Shown here: positions 1-64,000 of the stretch, in pieces
Numbering within the stretch: position 1 is the stretch's first letter
Layout of the letters: each line of letters opens with the position of its first letter
Source of the DNA: a candidate division SR1 bacterium Aalborg_AAW-1
GTDB taxonomy: Bacteria; Patescibacteriota; Gracilibacteria; Absconditabacterales; Absconditicoccaceae
Direction of reading: 5' to 3'
Length of the DNA stretch: 64,000 bases
NCBI GenBank assembly: GCA_001007975.1
Contig: CP011268.1
Coordinates: 496,001-560,000 of the forward strand
Translations under genes and position numbers: made by a program
The notes under the pieces: model-generated
Database searches by the model: none
Told to the model about the DNA's origin: nothing
What the model saw: the letters and a program-made list of their open reading frames with translations, nothing else

Positions 1-639
1 CAAAATTTTTCTGGATTCCCAGATACCTTACCACAAACGATAGTAGTCTGACAAATTTTGTCGTCAGGATTAGTTGCACAGGTGTCCCAATTCCCATTTC
101 AAATTCCTGATGATAAACTTCTGATCCTAGTTGCTGGTGGATCTTTAGGAGCGCAGAAACTTTATAAAGCTGTCTTGAAAGCAACTGCGACAGATCCATG
201 GTTTGTGGAACACTGTGTCATCGTGATCGTGAATGGACAACATCTGATCGATGCTAATGATTTACCAAAGAATCATGATCATATTATTATTACCGATCTG
301 ATTACGGAACAGGCTATCATGTGATGGCTTTATCGTCGTGCAGATATCGCTGTGGTTCGTGGAGGTACGACGACACTTGCTGAGTGCAAACTCTTTGATA
401 CTCCATTGGTTATCGTTCCCCTTCCTGTGACACATGATCAGCAGAAGAATGCAGAATTTTATGTCGACAACTTTGGTGATATCTTGATCTCTCAAAACGA
501 TCCCGAATTTGTTCAAAAACTCTATAGTTCTCTTGCAAACATAAAATCAAAACATATAACAACATCAACTGATAAAATAAAAGAAAAAATTGCACAAGCT
601 AAAATTACTATCTTAGACAGAATGCTGTCATGAAGATAG
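1..639 (+). CDS. murG: MurG-like N-acetylglucosaminyl transferase, C-terminal part
   Basis: The open frame runs in from the left edge, so the N-terminus is missing; 212 residues are visible. It resembles the C-terminal nucleotide-sugar-binding half of MurG, the membrane-associated enzyme that adds GlcNAc to lipid I to make lipid II. Visible family signatures are VAGGSLGAQKLY (the GGSxGA loop), the acceptor-side ADIAVVRGGTTTLAE (usually ADLVISRAGASTLAE) and PLPVTHDQQKNAE. Three in-frame TGA codons read as Gly (for example MGWLYRR near 322), and the gene ends at TAG after a Gly-Arg tail. The Arg in VVRGG replaces the usual SRAG, so a related GT28 transferase is possible. Confidence 0.75.
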
Positions 640-758
640 TCGTATACTTTCTTTGTAAAAAATTTTTCTAAAACAAAATTTTCTGAAGTAAATCGATATT
701 GTAGAACGATGAAAGAATCCTGGTTGAATAGTGACTTTATTGACTAAGTAATATTAGT

Positions 759-3700
759 ATGAATAAATTCCTTTTGATCATTTTTGCGTATATAATAATT
801 TTTTTATCAGGATCTGTCTGAGCGTATGACCTTCGTATCACGGAAGTGTTTGTTGATGGGAGTGATGAGTTTGTCGAGATTACGAACGTTGGTGAGAGTG
901 ATTTTTCTGGTACGATTGTCTTGTCTGGAGTGAAGAGCTCGCCATTGATAGTGTCCAATATCTCACTAGCCTCCTGATCTCTTCTTCTCCTTGGCGATAA
1001 CGTGTCAATGTTGTCTAGTGGTAATATTACACTGAAAAGAACTTCACTCTGACTGAGTTTGGGTGACACGAATTCTCTTGCTGTTCAGTTGTTGTTTGAT
1101 GGATTAGTAGTCGATGAGTTTTTAGTTTCGCACTCTGACGTTCAATCTGTCGATAACACTTCCACGAGTTTTCACAAACTCCGAGACGGGTCAGGATGGT
1201 CAGTTTTTCCTACAACAAGTGACTATATTCGATGAACGAGTATCACTGCGAATCCATGAGTTGTCTATCAGAGTGATGGAGCGATACTCTTGCCTTTGGG
1301 TGTTGATGTCGTTCAGCCAGAAGAAACCGAAGAACCAGCTCAGTGTCCTGTGAGTCCCTTTGTTGTTGATGAAATTTTTAATGGTGAAGAATATGGTCAT
1401 TATATAGAACTTCTTTTTACCCAAGACTGGGAATGATGAATTGTTCTTTCGTGAAATACATTGACAACAGTTGTCGATATACCAACCCAATCGCGACAGA
1501 AGAATATGAGATATCTGATAGCTCCTTCAACATCCTGACTCCTCCATCCTGACAATATTATTATCAATCCTGATCTTACCATCTCTACAGGACAGCTCCT
1601 GATTTCTTCCATTGATGGTAATATTTTGTCTTCTATTTATGTCATGAATAACTGAAATTCTTGGTATGAACAGGGAGCTATGGACTGTGATATCTTTATG
1701 ACAATAGCATGAGCTCCTTCTCCTGGTTTTGATGATCAGTTTCTTCCATATATGGGAGTAGTTTCAGCACCATCATGACCATACTGTCCAGTCAATCCTC
1801 ACGCTCCTTCATGAACAGGCGCTAGTTGATGAACTGGAGAGAATGTTTGATCTTGATTTTTTTGATCTGGTATTGTTGACCTTCATCTATCACTGATCGA
1901 CTATGATCCGCCGTGATCTGATACGAACACCGAAAGGATCGGTCTGACGCTATCGGGTACAGAGAGTATATCTTTGTCGGGTTGGAAAATCATGTATGAA
2001 TCCAAAACTTATAACTTTGTTTCTTGAACTGTCCTTTCATGACAAGAATATATCAGAATAGCAAACTTTCAGCTCGTAAATTCTCGTCCAGTCTGTGTCA
2101 ATCTCTATTATCTTGATACTCATGTCGATGTAGCCTGCTATGATCCAGCTCTCCATCCTTCACCTTATTTGCCTTTGACTGCTCCTGCACTACCTCTTGA
2201 TTATGCGAATATCCAGTTTAATATTGTTTCCCTTGTCTATGATCCTCCAGGAAGTGATACTGACGCTGAATCGATTACCATACAGTTTGATGGCTGAGCT
2301 GATGAAATACTACTCGATAATCTCCGCTTACGTATTGGAACGAAAACAAAGAGAATCTATGGAACCATACGTTCTGGACAGACATTGAAGCTTGTTTGAA
2401 ATTTCCAGATGCCCAATACTGTTCCTACTTGCGTGGCCCTGGTCTATGAAGACATTGTCTATGATGAGTATTGTTATGATCCTACTCTTGTCCAACCTCC
2501 AACAACTTCAACGATCGATTATTCTTCCTATATTATTGGTATAGACAGTCTTGTCTATGATCCGCCTTGATCTGATACTGATAATGAGATTGTTATCCTT
2601 TCCATTCCTTCATCTGTTAATCTTGACTTGTCTACCTTGTATTTGTCGTTTGATAATAAAAAACGTTATTTAGAAGGAACAACCTATAGATGATGAATCA
2701 TATCGGTAAGAGGAAATTACCAATTCCCCAACAATAAAGCTACTTGTGTCGAACTCAAGCAAGGTGATACAGTATTTGATACCTACTGTTATGATCCAGA
2801 AGAGGATAAACATTGAACTGGACAAATCTTTTCTGGAATAACTCTTTCATGAATTGATATTACGATTGATAATATGGTCTATGATCCACCTTGATCTGAT
2901 ACGAATAACGAAGTCGTCACTCTCACCGTGTCAGCACCCATTACTTTACAACAAGCTCTCTATCTGTCATTTGACAATAAAAAGAAAAAACTATCTGACG
3001 TACTTTCTCTTTCTGGTTCGATAAGCTTCGTATGAAACTACCAGTTGCCAAATAGTAAGTCAATCTGTGTCGAGTTACTGTACGGTTCACAAATCTTGGA
3101 TGACTACTGCTATGATCCAAATTACAAAGATGTATCATTAAGTTGACAAGGAGATATTTCATTCTGATCTGGTCTGCAGATTGCTCGAGTCCTCCCTAAT
3201 CCCAAGTGAAAAGACGATGCAAAAGTGAATGAATTGATAGCACTTTCATGGAATGGCTTTAACGCGAACGGAGAGAGTGGACAAAACTGACAACTTATCG
3301 ACAACAACGTGAAACTCAAGATTAATACTACCACTATTCCGCTTTCTGGTCTGATACTTCTGTCAGGAGAAACTGTTTTTCCTGCTGGTAAGTCTTTGTC
3401 GAATTCACCAAGTTGTCTGTATTTATATGTCTATGATAAGGAAGTCGATCGTCTCTGTTATCCGCAAGCAAAAGATAATACGCGCTATTATCATCCTCGT
3501 CTCTGAATTTGAGCCCAAACCATTCCTGATTCGCTGATCGATACGTTAAACTTTGCTGGATGAAATCTTTCCAAATTATTGTTGAAAAAAATTGATAAAA
3601 AGATTTGTCTGACCTATGAGGGAGTGCAGATCCGTTGTATAAACAGCTGAGAGTCTGCTACGAGTAAGAAAAATAGAGCTCTTCTTACGCTCAACAACTC

Positions 3701-3980
3701 CTATATAGCTCAGATCACTGATATGTATTATAACAATACGCTTCATCCTACAATCCTTCGTCGTCGATTGAATAGTTATACTCTTCTTTCTAAAAAAATA
3801 AAAAACAACGAACTCTCTGAGCTAAATGTTTATGGTGCCACCATTAAGCCTACAGAACTTGATCGTTATGTGGAACTTGTCTATGATCAGTCACCTGATG
3901 AATATCTTCTTGATCAATTTGGTCGTAGTTTGTTTTGACATGACAAGATGGATGAGTATTATAAAAAAATATATCAATAA
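759..3980 (+). CDS. Secreted lamin-tail-domain repeat protein, 1073 aa
   Basis: An N-terminal hydrophobic signal (MNKFLLIIFAY, then SGSVGAYD) is followed by extracellular repeats. Two early segments carry the lamin-tail pattern (ITEVFVDGSDEFVEITNVG and VDEIFNGEEYGHYIELLF). Four tandem units follow, each with YDPPGSDT, starting at codons at 1902, 2238, 2556 and 2880, so spacing is 106-112 codons. Most units end with a second motif, C-x(n)-CYDP, suggesting one disulfide per unit. In three of the four units the Gly of PPGSD is TGA; in the second it is GGA. A further LTD-like segment (ARVLPNPKGKDDAKVNE) lies near 3185. LTD domains are usually surface or nuclease-associated; no catalytic domain is visible, so I infer a structural or adhesive surface protein. 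With code 11 the gene breaks into many fragments. Confidence 0.85.
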
Positions 3981-4017
3981 AACATATGACACTTTGAATT
4001 AGTAATAGTATATAATT

Positions 4018-4980
4018 ATGCATTGATTTTTAAAATGTTTCTATGGCTTTCAGAATCTTGGCGATGAGATGTTGTTTTGGTGAGTATTGGACTATATTGA
4101 TACTGCCTATGGAGATGTTGATGAGCTTACTGTAGAGGTAGATAATGTCGCATGGATGGAAGAACGATGGACAAAAAACGTCGATATGATGATACAGTTA
4201 AAACTTGCTTCTTGATTTGTTTCACAAAAGAAGATTATTAAGTTTACAACGATCTCTAAAAATATTTTGGATAATTTTCATTATGATTTCTATTTCTTTG
4301 GATGAGGGGAGGTGTTTGCAGAATCGAGATGATTTCATGGTGGTTGGAATTATCTGTTTCGTTATCTCTATCCGATTCTGCGTAAAAAATTTATCCTTTT
4401 GGGTGGTATTGAGACTGCGACAACATGGCGACAGAAATTATTGTATAAGATTGTTTTACCCAGAGCTCAAAGAGTTGTCACCAGAGATCATACTTCATTC
4501 GATGAAGTAAAACATTACACTGATAAGGCTGTTCATCATTATGATTTTGCAATTCCTGTTGTTGATAGATATAGACAGAATATGTCAGGACGTAGTCTCC
4601 AAACATTTGTTATTACCAAGCCCTATGTTATTGTCAATATTGTCCAATCGATGAGCTCAGAAGAGCTTTATCAAAAAATAAAAATATTTCTTACTGAACT
4701 GTATCCAAACTATACTCCTGTCTATCTTGCTGGTAAGTCTATCAATAGTAATGATACCATATTTGCACAATGGTTAGAATGAGCATATCCACATCTGCGT
4801 GTTTTTCAACGAGAAGAGTATTCTCTTTCAGAGCTTCTTGCTTTAATTGATGGAGCTAGTGCATGATTTGCCTCTAGACTTCATATTCTTCTTCTTTTGC
4901 AAGAATTTGAAAAACCGTTATATTCTGCTGTTTATGCAGAGAAGGTAAAAAAACTTATTACTTCAACAATTGAATTATAA
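4018..4980 (+). CDS. Polysaccharide pyruvyl transferase family protein
   Basis: 320 residues. The N-terminus MHGFLKCFYGFQNLGDEML matches the (G)xxNxGDE signature of the polysaccharide pyruvyl transferase family (CsaB, WcaK), and FFGGGEVFAES corresponds to the glycine-rich second motif. CsaB-type enzymes add ketal pyruvate to secondary wall polymers, which are what SLH domains bind. An SLH protein is encoded 3 kb downstream, so a role in S-layer anchoring is an attractive inference. Glycines in both motifs are TGA-coded. It starts 37 bp after the LTD repeat gene and is probably co-transcribed. Confidence 0.75.
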
Positions 4981-5013
4981 GAATCCTAATCTTTAAAAAT
5001 AAAATTTCCTTAT

Positions 5014-5976
5014 ATGAACAACATATCCTATGCAGTTGTTATTCCATCGAATAGAGTGTTTGATAGTATTAAACCTCTTTTGGTATCTCTTAGTGAGCAG
5101 ACTTTGTCGCCTTCACAAATTGTAATAGTGCGAGATCGTCATGCTGACAAATCAGAACTTGATACCTACATTATATCCGCCAAACTCCTTTTTGCTCAAT
5201 TTGAAAAACTCCGTATCGATATTATTCATCCATGAAGAGATAAAAAATTTACGATCTGACAAGGTGCAAGTTATGTCCGTAACTATGGAAGAAAACAAGT
5301 CACTACACCTTATATGATGTTTATTGACGATGACAATGTGTGTCCAGATGATATGGCTGAAAATCTTTTTGGATTTGTAACTCAACAAGCTCATCCAGAA
5401 TACACAGTAGTATCTCCCTTGCAGTATGATGATACACAAAGTATTATTCGTCCTGCCTTAGCGTCAGGATTTAATTTTGCTCTTTGTAGACCAGTACGAT
5501 TATGAAATCATGTGATAGAATCGTCTGACCGCTATTTCTCCTTACAGTTAGCATCATCAAACTGTCTCGCATGACCGACTGCACTATTTGAGACATATCC
5601 TTTTGATGAACAGATACCATTTGTTTATGAGGATCTCATCATGACTGCGAACATGTCGAGATGATGAGTACAACTTTTCGCTGATAGTTGGGCCCATGTC
5701 ATCCATCATCATGCTCACAGAAATAAACTTTCAGAACTTTATGCGAATACCCCAGATCGTGCCTACTATAAAGCAAAACATAGAATAATCTTGATTCATG
5801 TCCTCTGAAATTGGCGACAACAACTCCTCTTTTATCTAAGTTGATTTGTGTGACAATTAGGTTGGATTGTGTTGCATATCCTTTATTATGCTCCCATGTC
5901 TCATTGGTTCTGATTGTTTTCTGCATTATATAAAGGTACAAAAGATGGAATACTGTATATCACAAGAAGATCATAA
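5014..5976 (+). CDS. GT2 family glycosyltransferase
   Basis: 320 residues with a GT-A fold: SYAVVIPSNRVFDSI at the nucleotide-binding start, FIDDDNVCPDD as the metal-binding DxD segment (residues about 101-111), then VYEDLIMTAN as the acceptor-side ED motif and a hydrophobic C-terminal stretch (LLFYLSGFVGQLGWIVLHIL) suggesting membrane association. It probably transfers a sugar from a nucleotide donor to a surface glycan. It follows the pyruvyl-transferase-like gene by 33 bp. Several Gly codons are TGA. Acceptor and donor cannot be told from sequence. Confidence 0.8.
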
Positions 5977-6039
5977 TACTTATACTACTTAGTATATCAT
6001 GAATTAGTAATACATTCTTTATCCTTAATGTGATAAGAG

Positions 6040-7605
6040 ATGCTCGTAGTACTTCTTTTTACTGCTATGATACTTATATCAGTACTTACTCGTAGTATAA
6101 TGGTAGTCTGAGTATGTATGCTGATCGTTCTCGTAGTGCTTCTGCTTAAGAAAAAACATATAAAAACTGTCTTTGTCTATTTTTTGTCAATGTTGTCAGG
6201 ATTGGGATCGGTAATCGTCTATGATACCTTGATTGTTCACTGAACTTCCACGGTGTCAGCTCTTCAAACTTTTCGTGTCATAGAACAACAGAGAATAAAT
6301 AGGTATCTGATAGAAGTTAAGAGTTGAGAGTCTGCTTTGTCGGAAGATAGGTGACAAGATAAAAGTCAGTTATTATTATATTCTACAGCATCGCTAGAAC
6401 CCGGGGATCTCATACAATCTAGTCGCACCATAATACAGAGAAAGTATGATGAAAAATGGTGTTGGCGAGTATGTATTCAGAAAAATAGACAAAATGGACA
6501 AATTGTAGACAATGAGAGTTTTGATTATGATGCTTGGTTATATATACAAGGATTCGATGGCTCTGTATATGATAACAATCCTTATATCGTATGACAAGAA
6601 GCAGTAAGCACAAGAATGCAATTGAAACAATATATCAAACATACTATAGTAAAAAATTTGTGATCCGACACGGTGTGAGCACTATGATTGGGTATGCTGA
6701 TCGGAGATAGATCATTATTTCACAAAGATGAGTATCAGTCGTTTATAGATAGCTGACTCATACACTTAGTCGCTGTGAGTGGATGAAATATAGCTATTAT
6801 GGTTGCTTTGGCTTCATTGTTGCTGTTTTGGTTACCTTTTTATATCAGGATAGTGGTTCTCATTCTTGTCGTAGTAGCCTATTCCTATCTGGTAGGTACT
6901 GATTCGAGTGTGGTACGTGCTACGATTATGGCATTACTTACTCTCTTTGCTCTTCTTCCAGGTCGTCAGATATCGATATGGAGACTGTTAGCTTATGCTT
7001 GGATCTTGATGTTGTTACGAAATCCATATTATCTCCTTTATGATCTCTGATTTCTTCTTAGTTTCTGAGCATTGCTCGGTATTATCTGGGCGGATAGGGT
7101 AGTGTTTCAGAAGTTGAAAGGTAAAATTAGCTGACAGATTGATGATTATGGATTGCCTCGTCGTTCCTCCTCGCAATGACATATTAAGGTATGAGAAATT
7201 AACAAGTTTTCATCGTCTTGGTGGAAAGAACAACTATGGAATGCGTTTCGTATCCTTATACTCCCCAGTATTGGTGCTATGGTAGGTGTCCTTCCTGTTT
7301 TGATACGACATACTGGTCAGATTAATCTTTTTTGACCTCTGTTGAATATGGTTATTGTGCCTTTTGTTTCATTGATTACGATATTGCTTATTGTTCTTAC
7401 TCTTTTGTCATGGTGATGGATAGCTACTCTACTCACATGACTCTTGTCGATGATTATATCATTATCGTTATGATGATCTCAATACAGTCTCTTGTTGTAT
7501 GGAAATAGATTCGCTGCTAGTGCGATATGATGAATAGTTGTATTATATTGGATATGGTGGATTCGACAAGAAGTGGAATGTAGCGCTTCAGATCCTGTTT
7601 CATAA
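6040..7605 (+). CDS. comEC: ComEC/Rec2-type DNA uptake channel (short form)
   Basis: 521 residues, multi-spanning. The Competence domain is recognised by HLVAVSGGNIAIMVALASLL, the VGTDSSVVRATIMALL segment (usually G..PSv.RA..M) and the LLRNPYYLLYDLGFLLSFGAL segment. ComEC is the inner-membrane pore through which single-stranded DNA enters during natural transformation. An OB-like soluble segment sits near residues 90-200. The metallo-beta-lactamase domain found at the C-terminus of long ComEC proteins is absent: the gene stops soon after the last membrane segments. ATG at 6040 is the first start after an in-frame TAA at 6034. At least 20 TGA codons are read as Gly. Confidence 0.88.
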
Positions 7606-7962
7606 TATTGCTCTGTGAATTTGCTCTATGTAAGATGGATATATTATGACATTATTTCTTATTATGACAAGTTGAAAGTAATGGTGAGAAATGATACATT
7701 GGAACTAAATTCTTGTCGTATTGTGTCTATATTATCTGTATGGTTCTGTCACACTGATAGAGTTTGTTCGTAATCTAACTAGTTCGCTCTGTATATAGTA
7801 TTTATGATGTGACAACATCTGTCTATCACTTTCATATAGTTATGACTATCTTGTGTCAAAATCTCTTGCAATCTGTGATTGATATCGATACACTTTAGAC
7901 ATTACTGTGTGGAGACACAGTGAATACAATTTGCCTTTTTATTATTTTATAAGTACGTACGT
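7606..7962. other. Intergenic leader of the S-layer gene
   Basis: 357 bp between comEC and the SLH protein. Apart from the promoter at 7866-7894 and an AT-rich leader of about 60 nt I see no gene. The sequence just before the start is TAAGTACGTACGT, without a Shine-Dalgarno motif. Confidence 0.6.
7866..7894 (+). promoter_or_regulatory. Promoter of the S-layer gene
   Basis: TTGCAA at 7866-7871, a 17-bp spacer and TACACT at 7889-7894. The same TTGCAATCTGTG string recurs in the tRNA-Ser promoter at 10985, which supports it as a real promoter element. The inferred start lies near 7901. Confidence 0.65.
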
Positions 7963-10779
7963 ATGAACTTAAAAAACAAACTATTCGCTGGACTTACAGC
8001 GTTGTCAGTTGTTGCTATGTCATTCGTTCCTGCTGTAAACTTCGTATCTGTTAAAGCTGACTCAGCTGAAGATATGGCTGCTTACACTTGGGCGTTCGAT
8101 GAAGGTCTAACAACTATGACATCTTTTGATGCTTTCATGTTTGAAAACGCTATCAGCAGAGAACAAGTTGCTAGATTCCTTGTTAAAGGAGCTGAAGCAC
8201 TTGGAATTGAACTTTCTTCTGATCAAACTTGTGATTACAAAGATCTAGCTTCTGCTGATCAATCACTTGTTGAATTCATCAACGAAGGATGTGAACTTGG
8301 TCTTTTCAAAGCACAAGCTGATTTCAATCCAAAACAACTTATGACTAGAGAACAAGCTGAACTTGTTGTAGCTAGAATGGTTTACGGAATGGACGAAGTA
8401 AACGCTTACGCTGAAGACGCTGGAATCTCTGAATTCGCTGCTGCAAGAGAACTTCTTATGGCTGATGAAATCGTTAAGGTTGAAATTCCTGCACAAGCTT
8501 CTGTTAAGAGAGGACATCTTCTTCTTATGCTTTACAGATTGGCTGATGCTGACGTAGTTGATCCAACTACTCCTACAGCTCCTGGATATGCTGAAGTGTC
8601 TCTTGTATCAGCTCCTGCTGATCAATCTGTACCTTATAATGCTAATGGTGTTAAGGTTGGTACTATCAAACTTACTGCTGGACAAAACGCTACTACAGTA
8701 TCTTCTGTAACAGTTACTAGATCTGGACTTGGTAATGTTGGTGACCTTCAAGGTGCATGGCTAGCTAACGCTAATGTTGTGACTGATGTTAAATCTTTCT
8801 CAAGCTCATCACAATCTGCTACTATCAAATTCTCTCCTTCACTTAAACTTGCTGCTGGAGAATCAATGAATTTTGATGTAATGGTTGCTGTTGATGGTGC
8901 TGTGAATAGTGAACATTCATTCAAAGTATCTTCAGTAAATGTATCTAATGGTACTGCTTCTGGAGCTCCTGTATCTCTTGGAACAATCAAAACAACATCT
9001 TACTCAGTTGCTAAAGTTTCAGCTACTCTTGCTGGACAATCTAGTCTTCAAGCTGGTAAAACAAATGTATTGGTTGCTACTGCTAAAGTAACTCCTGTTA
9101 AAGAAGCTTCTGTAAAGAAAGTTGTAATTAACAAATACTCAGCTACTCCAAGTGCTGATTTCACAGAAGCATTTGCTAATATGAAAGCTTATTACAAAGG
9201 AAATGTTGTAGGTACAGTTTCTGTAACTAATGACAAAATCGTTGTAGATGGTCTTGATATTGCTGCTTTGGCTAATGAAACTATTAATATCGAACTTAAA
9301 GCTGACATTACTTATGTAGGAGCTAGTCTTACATTTGCTGCTCAAGCTGGATATGATAGCACTTCAATCGTAGCTGTTGAAAAAAATTCAGGATACGGTA
9401 TGCCTGTAACTACTACAGCTGCTACTTCTAATATTAACATTAGTGGTGTAAACTTAAAGATTACTAAGACTACAACTGGAACTACAACTGTAAATCCAGG
9501 TGCATCTAACGTAACTCTTTACGAAGCTGATATTACTTCTGATGCTGAATTTGATGTAACTAAATTCTGGCTTAAAGATGCTCAAGGAACATTTGCTTCT
9601 TATACTGGATTCTCTGATAATAAAGTAGTTCTTTATGTTGGTGGTGATGATTATGAATTGACTACTACTGGAGGAACTCCTGCTTACTCAGCTACTTCTG
9701 GATTCTACTTCCAAACAAATGGAGTTAAATTCACTGTAGAACCTGGTCAAAAAGTTAAGATCAAAGTAGTTGGATCATTCTTGTCTAATGCTAACGCTGC
9801 TGACTTCAAATTCTCATTTGGAATTGATGAACTTAAGAGCTTGACAGATAACAATACTCTTTCAATTTCTAAAACTCAAGTAGGTGATAGAGTTTCTGTT
9901 AAGAACGGTTCTGCTGTTGTTAAGACTGCTACTGTAGCTGCTCCTACAACTCAAAGAATTTACGCAAGTGCTGAACAAGAAATCGGAAGATTTGCTATTA
10001 AAGCTACTGATGATGAATTGACTCTTAAAGAAGTATCATTCGCTAATTCAGGAGTACTTAATGGTGGTACATTAGAAGATCTTCTATCTGATGTTAAACT
10101 TGTAAGACTTTCTGATAATACTGAACTTAATTCTTCAGTAGAAATCGATGGTAATGCAATTAAATTTACTAGCATGTCTTCAGCTTTCGCTAAAGATACT
10201 GACGTAAACGTTAAAGTAGTTGCTAATACTAACACATTCACAAACGATACTCTATCTGGTACAGTTAAATTATCTATTGTTTCAGGATCTCTTGTAGCTA
10301 CTAAAGCTTCTGATGGATCAAATGCACAAGTATCAGGAACTCCTACATTCAAGCAATATACTCTTGGTGTACAAGCTCCAGTTGTTACTCTTGTTAAAAA
10401 TGATTCAAGCAGATTTACTGTTACTGTTAAGAATGTAGACACTGAAGCTGATGTTGTATTGACAGGTATCAAAGCTAGTGTTAAGGTTGATTCTTCAAAC
10501 GATGGTTATGTTGGAACATTCTGTCTTAACCTTCAAGGATCAAGCAATACTGATTGTGCTGCTGCTGATGCTGCTTCAGGATTCGGTAATATTGGTGCTG
10601 CTGGAACTAGTCAAACATTTGCATTGACTACTCCTGTAACTCTTACTAAAAACGGAGGAGAAATTTCTTACGAAATTTATGTAGATTCAAGCTTCATTAA
10701 TCCAACAGGATTACAAGCATTGATCCAAAATCTATACTTCGACGGAACTTCTGAAAACTACAACGTATCTGCTCAATAA
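7963..10779 (+). CDS. SLH-domain S-layer protein, 938 aa
   Basis: A signal peptide (MNKFL-type start MNLKNKLFAGLTALSVVAMS, cleavage probably after VKA near residue 32) is followed by three SLH-like modules in residues about 38-195 (ISREQVARFLVKGAE, MTREQAELVVARMVYG, VKRGHLLLMLYRLAD). SLH modules bind secondary wall polymer. The remaining 740 residues are beta-rich, Ser/Thr/Val/Ala-rich repeats typical of S-layer or surface-fibre proteins; two Cys pairs are visible. It has its own promoter and terminator and is probably very highly expressed. No UGA codon occurs in 938 codons although the protein is glycine-rich: Gly is GGA or GGT, Arg is AGA, unlike its neighbours. Confidence 0.9.
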   Translation: MNLKNKLFAGLTALSVVAMSFVPAVNFVSVKADSAEDMAAYTWAFDEGLTTMTSFDAFMFENAISREQVARFLVKGAEALGIELSSDQTCDYKDLASADQSLVEFINEGCELGLFKAQADFNPKQLMTREQAELVVARMVYGMDEVNAYAEDAGISEFAAARELLMADEIVKVEIPAQASVKRGHLLLMLYRLADADVVDPTTPTAPGYAEVSLVSAPADQSVPYNANGVKVGTIKLTAGQNATTVSSVTVTRSGLGNVGDLQGAWLANANVVTDVKSFSSSSQSATIKFSPSLKLAAGESMNFDVMVAVDGAVNSEHSFKVSSVNVSNGTASGAPVSLGTIKTTSYSVAKVSATLAGQSSLQAGKTNVLVATAKVTPVKEASVKKVVINKYSATPSADFTEAFANMKAYYKGNVVGTVSVTNDKIVVDGLDIAALANETINIELKADITYVGASLTFAAQAGYDSTSIVAVEKNSGYGMPVTTTAATSNINISGVNLKITKTTTGTTTVNPGASNVTLYEADITSDAEFDVTKFWLKDAQGTFASYTGFSDNKVVLYVGGDDYELTTTGGTPAYSATSGFYFQTNGVKFTVEPGQKVKIKVVGSFLSNANAADFKFSFGIDELKSLTDNNTLSISKTQVGDRVSVKNGSAVVKTATVAAPTTQRIYASAEQEIGRFAIKATDDELTLKEVSFANSGVLNGGTLEDLLSDVKLVRLSDNTELNSSVEIDGNAIKFTSMSSAFAKDTDVNVKVVANTNTFTNDTLSGTVKLSIVSGSLVATKASDGSNAQVSGTPTFKQYTLGVQAPVVTLVKNDSSRFTVTVKNVDTEADVVLTGIKASVKVDSSNDGYVGTFCLNLQGSSNTDCAAADAASGFGNIGAAGTSQTFALTTPVTLTKNGGEISYEIYVDSSFINPTGLQALIQNLYFDGTSENYNVSAQ

Positions 10780-10817
10780 TTCACTTATTGAATAGTGCTG
10801 ATGTAAATCAGAGCAAG

Positions 10818-10841
10818 AAACCCACTTCGGTGGGTTTTTTT
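10818..10841 (+). terminator. Rho-independent terminator of the S-layer gene
   Basis: AAACCCAC, a TTCG tetraloop, GTGGGTTT and a T run, 40 bp after the stop codon. Confidence 0.92.
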
Positions 10842-10984
10842 AATAAAAACTTTTATACTACTATATGAAGAATGGATTATTATGAAATCTGTCTATGTCT
10901 GTAGAGATGTCACTTATGTAATATAACGCGATAGACTTCATAAAACATTGATAGAACCTAGTACTTTCAATGTGTGAATTTGAC

Positions 10985-11013
10985 TTGCAATCTGTGTCAG
11001 AAATCAGTATATT
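10985..11013 (+). promoter_or_regulatory. Promoter of tRNA-Ser
   Basis: TTGCAA at 10985-10990, 17-bp spacer, TATATT at 11008-11013. The leader before the tRNA holds a GNRA-type hairpin at 11046-11068 (GCTA-GAAA-TAGC inside TCCT/AGGA). The rest of 10842-11088 shows no gene. Confidence 0.7.
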
Positions 11014-11088
11014 TTAAAGGTTATCCTACAAGATAATAGACCACATCCTCGCTAGAAATAGCTAAGGACGCCTATATGGTACCGGGAA

Positions 11089-11176
<88 letters not shown>

Positions 11177-11188
11177 TTTACATATTTT

Positions 11189-12379
11189 ATGTATATGACT
11201 TATCAATCGTTTGTGCAGTCGCACTTTCTTAAAACTATATCTACATTAGGAAGTATTGTATTTGTATCGTTGCTTTTAATTAATCCTGATATGTATACAG
11301 GGTTGATGAAAGAAACAGTATCAGTAAATGCAAATTTCCTTTCAAATGAATATCAACAAGATCTGTATGTCGTTAATGACGACTGAAATATTGTTTCTTC
11401 TGATGAAGAAGAACCTACACAAGAACCTACGCCATTGTTGTCTTATATTGTTCAACCAGGCGATTCCATTGAACAGATTGCTCAAAAATATGCAGTTTCG
11501 GTCGATCAAATTAAAGCTGTCAATAACATGGTTGATAATGATCTTCTTGCTGGACAAAAACTCTATATTACGAATAGAAAATGATTTGTCTATGAAGTAA
11601 AAGAGGAGTCTATATCTCTTATGGTATTTGCTAACTTATATGGTATTGATGAAGATCAACTTCTTCAAGCTAATGGACAAAGTAATAATATGATACCATA
11701 TGAAAAATGACAAGCTATTTTCGTTCCATGATTATCGCTAGAAGATGCTTATACCCTATCTCTTTTAGTAAAACCAGAACCTAAACCACAACCACAAAAA
11801 ATTATTGTTAATACAACTACAAAAAAATCTTCGTCAAGTGTTTCCAGTACTGTTAAGAAAAAACCAACACCATCATTGATTAATGTGAATATGAACGGTA
11901 GAGCATCTCTTGTCGTAAGTTCTTGGAGATATGTCTTCAAAGAAAAAAATACTATGGCAGCAGGACAATGTACGTATTATGCTGCTCATAAAGCAAAATT
12001 TGCCTTTCCAGAAATATCACCAGGCGTACGTTTTAGAGCTTTTGGTGGTAATGCTAACAAATGGCTTGGTAATGCAAAAGCAGTAGGATTTAAAACGGCT
12101 TCTACACCAACTCCTTGAGCTATCGCTGTATTCCAACAATGAGGTTCTCGCTATTATAGTTACGGTCACGTTGCTATTGTAGAAGAAGTTGATCGAGATA
12201 ATAAGAGAATAAAGGTTTCAGATATGAATTATTCAGGATTGTGGACAGTAACAGTACGTTGGATATCTATGAATGATGCTATGACACAAACAAAATGATG
12301 ACAGACACTTCTTGGATTTATTCCGGTACAAGAGCTACCATCAGGAGTGAAAGAAAAATATCAAGCAGCTAAATTATAA
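11189..12379 (+). CDS. LysM and CHAP domain cell-wall hydrolase
   Basis: 396 residues. A membrane or signal segment (TISTLGSIVFVSLLLI) is followed by two LysM modules: the first is clear (YIVQPGDSIEQIAQKYAVS, near residues 86-130), the second weaker (YEVKEESISLMVFANLYGI). A Pro/Lys/Ser-rich linker leads to a C-terminal CHAP domain with the catalytic Cys in AAGQCTYYAAHK and the His in YYSYGHVAIVEEV. CHAP enzymes are amidases or endopeptidases that cut peptidoglycan, and LysM binds its glycan strands, so a role in wall remodelling or attack on other cells is likely. ATG at 11195 is an alternative start. A long ORF that begins inside the tRNA is an artefact. Confidence 0.88.
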
Positions 12380-12400
12380 TTTTCAGCGCCTTAATATATA

Positions 12401-12422
12401 TCCTCTTTCGAGAGGATTTTTT
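12401..12422 (+). terminator. Terminator after the LysM-CHAP gene
   Basis: TCCTCT, TTCG loop, AGAGGA, then six T. Confidence 0.92.
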
Positions 12423-12434
12423 ACAATAACAAAC

Positions 12435-12462
12435 TTGAATATCTGACACAGTTCTATATACT
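12435..12462 (+). promoter_or_regulatory. Promoter of the exonuclease gene
   Basis: TTGAAT at 12435-12440, 16-bp spacer, TATACT at 12457-12462, 32 bp before the ATG. Confidence 0.55.
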
Positions 12463-12493
12463 GGTTGTAGGATTTTGTTTTGATAGACAATGA

Positions 12494-13531
12494 ATGTATA
12501 AAAAATTAAGTTATGATCAATTATTGAAGCTAAAAAGTTGATTCTTTGAGTCATTAAGTTCAATATTGAAAAAAAATAAATATCAAACACTGAAAGATTA
12601 TCTTCATATAACTTCTAAACAGGGAGAGGTAGTCTATCACATTGCTAGACAAGAATATATCTGGAGAACAGTATTTGTACATGGTTCTGATCAGGTTATT
12701 TTTTATGATGAAAGAGAAAAAATAGAACTTCATGCCGACAAGGCAATTCTTGCAAAAATAGGAGCACTGATAAGAGATACAAAGAAAATAGCTGCTCAAA
12801 AAAAATCTGCAGTATCGATAGAACAAACATTGCTGAAAGCATTTGATGAGGGAAAACTCAGTGATATCGGAGGTAAGGGCTATCTTGTCTATGATATTGA
12901 AACATCATATACCACCAATGATTTGAAAAAAACTGAGTTCTATATTGGATATGCTTATATTGTACAGGGATGAAAAGGTATGTATAAATATATTGATAAA
13001 TCAAATTTAACAAAATTTTTAGAATACCTCATCGATTTTGATGGTTATATTATTGGGTTCAATAGTTTGGCCTTTGATAATCCTGTAACGGTTCATCAAT
13101 GACTTACATTCGCTGATCGTTATAGTGATGAAGAATATGAACGTTTGCTTGCTCTTGTTAATAAGAAATCATTAGATATTTTTCAGTTTGTCTGGTGAAT
13201 TACTGGTAAAAGAATGGGTCTGAATAAACTTTCAAGATCATTAGTTGGATTAGGTAAGACTTTAGAGTCTGGGAAAGAATCAGAAAATCTTCGACAAACC
13301 TATCTTGAGGGTGATGAAAATGCACTCAAAATACTCAATAACTATTGTAAAAATGATGTAAAAATGACCTATCTTTCTTTGTGGTATATTCTCTATTTTC
13401 AAAAACTTTCATTAGATGATCAAGATCATGAATATACTATAGAAGAATTTATTGCCTTGTCGAATAAGGAACAAGTTGAAGAAGATTTGTCTGAACAGAA
13501 TGATAAGTCTCATACTATTTTTTCTGAATAA
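12494..13531 (+). CDS. DEDD-family 3'-5' exonuclease-like protein
   Basis: 345 residues. The RNase H-like exonuclease fold is indicated by three ordered motifs: YDIETSY (Exo I, residues about 133-139), GFNSLAFDNPV (Exo II) and NNYCKNDVKMTYLSLWY (Exo III, with Tyr-x(3)-Asp spacing). These supply the acidic residues that bind two metal ions. The N-terminal 120 residues are unrecognised. It could act on DNA or RNA ends. It stands alone between a terminator and the orphan transcription unit. Four TGA codons are read as Gly. Membership of the DnaQ-like/RNase_H predicted-exonuclease group is my best assignment. Confidence 0.75.
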
Positions 13532-13565
13532 AAGAAAAAAAGTACTAAAAAAAGTCCTATTTTTT

Positions 13566-13593
13566 TTGACAAAAAAGAATTTGCGATTATAAT
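13566..13593 (+). promoter_or_regulatory. Full-consensus sigma70-type promoter
   Basis: TTGACA at 13566-13571, 16-bp spacer, TATAAT at 13588-13593. It matches consensus at all 12 positions and strongly resembles the promoter at 62406. The inferred start is near 13600. Confidence 0.8.
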
Positions 13594-13599
13594 GATCTT

Positions 13600-14455
13600 G
13601 TCCATGAGGTAATACCTAGTGGATCTATACTTCGTATGAAGAGAGTATCTCTTCTGAGTTCATTATCAGATTCCATAACTACCGCATTTGAAGATACTGT
13701 TACTATTATAAATAGTGATATGAAATACTATGAAGTACTAGGTATATAAGATAGAGAATATAACTCGCTTTAGACAAATACAATTCCAATATAAACAAAA
13801 ACAAAAAAGTACGGCGATGAGAATGCTCTTGTAGTATTTCACAGCCAACTTGAGTGAAGTGTATCATATCACGACCTGTTTCAACAGATTCTTGATTGAT
13901 TATCCTTACTTACTCATTTGTCTGAAATGAAATTGTTTTACAATATATGAAAAACTCCTGAGTTATTCTCATGTATTATCTTTTATCCTGATAGTTCTGG
14001 TAAGTATCACCTATGTATATTGCTTACCTATTGACGAAAAGAAGATAGATCAGCCTTATGCTACATAGCAACATATAACCGTATCAGATGATGTCTTTAC
14101 TAACGTATAAGATACTATTATGTATTTTCTTAAGAAACGCGTCTTGAGAAGAAAATAATAGTATTGTAAGTAGGAGTAATCCCTTCACTTTGTTATTATC
14201 GAGTTGTTCTTGTGCTATGAGTTGTGAATTGAAAGTCTACCATAAGGTAATGAGGAGTAATATCATAATACCATAGATCAAACAGTATGTTCATGAGATT
14301 CTTATTTTATGAGAAGTACTATAACAAACAATGAATAATCCTGACAATAGTTGAGTGTCGCGATAGTAAAATGGTAATTTGGTACTGTAATGAATATCTC
14401 TATCAAGTATAGAATATGAAGATGACTGCTGTTCTAGAAGGCAGTTGCTTTTTTT
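13600..14455 (+). ncRNA. Orphan transcription unit, candidate long structured RNA
   Basis: A perfect promoter and a terminator frame about 850 nt with no convincing gene. The 5' part looks folded: ATACCTAGT (13612-13620) is the exact reverse complement of ACTAGGTAT (13737-13745), and it encloses a GAAGAGA-gta-TCTCTTC hairpin (13638-13654) and an ACTATT-ata-AATAGT hairpin (13702-13716). A further stem of 13 pairs with a 3-nt bulge is at 14123-14157. Signatures of RNase P RNA, tmRNA, SRP RNA or group I/II introns are not seen. Two overlapping frames are open under code 25 around 13795-14112 and 13835-14077, but neither has a good start; a decayed gene is the main alternative. Confidence 0.45.
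14423..14455 (+). terminator. Terminator of the orphan unit
   Basis: TGACTGC pairs with GCAGTTG (7 pairs, two of them G-T) across an 11-nt loop, followed by CTTTTTTT. Confidence 0.75.
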
Positions 14456-14461
14456 ATACAC

Positions 14462-14484
14462 AAAAAAAGAGACAGGAGCCTCTT
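14462..14484 (-). terminator. Terminator of trhO
   Basis: On the minus strand AAGAG, an 8-nt loop, CTCTT and a T run, 13 bp beyond the trhO stop. Confidence 0.65.
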
Positions 14485-14496
14485 ACATTAGAATAA

Positions 14497-15633
14497 TTAT
14501 CTACTGTTTTTTAACCATTCATTCTCTTGAAACCATTGAGCAAGATATTCTTTATCAACTAATTCTTCTTTTTGGCTTGTTGTATGTGGAAAGTGTTTGT
14601 CGACGACAAATTCATCTAAATGTTGTTGTACCATTCTAATAAACTCCGCTTGTTGAAGTAATCAAGCTTTTACATCTCAACGTAATGCCTTATAATTGAA
14701 ATCGTCAAAACTATCATTTTTTACTAATCCATCTTGATTTGCTTTATCAAAACACTCTTGTGAACAAAATCAGCCATGTCTTTTATATTGTTTTTTTCTT
14801 GCGATAATGCGTGCATTACAAGGACTATACCTACAATTCTCACAATTATTTGTTTCTAGGTCAGAATAGATACATTTCCCTATGGTAGTATGAGTATCTT
14901 CATCTCCTACTTTTTTACTAATAACTCCATCAAAGGTATACAGATTTCCAAGCCAGTTACCATCATTGTGTTTATTGACGTATTGTACAACTCATCCTTG
15001 AAGCGCGTAGAAATTATCGATTCCTTTTTCTTTAAGCATGACTGATAATTTATCACATCTGATACCTCAGGTACAGTACATGAGTACTTTTTTGTCCTTA
15101 AATTGATTTTTATAGTCATCTAACAGGTTTTCCACTTCACGAAAGTTGATAGTGCCTGCAGGAATAGCATGTTTAAAATGTCCTAGTTTATATTCATAAC
15201 TATTTCTCATGTCGAGTATCACCCAATCTTTGTTGTTGTTATCAATCACTTCTTTGAGTTCTTGATCAGTAAGTTCTTGGAGAGATCTTTTGTATGCTTG
15301 TTCAGTAATGGTTGTTCATAAAGCTACAATTTCCTGACGATATTTTACGATCATCTTATGAAACATATGCTTATCTACAGGAGAAGATTTTGTATCGATT
15401 TGATCTTCTAGATCAAAAAAATAAGGATTATTTTTCAAAAAGAGTTTATAAGCTGCTAACTGTCCATTATTACAAGTAGCAGTAGCACTGATTCCCTCGT
15501 TTCCTATATAAATACGTCACTTCATACCAATATCAGTACAGAAATTAAGATGTTTTTTTACTTCTGTTAGTGGATCATGAATGTCGACGAATTTGTAGAA
15601 TGTAATAAGATGATAATGAGTGCGATGATGCAT
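14497..15633 (-). CDS. trhO: tRNA uridine(34) hydroxylase TrhO
   Basis: 378 residues, rhodanese family. The N-terminal acylphosphatase-like region contains GNEGISATA. The rhodanese domain has DWVILDMRNSYEY, HFKHAIPAGTINFRE and the active-site loop YCTGGIRCDKL; one Gly of that loop is TGA. A C-terminal segment with CENCRYSPCNARI and CSQECFDKA supplies the Cys cluster typical of the family. TrhO uses oxygen to make 5-hydroxyuridine at tRNA position 34, widening wobble decoding. ATG at 15633 gives the usual N-terminus. A leader hairpin precedes it. Confidence 0.9.
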
Positions 15634-15658
15634 GATTATTAGTTGCAAGCTAATAAAT

Positions 15659-15679
15659 AAAAAACAGGGTTGTTGCCCT
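15659..15679 (-). promoter_or_regulatory. Possible attenuator in the trhO leader
   Basis: On the minus strand AGGG-caacaa-CCCT is followed by GTTTTTT. It starts only about 5 nt after the inferred trhO transcription start, so it could prematurely end transcription or act as a 5' stabiliser. Confidence 0.45.
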
Positions 15680-15689
15680 TATCATAGAT

Positions 15690-15718
15690 AATATAGTGAA
15701 AACACACGGTTTTTTCAA
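15690..15718 (-). promoter_or_regulatory. Promoter of trhO
   Basis: On the minus strand TTGAAA (15718-15713), 17-bp spacer, TATATT (15695-15690). Confidence 0.6.
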
Positions 15719-15823
15719 GTGGGATTATAACGATATGTACAATAATGATATAGTATTTCATTATCTATCATTATTTGGTTTAATATATATTCCAAATACA
15801 ATAACATTTTCTTATACTTGCTC

Positions 15824-15852
15824 TTGCAATCTTATACTGATATGTATATATT
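15824..15852 (+). promoter_or_regulatory. Promoter of tRNA-Phe
   Basis: TTGCAA at 15824-15829, 17-bp spacer, TATATT at 15847-15852; identical hexamers to the tRNA-Ser promoter. Confidence 0.65.
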
Positions 15853-15947
15853 CATATTTAGATGTAGTCAAATTTCGTTGTTGATTATGGGACATGAATA
15901 CTACTTAATTGAAAATATTGCTAAGTAAGTTTATGTCATGAGTATAT

Positions 15948-16023
15948 GCCAGGATAGCTCAGTTGGTAGAGCAGAAGACTGAAAATCTTCGTGTCGGCGG
16001 TTCAATTCCGCCTCCTGGCACCA
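15948..16023 (+). tRNA. tRNA-Phe (GAA)
   Basis: 76 nt, acceptor GCCAGGA/TCCTGGC, discriminator A, encoded CCA, anticodon loop CTGAAAA giving GAA, TTCAATTC T-loop. Confidence 0.97.
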
Positions 16024-16051
16024 CTTTTCTATATAAAAAACAAAAAATCAC

Positions 16052-16079
16052 TTGCTTTTTATGTTCGAATAAGTATATT
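16052..16079 (+). promoter_or_regulatory. Promoter of the tRNA-Ile/tRNA-Pro unit
   Basis: TTGCTT at 16052-16057, 16-bp spacer, TATATT at 16074-16079, about 39 bp before the mature tRNA-Ile end. Confidence 0.5.
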
Positions 16080-16117
16080 TAAGAGGTTGTAGTGAAAGCA
16101 TTTTGTCTGACTGTATA

Positions 16118-16193
16118 GGTGTATAGCTCAGTTGGTTAGAGCGCGTCTCTGATAAGGACGAGGTCGGTGGTTCGAGTCCACCTACACCTACCA
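16118..16193 (+). tRNA. tRNA-Ile (GAU)
   Basis: Acceptor AGGTGTA/TACACCT, discriminator A, encoded CCA, anticodon loop CTGATAA giving GAT, T-loop TTCGAGT. Confidence 0.97.
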
Positions 16194-16205
16194 TGTATTA
16201 TTAGC

Positions 16206-16279
16206 CGGGAATTAGCTCAGATGGCTAGAGCGCTTGGTTTGGGACCAAGAGGTCGTGAGTTCGAGTCCCACATTCCCGA
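16206..16279 (+). tRNA. tRNA-Pro (UGG), no encoded CCA
   Basis: Acceptor CGGGAAT/ATTCCCG, anticodon loop TTTGGGA giving TGG, T-arm GTGAGTTCGAGTCCCAC. The 3' end continues AAATT, so CCA must be added after transcription, unlike the other three tRNAs here. tuf starts 50 nt later, the classic tRNA-tuf arrangement. Confidence 0.94.
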
Positions 16280-16329
16280 AATTACTATTAATTTAAAAAT
16301 TATTATTTTATTCTCTATATATTCTGCTT

Positions 16330-17502
16330 ATGGCTGAAAAAATTCACGTAAATGTAGGTACTATTGGTCACGTAGATCATGGTAAAACAACTCTTACTGC
16401 TGCTATTTGCCAGGTTTCTGGTGAAAGAGGTTTAGGTAAAAAAATGAGTTATGCTGATATCGATAACGCTCCTGAAGAAAAAGCAAGAGGTATTACTATC
16501 AACGCAAGACACGTTGAATATGAAACTGCTACAAGACATTATGCTCATATTGATTGTCCTGGACACGCCGACTATGTTAAAAACATGATTGTTGGTGCTG
16601 CGCAAATGGATGGTGCAATTCTTGTATGTGCTGCTACTGATGGACCTATGCCTCAAACAAGAGAGCATATCCTTCTTGCTAGACAAGTAAATGTTCCTGC
16701 TGTATTGGTATTCTTGAATAAGTGTGATATGGTAGATGATGAAGATATGATTGAGCTTGTTGAAGAAGAAATTAGAGATCTTCTTGCTGCTCAAGGATTT
16801 AATAGAGATTGTCCTATTATTAGAGGATCTGCATTGAAAGCTTCAGAAAATCCATCTGATTTTGATGGTGCTGCTAAGCCTATCGTTGATCTTCTTGATG
16901 CAATTGATTCATTCTTTCCAGATCCTGTGAGAGATACTGATAAAACATTCCTTATGCCAGTTGAGGATGTATTCTCTATTAAGGGTAGAGGTACTGTAGT
17001 TACTGGAAGAATTGAAACAGGAACTATTAAGGTGAATGATGAAGTTGAAATTGTTGGTCTTGGTGCAGAACCTAGAACTACTGTTGTTACTGGAGTAGAA
17101 ATGTTCCACAAATCATTCCCACAAGCTGATGCAGGTATGAATGTTGGACTTCTCTTGAGAGGTATTCAAAAAGAAGATGTTGAAAGAGGTCAAGTGCTTG
17201 CAAAACCAGGTACTGCTAAAACTTCTGCTAAGTTTGAAGGTGAGATTTATGTATTGAAAAAAGAAGAAGGAGGAAGACATACTCCATTTATGACTTGATA
17301 TAGACCACAGTTCTTTATTAGAACTGCTGATGTTACTGGAAGTGTTTCTCTTAAGGCTGGTACAGAAATGATTATGCCTGGAGATAACTCAAAGATCGAT
17401 GTAGAACTTATTTATCCAGTTGCTATTAGCGAAGGAATGAGATTTGCGATTCGTGAAGGAGGAAGAACTGTTGGTGCTGGAGTTGTTACAGCAGTATTGT
17501 AA
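16330..17502 (+). CDS. tuf: Elongation factor Tu
   Basis: 390 residues, full length. G1 [10 protein letters not shown]3 DCPGHADY, G4 NKCD and the SALK-type G5 are all present, then domains 2 and 3. EF-Tu-GTP delivers aminoacyl-tRNA to the ribosome. One in-frame TGA (residue 323) falls in RHTPFMT-Gly-YRPQFF, a Gly invariant in EF-Tu, giving the clearest single proof of UGA as glycine. All other glycines use GGN, fitting a highly expressed gene. It sits between tRNA-Pro and the S10 operon. Confidence 0.98.
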
Positions 17503-17539
17503 TAATATTGTGATTGACGCGATTAAAATATTAAAACGT

Positions 17540-17575
17540 GAGCAGTATTCATGACTATAATAGTGAATACTGCTC
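17540..17575 (+). promoter_or_regulatory. Perfect 12-bp hairpin between tuf and rpsJ
   Basis: GAGCAGTATTCA and TGAATACTGCTC are exact inverted repeats around a 12-nt loop, ending 10 bp before rpsJ. No T run follows, so it looks more like a leader or processing structure than a terminator. Confidence 0.6.
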
Positions 17576-17585
17576 CATTTATTCT

Positions 17586-17924
17586 ATGATTGTTATTGTT
17601 TCTATGACTTGATCTACTACTCCTAAATTAAGAATAAAATTGAGAAGTTATGATGTAAAAATGCTAGAAGCTTCTATTGGGAAGGTTGTTTCTCTTCTTT
17701 CAAAGTCTGGGGCAACTATTGTTTGACCTGTTCCAATGCCTAAAAAAAGAAGATTATATACTGTTCAAAAAAACTCATTTGTAAACAAGTCTTCTAGAGA
17801 ACAATTCGAAAGAATTACTTATTCTAGATTGATTGATGTTACTGAGGTTGGGCCAAAAACTATGGAATATATGCAGAATATTATTATTCCTGTTGGTGTT
17901 CTAGTTGATGTAAAAGTATACTAG
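17586..17924 (+). CDS. rpsJ: Ribosomal protein S10
   Basis: 112 residues. The conserved core KLRIKLRSYDVKMLEASI, GPVPMPKKRRLYTV and the C-terminal VGVLVDVKVY identify S10, a 30S head protein that also takes part in antitermination as NusE. Two TGA codons are Gly (MTG and VG-PVPMP). ATG at 17604 is an equally plausible start, giving 106 residues. First gene of the S10 cluster. Confidence 0.95.
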
Positions 17925-17974
17925 TATTTGGTTCTTGTGATAAAATTCTTTAGTATTTGTTGTAATCATATATA

Positions 17975-18553
17975 ATGTTTGTTCAGTGATGACTTATTGT
18001 TAAAAAGAAGGAAATGACTAGTGTTCCTGTTAATGAAAAACTCACAGCAGTAACAATTGTTGAAGTTGTTCCTCAAAAAGTTATTAGACATAAAACACAA
18101 GAGAAGGATTGATATACAGCCCTTGTTGTTGGTATTGTTGGTAAAAATGATACGTACCTCAAACAAAAGGAATTTAATATTTCTCCTGAATTATTGGAGT
18201 CTTTCCCTGTGTGATATGTTTTTGATGAAACATTGTTTGATGATGGTTCTATGATCGCTGTTCAAGGTGTCTCTAAGGGTAAAGGATATGCTGGACCTAT
18301 TAAAAGATATGGAATGGCTGGTATGCCACATACTCATGGACATAAATTTAGAAGATCTGGTTGATCAAAAGGAAATAGAAAACCAAGAAGATGATTTAAA
18401 GGACATCCTCATGCTGGACATATGGGAACTGATACTGTTACTTTGAAAAACATACCTGTTCTCCAAAAAATGTCATTTGAAAATAAAAAGATTATCGTAT
18501 TAAAAGGATCTTTGCCTGGTGCGTTTAATTCTTATCTTTCGTTATATAAGTAG
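17975..18553 (+). CDS. rplC: Ribosomal protein L3
   Basis: 192 residues. The start MFVQGGLIVKKKEMTSV corresponds to the GLIGKKxGMT motif of L3, and RYGMAGMPHTHGHKFRR and GNRKPRRGFKGHPHAGHMG to the conserved loop that reaches the peptidyl transferase centre. Several of these glycines are TGA. L3 nucleates 50S assembly. Ends at TAG. Confidence 0.96.
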
Positions 18554-18594
18554 TGTAGAGACCATCATATATTTACCTTAATTTGTTATTAATA

Positions 18595-19233
18595 ATGAGT
18601 TTTACAATAGATATTTTCAATCAACAGGGTAAAAAGACAAAAACCATTGATCTTGATGCTTCAGTATTTGCTTCTGAAAACATTAATAATGATTTGATGT
18701 ATCAGTTTGTTAGATTACAACAAGCTAATTCACGTGTTGCTATAGCTTCTACTAAAAATAGAGGTGAGGTAAATGGGTCAGGAAAAAAACTTTATAAGCA
18801 AAAAGGGAATGGTGCTGGAAGAGTGGGTGATAAAAAATCACCTTTAAGAAAGAAAGGAGGTATAGCTCGAGGACCAAGATCTAATAGAAATTTTTCATTG
18901 AGTATGCCTAAAAAAATGAGAAAGGCTTCATTAAGATCGGCTCTTTCTTTTAAGGCTTCGCAAGAAGGTCTTGTTGCTCTTGATTCATTTGATGTGTCAA
19001 AAATCTCTACTAAATCAGCGCTTACTACATTGAAGAATATTCAATTAGATAGGTCTGTATTAGTTGTTGTTCATGATTCTATTGAAACAATTAAATCATA
19101 TAGAAATCTTCCATTTGTTGATGTGGTAGACGCATTGTATGTAAGTGTGTTTGATGTGCTAAAAGCAAAAAAAGTTCTTTTTGTTGGTGAGGCTCTTGAT
19201 AAGATTGTGGAATATAATAAAAAAAAGGCATAA
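18595..19233 (+). CDS. rplD: Ribosomal protein L4
   Basis: 212 residues with no UGA. The exit-tunnel loop is clear (KLYKQKGNGAGRVGDKKSPL, then GGIARGPRSNRNFSLSMPKK). L4 lines the exit tunnel and in many bacteria represses its own operon. I chose the ATG at 18595; a longer frame opens upstream at 18583 from a non-ATG codon. Confidence 0.96.
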   Translation: MSFTIDIFNQQGKKTKTIDLDASVFASENINNDLMYQFVRLQQANSRVAIASTKNRGEVNGSGKKLYKQKGNGAGRVGDKKSPLRKKGGIARGPRSNRNFSLSMPKKMRKASLRSALSFKASQEGLVALDSFDVSKISTKSALTTLKNIQLDRSVLVVVHDSIETIKSYRNLPFVDVVDALYVSVFDVLKAKKVLFVGEALDKIVEYNKKKA

Positions 19234-19268
19234 GTTGTTTATTTTAATATTATTACTTATACAGTAGC

Positions 19269-19610
19269 ATGTCATTTAAAGATATTTTAAGAAAAAGAGC
19301 AAAAAAGAATAGTGCAGTGAAGATGCTTAATCAGTTTACTTCGTATGATGTGATTAAGTATCCAGTTAATTCGGAAAAAGCGCTTAATGATTCGTCATTA
19401 CAGAATGCATACCATTTTGTAGTTGATTCTAGGGCATCAAAAAATGATGTAAAGGTTGCTATTGCTTCATTGTATGGTGTTGTTGTTTTGAAGGTTACGA
19501 CTTCAAATCTCCCTCATAAAGGAAGAATGAATAGAAAAACAGTAAGAAGACCTCTTAAAAAAGCAGTTATTACTTTAAAGAAAGGAGATACTATTGCTTT
19601 TGGTGCATAG
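19269..19610 (+). CDS. rplW: Ribosomal protein L23
   Basis: 113 residues, no UGA. YPVNSEKALNDSSLQNAYHF and the NLPHKGRMNRKTVRRPLKKA loop identify L23, which binds at the tunnel exit and docks SRP and trigger factor. TATTACTTAT lies at 19251, just upstream of the start. Confidence 0.93.
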   Translation: MSFKDILRKRAKKNSAVKMLNQFTSYDVIKYPVNSEKALNDSSLQNAYHFVVDSRASKNDVKVAIASLYGVVVLKVTTSNLPHKGRMNRKTVRRPLKKAVITLKKGDTIAFGA

Positions 19611-19677
19611 TGTTATTGTTATTATATAATTATACTCTATTACTATTACATTTTATTGACTCAGTTGTTGTATTGTC

Positions 19678-20529
19678 ATGGCAATTAAAACTTATAAACC
19701 ATATACACCATCAAGACGTTCTATGACAGGATATTCCTTCTCAGAACTTACGGTATCGGAACCATATAAGCCCCTTACAAAAGGATTAAAAAGTGCTTCT
19801 GGTAGAAACAATCAGGGAAGAAATACTTCAAGATATAGAGGTGGTGGTCATAAAAAACTTTACAGAATAATTGATTGGTCTCAAAGAGATAAATTAAATA
19901 TTCCTGCTACTGTTGCTACTGTCGAGTATGATCCATTTAGAACGGCTTATATTGCTCTTGTAAATTATGCTGATGGTGAAAAAAGATATGTGCTTGCTTG
20001 GAAAGGTATTGAAGTAGGTCAAAAAGTAATGTATTCTGACAAAGAAACAGGAAATTTTGATTTCGGTAACAGAAGACCTCTAAAGTATATACCAGAAGGT
20101 ATGCCTGTCCATAATATAGAATTTACACCACATACAAAAGGTAAGATCATTAAATCTGCTGGATCTTCAGCTACTGTTGCTGGTAAAGATGCTGCTCTAA
20201 AAATTGTTTTCCTTAAACTTGCTTCTGGAGAATTGAGAAAATTTCATGAAGAATGTCTTGCTACTATTGGTGTGGTAAGTAATGAAGAGCATAAGAATAT
20301 TGTTATTGGTAAAGCTGGAAGACAAAGATGGCTTGGTAAAAAACCATTTAATCGTGGTAAATCTATGAATCCGGTTGATCATCCGCATGGAGGTTGAGAA
20401 GGAAGGACATCTCTTTGATTGAAATATCCTAAGGCATTTAATGGAAGAGTTGTTGCTCCTGGTAAGAAAACGAGAGAAAAGAAAAAATGGTCTAATTCTA
20501 TGATCGTTAAGAGAAGAAATAGTAAATAA
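19678..20529 (+). CDS. rplB: Ribosomal protein L2
   Basis: 283 residues. SGRNNQGRNTSRYRGGGHKK near the N-terminus and the C-terminal NPVDHPHGG-Gly-EGRTS, where the TGA at 20395 encodes the invariant third Gly of the GGGEG motif. A second TGA follows at residue 248. L2 is needed for peptidyl transfer and subunit joining. Under code 11 the protein would lose its essential C-terminal 44 residues. Confidence 0.98.
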
Positions 20530-20562
20530 TTATTACTTTAGTTTTGTATAATACTTGTACCT

Positions 20563-20820
20563 ATGGCAAGATCGTTGAAAAAATGATTTTATATCCAAGA
20601 AAAGCTTCTTAAGAAAATCCAAACTATGGTTGCTTCTGGAGATAAAAAAGTAATTAAAATTTGGGATAGAGCTACACATATTCTTCCTGATATGGTTGGA
20701 TTGACTGTTGCTGTCCATAATGGAAAGCAATTTGTTACCGTATATATTACGGAAGATATGCTTGGACATAGATTAGGTGAATTTGCTTTCACTAGAACAT
20801 TTAAAGGACATCCATTCTAG
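20563..20820 (+). CDS. rpsS: Ribosomal protein S19
   Basis: 85 residues: [19 protein letters not shown], then [40 protein letters not shown] and GEFAFTRTF. The Gly of KKG is TGA. S19 binds 16S rRNA in the head with S13. Confidence 0.97.
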
Positions 20821-20870
20821 TCAGAATCTATTATTGTTTATAAAATTTATTAATTAATTCTTGAACATTC

Positions 20871-21203
20871 ATGCGTGAATATAAAGCTTCATTGTCGTAT
20901 GCTATCTCCTCTCCAATTAAAATGGAATTGGTAGCGAAGATGGTAAGATGAAAGTCTACATCTGATGCACTTACTTTACTTAATTTCCTTCCTAAAAAAG
21001 CTGGTCGTACATTAGCTAAAGTGATTGCTTCCGCTTATGCAAATGCAAAAATTGGAGAATGAGATGATGTCCAAACAGTTGTTTCTACAATTGATGTTGG
21101 TAAAGGTCCTAGCATAAAGAGAATGAGATTTACCTCAAGAGCTAGAATCTATGGATATACAAAACATAGATCATTTGTAAGAGTTGTTTTATCTGTTAAA
21201 TAA
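20871..21203 (+). CDS. rplV: Ribosomal protein L22
   Basis: 110 residues: SPIKMELVAKMVRGKSTSDA (Gly is TGA), LLNFLPKKAGRTLAKVIASA and the tunnel loop GPSIKRMRFTSRARIYGYTK. L22 lines the exit tunnel. Ends 6 bp before the rpsC start. Confidence 0.97.
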
Positions 21204-21209
21204 TCGTGT

Positions 21210-21893
21210 ATGTGACAAAAGGCGCATCCAATTGGACTGAGAGTTGGAATAGTAAAATCATGGTTCTCTGAACGACATTCTAAAGGAAGAAGACAAAATG
21301 CTGATTTCTTTGTAGAAGATATTCAATTGAGAGATTATATTGAAGCATTTTATCCAAGAGCAGGTATCTCTAGAGTTGTTATTAGAAAAACTAATAAAGA
21401 AGGAGAAATCATACTTTTCGCATCTAAAGTAGGTGTAATCATGGGTAAAGATGGTGCTAAGATCAAGGAATTAGAAGATAAGATTGAGAAAAAGTTTGGA
21501 AGAGTATTCAAAATTTCTATCAAAGCTATCAAAATTCCTGAACTCTCTGCAAAAATCATGGCAGAACATATTGCTACTCAACTTGAAGGAAGAATGCCTT
21601 TTAGAAAGGTTGCAAAACAAGTTATTACTCAAGTTATGGAAAAAGGAGCTGTCTGAGTGAAAGTGAAAGTAGGAGGAAGACTTGGTGGTGTTGATATTGC
21701 TCGTAAAGAAACATTTAACCAAGGAAGAGTACCTTTACAAACATTGAGAGCTGATATTGATTATCATGCTATGCAAGCTCACACAAAATATGGTGTTCTT
21801 GGAATTAAAGTGTGGATTGCAAAAGGAGAAATCTTTGCTAAAAAATCTAAACAAGCTCTTATGAAAGAAATTGTAGATAAAATTGATTCATAA
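21210..21893 (+). CDS. rpsC: Ribosomal protein S3
   Basis: 227 residues: [20 protein letters not shown] (residue 2 Gly is TGA), a KH domain with [19 protein letters not shown] (GxxG loop GKDG), and the C-terminal domain with [19 protein letters not shown], its first Gly again TGA. S3 helps form the mRNA entry channel and helicase site. Confidence 0.97.
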
Positions 21894-21942
21894 TTTATAT
21901 GTATTACCAAAATACAGTTTATAATCTTATTACTATATTAAC

Positions 21943-22362
21943 ATGTTGTTGACGCCAAAAAGATGGAAACATAGAAAACAAATGATCAAGCATATATCTG
22001 GACTTTCAACAAGAGGAGCTGAAGTTTCTTTTGGTGATTATGGACTCAAGGCTCTTGAAAGTGATTTTATCACCAATAGACAAATTGAAGCTGCACGTAA
22101 AGTAATTGTAAGATATACAAGGAAGGTGTGAAAGCTTTGGATTAGAATATTTCCTGATGTGCCTATGACTAAAAAAGGTTTAGAAATGCCGATGGGAAAA
22201 GGAAAGGGAGACGTTGAGAAATTTGTTGCTAGAGTAAAAAGAGGAAGAATAATGTTTGAAGTAACAGGGCTTGATGAAGCAACTGCTAAATTGGCATTGT
22301 CATCTGCTGCTAAAAAACTTGGTGTGAAAACAACAGTTATTGGAAAAGGAGAAATTAGATAA
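21943..22362 (+). CDS. rplP: Ribosomal protein L16
   Basis: 139 residues: MLLTPKRWKHRKQMIKHISG, ITNRQIEAARKVIVRYTRKV, GKLWIRIFPDVPMTKKGLEM and GKGKGDVEKFVARVKRG. One TGA codes the Gly before KLWIR. L16 contacts the A- and P-site tRNAs. Confidence 0.97.
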
Positions 22363-22398
22363 TTATTATATATTTTAAACCCTAAAGATTTGTTACTG

Positions 22399-22623
22399 AT
22401 GTCTCGTAAAACATATCTCAAAGATCTGATATCTTTATCTGTAAAAGATCTTGTGCAAAAGAGAAAAGAGCTCAAAAAAGAACTTTTTGATCTGAAGATG
22501 AAAAATTTAACAGGTGCTCTTAAAAAGGTATCTGATGTTAGATCAGCTAGAAGAAATATAGCTAGAATCAATACCGTTTTATCTCATAAAATAGCAACAT
22601 TATATGGCAGTTCTGTGAAATAA
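22399..22623 (+). CDS. rpmC: Ribosomal protein L29
   Basis: 74 residues with no UGA. ELKKELFDLKMKNLTGALKK and SARRNIARINTVL are typical of L29, which sits at the tunnel exit beside L23. Its last 20 nt overlap the start of rpsQ. Confidence 0.93.
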   Translation: MSRKTYLKDLISLSVKDLVQKRKELKKELFDLKMKNLTGALKKVSDVRSARRNIARINTVLSHKIATLYGSSVK

Positions 22624-22864
22624 GCAAATTAAAGAATTAGTAGGTAAGGTGTTGAGTACGAGCATGGTAGATACTATCGTAGTGTCTATTCCTGTCGTGA
22701 AGATGCATCCAATTTATAAGAAAAGATATACACAGTATAAAAAATGCTATGCTCATATTGATTCTTCCGCTCAAGAATGCGTTGTTGGTGATAAAGTAAA
22801 AATCCAACAATCAAAACCATTAAGTAAAACAAAAAGATGGTTGTTTATAGAAAAAGTATCATAA
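22604..22864 (+). CDS. rpsQ: Ribosomal protein S17
   Basis: 86 residues. KELVGKVLSTSMVDTIVVSI, HPIYKKRYTQYKKCYAH and KIQQSKPLSKTKRWLFIEKV match S17 from end to end. The start must lie upstream of the GTG at 22649 because KELVGKV is the family N-terminus. Reading back with UGA as Gly reaches ATG at 22604 (MAVLGNKQIK), inside rpmC. Under code 11 the TGA at 22616 hides this start. Confidence 0.93.
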
Positions 22865-22896
22865 TTGTTTTTTAAACTCTATTACTTATAATTAGT

Positions 22897-23271
22897 ATGT
22901 TACAAAGAGAATCATTCGTTGTTGTTACTGATAATACAGGAGCAACTGAAGCTAAAATTATTGGTATGCTTGCTACTATGGAAAGACAAGTATCTATTGG
23001 TGATATTGTAAATGTTGCTATACAGAAAGCTTCTCCATCCGCTTCAGTAAAACCAGGACAAGTATGTAAAGCTCTGATTGTGAGAACAAGAAAAGAAATT
23101 AGACGTCCTGATGGTACATATATCAGATTTGGTGATAACGCTGTTGTTATTCTTGATGTAGACAATAAAGGAGAAATGAAGCCAAAAGGAAAAAGAATTT
23201 CAGGTCCATTGCCAAAGGAATTAAGAGAGCACTATAAGAGTGTAACTAACCTTGCAGATGAAGTTATTTAA
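22897..23271 (+). CDS. rplN: Ribosomal protein L14
   Basis: 124 residues, uninterrupted. MLQRESFVVVTDNTGATEAK, VIVRTRKE-type segment KALIVRTRKEIRRPDGTYIR and FGDNAVVILD identify L14, which forms intersubunit bridges. TATTACTTAT lies at 22880. Confidence 0.97.
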   Translation: MLQRESFVVVTDNTGATEAKIIGMLATMERQVSIGDIVNVAIQKASPSASVKPGQVCKALIVRTRKEIRRPDGTYIRFGDNAVVILDVDNKGEMKPKGKRISGPLPKELREHYKSVTNLADEVI

Positions 23272-23312
23272 TATGGCTACTATAGATTTATTCTTATTAC
23301 TAATCTAATCAG

Positions 23313-23606
23313 ATGAAAAAAATTAAAAAATGAGATACTGTTAAAGTAATATCAGGAAAGCATAAAAAATCCATTGGGATTATAGAAAAGGTTCTCGATG
23401 AGTCTGTAGTTGTACAGGGGGTTAATGTTGTTAAGAGAGCTCAAAAAGGAAAAGGATATGTAGAAAAAACACTTCCTATTCATCTTTCTAATGTGATGTA
23501 TTATGATACAGACAAAAAAATCACTTCTAAAATAAAGATTGTTGAAGACAAGAATGGGAAAAGAAAGAGACAAATTGTTAAAACATGACGTATTCTAGAA
23601 AAATAA
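23313..23606 (+). CDS. rplX: Ribosomal protein L24
   Basis: 97 residues. KKGDTVKVISGKHKKSIGII is the KOW motif (its first Gly is TGA), followed by VVVQGVNVVKRAQKG and PIHLSNVMYYD. L24 starts 50S assembly. Confidence 0.95.
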
Positions 23607-23658
23607 TCTTCTTATCTTAACGTAATATTATTGATATTTATTTTACCTTTGCACGATA

Positions 23659-24198
23659 ATGCAATATACTGAATTTAAAAAAGATCTAGATTCTAAACTA
23701 TCAAAAAGACTAGATGTAAAAAACGTTCATCAGATCCCTCATATAGATAAGGTTATTGTCTCTATTGGAGTAGGTTCGTTACATACAAGAAAATGAGTTA
23801 AAGACTTCTCTGAGTTTGAAAAAAACTTAACAGCTATTACAGGTCAAAAACCTACGATGGTAATGTCTAAGAAAAATGTATCAAACTTTAAGTTAAGAGA
23901 AGGTATGCCATCTATGATGACTGTTACTCTGAGATGAAAAAAAGCACATTATTTCTTATTCAAATTGATGAGTATTGTGTTGCCAAGAGTAAGAGATTTT
24001 GCCTGATTGTCAAATAAATCATTTGATCATCACGGTAATTATTCACTTGGTTTGAAGTCATATGAAATCTTTCCAGAACTTCATCCAGATAGTATCTCAT
24101 TACCTACAGGATTACAAGTTACTATTGCTACTGATTCTAGAAAAAAAGAAGATACAAAAGCATTGTTAGAAGAATATGGATTTGTATTTCACGCATAA
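23659..24198 (+). CDS. rplE: Ribosomal protein L5
   Basis: 179 residues: [54 protein letters not shown], then [20 protein letters not shown]. Three TGA codons give Gly at conserved positions. L5 binds 5S rRNA and contacts P-site tRNA. Confidence 0.97.
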
Positions 24199-24233
24199 TA
24201 TCCGCTTTTACTTATAGCTAATTATACCATATT

Positions 24234-24461
24234 ATGGCAAAAACATCATTAAAAGTTAAACAGAAAAGACTTATGGATCAATTTCTTGCTTACAAAGCAG
24301 GAGATGCAAAAAAGCCAAAACACTTAACAAAGCTCTATAATAGATGCCGTCTTTGTGGAAGAGATGCAGCCTACATGAGAGATTTTGGAATCTGTAGAGT
24401 GTGTTTTAGAAAGAATGCAAGAATGGGATTGATTATGTGAGTTAAAAAAGCAAGTTGGTAA
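24234..24461 (+). CDS. rpsN: Ribosomal protein S14 (zinc-binding type)
   Basis: 75 residues. The C+ zinc ribbon is CRLCGRDAAYMRDFGICRVC with two CxxC pairs, then RKNARMGLIM-Gly-VKKASW, where Gly is TGA and the tail is the conserved S14 end. Somewhat longer at the N-terminus than the 61-residue type Z proteins. Confidence 0.96.
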
Positions 24462-24506
24462 AATGAGTTTTCTGTTCATTTCTTTAGTTATTATTATCTA
24501 ATTATT

Positions 24507-24908
24507 ATGAGTGTTGTTGCACCTACGCAAGATCTATTGATAAGAATTAAGAATGCCTATATGTCGAGAAAGACAATTGTAGATAATGTAGTTCATTCAA
24601 AATTCTTGGAATCTATTGTAGATCTTCTTAAAAAATATAAATTTGTAAGAGAATATACTATCATAGAAGATGGTAATAAGAAGTTCCTTAAGATTTTTCT
24701 TCATGAAGTCGTTAATCCTGTTCAAGATATTCCAGTAGTACGCTTGTTCTCAAAACCTTCAAGACGTTGGTATGTTTCATATAAAGATCTTAGACCAGTT
24801 GCGGGAGGAAGAGGTATAGGTATTATATCTACCAGTAAAGGACTTATGCCTACTCATGTGGCAAGAAAATTGAAAGTGGGTGGAGAACTTATCGCTGAAA
24901 TTTACTAA
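24507..24908 (+). CDS. rpsH: Ribosomal protein S8
   Basis: 133 residues, no UGA. DLLIRIKNAYMSRKTIVDNV, VVRLFSKPSRRWYVSYKDLR and GIGIISTSKGLMPTHVARKL, the conserved C-terminal rRNA-binding segment. S8 organises the central 30S domain and is a common autoregulator. Confidence 0.97.
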   Translation: MSVVAPTQDLLIRIKNAYMSRKTIVDNVVHSKFLESIVDLLKKYKFVREYTIIEDGNKKFLKIFLHEVVNPVQDIPVVRLFSKPSRRWYVSYKDLRPVAGGRGIGIISTSKGLMPTHVARKLKVGGELIAEIY

Positions 24909-24957
24909 TATCTTAGTAAATAATATAAGCATTTTAATTATTGTGAGACGATTATCT

Positions 24958-25503
24958 ATGTCTAAAGTATGAAAAAATCCTATTAGTTTGCCAGCTGGAG
25001 TTACAGCTACTCTTGTTGATGGTGTGATAGAAGTAAAAGGTCCAAAAGGTACTTTGACTCAAGCTATATATCCAGGTATTGTACCAACAATAGAAGAAGG
25101 TGTTGTTACATTGCGTTGTGATGATGTTGCCCTCTGGAAATATTGGGGTACAATGAGATCTCTTATTGCTAATATGGTAAAAGGAGTTTCAGAATGATAT
25201 TCTAAGACACTTCAAGTAATTGGAGTAGGATTTGATGCTGTTCTTCAGGGTAATGCCATCAATTTTAAATTATGATTTTCTCATCCTGTGAAGTTTGATA
25301 TTCCTACAGGCATTGAAGTTAAAATTGATAAAGATCCAAAAGGTAATGCTGTGATTGCTCTATCAAGCCATGACAAACAACTCATTGGTGAGGTTGCTGC
25401 AAAAATTAGAGGATTGAAAAAACCAGAACCATATAAAGGAAAGGGTATTAGATTCCTTGGAGAAGTTGTTAAATTGAAGGCTGGTAAAGCTGCTAAGAAA
25501 TAA
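24958..25503 (+). CDS. rplF: Ribosomal protein L6
   Basis: 181 residues: MSKVGKNPISLPAGVTATLV, MRSLIANMVKGVSE-Gly-Y and GLKKPEPYKGKGIRFLGEVV. TGA supplies Gly in SKVG, SEGY and the LGFSHPV motif. L6 sits near the factor-binding site. Confidence 0.97.
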
Positions 25504-25555
25504 TACATATTATAGTGTGTTATAAAAATCTTTACTTAATCATTGATCTGTTCAT

Positions 25556-25900
25556 ATGAAAACAAATAAATCTACCATATCATATTTGAGAAGAAAAAGA
25601 AGAACTAATATATCTATCAAAGCGCAACATCCTGATTATAGATGTATAGTAGTAAGATCTGTAAAATATATTAGTGCACAAATCATTGATCAAAAAGGAA
25701 ATGTTGTTGCAGCGGCAAGTGATCTTAAAATTGCTTCTGGTACTAAAACTGAAAAAGCTACACAAGTTGGTATAGCGTTAGCTAAAGTTGCTCTTGATAA
25801 AAAAATTACTTCTTGTGTGTTTGATAGAAATGGATTCTTGTATCATGGAAGAGTAAAAGCATTATGTGAAGGATTAAGAGAAGGAGGATTGACTATCTAG
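25556..25900 (+). CDS. rplR: Ribosomal protein L18
   Basis: 114 residues, no UGA. RRKRRTNISIKAQHPDYRCI, KATQVGIALAKVAL and VFDRNGFLYHGRVKALCEGL, then LREGGLTI. L18 brings 5S rRNA to the 50S subunit. Confidence 0.96.
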   Translation: MKTNKSTISYLRRKRRTNISIKAQHPDYRCIVVRSVKYISAQIIDQKGNVVAAASDLKIASGTKTEKATQVGIALAKVALDKKITSCVFDRNGFLYHGRVKALCEGLREGGLTI

Positions 25901-25943
25901 TTATTACTTGTTTACATATTTATTATTGTATATTATCAATATT

Positions 25944-26555
25944 ATGAAAGAAAAATTGCAATGATTTGAAGAAGCTCTCTTAGAAGTCAGAAAAGTTACA
26001 AAAGTAACTACTGGTGGAAGAAGAATGAGATTCAGAGCAATTGTACTCGTTGGAGATAGAGCTGGACATATTGGTCTTGGTGTAGGTAAAGGTAACGATG
26101 TATCTATTGCGGTAACAAAAGCAACGCACGATGCTTATAAAAACGTCCGTGATGTATCTATTACAAAAACTGGATCAGTACCATATATGGTTACTAATAA
26201 GTATAAAGCTTGTTATGTTACATTGAGACCAGCAGGAGCCGGTACTGGATTGAAAGCAGGATCATCAGTAAGAACTGTACTAGAACTTTCTTGATATTCT
26301 AATATTCTTTCAAAAATTATTGGTTCAAATAATCCATTAAATAATGCAATTGCTACTATTACTGCATTAACTACCTTTAAGGTAAATGTTGATAATATCC
26401 AAGAAGTAAAAGCTGTTGTAAAAGAAAAAATTGAAGATAAAAAAGATGATAGAAAATGAAAATTCTCAAAAAAATCTGATACAGCTAAAAAACCAACAAG
26501 ATCAACATCTAAAAAGACTGAACAATCTGACACATCGTCTGAGTCAGCAGAATAA
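25944..26555 (+). CDS. rpsE: Ribosomal protein S5
   Basis: 203 residues. RRMRFRAIVLVGDRAGHIGL, LRPAGAGTGLKAGSSVRTVL and ELSGYSNILSKIIGSNNPLN (Gly is TGA, invariant in S5). A lysine/serine-rich tail of about 50 residues extends the C-terminus. S5 acts in decoding accuracy. L15 follows directly: the rpmD (L30) gene usually placed here is missing. Confidence 0.97.
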
Positions 26556-26607
26556 TTCTTGTTAGTATAGTCTATTATTCATTTACATATTTCTTGTCAT
26601 AATTATC

Positions 26608-27054
26608 ATGTTGAACGAACTTAAAAGACCAGCAGGAAGCAGAAGAAAATCTATCCAAATTGGTAGAGGAAATGGTTCTGGTCGTGGAAACTATTCTACA
26701 AGAGGACTTAAAGGTCAAAAAGCAAGAACTTGATTTTCTCAAAAACCAGGTTTTGAAGGAGGACAAACACCTCTTCATATGAGACTTCCTAAAGCAAGAT
26801 GATTCAAAAGATACTTTAAGCTTATCAATCATGTTACACCTATTAATATTGGGGTGCTTAATGCTGATGAACGCGTGAAAGCAAATGATACTCTTACTCC
26901 AGAAGTGTTGTATACGCTTGGATATGGTAAAATTGGTACTTCATTCAAAATCCTTGGTACTGGAGAGTTGTCAAAATCATTAACTTTCGAAGGATTTGCA
27001 GTATCTCAATCAGCAAAATCACTTATTGAGAAAGCGGGTGGTTCTGTTGCATAA
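26608..27054 (+). CDS. rplO: Ribosomal protein L15
   Basis: 148 residues: GRGNGSGRGNYSTRGLKGQK, ARTGFSQKPGFEGGQTPLHM and RLPKARGFKRYFK. Both TGA codons lie in these conserved stretches as Gly. L15 is a late 50S assembly protein. Confidence 0.97.
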
Positions 27055-27108
27055 GTAGGATCTAGAATCCTTATCGTTGACCTTGAATTTTTTATTCGGT
27101 TTGTTATG

Positions 27109-27165
27109 ATCACACAGAAATATTCGTTTGCAATACTCTTGTAAAACGATTATACTCTGTGTGAT
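27109..27165 (+). promoter_or_regulatory. secY promoter flanked by a 9-bp inverted repeat
   Basis: TTGCAA at 27128-27133, 17-bp spacer and TATACT at 27151-27156. ATCACACAG (27109-27117) and CTGTGTGAT (27157-27165) are exact inverted repeats bracketing the promoter, with TTTTCTTT after the second arm. It could be an operator, or a long-loop terminator of the spc operon. Confidence 0.55.
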
Positions 27166-27192
27166 TTTCTTTACTTATTATTCTTCTCTCTT

Positions 27193-28521
27193 ATGTGGAA
27201 TAAAATACTTACTTCAGTGAAGGCATTGTTTACTAATCCAGTGCTGAGAAAAAAACTCATTATGACATTGCTTGGATTAGCAATCTATAGATTACTTGTG
27301 GTTATACCAGTTCCTTTTGTTAATGTAGATATGCTTATGGCTCAGACATGAGCAGCGACTTCATCATGATTAGCTAACTTTTTGATGTTGTTTGGAGGGT
27401 CTCTTGATCAATTTTCTATTGTTGCGGTTGGTCTTGGTCCATTTATTAATGCATCTATTATTGTTCAGTTACTTACTGTTGTTATTCCTCACTTTGAAGA
27501 GTTACAAGAACTTGGAGAACAGTGACAAAAGCAGCTACAAATTTATATGAGGTATATGACTTTCCCATTTGCATTGATTCAATCTATTGGAATGGTGTTC
27601 TTTATTAATTCTTTGATGGGTGGTATAATTGATACAACCTCATGGGCTACTGTATTCTTTGCTGCATTTGTCATGGCAGTGGGGGCAATGATTGTACTGT
27701 TTCTTGCTGATCGAATTACAGAGAAATGACTTACGAATGGAACTTCATTGATTATCTTCGCTAGTATTATTTCTGGAATAGTTACACAACTCTTTTCAAC
27801 ATTTACATCATTGACAAGCTCTTCGGCGTTTTGGTCTATGTTGGTCTATGTTATCCTCGTGGTTGGGGCACTTACTATCGCTTCTATATTCATCTTGAAA
27901 TCATATCAACAAATACCAGTTATTTATGCAAGACAAGGTAAAATACAAGAGACATCAAAACTCCCTATTCCATTGAATCCTGTAGGAATGGTACCAATTA
28001 TCTTTGCTATGGCATTTGTATCGTTCCCTTATATTATTTCTCAATTTACTATGAGTTTGTGATATCCATCAGAGACTATGCGTTATTGGGCGAATTGGAT
28101 TCAATTGAACTTTAATATCTATGTAGAAAAACCGGCAGTACCTATTCTGATCTTCTACTTCTTATTAATTATCGTGTTTACCTACTTCTACTCATTGATT
28201 ACATTCAATCCCGATAAGATGGCTGATAATATTCAGCAGAGAGGAGGATTTATCCCGGGTATTAGACCAGGTAATGAAACTGCGCAATATATTAAGACTA
28301 CTTTAAATCATCTGAGTATATGGTGAGGTGCTGGGTTAGCATTGATCGGTATCTTTACGTATCTTCTTCATTATATACCATTGATTCAAGATTTCTCTAC
28401 GCAAGTAGGAGCCCTTCCTGTGATTGTAACTGGATCTGGAATCATTATTATTGTAGGAGTTATCCAACAACTTATGGATAAAATCCAAACAGAGACACTC
28501 ATGGCAGAATATGATGCATAA
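27193..28521 (+). CDS. secY: Preprotein translocase subunit SecY
   Basis: 442 residues, ten membrane segments. YRLLVVIPVPFVNVDML is the first segment region, ELQELGEQGQKQLQIYMRYM the cytoplasmic loop, EKGLTNGTSLIIFASIISG the conserved loop (first Gly is TGA), NPVGMVPIIFAMAF the region near the lateral gate, and QQRGGFIPGIRPGNETAQYI the C-terminal cytoplasmic loop. SecY forms the protein-conducting channel. It has its own promoter. Confidence 0.97.
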
Positions 28522-28527
28522 GATATA

Positions 28528-28549
28528 ACTCGCTTCGGCGAGTTTTTTT
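28528..28549 (+). terminator. Terminator after secY
   Basis: ACTCGC, TTCG loop, GCGAGT, then seven T. Confidence 0.94.
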
Positions 28550-28583
28550 AGTGAATGATATTCTATATTTACAACACTTTCTC

Positions 28584-28612
28584 TTGATTTACTATACATA
28601 TATTAGTATATA
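28584..28612 (+). promoter_or_regulatory. Promoter of the lipoprotein gene
   Basis: TTGATT at 28584-28589, 17-bp spacer, TATATA at 28607-28612. Confidence 0.5.
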
Positions 28613-28684
28613 TCAATCGATGTAAGAACTTATGAACAATAGCGTATTGCTGGCGAGACGGACAACCTTATATCAAAAAATAAA

Positions 28685-29305
28685 ATGAAAAAAATTGTAA
28701 TGCTTTTTGTGTGTGGATTGATGTTTATAACATCATGTAATCGTAATGATGAATATCAATTAGAACAGCCCCAGCAATCAGATGAATTATTAGCAAAAAT
28801 AAGTCTTGATGATATTATTGCTACTAATCCTAATGTTTCACAAATTAAAATTATTGGAAATGATAAAGATATATCAGTAATAACTGATCAAAATAATATT
28901 TCTTCTAAAACGACTATTTCATCTTATTCATTGGGATGGTATAAGTCGATTATTGTAACACGTCTGACTAAAAGTGCTGTTCAAGGGAAAAACTACAAAA
29001 TAACAGTGATAGCAAACAATGGTAGTAAAAATGGTTGTAATGATTATCCGCCACAAACTTTACCGATTGTAGAGAAAGTTGGTTGGAATAATAACAATCT
29101 TACTGTCTTACAAAGTGTTCAAGTTAATGCTAATAAGACTTTTTATCAAGAAAATGATGCTGCCGGTTGTAATTTGACTTCTAAGCCTTATAAAAAACAA
29201 GGTACTATTAATCAGTACGATGCTGGAGCTTATCAAGAGGTTGGTTGGAAAATTAGAACAAACGCATATTCTAGTTCATTTCAAGTTTTAATTGATGTTT
29301 ATTAA
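28685..29305 (+). CDS. Putative lipoprotein, unknown function
   Basis: 206 residues. MKKIVMLFVCGLMFITSC is a signal peptide with a lipobox (ITSC), so Cys18 would be lipidated after cleavage by signal peptidase II. The mature part is Asn-rich with a few Cys, and no known domain is recognised. No UGA is used. The style of the N-terminus (SCNRNDE) resembles Bacteroidetes lipoproteins, so recent transfer is possible. It lies alone between its own promoter and terminator. Confidence 0.75.
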   Translation: MKKIVMLFVCGLMFITSCNRNDEYQLEQPQQSDELLAKISLDDIIATNPNVSQIKIIGNDKDISVITDQNNISSKTTISSYSLGWYKSIIVTRLTKSAVQGKNYKITVIANNGSKNGCNDYPPQTLPIVEKVGWNNNNLTVLQSVQVNANKTFYQENDAAGCNLTSKPYKKQGTINQYDAGAYQEVGWKIRTNAYSSSFQVLIDVY

Positions 29306-29309
29306 TAAT

Positions 29310-29333
29310 AAAGGGAGTTTTCTCCCTTTATTT
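29310..29333 (+). terminator. Terminator of the lipoprotein gene
   Basis: AAAGGGAG, TTTT loop, CTCCCTTT, then ATTTACTTT. Confidence 0.85.
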
Positions 29334-29359
29334 ACTTTATTCTTATACTTTTATGTTAT

Positions 29360-29653
29360 ATGAAGTTAAAAAATATATTAAAGAAGATTATTATAATTTT
29401 CGTATTCATGCTCTTAACTTGATTTATAATAGGATTATTAAGATGACTTCAAAGAGAAGATTTACAATTTGCTATATGAGCTGACCGTATGTGTTTATCA
29501 TCTGAAATTCGTGGAGCTTATCCTGATCGAGAATTTTATAATATTTCTGTAGATAAGCTTGGCTTATTACATTGAAATTGGAATTTTTTGAGACGTTTTT
29601 ACTTGTACTATAATGATTCTATATATTTAAGTACATTATTTTGTCAGAAATAA
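29360..29653 (+). CDS. Small single-span membrane protein, unknown
   Basis: 97 residues. One membrane segment (KKIIIIFVFMLLTGFIIGLL), then about 65 residues, probably external, with two Cys. Four in-frame TGA codons, so it is invisible under code 11. No family recognised. Confidence 0.6.
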
Positions 29654-29712
29654 AAGAGATTAATATAATTATAGATCTTGTTTAATTTTATTTATTTCAA
29701 GCTATTAATAAT

Positions 29713-29738
29713 ATTCTGCTATTATGGCAGAATTTTTC
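29713..29738 (+). terminator. Terminator downstream of the small membrane protein
   Basis: ATTCTGC, loop, GCAGAAT, then TTTTC. Confidence 0.75.
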
Positions 29739-29743
29739 TTATA

Positions 29744-29770
29744 TAAAAAATCTCCCATTTGGGAGAGATT
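29744..29770 (-). terminator. Terminator of dnaJ
   Basis: On the minus strand CTCCC-AAAT-GGGAG within AATCT/AGATT arms, followed by a T run; 47 bp beyond the dnaJ stop. Confidence 0.8.
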
Positions 29771-29816
29771 CTTCGCAAACTCAGAATGACAGAATATACA
29801 GAGAGATTATAAGAAT

Positions 29817-30875
29817 TTATTTCGCGAGTTTTTGTAGTTCTGACCGTAGCTGTTCTTCTTGTTTTGAGAGTTTTTTGGGTATATGGAGCTTTGGTATAAC
29901 ATACAGGTCACCATGGCTCGAAAATACTCACTTGGTCGCGAAGCCAAGCTTGCTTATCTTGATCTTGTCAGAAATTTGTGTCCCTTTTGGTATTTTGATA
30001 GTTTTATCTCCTTTAGGGTGAGGGATAGTAATCTCTTGACCAAGCACAAGATCAAAGATATTTACTTCTGCATGGAGATAGAGATCATTTTCTTTACGAG
30101 AGTAGATTTTACTTGGTTTTACTTTGATTTGTACATAGAGATCTCCTGTCGTTCCTCCTGCTACACCATCATCTCCTTTCCCTGTATGTCTGATATAGAC
30201 ATTATCTTTGATACCTTCAGGAATAGCCACTTCAATTTCTTCTTTTATGACTTCTAAACCTCATGGAATAGTTTTGCCATCTTTGGTGTAGAGTTTTCAG
30301 GTTCCTTGACAGCTTGGACAGATATTTTGTGTTTGCATGACTCCAAAAATGGTTTGTGATTGTTGGGTGACACGACCACGACCTTTACAGGTGTTACATT
30401 CTTCCTCTTTTACTCCTGCAACTTTGTGTTTGCGCGAGTACTCAATAACTTTAGTCGTTCCATTATAGGATTCTTCAAACGAGATATCCAGACTCACTTG
30501 TATGTCTTCACCTGGTCTTGGTCAGCTTGATTGGCGACTACGTCCTCCTCAGAAAAACTGATCCATGACATCGCCAAGATCTACCTCAAATCATCCATTT
30601 CATCAAAATCCACCAAATCCTCATCAGGGGAATCCACCAAATCCTCACATACCTCCTCCTCATTTTCTATAGGCATCATACTGTGGTCTTTTTTTCTCAT
30701 CTCCTATAACTCCATATGCTTCGTTGATTTCTTGAAATTTTGCTTTATCTCAACCTTTTTTGTCAGGGTGGTGTTGCATGGCGAGTTTACGAAATGCTTT
30801 TTTTATCTCGTCAGCACTAGCGTTTTCATCTAATCCAAGTGCTTTATAATAATCTTTTGAAGGATCAAAATCCAT
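29817..30875 (-). CDS. dnaJ: Chaperone DnaJ with a reduced zinc domain
   Basis: 352 residues. The J domain (KDYYKALGL at the start, HPD in MQHHPDKKG) stimulates DnaK ATPase. A G/F-rich linker at residues about 72-100 is encoded with seven TGA codons in some 27. The zinc region holds only two CxxCxGxG motifs ([10 protein letters not shown] and CPSCQGTGK) instead of four, enough for one zinc site. C-terminal beta domains follow ([20 protein letters not shown]). A CIRCE-like operator lies in the leader. No dnaK or grpE is adjacent. Confidence 0.95.
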
Positions 30876-30933
30876 GAATATAATCATATAATATGGTAAA
30901 GGTAGTAAGTTTAATCTACTGATTGGTAATATT

Positions 30934-30960
30934 GTAGCACTTACTATTTGTAGGTGCTAT
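30934..30960 (-). promoter_or_regulatory. CIRCE-like HrcA operator
   Basis: Two 9-bp arms separated by 9 bp, on the plus strand GTAGCACTT-N9-AGGTGCTAT. Consensus CIRCE is TTAGCACTC-N9-GAGTGCTAA; TAGCACT and GTGCTA are kept. It overlaps the dnaJ -10 edge, as expected for heat-shock repression by HrcA. Confidence 0.65.
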
Positions 30961-30986
30961 AGTAATTATTTTTTCGAAAATTGCAA
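30959..30986 (-). promoter_or_regulatory. Promoter of dnaJ
   Basis: On the minus strand TTGCAA (30986-30981), 16-bp spacer, TACTAT (30964-30959). Confidence 0.55.
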
Positions 30987-31357
30987 GTGTTTTCGAGAAT
31001 GTATGGAATGAATATGAGCATATATCATAATTTCTTGATACTATTCTATATATAGTGTCTTGTGGTGTATCTTATCTACTATATGTAGATATAATAACAA
31101 CATCTTCAAATAAATAGAGTGAAAACAAGAGAAGAATTGTAGAAATAAATATATGAAAAAGAATAGATAAAAACTCTCTTTTAGATCAAGTGATTTTTGA
31201 TAACTAAAAGTTAGCGTTCATTGGTGTATAATTTTCTAAAAAAAATCTCTTTTTTGAAAAGAAAAACATTATATATACTGTGTTTTCTTGATTATTTTTT
31301 TTAATTATTATCCGCTTGTTTTTGTAGAGTATTATCGTATCACCATTACATTGTTAG

Positions 31358-31406
31358 TACGTGATATAGTAGTCCCTACTCTAGTATAGCTACTATATAT
31401 AGTGTA
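31358..31406 (+). promoter_or_regulatory. Tandem NrdR-box-like repeats before nrdB
   Basis: TACTATATATAGTGTA (31391-31406) fits the NrdR palindrome; a weaker copy TACGTGATATAGTAGT is at 31358-31373. The two are 33 bp apart centre to centre, about three helical turns, the usual layout for the ribonucleotide-reductase repressor. Confidence 0.6.
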
Positions 31407-31457
31407 TTATGTTATAGATATCCTTCTTTTTTATTTTTTGCGTGATTAGTAGAGAGA

Positions 31458-32423
31458 ATGTTGTTCGATAAAAGAGTTAATATCAGACCATATGAGTATC
31501 CAGATCTCTTAGATTATGCTGATGCAATGAGACATGCCTATTGGATCCATACCGAATATAACTATACTGGTGATATCCAAGATTATCATAACATGTCTGA
31601 GTCAGAAAGAACAATTTTTCGTAAAACAATGTTAGCTATTGCTCATGTAGAGGTTTCGGTAAAGACATTTTGGTCAGATTTACATAGAGCGCTTCCTAAA
31701 CCAGAAATTGCAACAGTAGGTATGGTATTTGGTGAATCAGAAACAAGACATGAACAACTTTACTCTCACGTGTTAGAATTGTTGTGATTGCAAGAAGAGT
31801 TTATTTCTTTATTGGATGTTCCTGCTATTCAGCAACGTATTGCCACTATTGATACAGCAATGGCAAAAAAGTGAGAATCTCAGAAAGAGTTTGTGAAATC
31901 ATTGATTTTCTTCTCTCTATTTACAGAAAACGTGTCCTTGTTTTCTCAATTCTATATTGCTATGTCATATAATAAATTTAAAAGTTATATGAAAGGAATG
32001 TCCAATGGAATTGAGGCATCCACAAAAGAAGAGGACTTACATGCAAATTTTTGAGCTGATATTATCAATATTATTAGACAAGAATATCCAGATTTAATAA
32101 CTGCTCAAGATGAGCAAGATATTATTGCTCTTTGCTCACAAGCACTTGAGAATGAGTGGAATATTCTTGACTGGATATTTGCTGATGGTGAAATTGATTA
32201 TGTAAAGAAGGATATTGTAAAAAATTATATCGCTTATAGAATGAATAAAGGTTTACAAGCTATTGGTATCAATCACACCTTCCCAGTAGATGCACATCTC
32301 CTTATGGAAACAAATTGGTTTGAGGATGAAATACTTGTATCAAAACATACTGATTTCTTTAATAAAAGATCAACTAATTATACAAAAAGAAGTAAAAGTT
32401 TTAATTCTGAAGATCTCTTCTAA
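31458..32423 (+). CDS. nrdB: Ribonucleotide reductase beta subunit (class I)
   Basis: 321 residues. Metal and radical residues can be placed by motif: the Glu in AHVEVSVKTF, ETRHEQLYSH (Glu, His and radical Tyr, as in E. coli ETIHSRSYTH), FTENVSLFSQF (Glu) and KEEDLHANFG (Glu, His). The dimetal-tyrosyl cofactor starts each reduction cycle by radical transfer to NrdA. ATG at 31458 is the natural start. It is followed after 2 bp by nrdA. Confidence 0.93.
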
Positions 32424-32425
32424 AT

Positions 32426-34084
32426 ATGGAAAAATATTACTGGTTAAATGATGTTTCAAGAGCGTTCTTAGATAAAGGATATCTTATCAATGGACAAACA
32501 GCTGAAGCAAGAATTAGACAAATTGCAGAACATGCAGAATGAATTTTGGGTATGGCTGGTTTCGCAGATAAATTTGAAGATTATATGTCGCGTGGATATT
32601 ATTCTTTTTCTACACCTGTATGGACAAACTATGGACTTGATAGAGGGTTGCCAATTTCATGTTTTGGATCATATATTGAGGATGACATGGCATCAATTCT
32701 CTTCACGCAGGCTGAAGTAGGGATGATGAGTAAATATGGAGGAGGTACATCCGCTTATTTTGGAAAATTAAGACCTAGATGATCAGAAATTAAAAATAAT
32801 GGACAAAGTTCAGGTGCAGTACATTTTATGGAGTTGTTTGATAAAATTACTGATGTTGTTAGTCAAGGAAGTAGTAGAAGATGACACCTCTCTCCTTATC
32901 TGGATATAGAACATGGAGATATCAAAGAATTTATGAAAATTGGAACAGAATGACATCCTATTCAAAAACTCACTCATGGGGTATGTGTAGGAGATGAATG
33001 GATGCAAAGTATGATCGATGGAGATGTAGAAAAGAGAACATTATGGGCAGAAATATTAAAATCAAGATCTGAAGTATGATATCCTTATCTTTTCTTTAAG
33101 GATACAGTGAATAACAATAAGCCAGAATGTTATCAAAATCATACCATTACTCACTCAAATATGTGCTCTGAAATCGCTCTTCCTGACTCAGCGGATGAAT
33201 CGTTTGTGTGTTGTTTGTCATCTATTAATGTGCTTCACTGGGATGCAATTAAAGAAACTGATGCAGTTGAAACAATGCTCTACTTCCTCGATACAGTCAT
33301 TGAAGACTTTATACAGAAACTTGAGTCAGAAACAGATTCTTTGAAAAAACTTTTTATGTCTAGACCATTGCGTTTTGCAAAAAGACATAGAGCAGTTGGT
33401 TTGGGTGTATTAGGACGACATTCGTACCTACAAGATAATATGATTGCGTATGAATCAGATCAAGCAAGAGAATTGAATAAAGAAATTTTCAAAACTATCC
33501 AAGAAAGAGCTCTCAAGGCATCACAAGATCTTGCACAACAATTTGGAGAAACAGAAATGACACAAGGAACAGGCAGAAGAAATACTACCCTTATGGCTGT
33601 TGCTCCTACTACCTCTTCAGCATTTATTATTGGACAAGTCTCTCAATCTATCGAACCGTATTGGTCAAATTATTTTATCAAAGATACAGCAAAAGCAAAA
33701 CATACATTTAAGAATCCTTATCTTGAAAGAGAGCTTGAACAACTCTGATTTAACACACCAGAAACTTGGGAACTTATTAAACAAGCTGATGGATCAGTGC
33801 AACATATCGAAAATCTCCCACAAGAATTGAAAGATGTCTTCAAAACATTTGGAGAAATTGATCAGTATAAAATTATAGACCAAGCAGGAGATAGACAGAA
33901 ATATATCGATCAAGGTCAATCGTTAAATATATTAGTTCCATGAACAATGCCAGCAAAAGATATTAATCAACTTCATATCTATGCATGGAAACAAGGTGTA
34001 AAAGCTCTCTATTATCAACATTCGTTTAATGCTGCGCAGGTAGTCAAAAGACAAAAGGTATCGTGTGTAGGATGTGAAGCATAA
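32426..34084 (+). CDS. nrdA: Ribonucleotide reductase alpha subunit, short form
   Basis: 552 residues, well below the roughly 760 of E. coli NrdA. It begins directly with YYWLNDVSRAFLDKGYLING and has no N-terminal ATP-cone, so dATP inhibition through that domain is not expected. Catalytic cysteines are in LPISCFGSYI, THSNMCSEIALP (Asn-x-Cys-x-Glu) and VCCLSSINV. MPAKDINQLHIYAWKQGVKA precedes the C-terminal CVGCEA tail, whose CxxC receives electrons from thioredoxin. Six or more TGA codons are Gly. Confidence 0.93.
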
Positions 34085-34154
34085 TGCAGTAGTGTCATGG
34101 CTCTCATAGTGAAGGCAAGATGACGCTTCCAACTTTTATTTTCTTATTTTCTTA

Positions 34155-34511
34155 ATGCTTATGACGGTAGAACATTTACAAGATGAAATTAAGTCACATG
34201 TTGTTGTTGTCGATTTTATGGCGACCCGATGTGTTCCCTGTCAGGCTATGTATCCTGTTGTTAAGGAACTTGCTGATCACCATAATGTGAAATTTATTAA
34301 GCTGGATGCTGATGAGCATGAGGCTATCTTTGATCAATATGAGGTCTATGGAGTACCACATATCAAAATCTTCGTTAATGGTGAAGAAAAAGCATCGTCT
34401 ACTGGACCTAAACAGAGAGAAGATATCGAAGCTATGATTGTAGATTGTGTGAATTGTCAAACATCACAAGAACAAAAAGAAGAGAGAATATTGGTTGAAG
34501 ATTATTTCTAG
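34155..34511 (+). CDS. Thioredoxin-like protein
   Basis: 118 residues. Thioredoxin fold with active site MATRCVPCQAMYPVV (CVPC in place of CGPC) and the cis-Pro loop VYGVPHIKIFVNGE. Located 70 bp after nrdA, it probably reduces the CVGC tail of NrdA. No UGA. ATG at 34161 is an alternative start. The C-terminus has an extra CVNC pair and an acidic tail. Confidence 0.87.
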   Translation: MLMTVEHLQDEIKSHVVVVDFMATRCVPCQAMYPVVKELADHHNVKFIKLDADEHEAIFDQYEVYGVPHIKIFVNGEEKASSTGPKQREDIEAMIVDCVNCQTSQEQKEERILVEDYF

Positions 34512-34527
34512 GATTATATATTGAAAT

Positions 34528-34559
34528 GGTAGCGATAATTAAATCGCTATCTTTTTTTT
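34528..34559 (+). terminator. Terminator of the nrd operon
   Basis: TAGCGAT, 6-nt loop, ATCGCTA, then C and a T run. Confidence 0.88.
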
Positions 34560-34574
34560 ATAATTATTTTAATA

Positions 34575-34603
34575 TTGACATTTATTATTGATTTATATAT
34601 TAT
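34575..34603 (+). promoter_or_regulatory. Promoter of the HD hydrolase gene
   Basis: TTGACA at 34575-34580, 17-bp spacer, TATTAT at 34598-34603. Confidence 0.65.
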
Positions 34604-34644
34604 GATTTAAAATAAAAATTGTTAAATATTAAAAATTAGATCTT

Positions 34645-35277
34645 ATGGTAGAAAATATTGATACTTTCAAACAAAGGCTAGAAGGTAAAATGTCAGAAAC
34701 AGATGCCGAACTTGTCATGTTTGCTTATGCAATAGCAAAAGAATCTCATAGAACGCAACAAAGAGATGGTGGACAAAGGTATTTTGAACATCCTCGTAAA
34801 GGATGTATTGTATTAATGGATGAACTCAAAATCTTTGATCCAGTATTGTTGATTGCATTTCTTCTTCATGATACGGGAGAAGATACTTTGATATGGGGGA
34901 ATCTTTTGAAAGATTATGATGAATGGAAAAAAACAGCAACATTTCGATTAAATTTAATTTGTGAAAAAGCCACTCCTATTGTTATTGGATTAACTAAACC
35001 ATCTATTGATAATAAAAAATTTTATTCTCGTGAGGAAGTATATGATTTTTATTGGAATAATATGAAAAATCATAATGAAATAGTATTATTAAAAATGGTT
35101 GATCGTTTGATTAATTTAAGAGAGATGGGTGATTGTTCTGCAGAAAAAATTGCTAAACAAAAAAAAGAAACAGTAGTGGTGTATTTACCAATGTTTCAAA
35201 TGCTTGAAGAGACTTCTTATAGAGAGAGTTATTGTTATCTTAATAATCAAATTAGTACAACATTATCCGAATTATAA
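34645..35277 (+). CDS. HD-domain protein similar to ppGpp hydrolases
   Basis: 210 residues. RYFEHPRKGCIVLMDEL, FLLHDTGEDTLIWG and LLKMVDRLINLREMGD match the order of His, His-Asp, Glu-Asp and Asp-Arg motifs in the SpoT/Mesh1 hydrolase domain, so metal-dependent hydrolysis of (p)ppGpp is the most likely role. No synthetase, TGS or ACT domain is present, which makes it a single-domain small alarmone hydrolase candidate. No UGA is used. It has its own promoter and terminator. Confidence 0.7.
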   Translation: MVENIDTFKQRLEGKMSETDAELVMFAYAIAKESHRTQQRDGGQRYFEHPRKGCIVLMDELKIFDPVLLIAFLLHDTGEDTLIWGNLLKDYDEWKKTATFRLNLICEKATPIVIGLTKPSIDNKKFYSREEVYDFYWNNMKNHNEIVLLKMVDRLINLREMGDCSAEKIAKQKKETVVVYLPMFQMLEETSYRESYCYLNNQISTTLSEL

Positions 35278-35303
35278 ATAAACAGGTTTCTTATTGGATA
35301 ATG

Positions 35304-35343
35304 ATCCCTATAATTATATTGTAGGGATTTTTTCTTTTCACAA
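35304..35343 (+). terminator. Terminator of the HD hydrolase gene
   Basis: ATCCCTA, loop, TAGGGAT, then a T-rich run. Confidence 0.85.
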
Positions 35344-35373
35344 AAATAGTGATGAAAGTTATATAAGTAGCTA

Positions 35374-35402
35374 TTGAATATGTGCTACGAAATCTGTATT
35401 AT
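35374..35402 (+). promoter_or_regulatory. Promoter of the class A PBP gene
   Basis: TTGAAT at 35374-35379, 17-bp spacer, TATTAT at 35397-35402. It covers the upstream TTG start of the long frame, so the ATG at 35452 is the real start. Confidence 0.6.
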
Positions 35403-35451
35403 TATACTGATAGAACTATTGTTATTTTATAGTATATTGTACAACAAGCAT

Positions 35452-38400
35452 ATGGCATCTACATCACATGGATGGAATACAGACTCACAACAAGGGTCAG
35501 GAAGCTCCTCTTTTTCAAAAAAGAATATTTCATCATCTTCTCGTTCACAACCTGTTTCTTCACCAAGATCATCAACCACGAGACATTGGTCATCTGAAGG
35601 TTCATCAACATCAAGGAAAGTCTATACTCCATCAAGATTTTCATCATTTTCTGCAGGGTCTTGAGGTAATGGTGTGACGAGAGTGCGAAATTGGACTAAG
35701 CATATGTTTCAATCAGGACAACGATGGAAACCGCTGTTGTATATCTGAGGTTCTGTCTTAGGTATCTATTTGATTTGGGTGTATTTTGCAGTAGCAACAC
35801 AATTACCTGTGATTACTAATGATACACTACAAAATGGTAATTTTTCGCAAACTAGTACTGTTTCTGACAGAAATGGGGAAGTTTTGTATAGATTTTATGA
35901 GGAGAATAGAGAGTTTGTAGATTTTGAAAATATTGCTCCTCAGGCTATTAATGCATTTGTTGCTATGGAGGATCAATCATTTTGGGAGAATGGTGGAGTA
36001 GATCTCAAGTGATTGTTAAGAAATGTTTATGGTACTATTCAAAGAGCGCTATGAATGAATGCAAGAATTGGTGGTGCATCTACGATTACACAACAACTAC
36101 TTAAAAATATTCTTGCCTTAGATAAAAATGAAAGTGGTATGTATGACACTATTGTTCGTAAACATAAAGAATGGCTCCTGGTAGGAAAACTTGCTGATGT
36201 GATTAAAAGTGATGTGAGAAAAGAAAATCCAGGTATTAGTTCATCAGAACTTGCAAGAAAACAAAAAGAGAGAGTAATGGAATTGTATATTAATTTTATT
36301 TATCTTGGAAATCAGACGCATGGTATCCAAGCAGCATCACAATCATATTTCGCGAAAAGTGCAAAAGATTTGAATATCGTTGAATCTGCTATTCTAGCAT
36401 CGATGCCACAGTCACCATCATACTATGATCTCTACAAAAATCCAACAAGAGTATTATGAGATTTTTCTATTACTGCTACTGATGGATCAAAAATTGTATC
36501 ATGAGATGTCTATAATACTATTGTTAATTCAATTGGTAATCTTGTTTTTGATTCTAAAAATACCATTAGTAAATCAAATAATGCCTTCCAAAATTTCACT
36601 TCAAAGATTGTACCAGAAAATATGACTGTTGGTGGTGCTATCTATACCTTATCTTATACTCCTGGTAGAAAAGATGCAGTTCTCAATAGAATGTATGAAG
36701 ATGGATATATTACTGAAGAAGAGCTTAAACAATCATTTATTGATGGACTTAATCTTACTCTTGCTAGCGGTAAAGTTGCTATTCAAACACCTCATTTTGT
36801 ATTTTGGGTAAGAGACCTTCTTTTAAGTGATGAGCAATTTAAGGACTTAGAAATTACAGAAGATATGCTATATCAGTGATGATTACAAATTCGCACTTCA
36901 TTAGATAAAAATATTCAAGATATTGCAGAACTGGCTGTGAAAAATAACATGCCATTATTAAATGATAGAGGCTGAAATAATAGATCTATGATCCATTTAG
37001 ATTCTACTAATTGAGATGTACTAGCATATGTGGGTTCTGCTGATTATAATAATACTGAAATCCAAGGGCAAAATGATATGGTAAGAAGTAAAAGACAACC
37101 ATGATCAAGTGTTAAACCATTGGTATATGCATACTTTTTACAGCATGTACCAAGTACATTGGATACTCCTGTTTTCGATATCGACTTTACGGTATGATGA
37201 CTTAAACCAAGAAACGCTGATGGTAAATTTAATGGATTAATGGCATTAAAAAATGCCTTAGCATACAGTAGAAATATTCCTGCTGTGAAAGTATATCTTT
37301 GAGCATGACAAGAAGAGAAGATTAAACCATTCTTACAAGAAATAGGACTGTCATCACTGAAGTCTAACCATGAATATGGATATTCATTAGCGTTAGGGGC
37401 TGGAGAAGTGTCTATGTTAGAAATGGCACAAGCGTATAGTGTATTAAGTCAATTATGAGAATATGCTGCTATTAATCCTATTTTGGAAATCAAAGATAAA
37501 AATGGAAATCTCATCTATGAAAAGAAGGTTGAAAAAAAGAAGACATCCCTTGATCCTATTGTAGCATCTATGGTCTGGGAAATGCTTTCTAATACATCAT
37601 ATATGCCTTCATGATGGGTTAACTACTATACGATAAAAGGATTGAAATATGCTGTGAAATCTTGAACATCAAATAAAGTGGTGAAGAGAGATGGAGAAGA
37701 TGTGAGTTTGCCAAGAGATGGTTGGCTTGCTACCTATACACCTAATAGAGTAACATTATATTGGGCTGGAAATGCAGATGATAGTCCTTTAAATAAGAAT
37801 GCTTTGTGATTATTAATTAATTCAGAAGTAAATAAATCATTCTATGGTGCACTATTAGAAAAATGAATGATTACTAATGATCCTATGACAACCGTTCCAT
37901 GAAAATCAGTAACGATATCGAAAGTTACTTGAAGATTAGCAAATGAGAATACTCCAGAAGAATATAAAGTAACGACTACAGCCTTTAATGCTGATATTCC
38001 ATGAGATGGACTATATACAAGTATTACCGTTGATGCATCTTGTGGAGGAAAGTTGTCTCCATTAACACCAGCTGAACAGAGACAACAGGTGTATTTATTT
38101 ACTCCTGCTTCCATAACGTCATTTGATACACAAGATATTATTGGTTGGTTTGCTGGACAAAATAAGAATCTTCTTACAACGCCAGATAGTATTTATGCAA
38201 AACTTTTTGCAAAAGAACCTACTGAATATTGTGAAGGAAGAGCAATTCAAGAATCTGACAGCGTCCAAGTTTCTACACTCCTTACGAAGAATCAGTCAGT
38301 AACTTCTAAGTTTTCACTTTCTTATGCTGCACAAAGCGCTAATGGGAATATTATTAAGGTAACGATTTTGGCTAATGATGTTGTTGTAGGAAACTATTCT

Positions 38401-38808
38401 TATGGTAAACCAGCGATCGATGATACGAAACAAGTGAATCTTCAAGCGCTAGGTGACGCAAGCGATGTAAGGATCCAAATAGTAGCGGTAGATGAGACAG
38501 GAAAATCTAATAGTATTACTTTACCAGTGAAAGTAACAAAAGATGATACTGATAAGCCTGTTTTTGATAATACTGCAGTAAAAGTAGTGCCTGCTGAAGC
38601 TGGTGGATATGAGGTAACCTTATGATTTACTGATGCTACATCAGGAGTGGAAAGTGTATCAGTAACTCTTCCAGACAGCTCTGTGAAGAATCTCAAATGA
38701 TCAGTAGTAAAATTTATCACACCTACTGCTGGTACGGTACGTTATGTGGCTAAAGATTGATTTGGTAACTCACTTGAGTGATCATTGGATATGTCATCAT
38801 ATTTATAA
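35452..38808 (+). CDS. Bifunctional class A penicillin-binding protein
   Basis: 1118 residues. A Ser-rich cytoplasmic N-terminus (about 85 residues) precedes one membrane segment (LLYIGGSVLGIYLIWVYFAV). The GT51 glycosyltransferase domain has FVAMEDQSFWENGGVDLKG (EDxxF kept; the usual H-x-G is N-G-G) and GGASTITQQLLKN. The transpeptidase domain has RQPGSSVKPL (SxxK), AYSRN (SxN) and AVKSGTSNK (KSGT instead of KTGT). About 330 C-terminal residues form extra beta-rich, Ig-like modules (DDTDKPVFDNTAVKVV). It polymerises and cross-links peptidoglycan. Many glycines, including motif ones, are TGA. Confidence 0.92.
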
Positions 38809-38819
38809 TTACAACAAGA

Positions 38820-38846
38820 GCTTCTCAATTACTGAGAGGTTTTTTA
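38820..38846 (+). terminator. Terminator of the PBP gene
   Basis: CTTCTCA, ATTAC loop, TGAGAGG, six T. Confidence 0.85.
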
Positions 38847-38851
38847 ATAAT

Positions 38852-38878
38852 AAAAAATGTGAGGTAAATACCCCCACA
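38852..38878 (-). terminator. Terminator of the 142-aa gene
   Basis: On the minus strand TGTGGG-loop-CCTCACA with one bulge, followed by a T run. Confidence 0.65.
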
Positions 38879-38893
38879 CTTTCACATTCATTT

Positions 38894-39322
38894 TTAGTAA
38901 CATCCATCTCCACTTGGAGCAAAGTGTTTCATAATTTTTTCTGTTTCCTCACTATGGAGAAAATCAGCAATGACCTTGAGATGAATTTTGTATATAAAAT
39001 ACATATCGATAGTATTGGAAGGTATATCCCAATACAGAATTCCATGCTCATTTTCTTTCAATAAGAGTGATTCAATATCATATTTTTCTTTAATTTTTTT
39101 CTCAGCTTCTTGGATAAAATAGTTCCATGCATTTTGGCATGTATCTCCCATATTATGGGGCAATACAACTTTATGCATTTGAATAGCACCTTCTATACTA
39201 TCTTCTACTCTTAAAGAGTCTTTTATACCACATTTTTCTTTCATGTAGCTGATAAATTCTTCTAGTGTTTTTTTACCAATTTTATTTTTTGGTGCTTTGA
39301 TTTGAATGATGTTGTTTTTCAT
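38894..39322 (-). CDS. Hypothetical protein, 142 aa
   Basis: No family recognised. A soluble, Lys/Glu-rich protein with four Cys, one ending the chain in PSGDGCY. No UGA codon. It is framed by hairpin terminators on both sides and follows another small minus-strand gene. Confidence 0.55.
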   Translation of the reverse strand: MKNNIIQIKAPKNKIGKKTLEEFISYMKEKCGIKDSLRVEDSIEGAIQMHKVVLPHNMGDTCQNAWNYFIQEAEKKIKEKYDIESLLLKENEHGILYWDIPSNTIDMYFIYKIHLKVIADFLHSEETEKIMKHFAPSGDGCY

Positions 39323-39340
39323 ATTTTTTTTTTGTTTTGT

Positions 39341-39366
39341 AAAGCCCCTATAAATACAGGGGCTTT
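39341..39366 (-). terminator. Hairpin between two small minus-strand genes
   Basis: AAAGCCCCT and AGGGGCTTT are exact inverted repeats around an 8-nt loop, 10 bp after the 110-aa gene. On the minus strand the tail is ACAAAAC, without a strong T run. Confidence 0.65.
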
Positions 39367-39376
39367 GGGTTTTTTG

Positions 39377-39709
39377 TTAGGCTGTAACAGCAGTTTGTTG
39401 AGTATATTTTGCTTTTACTGTTGGATCAGCAAAGCTCACATAATACCATTCTGTTGTTTTTTCGTTTTGTGGATTAATGAGTTTGATTGGTTCCTCCAAT
39501 TTTGCTATTAATCCGGAACTTGCATCTACATGACCACGTTTACTGGTTTTGTTTTTGATGAATTGCTTGTTTTTCCCAAGGGTTATTTCTACTTTCCCAT
39601 CTCCATTTTTGAGATTGATTGTATCTTTCCCGTAGTTTACTTTTGCATTCACTTCAAGATTTGATAATTGTTTAGCAGTTTGTTGAATTTTTTGATTGTT
39701 TAAATTCAT
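39377..39709 (-). CDS. Hypothetical protein, 110 aa
   Basis: No family recognised. Basic and Asn/Gln/Thr-rich, without Cys or membrane segments; KVNYGKDTINLKNGDGKVEI suggests beta strands. No UGA codon. A promoter about 125 bp upstream and a long AU-rich leader with a hairpin precede it. Confidence 0.55.
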   Translation of the reverse strand: MNLNNQKIQQTAKQLSNLEVNAKVNYGKDTINLKNGDGKVEITLGKNKQFIKNKTSKRGHVDASSGLIAKLEEPIKLINPQNEKTTEWYYVSFADPTVKAKYTQQTAVTA

Positions 39710-39833
39710 GATTTTAAAATTTTTTGTTTTTTTATTAATTAACTTAATTTTTTTAATAGATTTATAATAAAATCTATCTTAACAGGGTTCTCTAATATAC
39801 GGCATGTTTTATGGTTTTTTGTTTTAGGGTTCT

Positions 39834-39862
39834 CTTATACTGATATAAAACCACAAAGTCAA
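39834..39862 (-). promoter_or_regulatory. Promoter of the two small minus-strand genes
   Basis: On the minus strand TTGACT (39862-39857), 17-bp spacer, TATAAG (39839-39834). GGGTTCTCT occurs twice on the plus strand (39785 and 39827), the second overlapping the -10. Confidence 0.6.
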
Positions 39863-39991
39863 GAGAAAATTATAAAATGTCAATAATAAGTGGAGAGTTA
39901 TGAGTTGAAAGTGTCGAGTTGAAAATGTAGAGTGTAGAGTAGAAGAACTTGTTGTCGAATATTTGCACTTTATTCTGCACTATGCTCACGT

Positions 39992-41536
39992 ATGATCCAC
40001 AAAATCAAAACGTATACCAATATTGGTTTGCAAGGATATGAAATTATTATCGAAGCAGATAGTAATAGATCGTTGCCTACGATTGATATTATTGGACTCC
40101 CTGATGCAGCAATCAAAGAAAGTAAAGAGAGAATAAGGGGAACCTTTCGCCACTGCCAGATTGATATTCCAGCACAGAAGATTGTTTTGAATCTTTCGCC
40201 TAGTGATATTCGCAAGGAAGGAACACGTTTCGATGTGCCTATGGCGGTCGCCCTTCTTCTGCTCTGTCGTGATGGTCAAGTTAAACATGATGATTTGGTC
40301 AGGAAAGCACTTTTTTTCTGAGAGTTATGACTGGATGGAGCAGTAAAGAGGATAGACTGACTGCTTCCGAGTGTCTTGCACGCCGTGAGGGCTGGGTATA
40401 CGGATTTCTTCATCCCTGCTGACAATATCTACGAAGTAGAGTATATCAATGGTATTACGATTTATGCTGTTTCTCATTTTCGTCAGATAGCGAATCACTT
40501 TACAGGCACGGAAGATATTAGTCCTTATGTATTGAAATCAAGTATTGATGACTTATATACTCTTACTTACGATATAGCCACTGACTTCGCTCATATTAAA
40601 GGTCAATTAGTAGCGAAAAGAGCGCTTTGTGTCGCAGCAGCTGGACTTCACAACGTCCTCATGGTGGGTTCTCCTGGTTCGGGGAAGACAATGCTTGCTC
40701 GTGCGCTTCAGAGTATTGTTCCTCCACTAGGATTCGATGAAATTCTTGAAGTGAGTCAGATTTATTCTTTGGTAGGTAAACTCACGAAAGATACTCCCCT
40801 GATCGTCCAAAGACCGTTTCGTCAAGTTCATCATACCGCAAGCAAGATATCCATTATCTGATGAGGGAAAAACCTAACACCCTGAGAGATCAGTCTTGCT
40901 CATAAAGGTATCTTATTCTTTGATGAATTACCTGAATTTCCGAGAGAAACCTTGGAAGTGCTCAGACAACCATTAGAAGATAAAATGATCGCTATATCTC
41001 GTGTGTCAGGGACGGTACAATATCCTGCAAACTTTATGTTTGTGGCGACTATGAATCCTAGTCCTTGCGGTTATTATAACGATCCAGAAGTGCCATGTAA
41101 ATGTAGTTACAACGAGATCAAAAGATATCAAAATAAGATTTCCTGACCTTTGCTTGATCGTATTGATATGATCTTGGAAATTCCCAGAGAGAAAATAGAT
41201 AATATCCTCGATGTCTGACCAGGCGAGAGTAGTGAGACCTTACGTGAAAAAGTGATGAAAGCGCGACGTCGTCAGGAATCAAGGTTTGCTTGAACTGATA
41301 TGGTAGCGAATTCTCATATGTCGAGTAAACATATTGATGAATATATCGTTTTGACTGAGAGTGCGAAAGCGTTTGTCAAACAAGCAGCTACTTCACTGAA
41401 ACTTTCACCCAGAGTCATCCATCGTAGTCTCAAGTTGGCTCGTACTATAGCAGATATGGAAGATATCGATATGATTGATACCAAACATCTTGCAGAAGCA
41501 CTCCAATATCGTAATAAGAATATGTTTATTGAATAA
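39992..41536 (+). CDS. comM: ComM/YifB-like Mg-chelatase family AAA+ ATPase
   Basis: 514 residues. The N-terminal LonC-like domain ([32 protein letters not shown]) is followed by the AAA+ core with Walker [12 protein letters not shown], Walker [11 protein letters not shown] and [14 protein letters not shown], then an Mg_chelatase C-terminal domain ([17 protein letters not shown]). In transformable bacteria ComM is a branch-migration helicase extending heteroduplex after DNA uptake; with comEC in the same window this fits natural transformation. The better-matched start is ATG 39992, not the nearby 39982 in another frame. Confidence 0.9.
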
Positions 41537-41541
41537 AAATT

Positions 41542-42357
41542 ATGAAAAAACCATTAGTATCTGTATTGATCTGTACCTATAATGCTGCATCCACTATCAA
41601 GGAGACAATTTTGTCATGTTTGGATCAAACATACACTAATATTGAAATTCTGATCCATGATGATCAATCGAGTGATGATACCATCAGTATTATTCAGTCT
41701 CTGAATGATGAGAAAATACGCATAGTACCGTCATGAAAAAAACTCTGACCGTATAGATGATTGAATTTCTTACTAGATTCAGCAAAGTGAGAATATATAG
41801 CCATACAAGACCATGATGATCTCTGGTATCCTGAAAAAATTGAAAAGCAAATATCTTTTTTAGACAGTGAACAATGAAGTAAGTACATCTGATGTGGAAC
41901 TCAAACTCGTATGTGGTATGAGTGAGATAATACATATTTTGATTACTTTCTTTGAGCTAAAAATGATTATACCATTCATCCATCATTAGTTTTTAGAACT
42001 TGAGAAGAAAGATATCCAGAAGATAGGGTCTATATGAATGATGCGTATTTTCAGAAAATCATATTATGCCAATGAAAAAAACTAATCTATAATCTCGATG
42101 AAACGTTGACCATTCATCGTATCAAATCATGAGCAGACAATTATAGTTATCGTTGGTTCCAGTTCACAACAATAAATATTCAGACACTGTTCGCGTTACA
42201 TCCATGGTGGTATGCTTGTTTTGCCTTATGTTGGGAAGGAATGAGAAAAATGGTGTATCCAGTGTTACAGAAAGTTGGAAAATGAAGGTGGATTGATTAT
42301 ATAGAGAGGATACCTTTTAAGTTGCAGGGATATAAGATTAAGTATTATGGAGTTTAA
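41542..42357 (+). CDS. GT2 family glycosyltransferase
   Basis: 271 residues. LVSVLICTYNAASTIKETI, HDDQSSDDTISII and AIQDHDDLWYPEKI (DxD-type) define a GT2 enzyme; TIHPSLVFRTGEERYPED is the acceptor-side region. It begins 5 bp after comM. Its last 20 bp overlap the convergent GT4 gene. Probably transfers a sugar onto a surface glycan; specificity unknown. Confidence 0.85.
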
Positions 42358-43486
42358 GATAAAGTTCTTGATATTGTTGTATCATATGATGTAGAGAAAA
42401 TTTGTGATCAAGAGAAACAGAAATAGTATTTTTTTGTTTAATCGCTCATTGAAATCATTGTAGAAGATCATCATAGTCTTTATATTTTGCTATGTAATTA
42501 CCTTTTTTGTTAGTTATAATTTCTGGTACTCATCACGTGTTAAATGTTATTACAGGACATCAGCAAGCCAAACTTTCTGCTACTACTAATCCAAAACTAT
42601 CAGCTAAAGTAGGGTATAAAAAGATATCAGCAGCAGAAAAATAGAGAGCTATATCTTGTTGAGATATAAAAGGAAGTTCAATAATATTTTCATAAGAATT
42701 ATATGTATGGTTTCATATAGTCATAAAGAGTACCGATGAGTCAGATTTATATTGTTTTGCAAGTTTTTTGACATATTGCAATCCTTTTAGATTACTTTTA
42801 GAACCACTTCAGGCGATACTAATACTTATAGTTTTATCTAAAGGTAATCAGAGTTGATTTCTTGCTTGTATTTTGTCTGTTTCTTTGAAAATACTTGTAT
42901 TGATACCATTATAAATAGTATATATAGCATTACTTCATACTATTGGATCATTTTTGATTTTATTACTCATCCAATCTGATACTCATACATACGTTATGGG
43001 AAGCGGTTGTAAGACTTCTAATCTTTTATTATACTGAAAGTTTTTCTTATATGGAAATAGGTTATTGTTTTGATCATTTCAAGATACTATCCAGTCATCA
43101 TGTAAAGTCATTATGATTTTTTTTTCTGTAGATATTTTGTCGAGATCATGTCGATTAAAATATCCTCACTGGATACTATGGAGATGAATAATGTCTGCTT
43201 GTTGATAAAAAACTTGTTGTGACAGTCGCTTGTAATCTATACATTCAGGTGTCATCAGCTCAAACAAAAAATTAAGTCAGACAGCCCCTTTGTATCTTAT
43301 TGTCTTATATCGTTTCGATGTCGTTGTTATATATTTGCTTGTGGTATTTTTTTGTCCTACAAAATCATATCATACGAGTTGATGAGAAGAAAATTGTCCT
43401 GAATCAAGACCATCAATAATCGATTGACACAAGCCTGCAGCACCACTACGTCCAGCGATGAGATTGATATGAAGAATATGTATCAT
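42338..43486 (-). CDS. GT4 family glycosyltransferase
   Basis: 382 residues, GT-B fold. ILHINLIAGRSGAAGLCQSI at the N-terminus, DIIHLHSIQGGYFN, and the C-terminal nucleotide-binding signature ADSFGLVVAESLACGCPVI followed by FNTGGVPEII. A retaining transferase for surface glycan assembly, last gene of the leftward operon. Its start overlaps the stop of the upstream gene by one base (TAATG). More than 15 glycines are TGA. Confidence 0.88.
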
Positions 43487-44298
43487 TATACAAATGGCTT
43501 ATCTGATAAACGATTGAGTTTATTTATTCGTCAAATAACTTTTTCTGGTAATATATTGAGGGCAATATTTCCTACTAATCATTTTATAAAAGATGGATAC
43601 TCTTTTCTGTATTTCCAACAAAGTTTGAGCGCAAGTTGTTGTTGTTTTCTACGATTTTGTAAGGAAACTCATTGAGGATTGACACGATAGAGTGTTGTAA
43701 AATCTTGTATATTATGAAGCTTATAGTATTTCCCTAACCTCAACCGCAATTCGTGATCTTCCATAAGATTGTAGTCAGGATTATAACTTCAGTATTTATC
43801 AATCGCTTCTTTTTTTATCATAATACTGGAATGAGAAAATTGTGTAGAAAGTAACATACGATTACGGATTTGCTGATCATTTTCTTGCATATAATTTTTT
43901 GTTTGTTCTTTTGTTATCATCTCTTCTAGAATAATGTTTGTCCCACAAAGACCATACTCTGGATGTGAATGTAAGAAATTAAATTGTTTTTGAAGTTTAT
44001 AATCATCAATCCAGATATCATCATCATCAATACGAGCAATATATTCTCATTGTGCAACTTCTAAGCCTTTATTAAGTGTTTTGGTGAGTTTAAGATTATG
44101 TTCATTTTTTATATACAGTATTCTTTTATCTTTGTGTTGGTATTCTATAATTGTTTTTTCAATATCATTCGTTGAGGCATCATTAATGATAATAAGTTCA
44201 AAATTTTTAAATGATTGCAAAAGTACGGATTCTATCGATTGTGAGAGTCGTTCTTTGTTACTATTGTATACTGGGAGAATGATAGATATTTTAGGCAT
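43486..44298 (-). CDS. GT2 family glycosyltransferase
   Basis: 270 residues. KISIILPVYNSNKERLSQSI, IIINDASTNDIEKT and YIARIDDDDIWIDDYKLQ (DDDD metal site), then NLMEDHELRLRL as the ED motif. Inverting transferase in the glycan operon, 5 bp after the GT6 gene. Confidence 0.88.
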
Positions 44299-44303
44299 AT
44301 ATT

Positions 44304-45152
44304 TTATTTATGAAATAATGAATAGAAAAGGCTATAAATAATTCTAGTAGTAACATAAATAGATTTAATATAAATTATCTTTAATATAGATATTTTAGGC
44401 ATTTTACTACTACGTAGTTTGTCTTTTGATCAAATAAATATTTCTTTACTCCTGCTCATAATTTTTACAGGAAATTGTGGAAACCATCATGCTTCTGGAT
44501 ATCAGTATGAAAGATCAAGGTTTTTTACATCAGTACGATCAAGAAAAAATTTATTTAGCATAGACTCATCATATCGGATAGCAGAAATATTATTTTCATA
44601 ATCTTGTTGTATTCGTTTATCACATGTTTTACAAAGTTCTAGAAAATCAAATGTTTTTCCTCAATTTAGAGCTCATAAATAATAATTTTTTCAAGATCAA
44701 TATGGAATATATGCTTTAGAGTCAGGATTTCTATCATAAGGGAATGTATCATTTATTTTATTATAATATGAAAAATGTAATAAAGCCATATAATTTTTAT
44801 TTTCAGTAGGCAAAAAATCTTTTTTGAAAATAAAATCTTTAAATTGAAAATTTGCATTAAAAAATACTATATAATCATGTTTTTCTAAAAGAGTTTTTTG
44901 TGATAAAAATATTCTGAAACGATAAAGAGTTTGGTCTGGTCGTCAAAGAGCCTTTTGATATATGAAAGTAACGTTTTTGATTTGAAGAGATAGTAGTTTT
45001 TTATCATCTGTTCGTATATAATAATGTTTATCTATATCGTTGTCTTTAGAAAAAAAATATTTTTCACTACTAGTAAAAAAGAGATCTCGATATCTAGAGT
45101 ATGTTCAAGTGCAAAAATAAAGTATTGCTATTGTTTCTTTTTTATTACTCAT
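44304..45152 (-). CDS. GT6 glycosyltransferase (ABO/alpha-galactosyl type)
   Basis: 282 residues. ILYFCTGTYSRYRDLFF opens a GT-A domain. IVFFNANFQF holds an NxN where mammalian GT6 enzymes have DVD, as known for bacterial GT6. YDRNPDSKAYIPYGSGKNYY, LGALNGGKTFDFLELCKTC and NNISAIRYDESMLNKFF align with the ABO transferase regions around YERRPxSxAYIP, YYxGxxxGG and HDESHLNKYL. GT6 enzymes move Gal or GalNAc from UDP to beta-Gal in alpha-1,3 linkage with retention. The NxN forms are reported to be metal-independent. The start overlaps the GT32 stop by 8 bp. Confidence 0.85.
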
Positions 45153-45900
45153 ATCAATATACTTTTGGATCTAAAATACCTAATTTAATTAATACTTTTT
45201 TGATAGGTTTACGGAGTCATATTTTTTCTAATCATATTCATACATAGTGTTTACATCGCATTCGATTTGTTATTCGGGATAATTTACTATAGTGTATTGT
45301 ATAAGAATTTTGCGTAACATAATGTTTTTTATTTTCTTCAGGTGTTTTGTGGCGATGATTATAGTCAATAGGTTCAAAATATTCTTTAGGATAAATTACT
45401 ATTCCTTCTTGTAAATGATACGTTTTTTTTATATCTCGATTTTTTGGTAAACCATAATTATATAATATATCAGTAATGATTTTATTATTACCACTACCTT
45501 GTTTAGCTTTATCATAATATTCTAAAATAGACTTAAAGAAAGGATGTCATTTTTCTCATCAAATCACTGCAGTTCAAATATTTTTTTCATCTGCAAATCA
45601 TAAAAAAACCCTATTTTCTAGAAAGTAATCTAATCATTTTATAAGTTCTATATCTGTATCTAAATATATTCATCATTCATGATATAATCACCAAATTCTA
45701 ACATAGTCAGATAGAAATGCCCATTGTTTTTTTTCATAAGCTTTTTGGGTGTAGTGATGTTTCGTATAGTCAAAATTATTTTCTGTAAATTCAAAAAAGT
45801 TATATTGAGAAAGATTTTTTCTCCATGATTTAAGACATACATTAGACAGTCAATCTTTTTTTTTTCATCCAAACCAACAACTAAAAATCTTTTTTTGCAT
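45145..45900 (-). CDS. GT32-like (OCH1/capsular) glycosyltransferase
   Basis: 251 residues. KKIFSCWFGG at the N-terminus, then WAFLSDYVRIWGLYHEGGIY and LDTDIELIKGLD: the DxD motif after a conserved Asp-Tyr-x-Arg-x-x-x-L segment is typical of the Gly_transf_sug (GT32) family. It likely adds a sugar to the surface glycan in the same operon. Two adjacent TGA codons supply the GG before IYLDTD. Confidence 0.82.
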
Positions 45901-45933
45901 AGTGTAGTAATACTAATAAAGATAAAATAAATT

Positions 45934-46623
45934 TTATCAATAATATTTTTTTACAGTATTAAAAAAATATTCGTCATTAAAATCTATATTACAGGTTTTT
46001 AATACATTTTCAATTTTGTTTATATCAATTATTGGGCTTCATCATTTGTTTTCTAGAGAATATAGTATTTTTTTGTTCATTATCTTTTCAAATGCTTCAA
46101 TAATTTCACTCATTGATGTCATTTTTGCATTACCTATTGTGATTATATCATTTTTAAAAATACTGTTTTCATAAATATGATTAACAATAGTATATAAATC
46201 ATCTAAATCAATGAAATTTCTTTTTGCATTACTTCGAATATTGATCGGTTGATTCGCTTGAATCTTATTATAAAAATTATTTAAAATAGTATGAGGATTG
46301 TTTGTATTTCCTATAGGATTGGAAATTCTAAAGATCAGAAAATTATTGAGTTGTTTAATAGTTTCCTCTATGTGCTTTTTGTGTATAACATATTTATTAT
46401 TATTCATTGATTCATCTGTGACGCTACATGAACTAAAATAAATTAATAATTTTCACTTAGTTGTATTAATAATATCATCAAGTAAAATCTGTTCTTTATT
46501 AAATTCATCATCATTAAGGTTTTGAGAATTCGATACTCAAGAAGCAAAAATCACAACATTATTATCATGTTGATAATTATTTTCTTTAAACTTAGAAGCT
46601 ATCATACCATTTCAAATTATCAT
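45934..46623 (-). CDS. Short NAD-dependent epimerase/dehydratase-like protein
   Basis: 229 residues. MIIGNGMIASKFKE is the nucleotide-binding loop (GxGxxG-like), IYFSSCSV the serine motif, YVIHKKHIEE the YxxxK catalytic pair, and FRISNPIGNTNNP and DLDDLYTIVNHIYE typical of extended SDR sugar-nucleotide enzymes. It is shorter than the usual 300 residues, mainly in the N-terminal half. Probably makes or modif ies the sugar donor for this operon. Confidence 0.78.
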
Positions 46624-46649
46624 TTTTTGTCATTAAAAAGACTAAATAT

Positions 46650-47366
46650 TTATTTTTTACATATTGTAATAATTTGTCAGGTGTATGTTTTGGGAAAAGA
46701 AAATCACAAAATAGTGTAGATAATTTTTGTTATTCAAATAGCAGTTTTATGTAAAATTCTTTTAAAAATAGTGTTTCAAATATATTGATTATAATGAGAA
46801 ATAGTAGAAAAGTTTCCATGTTCATGTAATAATTGAGAAAAAGAAATATAGTTGTAAAGAGAATAGTGTGTTATATCTGTATAGCGAGAACCAGTAGCTC
46901 ATAATATACTATCAGCGTTAGGCATATAGTTAATTCGCATACCTCCTTCCTGTAAAAAATGATTCATTTTATTAATTCGTACTATTCTTTCTTCTTTACC
47001 TAAATGTTCAAAAATATTTGAGGAAAAAATAATATTATATTGTGTAGTATTTGTATTAAAAAAATCAAATACATCCTGATGATGAAAAGTATAATGAGGC
47101 ATGTTTTTTTCTAGCTCATTTTGGTATGTATTATCAATATCTACTCAAGTATAGTTTTTATATCACATGCTATTCATATATGTAGAAAAATATCATTGTC
47201 CATATCAAATATCCAATATAGTAGTGTTCTTATTGGTTGGCAAAAATTTTCATATTTCATACATGAATTGCATATGGATGTTTTTTTCATCTATTACATT
47301 TCTTGATTTATATCAAATGTGATTTTTAAAATACGTATTTGACCCTCAAACATGTGTATTGTTCAT
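46650..47366 (-). CDS. SAM-dependent methyltransferase
   Basis: 238 residues. TTILDIGYGQGYFSTYM is motif I of class I methyltransferases, YTGVDIDNTY motif II, NIIFSSNIFEHLGKEE motif IV with the His of the SAM pocket. Possibly caps or decorates the glycan made by this operon. It lies 26 bp upstream of the epimerase gene in the direction of transcription. UGA supplies both glycines of DIG-YG-G. Confidence 0.82.
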
Positions 47367-47381
47367 TGTGAAAAGTAATTA

Positions 47382-48203
47382 TTAAAATATTGGTTTAATT
47401 ACTGGTATAAGCATTTTTTTTCTAATTGTATAGCTCTCAATACAATCTTTTATATGCTTAGGAACAAGAAATAGATATATTTTTTGTAACAAAGTGGGCT
47501 TTTTTTGATTTTGTTGCTTACCGATATTAGAACTGTTAGTATTTCGTAAATGATTGTGATATACCGTCTGTTTAGGATATTCTAAGAATACTTCTTTGTT
47601 TCATATTTTGTGGGCTACTACATAAATAAGATTTGGATAAGAAGATATACTAAGATTAGCATGATATACTTCTGGGAAAGATAATAAATCTTTTATCATA
47701 TACCATCATCACTTTTTATAAACAAAACACTTTGTTTTATATCATCTTTCTTCAGAAAAAAATCTATAAAAGAAATCAGGTGAAAATTGATAAAATCCAT
47801 GATTAACATGATTATTCATAGGTAGTATTCCTATATAATATCCTCATGTTTTTATTATGTCGTGGTAATTATAAAATGCTTGTACAGGATTAAACATATG
47901 CTCACTTGATCAACCATCAAAGATTATATCATATTGATGGTGAAAATTCGGATCTATAGGAGTATTGAAATCATGAGTGTAAGTTGGTCATTCATAATCT
48001 GAAAAATCTATAGAATCAAGTATATTCACTTTTCGTCTTTTTATCCAAATGTGATCAGTATATTCTTCTTTTGGTATTCAAAATTTATTCAGTATTTTTT
48101 GATCAATATAATTAGTCTGTCTTCAAATGGTTAATATTTTTTTATTCAAAAAAAGATCTTTGTTTATATCTAGAAAATGAAAGGATTCTGTGTTAACGCC
48201 CAT
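47382..48203 (-). CDS. Methyltransferase-like protein, first gene of the glycan operon
   Basis: 273 residues. NKKILTIGRQTNYIDQKIL resembles a degenerate motif I, YDIIFDGGSSEHMFNPVQAF the motif IV region of SAM methyltransferases acting in sugar loci, and KTGGYYIGILPMNNHVNHGF the following strand and loop. Its catalytic residues are unclear. It is the first gene after the operator-promoter at 48224-48262. Confidence 0.6.
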
Positions 48204-48223
48204 GCTTTTGTCTATAAGGTAAA

Positions 48224-48242
48224 TGTTATACTAACTATAACA
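48224..48242 (-). promoter_or_regulatory. Palindromic operator at the glycan operon promoter
   Basis: TGTTATA-CTAAC-TATAACA, a perfect 7-bp inverted repeat with a 5-bp centre, covering the -10 element. It suggests repression by a dimeric regulator; none is encoded nearby. Confidence 0.6.
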
Positions 48243-48262
48243 ATTTATTGGTAATTTCACAA
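48234..48262 (-). promoter_or_regulatory. Promoter of the glycan operon
   Basis: On the minus strand TTGTGA (48262-48257), 17-bp spacer, TATAGT (48239-48234), 31 bp before the first start codon. Confidence 0.6.
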
Positions 48263-48273
48263 CCCCAATATAT

Positions 48274-48299
48274 AAAAAAACTACAGAAAACTCTGTAGC
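48274..48299 (-). terminator. Terminator of the Cys-rich membrane protein gene
   Basis: On the minus strand CTACAG, AGTTTT loop, CTGTAG, then seven T. Confidence 0.9.
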
Positions 48300-48324
48300 T
48301 GATTATATTGATTCAATAGAAATT

Positions 48325-49062
48325 TTAATATCACCTCGCTACATACTGAATCAATCTGATAATAGTATATGAACCGATCACTAATCCAAGTCAGATAAGA
48401 AGTTTTTTTATATTGCCTTTGAGGTTTCCTGTAGAACTTTCATCCATTCCTCCTTGGACATATCTAAATCACATGACCACAAGCGCTATAACCATGAGTG
48501 TTCCAACGAAACTTGTTGCTGCTAGTACGATATCTTGTACGAAGAGTGTTGGGTTTGATGTAGTGTCAGAAGTACGAATACCTAATGTTTTATTAATATT
48601 TCGGCTACAAGTTCCATTTCTCATTTGTTCAGGACTACATTCTATTCCAAGATTACCATAAGCATTGTTTATACATTCTCTTTTCCCATCTGCTCAAGTA
48701 TCTGTTAGTCAAGCTGCACAAATACATGTTCATTGAGATGAATTCCATATAGAGTATTTGGGATTGTTTCATCCACAAAGTTTCTGAGTGAGATATTCTT
48801 GAGAAAGAGTTGAACATGATACACTATTATTATTCGATCATCCATTACACATACATGCTTTTTCTTGTGATGTGCTTATCATATTTACTTCTGATCCATA
48901 TTGTTTAGAACATTTATTCAATAGATCATTTTCTAGGTCTATGGTAGGAATATTTGTGGGAGGAGTGCTAACACCAACAGGCTGTACTATTACTGGAGTA
49001 AGTTCTTCATTAGAAGACTGAGCATATGTTTTTTGAATGAAGAAGAGTTTTGTTATATCCAT
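48325..49062 (-). CDS. Cys-rich secreted/membrane protein with two C-terminal spans
   Basis: 245 residues. A short N-terminus ending KTYAQSS resembles a signal cleavage region, though the preceding hydrophobic part is brief; an in-frame TAA two codons upstream excludes an earlier start. About 10 Cys lie in residues 50-155 with CxC pairs (ACMCNGG, TCICAAG), suggesting disulfides. Two membrane segments follow (FVGTLMVIALVVMGFRYVQG and IKKLLIGLGLVIGSYTIIRL), arranged like TrbC/VirB2-type pilins. Function unknown. Confidence 0.65.
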
Positions 49063-49228
49063 ATCTTAAAAATATAGTATATAAATAAAAGTTATTTCTA
49101 CAATATTACTTATCTTTATGTGAAAAGCAAAAAAAATACTTTTTTTCATGATTTGAGAAATCTTTTGTGTTTTATATCATAAAAAATAAAAAATGGTATA
49201 GTCTCTCTTGTAAGATTGTTCTAGGTAT

Positions 49229-49256
49229 TTGATAAAAAAAACAAATCGATTAGAAT
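49229..49256 (+). promoter_or_regulatory. Possible promoter of the 49287 cluster
   Basis: TTGATA at 49229-49234, 16-bp spacer, TAGAAT at 49251-49256. Confidence 0.4.
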
Positions 49257-49286
49257 GATAAGGTATATTATTTTGTACACCACTCC

Positions 49287-51599
49287 ATGAATCCAAACCA
49301 AACACCAATACCTTCAAATCAACCACTCCAATCCAATCAGGAAACAACTTCTTTGGATACTTTTGCTCATCAAGAATCTTCAACTCCTGTAACTGATTCA
49401 TTGTATGTATCGTGAAGCTCAACAACTCACGTGGATAAAGTGGTAAAAACATATATGACATTACAAAAACTTTTTTTCTGACTCGGAATCCATGTAGTAT
49501 TACTTATTGTAGTATTGATTATTGTATGGAGATTTACTCTTCCTGATACTGATATTCCTTTCCCTATGAGAAATCAAGAACTTCAGCTGAAAGAATCACA
49601 ACTTCAAAATCAAGTTATATGAATTACGGAGAAAGATAGCTTGACTCATGATATTAAAGTTATCGTTAAACAGTGATCCTTAGAGATTCAGTGAGATAAA
49701 CTTTTGACTGTAAATAATTTAGTAACATATAAAGGTTTTACACTTCCACATAAAACATTTATTACCTTATTGAATTGAACTGGAGAATTACAACCTGCAT
49801 CATATTTCACTACTCGTTCATACTCACTTGATGAATTAGATGCTTACATGAAAAAAATAATTTTTGATAATTATGCATCTTCGAGCGTTACATTGCCTAC
49901 GTTTTCTCAAACACAATTGTTATATACATCACAACCTTTGATGAAGTATTTTGGTGTACAATGTTTATTGTATCCAACTCAAACAAATGTTATTTGTAAT
50001 ACTCTTGCTCAATCTGTTCTGCCCAAATTAGGTATTTATAATCTTACCAATCATTATAGTGAGTTAATTGAACTTTCTCAAAAAATACAATGAACTTCTC
50101 ATCAAGTAACATTTTGTAATGCTATTAAGCAGTATCTGTTTCTATCAAATGATTTGAATGATACTATTAAGCAAGTTATGGAACAATGTGGCCGTGAATA
50201 TGAAGATATGTTTAGCGAATTCAGTGCGTTTCGTACCATACAAGAACAACTGAGCAAACAATCAGTTCAGCCTAATGTGACAAGCAGTGCTGTCTTAAAT
50301 AGTTATAAACTTCTTTCTGTAATGCAGGAGATTTATCAAGAGATTACAAAAGGGAATAGTATTAATGATCTTCGTATTAGTAGTTATCTTGACTATGTGA
50401 GATCTCTGCTCAAAAATACGCAATATATCCAATGATTTTATATGGATGTGATTGCAAGATATAATAATACATTTTTATCTCCGGTTCTTACGAAAAATAG
50501 TGTGGTTGCAAGATGAGATGAGGCCGCAATTTATAGAAAACTTTTGCTTGAAGTGAATGAAATTAATCAAGGAAGTGTGTCAAAATGATTTACTGGGTTA
50601 CAACTCTTAGTAAGTAATCCATCTTTGATTTCTGTTTCTTCAGGAGCTCTCTACACAGGAGATACGACTATTGCTCTTAATCTTAGCTTATCAGAGCGCT
50701 TCACACAATCGTATTCGTTTACAAATTTTATAATTTTGAATACCAAAGAAAATCCTAATCAAACATTATCTGTAGAATGACGTTTGCGTTTTGATTCTGA
50801 TGTGTGATTAACAAATAATACACCTTTAACTGCAGTGTTTCTCTATAAGGATCAAAGATTTTATATAGAGTCTATTACTATGCCAAGACAACCCCTACTT
50901 ACGTTGTCTATTAATCCAAAATTAGCCATTAAACCTCTTTCAATCTCAGAATTATATGATTTAATTGTTGATACTCAGAAGTGATTGTCATGAGCTCCTG
51001 TTACATCATCAGATGTGTGTTCTACATTTAAAAATGATAAAACCCTTACATCGTGTACTCCACAACAGGCTGTATTTACTAGAAATAGTATTAAGTATGT
51101 GTTTACTTATAACAGTACTCAATGAGTGACAAATTATAGTATCAGTGATAAAGTTCTTGAGCAATCAGTAATGAATACTTATTGAAGTGCTATTACACTG
51201 ACAAAAAATCCAGTAGAAGCTATTACTATTCTTTTAAGTTATAAAGTAGAGAAAGAAAATATATCTCCTACAACATGAGATGTAGGCTGAGTACAGGAGG
51301 TACAGATTCAAAAACATTTTGATGAAATAGGTGCTACTATTGTAAAAATTACAAAAAATAATGCCTATTATGTTATTCAGTTTACAATTCAATCTTATAA
51401 TTTTACTGCTGTATATGACGCAAGTACACAAAGTATTATAGGTCTTGGTATTACTATTAATACTACTACATATCCTATACGTAATTTTCAATTTCAATTT
51501 CTGACGGCATCTGTTGCTGATAAGACACTTTTTAAGAATGATCCTAAGACATTGTTATTACAATATGACCCATTAACAATCAAAAAATTACAATTATAG
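49287..51599 (+). CDS. Large single-span membrane protein, 770 aa, unknown
   Basis: A Gln/Ser/Thr-rich cytoplasmic N-terminus (about 60 residues) precedes one membrane segment (LGIHVVLLIVVLIIVWRFTL). The remaining 690 residues are probably outside, with mixed helices near 100-400 and beta-rich sequence toward the C-terminus (TNYSISDKVLEQSVM). Some Cys are scattered. No family recognised. First of three similarly built proteins ahead of a prepilin, so a part in pilus or secretion assembly is possible but not shown. More than 20 TGA codons. Confidence 0.7.
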
Positions 51600-51738
51600 T
51601 ATATTGTTTATATTGTTATTATATCATATTATTATAAAATTACAATTATATTAGTATCTAATAGTATGATGAAGATTCTAAAAAAATAAAATTTGAGTAT
51701 AGTAGTAAAGATTATTTATATTATCTTTTATATCTCAT

Positions 51739-53049
51739 ATGACACCACAGCTTGACCAAGTTTTCTCAACAGCTCCAGTTACTCCAGCATCTGAAGAAAG
51801 TAAGATAGTTTCTCCAAATCAAGCATTCAATACTGTATCGTCTACAGTATTACCTTCAGAGTCTGCATGATCTGAGAAGCTCAAAGATCAGAAATTTGGA
51901 GCATTTCAACAAGAAGAAAAAAAATGAACATGAATTTCAATTCTCTCATTGCATACCATTACAGCAGCCACATGATGATTGATTATGTTGTTCTTATGAT
52001 TGTTTTTTTTCTTTTTAGCTAAAGTAAATATATGGTGATCAATAGATGATATGGCTCATAAAAATTCTGTTGGCGTTTATAAAGATACAATAATGTATAT
52101 TGATAGCCTTCTTTGATATCCATGAATTTCTCAGTATAATTCTATACAACAACTCACTTCTATGACAGAAGCAAAAGATATTGTTGCTTCTACTATTCCT
52201 TTTATATTTAAAAGGGATATTATGGTTAGATTGATTGATCAACTTAAGCTTACTATTCTCACTAAACATAAAGAATCACAAACCTTATCTCAGGAAATCA
52301 CAAAATATGGTTTTATCTCTGCTGATGTAATGGATCTTATGGAATCTAGTAAAGATAAGATTCCAATTATGACTTCATTACATACACTTGAAACAGTGAA
52401 ATTTGGAACAGCATTGAAATTATTTTCTATGTTAGATACATTTCTTCAACAAGCTAGCCAGACGTTGTGAACAAATAAGCAATTTTTAGAGACATTAATT
52501 ACTTCATATCTTGCTAATGGAGAAGCATATATTTCGAACTACCTTTCAATGTGTTATCTTAATCCTTATGAAAGACTTCCAGATTGTAATCAAATTAATG
52601 ATTTTGCAAATTACTTCAAGTATGAAAATCCAGATACGAAAATAGATTATACAGTTTTGGCGAGGCTATTAGAACTGGTTGAGAATAAACTTGAAACAAG
52701 TTCAGTTGCCAGTATTAAAATTAATTTTAATCGTTTTGACCCAAATGCCAAGAATTTATCATTCCAAGTTACTATTAGCACATTAGCAGAAGATGAAGCT
52801 GCATTTGTTGCTAAAGGAATATTAAATCCTCATGTCTTTATTTTATCAACGTTAGTTAATCTTCTTAAACAATCATTATTTGTGATTGGAGATTCAATTA
52901 ATGTACAAAACATAGCTGTAAAAAAACAAAATATCACTATTGGAAATGTCCAAATTCCCGTGAAAACGTCTACAATGTCATTTGATTTGCCATTACAAAA
53001 TTCATCAGAAAGAGAAATATTTGATTTCTTAGATATTACAAAATATTAA
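51739..53049 (+). CDS. Single-span membrane protein, 436 aa, unknown
   Basis: A polar, Pro/Ser/Glu-rich N-terminus (about 70 residues), one membrane segment (ATGGLIMLFLGLFFFLAKVN) and a helical external domain. VASIKINFNRFDPNAKNLSF is the most structured stretch. No family recognised. Same topology as the neighbours on each side; nine TGA codons occur before residue 160 and only one later. Confidence 0.68.
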
Positions 53050-53087
53050 ATTCAATTTCTTTTATATATTTATATTGGTATTATATT

Positions 53088-54767
53088 ATGAATAAAGAAA
53101 AACTTCTACAATATTACACTATGTATAAAGAGAAATTTTCTTTGAATCAAAGAATAATCTATACAATATTTTTCTATCTTAGTATCGTATTTATGATTTC
53201 TATGGTAGTGTATTGGTATACAACAACTCGTAATCTTAATAATCAATCTTCCTCTCTTGAATTGTTGAGCTCGTATAATGTAGATGTTTTAACTAATAAC
53301 GAAAATATTAAGGAAGTTGCTCCTTTTTGGAAGAATATTAATGATATATTTGATTTTCATACTCAACTTACCGATACTATAGCTATAAATCAAAAACATA
53401 GAAAAGAGCTTTCACTTCCTTTTGATAATTTTCTTTACTTACTTTACACTCCAAGTCTTAATGTATGGAGAGATCCTTTTACACAAAAGATAGATACAAC
53501 GCTTATTGGAAAAAAATATCTAGAAAATAATCCGTATGGAGATATTGCTTTGATGGAACAGTGGACTAATTTTTTTAAAGATGTATGAATTGCTGATTCA
53601 TATAATACTATCAGTAATATTAATATAGGTAATATTGAGTCTGTAAATAAGGAATGATATTTTGGTTTGACGGTAACTGTTGATTTTGAGTCTCCAGATA
53701 AGCGTTCATTTCTCCTTCTGGTGAACAAATTGTCAATGACTGCATATCTTGAAAACGTTTCATTAATAAATGAATTTGTATTTTATCTATGGGAAAATAT
53801 TAAAAAAGATAGAAAAGAATTTCTAACTTCAACACAACAAGAGTTTGTAAAAACAATTCCTTATGTTGCCCAAGATCAAGATAAACTTATTTGATATCTT
53901 CTCTTTGATTGGGCTTTCAATGATAAAGATAATCTTCTTTTATCTAATGAAACGATAATTAAAACTATTCGTCAAACAGCTTGATGTATTGATGAAGATC
54001 AAAAAAAGTGTAACTATTTATTTAGACAAAAAATGAGAACTGTTCCATATCTTGCATATGGTATAGGTAGAGATGATACCGATACTATAGCAGGATTAAA
54101 AACATTCTTTAATAATATACCACCATTGTTATCTATTGAAAGTTTTTCATTTGATGAATTGAAGAAAATTAAGTTATCAGCAAATACATGATATAAATGA
54201 TCAGTTTCTATTAAAGTTTATGGTAGAGATATTATGAATGATGAAATTAATACTATTAGTAACGAGCTGTGAATTATGTGTTTTGCTACTAAAGAATCGA
54301 TGACTGCTACTTCTGCTAAAACAAGAGTAGAAAAATACATCAATGATATGTGAAAACAAAATTTTGATACAAGAAGGTCTACAATGCTAAATCAAGTCTT
54401 AGGATTTGTAAGTACTATTCAAGATTCTTATGACTGATTACCAAATTATAAAAAAGTCGTTAAACTATTTGAGTTATATAGAACTCTTAAAGAAAACTGA
54501 CTATGTGATATTATTGATCCAAAACAAATAGAATCTCTTTCGGAAGCACCAGAACTAACTGGTAATGTCGATGTCTTTGAAGAAATTATAGAACCTGCAT
54601 TATCTGGTAATAATGTGCCTCTTGAACAATTACCACCTTCTCCAGTTGAATTTCCAGCAGTCATAACATGATCTACAGAAAATCGTACTATTGGAGATGG
54701 AAATAGTGCAAGAGATAAACAACTTATTAATGAAATAGAGCAATTACAACAATGAGCTTCATTATAA
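53088..54767 (+). CDS. Single-span membrane protein, 559 aa, unknown
   Basis: Begins with a basic cytoplasmic part, then a membrane segment (IIYTIFFYLSIVFMISMVVY). The external part is mainly helical (WENIKKDRKEFLTSTQQEFV), ending in a Pro/Glu-rich tail. The layout (short inside, one span, helical periplasmic part) resembles PilN/PilO-type alignment proteins, but no sequence motif proves it. 38 bp after the previous gene. Confidence 0.68.
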
Positions 54768-54794
54768 GAGTTTATTTTATCTTGTCTTTTGATT

Positions 54795-54953
54795 ATGAAA
54801 TTCTTACATAAACATTGAATTCTTGTATTTGTAGTGATTATAGTTTGTATAATTGCTATGGTATATTATCTTTATTCTTGAACTTCACATCTTAAACAAC
54901 AACAGCTATTTGAAGAAATTAAAGAACATCAGCAATGAGCGATGATACAATAA
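54795..54953 (+). CDS. 52-residue single-span membrane peptide
   Basis: MKFLHKHGILVFVVIIVCII opens a single membrane helix, followed by a polar tail (HLKQQQLFEEIKEHQQ). Three TGA codons, so it is invisible under code 11. It lies between two cluster genes with gaps of 27 and 26 bp in the same direction. Confidence 0.55.
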
Positions 54954-54979
54954 ATTTAATTATAAATACACTTAACAAA

Positions 54980-55669
54980 ATGCGTATAAAAAAATGATTT
55001 ACCTTAATAGAATTGATTATTGTCATTGTTATGATTGGTATTTTGAGCGCAGCGTTATTGCCTAAGATTATAGGTATTCAAGCAAGAGCAAGAGACGTTC
55101 AAAGAAGAACAGATCAACAAACCATAGCAACAGCTCTTATGCTTTATTACACAGATAATAAAATATATCCCACTGGAGAATGTAATGCTTCAGTTGAATA
55201 TATTAATACGGTATATCCCACAGTATGTAAACGAAATCAACCTTATGCGACGACATGATTTACTGAATATAGTTATTTAGAAACATGATTTTTGGACCAA
55301 CTTGAAAGAATATATCTTACTTCCGTTCCTAAAGACCCTTCTCATCCGAATAAAACATATAGTTATACCTTTGATCCAACTGCAAATAATGCGGATGTAA
55401 ATTATATTAGTACACATTGTGGGCAAAGCTGATTTAGTGCTGTTGCATCGATCTGAATTTATCCTGAAAAAAGACGTATAGGTGATATTGTAAGATCTTG
55501 CCCTGACGGAACTCCTCGAGAGTATGCTTCTAGTTGAACACCTAAAAATATTAATAGATATAATTTCATGAGAACAATGTGGATTTATGATGATAGATAT
55601 AAGCCTATTGGTGATAAAACTGTTCCATGAGAGTGTTTTGATGAGAAAAAAAATGCAAATTGTTTATAG
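54980..55669 (+). CDS. Type IV prepilin-like protein
   Basis: 229 residues. The N-terminus MRIKK-Gly-FTLIELIIVIV is a classic class III signal: prepilin peptidase cleaves after the Gly and Glu5 of the mature protein aids assembly. That Gly (codon 54995-54997) is TGA, so the processing site exists only in code 25. RARDVQRRTDQQTIATALML and YTDNKIYPTGEC are pseudopilin-like. The C-terminal half holds seven Cys. It could be a major or minor pilin. Confidence 0.85.
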
Positions 55670-55684
55670 TGTGAAATATAGAGA

Positions 55685-55743
55685 AAAACCATAGCTTATT
55701 CAGATTGAGATAATGAATACTATAATGCCATGGTTTTTTTTGT
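55685..55743 (+). terminator. Terminator after the prepilin gene
   Basis: AAACCAT pairs with ATGGTTT across a long loop that itself contains TATTCA/TGAATA; eight T follow. Confidence 0.65.
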
Positions 55744-55804
55744 TATTGAAAAAGGAGAGAATATCTTTATACTCTTTCAGCTTTTTGTTTATTAATAATA
55801 TGCT

Positions 55805-56542
55805 ATGTCAGACAACCAATTACTATCTAAAAATGAAAAAATGCTCAAGAATATATCAGGCTATATTGGAGAGGTTGTCTATGGATGAATTGATGGAATT
55901 GTGACAACCTTTGCTGTGGTGGCAGGGTTTGTGGGAGCCGGAGCATCCGCTACATTAGGAGATATATGACCTCTCGCTGTCGTCCTTTTCGGTCTGGCAA
56001 ATCTTTTTGGAGATGGTGTCTCTATGGGATTGGGTAAATATTTATCCACCAAGAGCGAACAAGACATTTATCATCGTGAATGGAATAATGAAAAAGTAGC
56101 TACTACAGAATACCATGAAAAAAAATATACTGACACAGTTGCGATATTGATGGAACAGTGAGTAGAACAGATTGAAGCCGAACAGATGACAGATATTATG
56201 GTCAAACATCCGGAACTTTGGATAAAATGGCAGATGGATAATGTTGTATGAATGCCTGATGTTCGTGATGAAAAACCTATTGCACAATGATTGATTACCT
56301 TGTTCTCGTTTATTGTATTTGGTGCTATACCGTTGATACCTTACATTTTCTTGTGAGAGGGCTATGACTATTGGACTATATCTCTTGTAATGACAGGCTG
56401 ATCATTGATTCTCTTAGGTATCGTACGTTGGTATATTACTAAAATGAATTTTATCGGTACGGTAGCACAGATGGTAGTACTATGAACCGTAGCAGCAGCA
56501 GTTGCCTATTGGACGGGTGATATTGTTATGAAATTGCAATAA
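55805..56542 (+). CDS. VIT/CCC1 family metal transporter
   Basis: 245 residues. YIGEVVYGGIDGIVTTFAVV is the first-span signature (DGIVTTFAVVAG), LFGLANLFGDGVSMGLGKYL the second. A cytoplasmic metal-binding loop rich in Glu and Met (EAEQMTDIMVKHPELWIKWQ) separates these from three more spans. VIT1/Ccc1 proteins export Fe2+ or Mn2+ from the cytoplasm. Bounded by terminators. Confidence 0.88.
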
Positions 56543-56548
56543 GTTATT

Positions 56549-56578
56549 AACTCCTTCATTCTGGTAAGGAGTTTTTTA
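56549..56578 (+). terminator. Terminator of the VIT gene
   Basis: AACTCCTT, loop, AAGGAGTT, then TTTT. Confidence 0.9.
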
Positions 56579-56644
56579 TGAAGAGATTGCAAACGAGGAC
56601 AAAAACTGTAGAACTTTTTTATTTATTGTTTTACTCTACTATAA

Positions 56645-57445
56645 ATGCATTCACATCTTATCAATTATGCAAAATGACTGGTTTGACAGTATTACCAGAC
56701 AGAGTGAAATAGGAAGTTGGTTATACGATTGAAATGAGCTCCATGAGTTCCTGAAAGACCAACGAAAGAAGCAGAGACTCTATCAAAAGTTGGCTTTGAT
56801 TTCATTGCACCAGATTACTACGGGCATGGAAGAAGTTCAGGTTATTTTAATACAAAAAATTGTATCCAAACAGCGTATGATACTCTTCAAACATTCCGTC
56901 AACAAATACCTGTCGTATCGGTCTATTCTCCAGATGAGTTATTGCTACCTGTGTATGAAGAGATAGTTATTGTTGGGGGGAGTTATGGATGATGGATAGC
57001 AGCTGCAATGCCAAAATTTGATGACCAACTGAAAGAAGTAGTGTTGCTCTATCCAGCACTTGATCGTTTAGATCGCAATGAACATGGTCATCCAGAATCT
57101 ACTGATGAAGACTTTCTAAGAGAGTATCTCTTGTGATATAAAAATATCTATAGAGTTGAAGAATGAAGTGATCCGTATGATGCGATGCTTGATATTGAAC
57201 CTTTATTTTCACTTTCAAAACTCTGACATCTGTCAGAAACGAAAGTTTTTGTCTGACATGGAAGTGCTGACAATGTGATATGGTGTGGGAGAAGTAGACA
57301 ATTTATAGACGATCTTAGACAGATGAATCCAGATTGAAATTACCACTATGCAGAGTACTATGGACTATGACATGGAGGATTGTGTAAAGATGCAACGCTT
57401 CAGTGATGGCTTTATCGAAGGAAACAGTTTGAAGTACAAGAATAA
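56645..57445 (+). CDS. Alpha/beta hydrolase
   Basis: 266 residues. KLVIRLKGAPGVPERPTKEA (oxyanion region), FDFIAPDYYGHGRSSGYF and the nucleophile elbow VGGSYGGW with Ser113; the His is in GLGHGGLCKD, the acid probably in GSADN. Expected to be a serine hydrolase (esterase, peptidase or lipase); substrate unknown. The first 60 residues contain six TGA codons, which is why no long ORF is apparent here under code 11. A different frame is open at 56669-56951 but lacks domain features. Confidence 0.85.
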
Positions 57446-57472
57446 TTTTATTTTGATAGATTATTATAGTAT

Positions 57473-58114
57473 ATGATTTTGTTATTAGATTTGGATAGTA
57501 CCTTGGTGGCTGAAGAAGGATGTAATACATTAGCACAATGGAAGTGAGTAGGAGATCAAGTGGCTCGTATTACACAACAGACGATGGATGGAACGATGGA
57601 CTTCAATACTGCATTCCCACAAAAATTAGAACTTATTAGACCATCATATCAAGATTTAGATAAACTCGGAGAGTTTTTATTAGATTATGTGAGTGAAGAT
57701 TGGAAACAAGTAGTAGCTCTTTTGCAATCTCAAGGAGTAAAAATTGGTATTTTATCTCAAGGATATACACGTAGTTCATTACCTGTAGCACAATTGCTCA
57801 ATATTGACCCTGAATGGATCTTTGCCCTGCATTTTCATCACGCTGAAGATGGAAGGTATCAGTGACTCGACATGACACAAGATCTCATGTACTATGATTG
57901 AAAGAGAAAGGTGATACAAAAACTTAGAGAAAGCTATCCTGATGAAACAATAGTCTTCTCTTGAGATAGTCTCTGAGACTACGAATCTGGTCAGATAGCT
58001 GATGTATTCATTGCTTATGCAGGAGTGATTGCTAGACCCAAGGTAACTGCAATAGCAGAATATATTGCATATTCGCCACAAGAACTCTATGATTATATCA
58101 AATCATTGCTTTAA
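57473..58114 (+). CDS. HAD-superfamily phosphatase (SerB-like)
   Basis: 213 residues. ILLLDLDSTLVAEEG is motif I (DxDxT), GILSQGYT motif II (Ser), GKRKVIQKL motif III (Lys) and VFSGDSLGDYES motif IV (GDSxxD). Order and spacing fit phosphoserine phosphatase-like enzymes, though the cap segment is short. 27 bp after the hydrolase gene, so probably one operon. Confidence 0.8.
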
Positions 58115-58131
58115 TTCTTTTTGTATCGCTC

Positions 58132-60072
58132 ATGATAACTCGTTTACAACATTTCTTTCACGATTTGAGTGAATCATTTAAGACATATTATCTTTCCTAT
58201 CTTGTAGCTCTCTTTGCTACAGTATTATGGATTATTGTCATCTCTTTTGATTATTCTTATGAGATGGATTTGAGTATATTCTATGAACTCTTAGCAACCT
58301 GTGCCATCGCGTTCCCGCTCTTCTTACTATGACCACTCTATAATCAAACGCACAACAAGTCAGACCACAAGATTGTTATTGTAACTTCACTTATTAGTAC
58401 GGTACTTTCTATCCTTTTTGCTTGGTATGTTGCTCATTATAATGTCTTTGGACCAGATCAACCAGATATACAGAGTCATATTATTGTCGTCTTATTGTCG
58501 TATCTTATCGCTTGGGGAAGTGTGTTAGCTACTGTAGCTTATGCTCATCCTCGTGATAACCTCACGACACGATGACGATGGAAAGAACTGTTTGTCCATA
58601 TTGTTATCGCATGATTGGGAAGTGCTATCTTACGGGGAGGAATAGCGGCAAGTCTGGGATCGATTGATTATCTCTTTGAGGTCGATATTGATGATAAATG
58701 GTATGCATATGTTGGAATTATTTCTTTTCTTATTATTGGCGTATCGATTTTCTTAACCAATCTTCATCGTACAAAATATGAAGAGAGTTATCATAGTTTC
58801 TTTCGCTTTTTTGGATTGTATATTTTCTTTCCATTAGCTATTATCTATGCCTGTATTCTGCTTGTTTATGGAGGTAAAATAGTCATTACTCAGACACGAC
58901 CCAAAGGTCTTATCTCCATGATGGTGATTGGGTATACGATTTGGGGTCTGATTGCTTATCTTTTGACTTATCCATTGCAAGAAAGTTCATTGGTTAATAA
59001 GATGCGTTCTACGTATTTTGTTAGTATCTTAGTATTTGTCTTGTTGCTGTTTGGGGCTATTGGAATCAGAATATCACAGTATGGTATCACTGAATCAAGA
59101 TATCTGATCGTGATGATTGGCCTATGGATAATTACAGTCGGTATAACTTCATTGCTCCGACCGAAAAAGACCTTTTCGACGATGATTTTTACTTTACTCT
59201 GACTTGCTATCAGTAGTGCCTATCTTCCACGAGGAGCCGGACCTATTTCACTCAGTAGTCAAAAAAACCGTTTGGAATCATTATTAGAAAAAAATGGATT
59301 CTGGGATGGAAATAAACTGATTGTCCAAGAAAAAAATGTCGAGAATATGTCAGAGATTGAGCAAAAGGAACTCGCACAAGTAAGCGATATTATTGAATAC
59401 ATTAGTCGTGGATATGGTAATACTGCTTTGAACTATCTTTATACAAGTACTACAGGATTTACTGAATTGTTAGAAGAAACTGATTATTGGACCCATTGAG
59501 GTATGTTTATAAAAAAGTTAGGAATTATATGAGAATTACCAGACGTATACTATCGAGATTCATATGGAGAACCAATTGAAGAATACTTTAGTGTCTATAA
59601 AAACCAACCCAAAGTAGAGATAGTATCTGTAGAAAATTATAAATATAGTATTACACTCTATCCTTATGGGCGAGATAGACAAGAAGAACTGACCCAAGAA
59701 GATACAGATAATCTACTATGAGAACAAATAACAGGTGATGCTAAAATAGATTCTACACAAACTGAACCGACAGCAGTAGCAACAGTAGTACAAGAGACAG
59801 AAGAATATGTCGATAAAGGTATTCGTATCCGTACAGAAAGAGAAAATCAAAGTCTCATTACTATTACTCCTGATCAAGGTAAAGCTATTATTATTGATCT
59901 TGAAGCCTTAGCACCCAAGATTTATCAAGCTTCAAAATTACAGAATTCTCAGAATGAATACCGTCTTGATTTTGATAATTATAGTGTAATTTTTGATAAC
60001 GTTTCCTGACGTAAGACATGAGATACCTATACTATCGATATGTGATACCAGCTTACCGTATTGATTAAATAA
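58132..60072 (+). CDS. DUF4153-like polytopic membrane protein
   Basis: 646 residues. About 12 membrane segments in the first 400, then a soluble C-terminal domain of about 240 residues. HRTKYEESYHSFFRFFGLYI and GGKIVITQTRPKGLISMMVI resemble DUF4153 family sequence; function unknown. It starts 17 bp after the HAD gene. Few TGA codons in the membrane part, several in the tail. Confidence 0.65.
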
Positions 60073-60084
60073 ATAATAAAAAAT

Positions 60085-60117
60085 ACTGATAGTAATTGTG
60101 CTATCAGTTTTTTCTTT
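60085..60117. terminator. Bidirectional terminator
   Basis: ACTGATAG, 8-nt loop, CTATCAGT with T runs on both strands; it serves the DUF4153-like gene on plus and adk on minus. Confidence 0.9.
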
Positions 60118-60134
60118 GTAACGAAATTATAGAA

Positions 60135-60779
60135 TTATGAAATATACTTGATAATCTCTTGAGTAATTGCTTCGATTGATTGAGTTCCATCGATTTGAAT
60201 CAATTTCCCTTCTGTTGCATATTCATCAAGTCCTGGTTTGGTGTCTTGGTAGAAGAGTTTGAATCTCTCTTGGATCGCTTCAGAAGATCTATCATCATCA
60301 CGAATCTGGAGTGTTGCTCCATCATCAGGACAGGTAGTAATATCTCCATGAAGTAATGAGCTATAGGTTGTTCAACAGCTTGGACAGAGCATTCTGTTGG
60401 CTAATCTTGTCATCGCTTCTTGTTCTGAGATCACGAGTTCGAAGACTAAAAAATCTCTCTGCACGTTACTCATCGCAGTGTCAAACATTTTTTTCTGACT
60501 ATACATACGAGGGAATCCATCGACAAGAAGTGTATTGTCTGGTTCGAGGCATGAAAATACTAATCAGATTAAACTTTGCGTAAATCCATCAGGAACAAGT
60601 AGCCCTTTATTCGTATAAGCTTTCGTATAGTTTCCAGCGATGTTATCATTGCTTGCTAGGGCGCGATAGACACTTCCTGGTTCGAAATACTGTACTTGAG
60701 ATCAGAGATGTTCTCTGAGAGCTCTGGCTTGTGTTCCTTTTCCAGAACCTGCAATACCAGCAATGACGATATCTTTCAT
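60135..60779 (-). CDS. adk: Adenylate kinase
   Basis: 214 residues. P-loop VIAGIAGSGKGTQARALREH, DGFPRMYSQKKMF (DGFPR), and a LID domain with CPSCGTTY and CPDDG (a Cys3-Asp type zinc site). RDDDRSSEAIQERFKLF closes the LID. It interconverts ATP, AMP and ADP. In many bacteria adk follows secY; here it is unlinked. The start MKDIVIA is preferred over a longer frame. Confidence 0.95.
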
Positions 60780-60860
60780 ATTATTATAGTATGTAAAAGT
60801 TACAACAGAACTCCGACAATAGCGAATACGAAGATGAATGCAAATGAAAATTATAACACT

Positions 60861-60922
60861 GTATTGGCAAAAGACTAGCTCCAGGCTGTAGTCCATTGCT
60901 TAAGCTATTCCTTCGCCAATAC
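60861..60922 (-). ncRNA. Possible structured leader between hflX and adk
   Basis: GTATTGGC (60861-60868) and GCCAATAC (60915-60922) are exact inverted repeats enclosing a GACTA/TAGTC hairpin (60873-60893) and a GCTTAAGC palindrome. It lies in the adk leader on the minus strand. No known riboswitch motif is recognised. Confidence 0.35.
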
Positions 60923-60929
60923 GTAGCCG

Positions 60930-62072
60930 TTATATCATCTTCATCATCTCATCTTGGAGATCTTCTAAACCAGCACCAGTGAGAGCAGATACGAAGACTA
61001 CATGCTTTCCATAATACTGGTCAGAAAGTGCTTCTTTTTTCTCTTCACTCAGTTCATCACACTTGTTGAAGACATAGATCATAGGTTGAGTTGCTTTGAT
61101 CTGACTAAGGATGTCTTCTACGATTTGGACTTTGTTGATGAGATCAGGATCGTTTGCATCGATCACATGAAGCAGAATATCTGATTGGATACTATCTTCA
61201 AGTGTCGAAGCAAATGCTTTGATGAGTTGTGGTGGAAGATCACGGATAAACCCGATAGTATCAATCAAAAGTGCTTCTTTCCCAAGTTGAAAATTATTTT
61301 CATCTTGTTTGGGTTGAATATAGAGTTTCCCCACTTCTGTTCACAACGTAGCGAAGAGTTTATCTGCTACATAGGCTTCTTTTTTACACATGGTTCTCAT
61401 AAGAGAAGATTTTCCAGCATTGGTATATCCTACGATACCGAAGACAGGAAGCTGCATTCTTTTTCTTCTCACTCTATGGAGTTCTCTCATCTGGCTATAT
61501 TCTTTGAGTTTTTGTTCGATAACATAGGCTTTCTCTTTCAGATGTCTACGCATACGTTCGGTATTTGTTTCACCCAATCCTCTCATTGCTCATCATCAAC
61601 CACCGCTTGATCCTCCTTGCTTACTCATCTCCATTCCCATTCAGAAAATACGAGGTCCCATATGTTTGATTGCAGCAAGTTCGATCTGTAATCTCGCTTC
61701 TGTACTTTGTGCATGTTTGTCAAAAATTTTCAAAATAAGATCAACTTTGTCCCATGCCTCGATTTTGATATTAGTATCTTTGACTAGGGGATGAGTGCGA
61801 AAGAATTCATTGATGTTATAAATTTGTGCAGGTTTTAAAATATTCCCGACGATGAGCAGGTCTGATTCTGTAGCGATCATATCTTCTACAATCATATCAA
61901 GTTTTCCTTTCCCGATATAGGTTCTATATGCAGGGATATCTTTTTTTTGGATCGTTTTTATGATGACGAGTCCGCCATAGGTGGTGACGAGTCTCTCGAG
62001 CTCTATCATTCTCTGTGTTTGTTCCCAGACACTACAGTCATGGGGTATAATATCGATAATATGGACACGCAT
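60930..62072 (-). CDS. hflX: GTPase HflX
   Basis: 380 residues. N-terminal domain (YRTYIGKGKLDMIVEDMI), then the glycine-rich junction GPRIFGMGMEMS to GLGETNTERMRRHLKEK, and the G domain: G1 GIVGYTNAGKSSL, G3 DTIGFIRDLPPQLI, G4 NKCD, G5 SALTG. HflX is a ribosome-associated GTPase that rescues stalled or hibernating ribosomes. TGA codons cluster in the junction, four in the run before AMRG. Confidence 0.95.
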
Positions 62073-62131
62073 ATAATAATTAGCAATTAGTAATTAAAAA
62101 TTATCAATTTTTTTTGAAAAGATAATATTCT

Positions 62132-62250
62132 GACAGGGTGGATGTCATGCTGTGTGAAAAAACGTCACTTTCAGAGCGAAAGGTTATGATTGTGCTTGAA
62201 CACGAGCACTACATGATCTCACCACACAGCCCTATTGTCCATAACAATAG
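62132..62250. ncRNA. Candidate three-way-junction RNA upstream of hflX
   Basis: GCTGTGTG (62149-62156) pairs exactly with CACACAGC (62223-62230) and encloses two hairpins: CTTTC/GAAAG (62168-62182) and GTGCT/AGCAC (62192-62209). A separate CTATTGT/ACAATAG hairpin sits at 62232-62250 and GACA/TGTC can extend the outer stem. The local sequence is more GC-rich than its surroundings. Strand is uncertain; on minus it would be the hflX leader. Confidence 0.4.
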
Positions 62251-62405
62251 CTCAGAAAAAACTGTGAACGTATATTGATACTAGTAGTATGCTTCTCAAG
62301 TGCTCATTGATAGTAAAATTAGTGATAAATAACTACCTCCATAATAAATAAATTATTGAAACTTTGCAAGAGAATTATGAAATGATGATGAATTGTATGA
62401 TTTTT

Positions 62406-62433
62406 TTGACAAAAAAAATAATTATCTTATAAT
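62406..62433 (+). promoter_or_regulatory. Full-consensus promoter of the kinase-like gene
   Basis: TTGACA at 62406-62411, 16-bp spacer, TATAAT at 62428-62433; 34 bp before the ATG. Confidence 0.75.
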
Positions 62434-62467
62434 TATAGTATTGTTTTATGATACCTATTATTGTACG

Positions 62468-63616
62468 ATGTCTTTGGAAAGAGTTACACCAACTCCAGAT
62501 AGTATGATCTATTGCTCTCCACAACAGAGAACGATCAATACCAACCTCAAAAAGAATTTTTCGCGTACCGTCAATTCAGATACTCTTCAACGTATGAATA
62601 GGATGAAGGATAAACATGCACAAGATATTTGAACTATTTTGCAATGAGGTAATTGATCGCAAAAAGAAGTTATTAATCCTCAAAGTTTTCGTAGCGATAT
62701 TCTTCGTCAAGTGAATGAGCAGGAAGTAAAAAGTGAACATTTTGCTGAAGGTTTTGCTGGAAAAATTTATCTTGTTGAGTTAGCATTAGGTGAAAAAATC
62801 AAGAAATTAACCGTTATTAAAAAATCAAAAAAATATTGAGAAAAAATAGATAATACGGCTATACTTCATGAATATAATTATCATAGTCAAGCACATGCTT
62901 TTTTTGCAAATTCGAATATTTATGGTATAGATACGCCTGAAATTTATTGAACAGTGAATTGATTTAATTGAGAGATTCTTTTAGTGATGGAGTATATAGA
63001 GGGACTTACAATTTTTTCTTATAAAAATATATCAACTCTTTTGTATATTGTTGATTTATTAAAAAATCATCAAATAGAATGATATAGTGACTTGATCATA
63101 CAGATAGAATTAATCTTGTCACAAAATCCCCATGATATGGATATTAAAAAATTAATGATTACAGTCTGTGATGCATTTTCTAAGGATGAAAATCCTATAA
63201 TAAGAAATTTTTTTGATAAATATATATCTAGTTCATGAGTTCCTTATACTACCGCTAGAGATAGAATACAATGAGTATTTTTTGAAAAATATTTAGTAAA
63301 TATTTTTGATAAATTATCAAAAGATGTAGGATTATGAATATTTGATGATATGACAAAACAGTCTATCAAAGATAGATTGCAAAATGCTATATTATGACTT
63401 AATACAGTTCTTTATCATAATGATGTCAATACAAGAAATGTTATCTTATGAGAAGATGGAAAAATTTATTTAATTGATTATGATAAGGCAGATATTAAAC
63501 CTTCTGATTTGTTAACAAAAACATATAAAGAATCTCGTAGAATGAGTTATGAAAAACATAATGGTAGGGAAAATATTTACGATCTAGATATTTTAAATCA
63601 TTTTAGTTTGCTATAA
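62468..63616 (+). CDS. Protein-kinase-fold protein, substrate unknown
   Basis: 382 residues. A Lys in KLTVIKKSKKYG, LLVMEYIEGLTIF (hinge region), and a catalytic loop HNDVNTRNVIL with IYLIDYDKADI, matching HxDxxxxN and the metal-binding Asp (DFG position) of eukaryotic-like and aminoglycoside-type kinases. The N-terminal 80 residues are polar and lack a membrane segment, so it is cytoplasmic. It may phosphorylate a protein or a small molecule. About 20 TGA codons are Gly. The full-consensus promoter rules out longer upstream starts. Confidence 0.72.
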
Positions 63617-63786
63617 TTGGTATAATATTGTTTTATTAACGTTGAGTTGATTTTAATATAATTTGTCTTAGTGATAATTTTTTTTATTTCTTTCTGATAA
63701 ATTATTATATCACAAAGCTCTATTTGGCAAGAGAAAATGCCGTCAAACTTTTGCAAAATGCTATAATATTGGTACAATTCGCCTTA

Positions 63787-64000
63787 TGAAAACAGAATTT
63801 TCAAAAAAAACAAAAGTATCTGTACTACTCATCATCTATCTGGTCGCTCGATTGTATCAATCATGGGAGGCTGCTTTTAGAAGTGATGTTTTTGCTGATA
63901 TTACAAAAACTGATACTAATATTGTTGCTGTCTTCGTTGATAAAGACTTGTATAGTAACACAAACCTCAAAAATTCACTTGAACGATATACGACCCAATA
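63787..64000 (+). CDS. Truncated membrane-anchored protein (window edge)
   Basis: The first 71 residues are visible: a basic start and one hydrophobic segment (VSVLLIIYLVARLYQSW), then NIVAVFVDKDLYSNTNLKNS. It runs off the right edge without a stop. A TATAAT lies about 25 bp upstream. No family recognised from this part. Confidence 0.55.

Follow-up and report, generated by a model that had tools for sequence, protein, structure and literature searches.

GOLLD, ROOL, and OLE are ornate large bacterial RNAs, and GOLLD is often longer than 800 nt (PMC12286853). The long abundant RNA of L. salivarius is 520 nt in length, is carried on a megaplasmid, and has a measured, extreme expression (PMC5643018). 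The locus considered here is a putative transcription unit in a 64-kb window (the whole stretch of DNA that was analysed; G000:C1:496001–560000) of a genome consisting of a single contig of 1,044,756 bases. The unit is like GOLLD, ROOL, and OLE in being long, gene-free, and of comparable length, with a group of tRNAs 1.5 kb downstream. It differs from them in its low G+C, in folding that does not clearly rise above the background of the genome's gaps, and in its surroundings, where no phage or prophage context was seen; all three families were absent from its Rfam matches up to E 10. It shares with the L. salivarius RNA a restriction to one lineage and the character of a long non-coding transcript, predicted in the present case, but it is chromosomal and predicted from sequence, whereas the L. 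salivarius RNA resides on a megaplasmid and its expression was measured. We do not file the unit as a member of any of these groups and treat them as possible analogues for length and lineage restriction. RNase P RNA and tmRNA, as long independent RNA genes of the same genome, offer a further likeness, although their G+C is 44–46% (rnpB 44%, tmRNA 46%) compared to 31.5% for the unit. Identification of the unit with either was rejected, as rnpB is found at G000:C1:892365–892717 and the tmRNA gene (ssrA) at positions 2034–2428 of locus L049.

Judging from code-25 ORFs that match Pfam families yet contain TGA codons, TGA is read as an amino acid in this genome (code 25, TGA = Gly). Genes were assigned from codon usage by a finder that had been trained on genes of the window; it recovers both neighbors of the unit and misses some genes, as the loci of relatives showed. 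By this finder the genome is compact (87% coding), and the interval 13532–14496, between an exonuclease-like gene and a rhodanese gene, exceeds in length every other gene-free stretch of the 1.04-Mb genome when rRNA, tRNA, rnpB, and tmRNA are set aside. Only three other gene-free intervals of at least 400 nt pass the same filter; one of them, 982641–983405, appears on reading to contain an ORF start. The interval and its flanks contain the following features, in window coordinates:

12494–13531, + strand: PolB-type 3'-5' exonuclease-like gene (PF10108), the upstream neighbor of the orphan unit
13566–13593, + strand: sigma-70-type promoter TTGACA-N16-TATAAT, matching the consensus at 12/12 positions
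13600–14455, + strand: proposed transcript of ~857 nt with no recognizable gene; putative start ~7 nt past the −10 box, end at the T run
13601–13623, + strand: 5'-terminal hairpin UCCAUGAGGU-AAU-ACCUAGUGGA (pair probability 0.93; z −3.1)
13624–14413, + strand: predicted closing helix 13624–13636/14401–14413, which would join the 5' and 3' ends (12 pairs, p 0.87; prediction only)
13636–13749, + strand: short ORF of 37 aa (MKRVSLLSSLSDSITTAFEDTVTIINSDMKYYEVLGI), candidate coding content, with its ATG 42 nt past the −10 box
13638–13654, + strand: perfect 7-bp hairpin GAAGAGA-GUA-UCUCUUC (z −2.7)
13726–14002, + strand: predicted 23-pair helix 13726–13753/13977–14002 (p 0.94; prediction only)
14111–14165, + strand: long hairpin of 11 + 11 pairs (z −6.2 alone)
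14420–14456, + strand: intrinsic terminator GACUGCU ... GGCAGUU followed by a U run, ending at ~14455
14497–15648, − strand: UPF0176 rhodanese-domain gene, the convergent downstream neighbor, with its own terminator at 14467–14484

An earlier note on this DNA had described a 12/12 promoter and a terminator bracketing sequence without a convincing gene, and each part of that description was confirmed. The promoter at 13566–13593 is one of only 19 perfect matches genome-wide (spacing 15–19), while a reversed control pattern gave none, and the terminator-like hairpin (GACTGCT/GGCAGTT) is followed by a T run that ends at ~14455. Fourteen of the 18 other perfect promoters lie 26–83 nt (mostly 26–46 nt) 5' of a same-strand ORF start, so the perfect promoters look functional, and these sequence comparisons make it very likely that they are promoters in use. 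Three more overlap or adjoin ORFs, whose starts were probably set too far 5' by the gene finder, and for the last one the next ORF is 483 nt away. Promoter-like sites matching at least 9 of 12 positions occur at chance level (40 observed vs 39.5 expected); only the perfect class is therefore informative, and within it the 13566 promoter clearly stands apart in that no ordinary gene follows it. Across the perfect promoters of the genome (loci L038–L056), 13 of 19 have 16-nt spacing, and the leaders behind them (~20–40 nt) show no obvious Shine-Dalgarno motif. Three near-identical members (L050–L052; G000:C1:814130, 816014, and 818588) share an upstream inverted repeat (TCTCTCATGAA.TGAGAGA) and sit among a row of large ORFs, which may represent a tandem gene family.

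No protein gene was detectable on either strand of 13532–14496 with the codon-usage finder, Pfam, or PHROGs. Period-3 power over the unit is 1.01, compared to 2.9 for the lowest 1% of coding segments, which amounts to no period-3 signal. The longest stop-free run spans 102 codons, a length reached by 13% of shuffles. Ten open fragments compared with Pfam and PHROGs returned no match worth naming, and the 102-codon fragment found no credible protein match among 40 genomes.

The earlier note had recognized none of the common long RNAs here and had proposed a covariance search against Rfam and a comparison of the locus in related genomes. The Rfam 15 covariance-model search agreed with it, finding no family at the gathering cut-off; the best match up to E 10 (snoR17; E 1, 22 bits vs a cut-off of 60) is clearly chance. 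The comparison yielded no homologue: a DNA search (E 1e-4) of 48 other genomes of the order, which include no second species of the genus, detected no relative of the unit, and an identical search found rnpB in 27 of 49 genomes (its own included). DNA searches of 59 relatives and of phages gave merely short or A-rich chance matches, and viral contigs gave no match. Gaps of similar length in the relatives have no similarity to the unit, and some contain genes that the finder missed. Two covariance models, each built from a single stretch, identified no credible relative in 59 genomes; their matches, in relatives and at other places in the genome, were weak (E 0.03–0.9) and either short or, where checked, inside genes, and the one full-length weak match, in genome G007, was rejected as it overlaps an opposite-strand gene. 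No paralogue was found in the unit's own genome. As far as can be seen from these searches, the unit would be present only in its own lineage.

Synteny of the two neighbors is not conserved in the relatives, and a scan of genome contigs with the upstream gene gave only two distant loci. By protein identity the nearest genus is that of G010, where a different stretch of ~400 nt, also gene-free, lies behind the exonuclease-like gene; beyond it comes a gene that, on our own reading of its sequence, we take to encode an ECF sigma factor. Neither the stretch nor the gene matches the unit. The genome under study has its own gene similar to the latter, at C1:982407–982613. Directly 3' of the exonuclease-like gene in G010 (L185:371–535, minus strand; G010:C3), a stretch of ~150 nt folds strongly, begins with a weak promoter-like sequence, and ends in a clear terminator; it may be a small RNA and has no Rfam match.

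Folded in full, the unit reaches −209 kcal/mol, 30 below its shuffles (z −4.7 with 20 shuffles and −4.0 with 40), and this excess of −30 kcal/mol is the largest among 72 window segments, most of them coding. As background, 45 gaps were sampled from the genome; their z has a mean of −1.5 (s.d. 1.7), and their fold excess, in kcal/mol per 100 nt, a mean of −1.7 (s.d. 1.9). Against these, the whole-unit excess of −3.5 kcal/mol per 100 nt lies about one s.d. from the genome's ordinary gaps, and the + strand thirds of the unit have z values of −1.2 to −1.8 and excesses of −1.7 to −3.6 kcal/mol per 100 nt. The minus strand of the unit also has some fold excess. Folding of the unit thus exceeds that of shuffles and coding DNA and is not clearly beyond that of intergenic DNA from the same genome.

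The individual helices described in the earlier note survived in part. An exact long-range pairing of 13612–13620 with 13737–13745 exists in the sequence; it did not stand out clearly from chance, the unit having nine exact 9-mer pairings compared to 3.6 in shuffles (4% of which reach nine), and it is absent from the predicted ensemble, where the 5' hairpin and the 23-pair helix take its arms. Neither 10-mer and 11-mer pairings nor local perfect hairpins are in excess over chance in the unit, as judged from shuffles. Both of the hairpins called perfect are present, and that of 13638–13644/13648–13654 is indeed perfect with 7 pairs, while 13601–13610/13614–13623 has 9 pairs and one mismatch. 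The stem at 14123 was understated at 13 pairs, being part of the 11 + 11-pair hairpin at 14111–14165, which ranks only 12th among local hairpins in the 64-kb window.

Several other gene-free stretches of the genome were noted for their folding. The second large one, C1:97227–98184 (L117:17227–18184; 958 nt), has fold excess on both strands, which is as suggestive of a DNA element as of an RNA. It contains a palindrome of ~28 bp (CTTTGCACAATGTACCTTGTGCAAGG), with copies of ~88–97% identity in about a dozen genomes of the order; several of these copies (L171, L172, L174, and L178) lie within 890–1000-nt intervals where the finder placed no gene, and some contigs terminate at the palindrome. The interval is away from the GC-skew extremes and has no Rfam match at the cut-off. 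Kinship with the unit was rejected, there being no sequence similarity. Within the window, the 582-nt gene-free interval 30876–31457 (G+C 25%) shows a modest fold excess on each strand and, near 30930, a hairpin of 15 pairs, the 511-nt gap 29306–29816 (G+C 25%) has no Rfam match, and the 856-nt segment from 29300 is second in fold excess among the 72 segments.

Of the alternatives to a unit that yields RNA alone, the strongest is the 37-codon ORF, which the earlier note does not mention and for which the unit would serve as mRNA with a long untranslated 3' part. The ORF begins at a distance from the −10 box like that seen between most other perfect promoters and their ORF starts, it likewise follows a leader with no obvious Shine-Dalgarno motif, and period-3 power over the first 150 nt of the unit is 2.38. 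Its codon score of 0.013 falls between the noncoding and coding distributions, ranking in the top 11% of same-size noncoding ORFs and, among real gene starts, in the bottom 15%, and the coding/noncoding ratio is therefore near 1. With no family match (Pfam, PHROGs) for the 52-codon frame containing the ORF, two 5' hairpins that overlap or flank it, and ~700 nt left unexplained, we regard a small-protein mRNA as unlikely. The unit might instead be what remains of an old gene, native or acquired, that decayed while its promoter and terminator survived. Such an origin is consistent with a G+C of 31.5%, as coding DNA (33.5%) comes nearer to this value than do the window's other gaps (27%). It is also consistent with the stop-free stretches of the + strand, where the longest (102 codons) shares its frame with others of 52, 47, and 26 codons. 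Those runs nevertheless match shuffles, no period-3 signal persists, the open fragments have no protein family match, the 102-codon fragment found no credible counterpart in the 40 genomes, and the genome holds no paralogue. A compact genome would also be expected to shed such a remnant. Derivation from the ECF-sigma-like gene in particular was rejected, since tblastn of the G010 gene on the unit gave chance matches only. Overall, a gene relic seems rather improbable.

It is also conceivable that nothing here is functional and that the promoter is a chance match in neutral AT-rich spacer. The chance-level frequency of weaker sites (40 vs 39.5 expected for at least 9/12) and predicted folding that is ordinary for the genome's gaps would both fit, but perfect sites number 19 against 0 in the control and mostly stand at gene starts, and a terminator closes the unit; we consider this very unlikely.

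The reading we favor, with a probability of roughly 45%, is that the unit specifies a lineage-specific long non-coding transcript. Its sequence signals leave an independent orphan transcription unit well supported, and a functional structured RNA as the product is possible. As a long non-coding transcript, the unit would be transcribed from the perfect promoter starting near 13600, with transcription stopping at the terminator ahead of the convergent rhodanese gene, and the product would be an RNA of ~857 nt with no conserved protein. This product would function at the RNA level, the simplest role being that of a long regulatory or scaffold RNA, with 5' and 3' ends that may be held together by the closing helix; both fold and role come from single-sequence prediction only. 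The stricter proposal, a genus-restricted structured RNA of ~857 nt that is closed by the 12-pair helix and stands outside every described family, appears doubtful. In the earlier note, a strong promoter driving no gene was taken to argue for a functional RNA. That premise holds and is strengthened by the genome-wide survey of perfect promoters. The structural argument for a functional folded RNA does not carry through, given gap-like folding, G+C that is not raised, no Rfam family, and no homologue in 48 other genomes of the order, and the structured-RNA reading is unproven because folding is not clearly stronger here than in the genome's intergenic DNA at large.

A brief literature search found no described work on non-coding RNA in code-25 candidate phyla, the group to which this genome belongs. 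Should the unit be merely spacer or a relic, it would illustrate how weakly perfect promoters and striking hairpins argue for structured RNA unless intergenic DNA of the same genome is compared. If the unit is in fact transcribed and selection maintains it, a highly reduced genome would carry an RNA-only gene of unusual length.

Follow-up and report, generated by a model that had tools for sequence, protein, structure and literature searches.

The human ABO blood-group transferases belong to glycosyltransferase family 6 (GT6), and an open reading frame of candidate division SR1 bacterium Aalborg_AAW-1 that resembles them raises the question of whether it is a genuine member of the family, how its codons must be read and what its product may do. 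The frame lies at 44304-45152 on the minus strand of the window, the 64,000-nucleotide stretch of contig CP011268.1 (positions 496,001 to 560,000) analysed here. These coordinates are exact. The gene starts with ATG and encodes 282 residues, and its frame, with nine in-frame TGA codons, is open only when TGA is a sense codon. It is the single GT6 gene in a single-contig genome of 1,044,756 bases, and the bacterium that carries it is tiny and probably parasitic.

With CGA read as Arg, the product matches PF03414 with 93 bits (E = 1.9e-26); with CGA read as Trp, the match over residues 4-218 has 104.9 bits (E = 4.7e-30), the cut-off being 25. The NCBIfam model NF041524 ('family 6') gives 217.9 bits (E = 1.3e-64) in the table 25 reading, which is under its curated threshold of 250, so the ORF is not assigned to that subfamily. 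The best match in a PDB sequence search is BoGT6a of Bacteroides ovatus (4AYJ, E = 6e-49), followed by the human ABO enzymes, and reading CGA as Trp instead of Arg lifts the BoGT6a score to 196 bits, from 170. These matches are far above chance. An AlphaFold2 model (pLDDT 93.5) has the GT6 fold; the top Foldseek match is BoGT6a (4CJ8, TM 0.92 by target length), and the best 50 matches listed are all GT6 enzymes. Pfam, NCBIfam, the PDB, the structure prediction and a 103-member GT6 tree all point the same way: the ORF is a genuine CAZy GT6 of the NAN-motif bacterial type. The family membership put forward in the initial annotation is thus confirmed, both by sequence and by the structure prediction, which it had named as a possible refuting test. 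The enzyme is of a known kind in an unusual, recoded host: the family is ordinary and the find is sound.

The catalytic residues, like the fold and the family, can be assigned by comparison. The three motif regions previously noted are present, spelled YDRNPDSKAYIP, YYLGALNGG and WYDESMLNKF (RYDESMLNKF under table 25). In an alignment of 86 bacterial and 82 phage-type GT6s with BoGT6a, a NAN motif (residues 99-101; 44850-44858, minus strand) stands in place of DXD and faces N95-A96-N97 of BoGT6a. Both Asn residues are present in all 86 bacterial rows; the phage enzymes are of the DXD type in 77 of 82 cases, with a few NXN. The metal-independent type that had been proposed is borne out to the extent that N99-A100-N101 can predict it. 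The catalytic Glu (E196, E192 in BoGT6a) occurs in 86/86 bacterial rows and the C-terminal Lys (K236, K231 in BoGT6a) in 84/86, and the conserved Arg is found at residue 247. Among the BoGT6a residues that contact UDP-GalNAc (PMC3961637), T10, Y13, T70, R73, N95, A96, H122, D191, E192 and K231 are kept, as is N97 of the NAN motif, and W66 and W189 are matched once CGA is read as Trp. BoGT6a H190 is replaced by Tyr194, a change with two other cases among the 86 bacterial rows.

The two Trp positions bring the genetic code into the active site. Seven of the nine TGA codons face glycines of BoGT6a (G16, G70, G152, G154, G160, G164 and G222). Five residues are Arg under table 25 (22, 47, 71, 180 and 193); all are CGA codons, and all face Trp or Phe in BoGT6a. 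Positions 22, 71 and 193 fall in near-invariant Trp columns of the alignment and 47 in a Phe column; 180 faces a BoGT6a Trp where most other GT6s have Asn and 16 of the 86 bacterial rows have Arg. Table 25 would therefore put Arg at the equivalents of the near-invariant W66 and W189, an arrangement that the other 168 GT6 rows all lack. Such residues could be taken as signs of a decaying or non-functional gene. Decay is extremely unlikely, because matching tRNAs decode both CGA codons as Trp, nothing interrupts the frame and the key residues are retained.

CGA and CGG encode Trp in Absconditabacteria (Shulgina and Eddy 2021, PMC8629427), and the published rule for Trp identity of UCG and CCG tRNAs is G73 and A/G1:U72 without A20 (PMC8629427). 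With base positions assigned by hand from printed sequences, the tRNA-UCG and tRNA-CCG of this genome have G73 and A/G1:U72 and lack A20, like tRNA-Trp-CCA, whereas tRNA-Arg-UCU has A73 and A20. The tRNA-UCA, which reads UGA as Gly, has G1:C72, C2:G71, G3:C70 and U73. Two other proteins give the same reading. The sole CGA of ribonucleotide reductase (CGA331) aligns with a Trp of 6DQX, and the sole Trp codon of a neighbouring short-chain dehydrogenase-like gene (SDR), CGA130, faces a TGG-coded Trp in genome G111, described below. From aligned columns and tRNAs together, UGA is Gly here and CGA is Trp; for CGG, the reading as Trp comes from the CCG tRNA and the published rule only. The genome fits the code described for Absconditabacteria (PMC8629427), and no difference from it was found. 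The initial annotation was right that the gene is adapted to TGA as Gly, and it missed CGA as Trp by taking code 25 as the full code. Its proposed construct, with TGA alone recoded, would have Arg where BoGT6a has Trp66 and Trp189 and so mutate the active site, because CGA is Trp here; the gene reads correctly only with both codon changes applied. Annotation of absconditabacterial enzymes with table 25 puts Arg at active-site Trp positions, an error that would undermine both assays and predictions of specificity. This second recoded codon in the active site is one of the two main new points of the analysis; the other concerns the company that the gene keeps.

The GT6 gene is the fifth of seven genes that run in the same direction from 48203 down to 42338, all on the minus strand. 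The first encodes a methyltransferase-like protein (47382-48203), with relatives at 36% and 30% identity that immediately precede GT6 in Nomurabacteria (L028) and on a viral contig (L101). It is followed by a class I SAM methyltransferase (46650-47366; PF13649, E = 2.2e-10) and by the SDR (45934-46623), a short NAD-dependent epimerase-like protein that retains GNGMIAS and YVIHK, matches PHROG 540 (nucleotide-sugar epimerase, E = 1.3e-8) and is 36% identical to an annotated Spirosoma epimerase-family protein. A GT32-like glycosyltransferase (45145-45900; PF04488, E = 2e-11) overlaps the start of GT6 by 8 nt. Downstream by 5 nt is a GT2 glycosyltransferase (43486-44298; PF00535, E = 3.1e-30), and a GT4 glycosyltransferase (42338-43486; PF00534, E = 1.2e-18) ends the cluster. 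Between 44 and 48 kb, GC makes up 23-26% of the sequence, compared with 29-41% in its surroundings. Wzx-like flippases are encoded elsewhere in the genome, and the 1.5 kb ComM flanks of 29 relatives contain none of the window genes tested. A type IV secretion pilin-like protein (48325-49062, minus strand), with a PF18895 match just below the cut-off, adjoins the cluster. A second small glycan locus, consisting of a polysaccharide pyruvyl transferase and a GT2, lies at 4018-5976 of the window.

GT6 is rare around this bacterium. Of the 49 genomes of the order one has it, and 3 of 353 in the class have a match above the cut-off; among 380 genomes sampled from the whole phylum, the sole case is this genome itself; the literature search found no published GT6 from Absconditabacteria, and the enzyme is now added to that sparse record in the class. 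A direct protein search of genome contigs and viral contigs gave no matches, and an alignment query found 269 relatives among the former and 341 among the latter. Elsewhere the family is found in Psychrobacter, Paenibacillus, Mucilaginibacter, Kuenenia, three Nomurabacteria and cyanophages. The closest relative (47% identity) is in G111 (L003/L248), which belongs to another family of the same class and reads UGA as Gly. The phylogeny that had been proposed as a check places the two as sisters, with an SH-aLRT of 96 in the quick tree and UFB 82-84 and SH-aLRT 91-92 in the careful trees; support for this pair is moderate, and both branches are long. G111 also has a counterpart of the SDR (L248:12089-12772; 48% identity) 1.7 kb from its GT6. 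A full-length SDR is present in only 3 of the 353 class genomes, and the other GT6 loci examined, with flanks of 1.5-8 kb, contain no relative of it. The pairing of the closest GT6 with the same SDR, in a UGA = Gly bacterium from a different family, suggests a GT6-plus-SDR module common to recoded bacteria of two families, which offers a small test case for gene exchange among bacteria with a common altered genetic code. The G111 enzyme differs in its TGG-coded Trp, with no CGA in the stretch, and in its surroundings, where RmlA is encoded nearby and GalE about 8 kb from the GT6 gene.

Codon usage bears on how long the gene has been resident. Its Gly codons are TGA in 9 of 10 cases, compared with 234 of 607 (38%) in other window genes (Fisher p = 0.0014), and its Trp codons are CGA in 5 of 6, compared with 36 of 126 (29%) for CGA plus CGG outside the cluster (Fisher p = 0.011); the counts are small, and the comparison genes, those of the window outside the cluster, were chosen by eye. 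The earlier view that the gene is not a very recent import stands, although not on the ground of its adaptation to UGA. TGA also encodes 78% of Gly in the G111 region, and because the closest GT6 itself belongs to a UGA = Gly bacterium, this adaptation alone cannot date an import. The change from TGG to CGA requires two substitutions, so CGA-coded Trp is the better argument, and it argues for long residence in a lineage whose code has UGA as Gly and CGA as Trp. A recent import from gut or oral Bacteroidota, mimicking vertebrate blood-group glycans, would be in keeping with BoGT6a as the best characterised homologue (41-43% identity), with relatives in Prevotella and Phocaeicola, and with a Prevotella/Sphingobacterium group that adjoins the G111 pair in one careful tree, though weakly (76/83). 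It is nevertheless very improbable: plasmids contain no DNA-level match, identity to homologues does not exceed 47%, the nearest GT6 belongs to a bacterium with UGA = Gly, the five CGA Trp codons exceed the level of other window genes, and GT6 is common outside animals. PF01531 (GT11 alpha-1,2-fucosyltransferase, which in a blood-group mimicry system would make the H-type acceptor) has no match in the genome, although the control genomes are equally without one. The host-glycan mimicry with which the initial annotation had linked the family finds no support here, GT6 being common in free-living bacteria and phages.

All these observations are very probably best explained by a retaining, metal-independent GT6 that acts on a surface glycan, has long been resident and forms a module with the SDR. 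The enzyme would be of the GT-A type and would carry out a late step of the cluster at 42338-48203. It would bind UDP-Gal, UDP-GalNAc or both without Mn2+ through N99, A100, N101, Tyr18, Trp71, Lys236 and Arg247, with Glu196 as the catalytic residue. We infer that the sugar is moved in alpha-1,3 linkage onto a beta-galactosyl-type acceptor of a cell-envelope glycan, so that galactose or N-acetylgalactosamine is probably added to a surface sugar. A predicted hydrophobic helix at residues 255-279 may anchor the enzyme to the membrane. The same module would also occur in the recoded bacterium of the other family.

The donor site has its own distinctive features. The tripeptide equivalent to ABO codons 266-268 is LGA, compared with AGG in BoGT6a and QGS in the G111 enzyme, and Leu at its first position is found in 0 of 86 bacterial rows. 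LGA is also the tripeptide of human cis-AB01, the cis-AB type responsible for both A and B (PMC5278553); read across from ABO, it may mean that the donor is Gal, GalNAc or both. The human ABO transferases (GTA, GTB and cis-AB) have the same fold, with about 26% identity and a TM of about 0.7, but they are Golgi membrane proteins that carry DXD and depend on Mn2+. BoGT6a, at about 42% identity, is much closer, alike in GT-A fold, NAN motif, catalytic Glu, Lys231 and most UDP-GalNAc contacts, and unlike in its tripeptide, its His190 and its lack of the C-terminal helix, of recoding and of a host genome without detected GalE. Given LGA and Tyr194, the specificity may differ from that of BoGT6a.

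A larger departure, in which donor or acceptor is not Gal/GalNAc on beta-Gal, is suggested by the sugar supply. Two models find no GalE in this genome (single contig, 98% complete), with controls positive in all 14 genomes; a PF01370 match was rejected as GalE because it is a classical SDR. Two GalU-like genes make UDP-Glc a likely product, and both LGA and Tyr194 are unusual. Yet the catalytic residues are intact, UDP-Gal could come from the neighbouring SDR or by import from a host cell, and a GalE may escape a profile search, which makes such a departure unlikely. In G111 the SDR need not supply UDP-Gal, since GalE lies about 8 kb from its GT6. A wider and rather doubtful reading is that recoding channels gene exchange, so that the module circulates among UGA = Gly bacteria and has drifted here to CGA-coded Trp and a cis-AB-like LGA, with dual use of Gal and GalNAc and UDP-hexose from the SDR or a host cell.

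Several candidate relatives were set aside. G118 (L002/L249) was rejected as kin because its contig uses TGA as stop and is either a binning contaminant or from an unrecoded genome; this AT-rich contig (G118:C12) carries GT6, a GT11-like gene and the TGA stop in a genome grouped with UGA = Gly bacteria. The L004 match is under the cut-off and has an internal TAA. The best-matching 'phage' records, L005 and L006, group with Gemmiger GT6s and are probably bacterial fragments. Other GT6 loci have unusual arrangements. Two adjacent GT6 genes lie on one viral contig (IMG/VR contigs L101, L102, L157 and L164). In Nomurabacteria, a further lineage of the candidate phyla, GT6 is fused to a GT2 domain (L028:8016-9626) or to a C-terminal half that matches no Pfam family (L026:8010-9590). 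A Kuenenia contig (L024:2101-3741) encodes a GT6-GT11 fucosyltransferase fusion of 546 residues, which could both make and cap an H-type acceptor.
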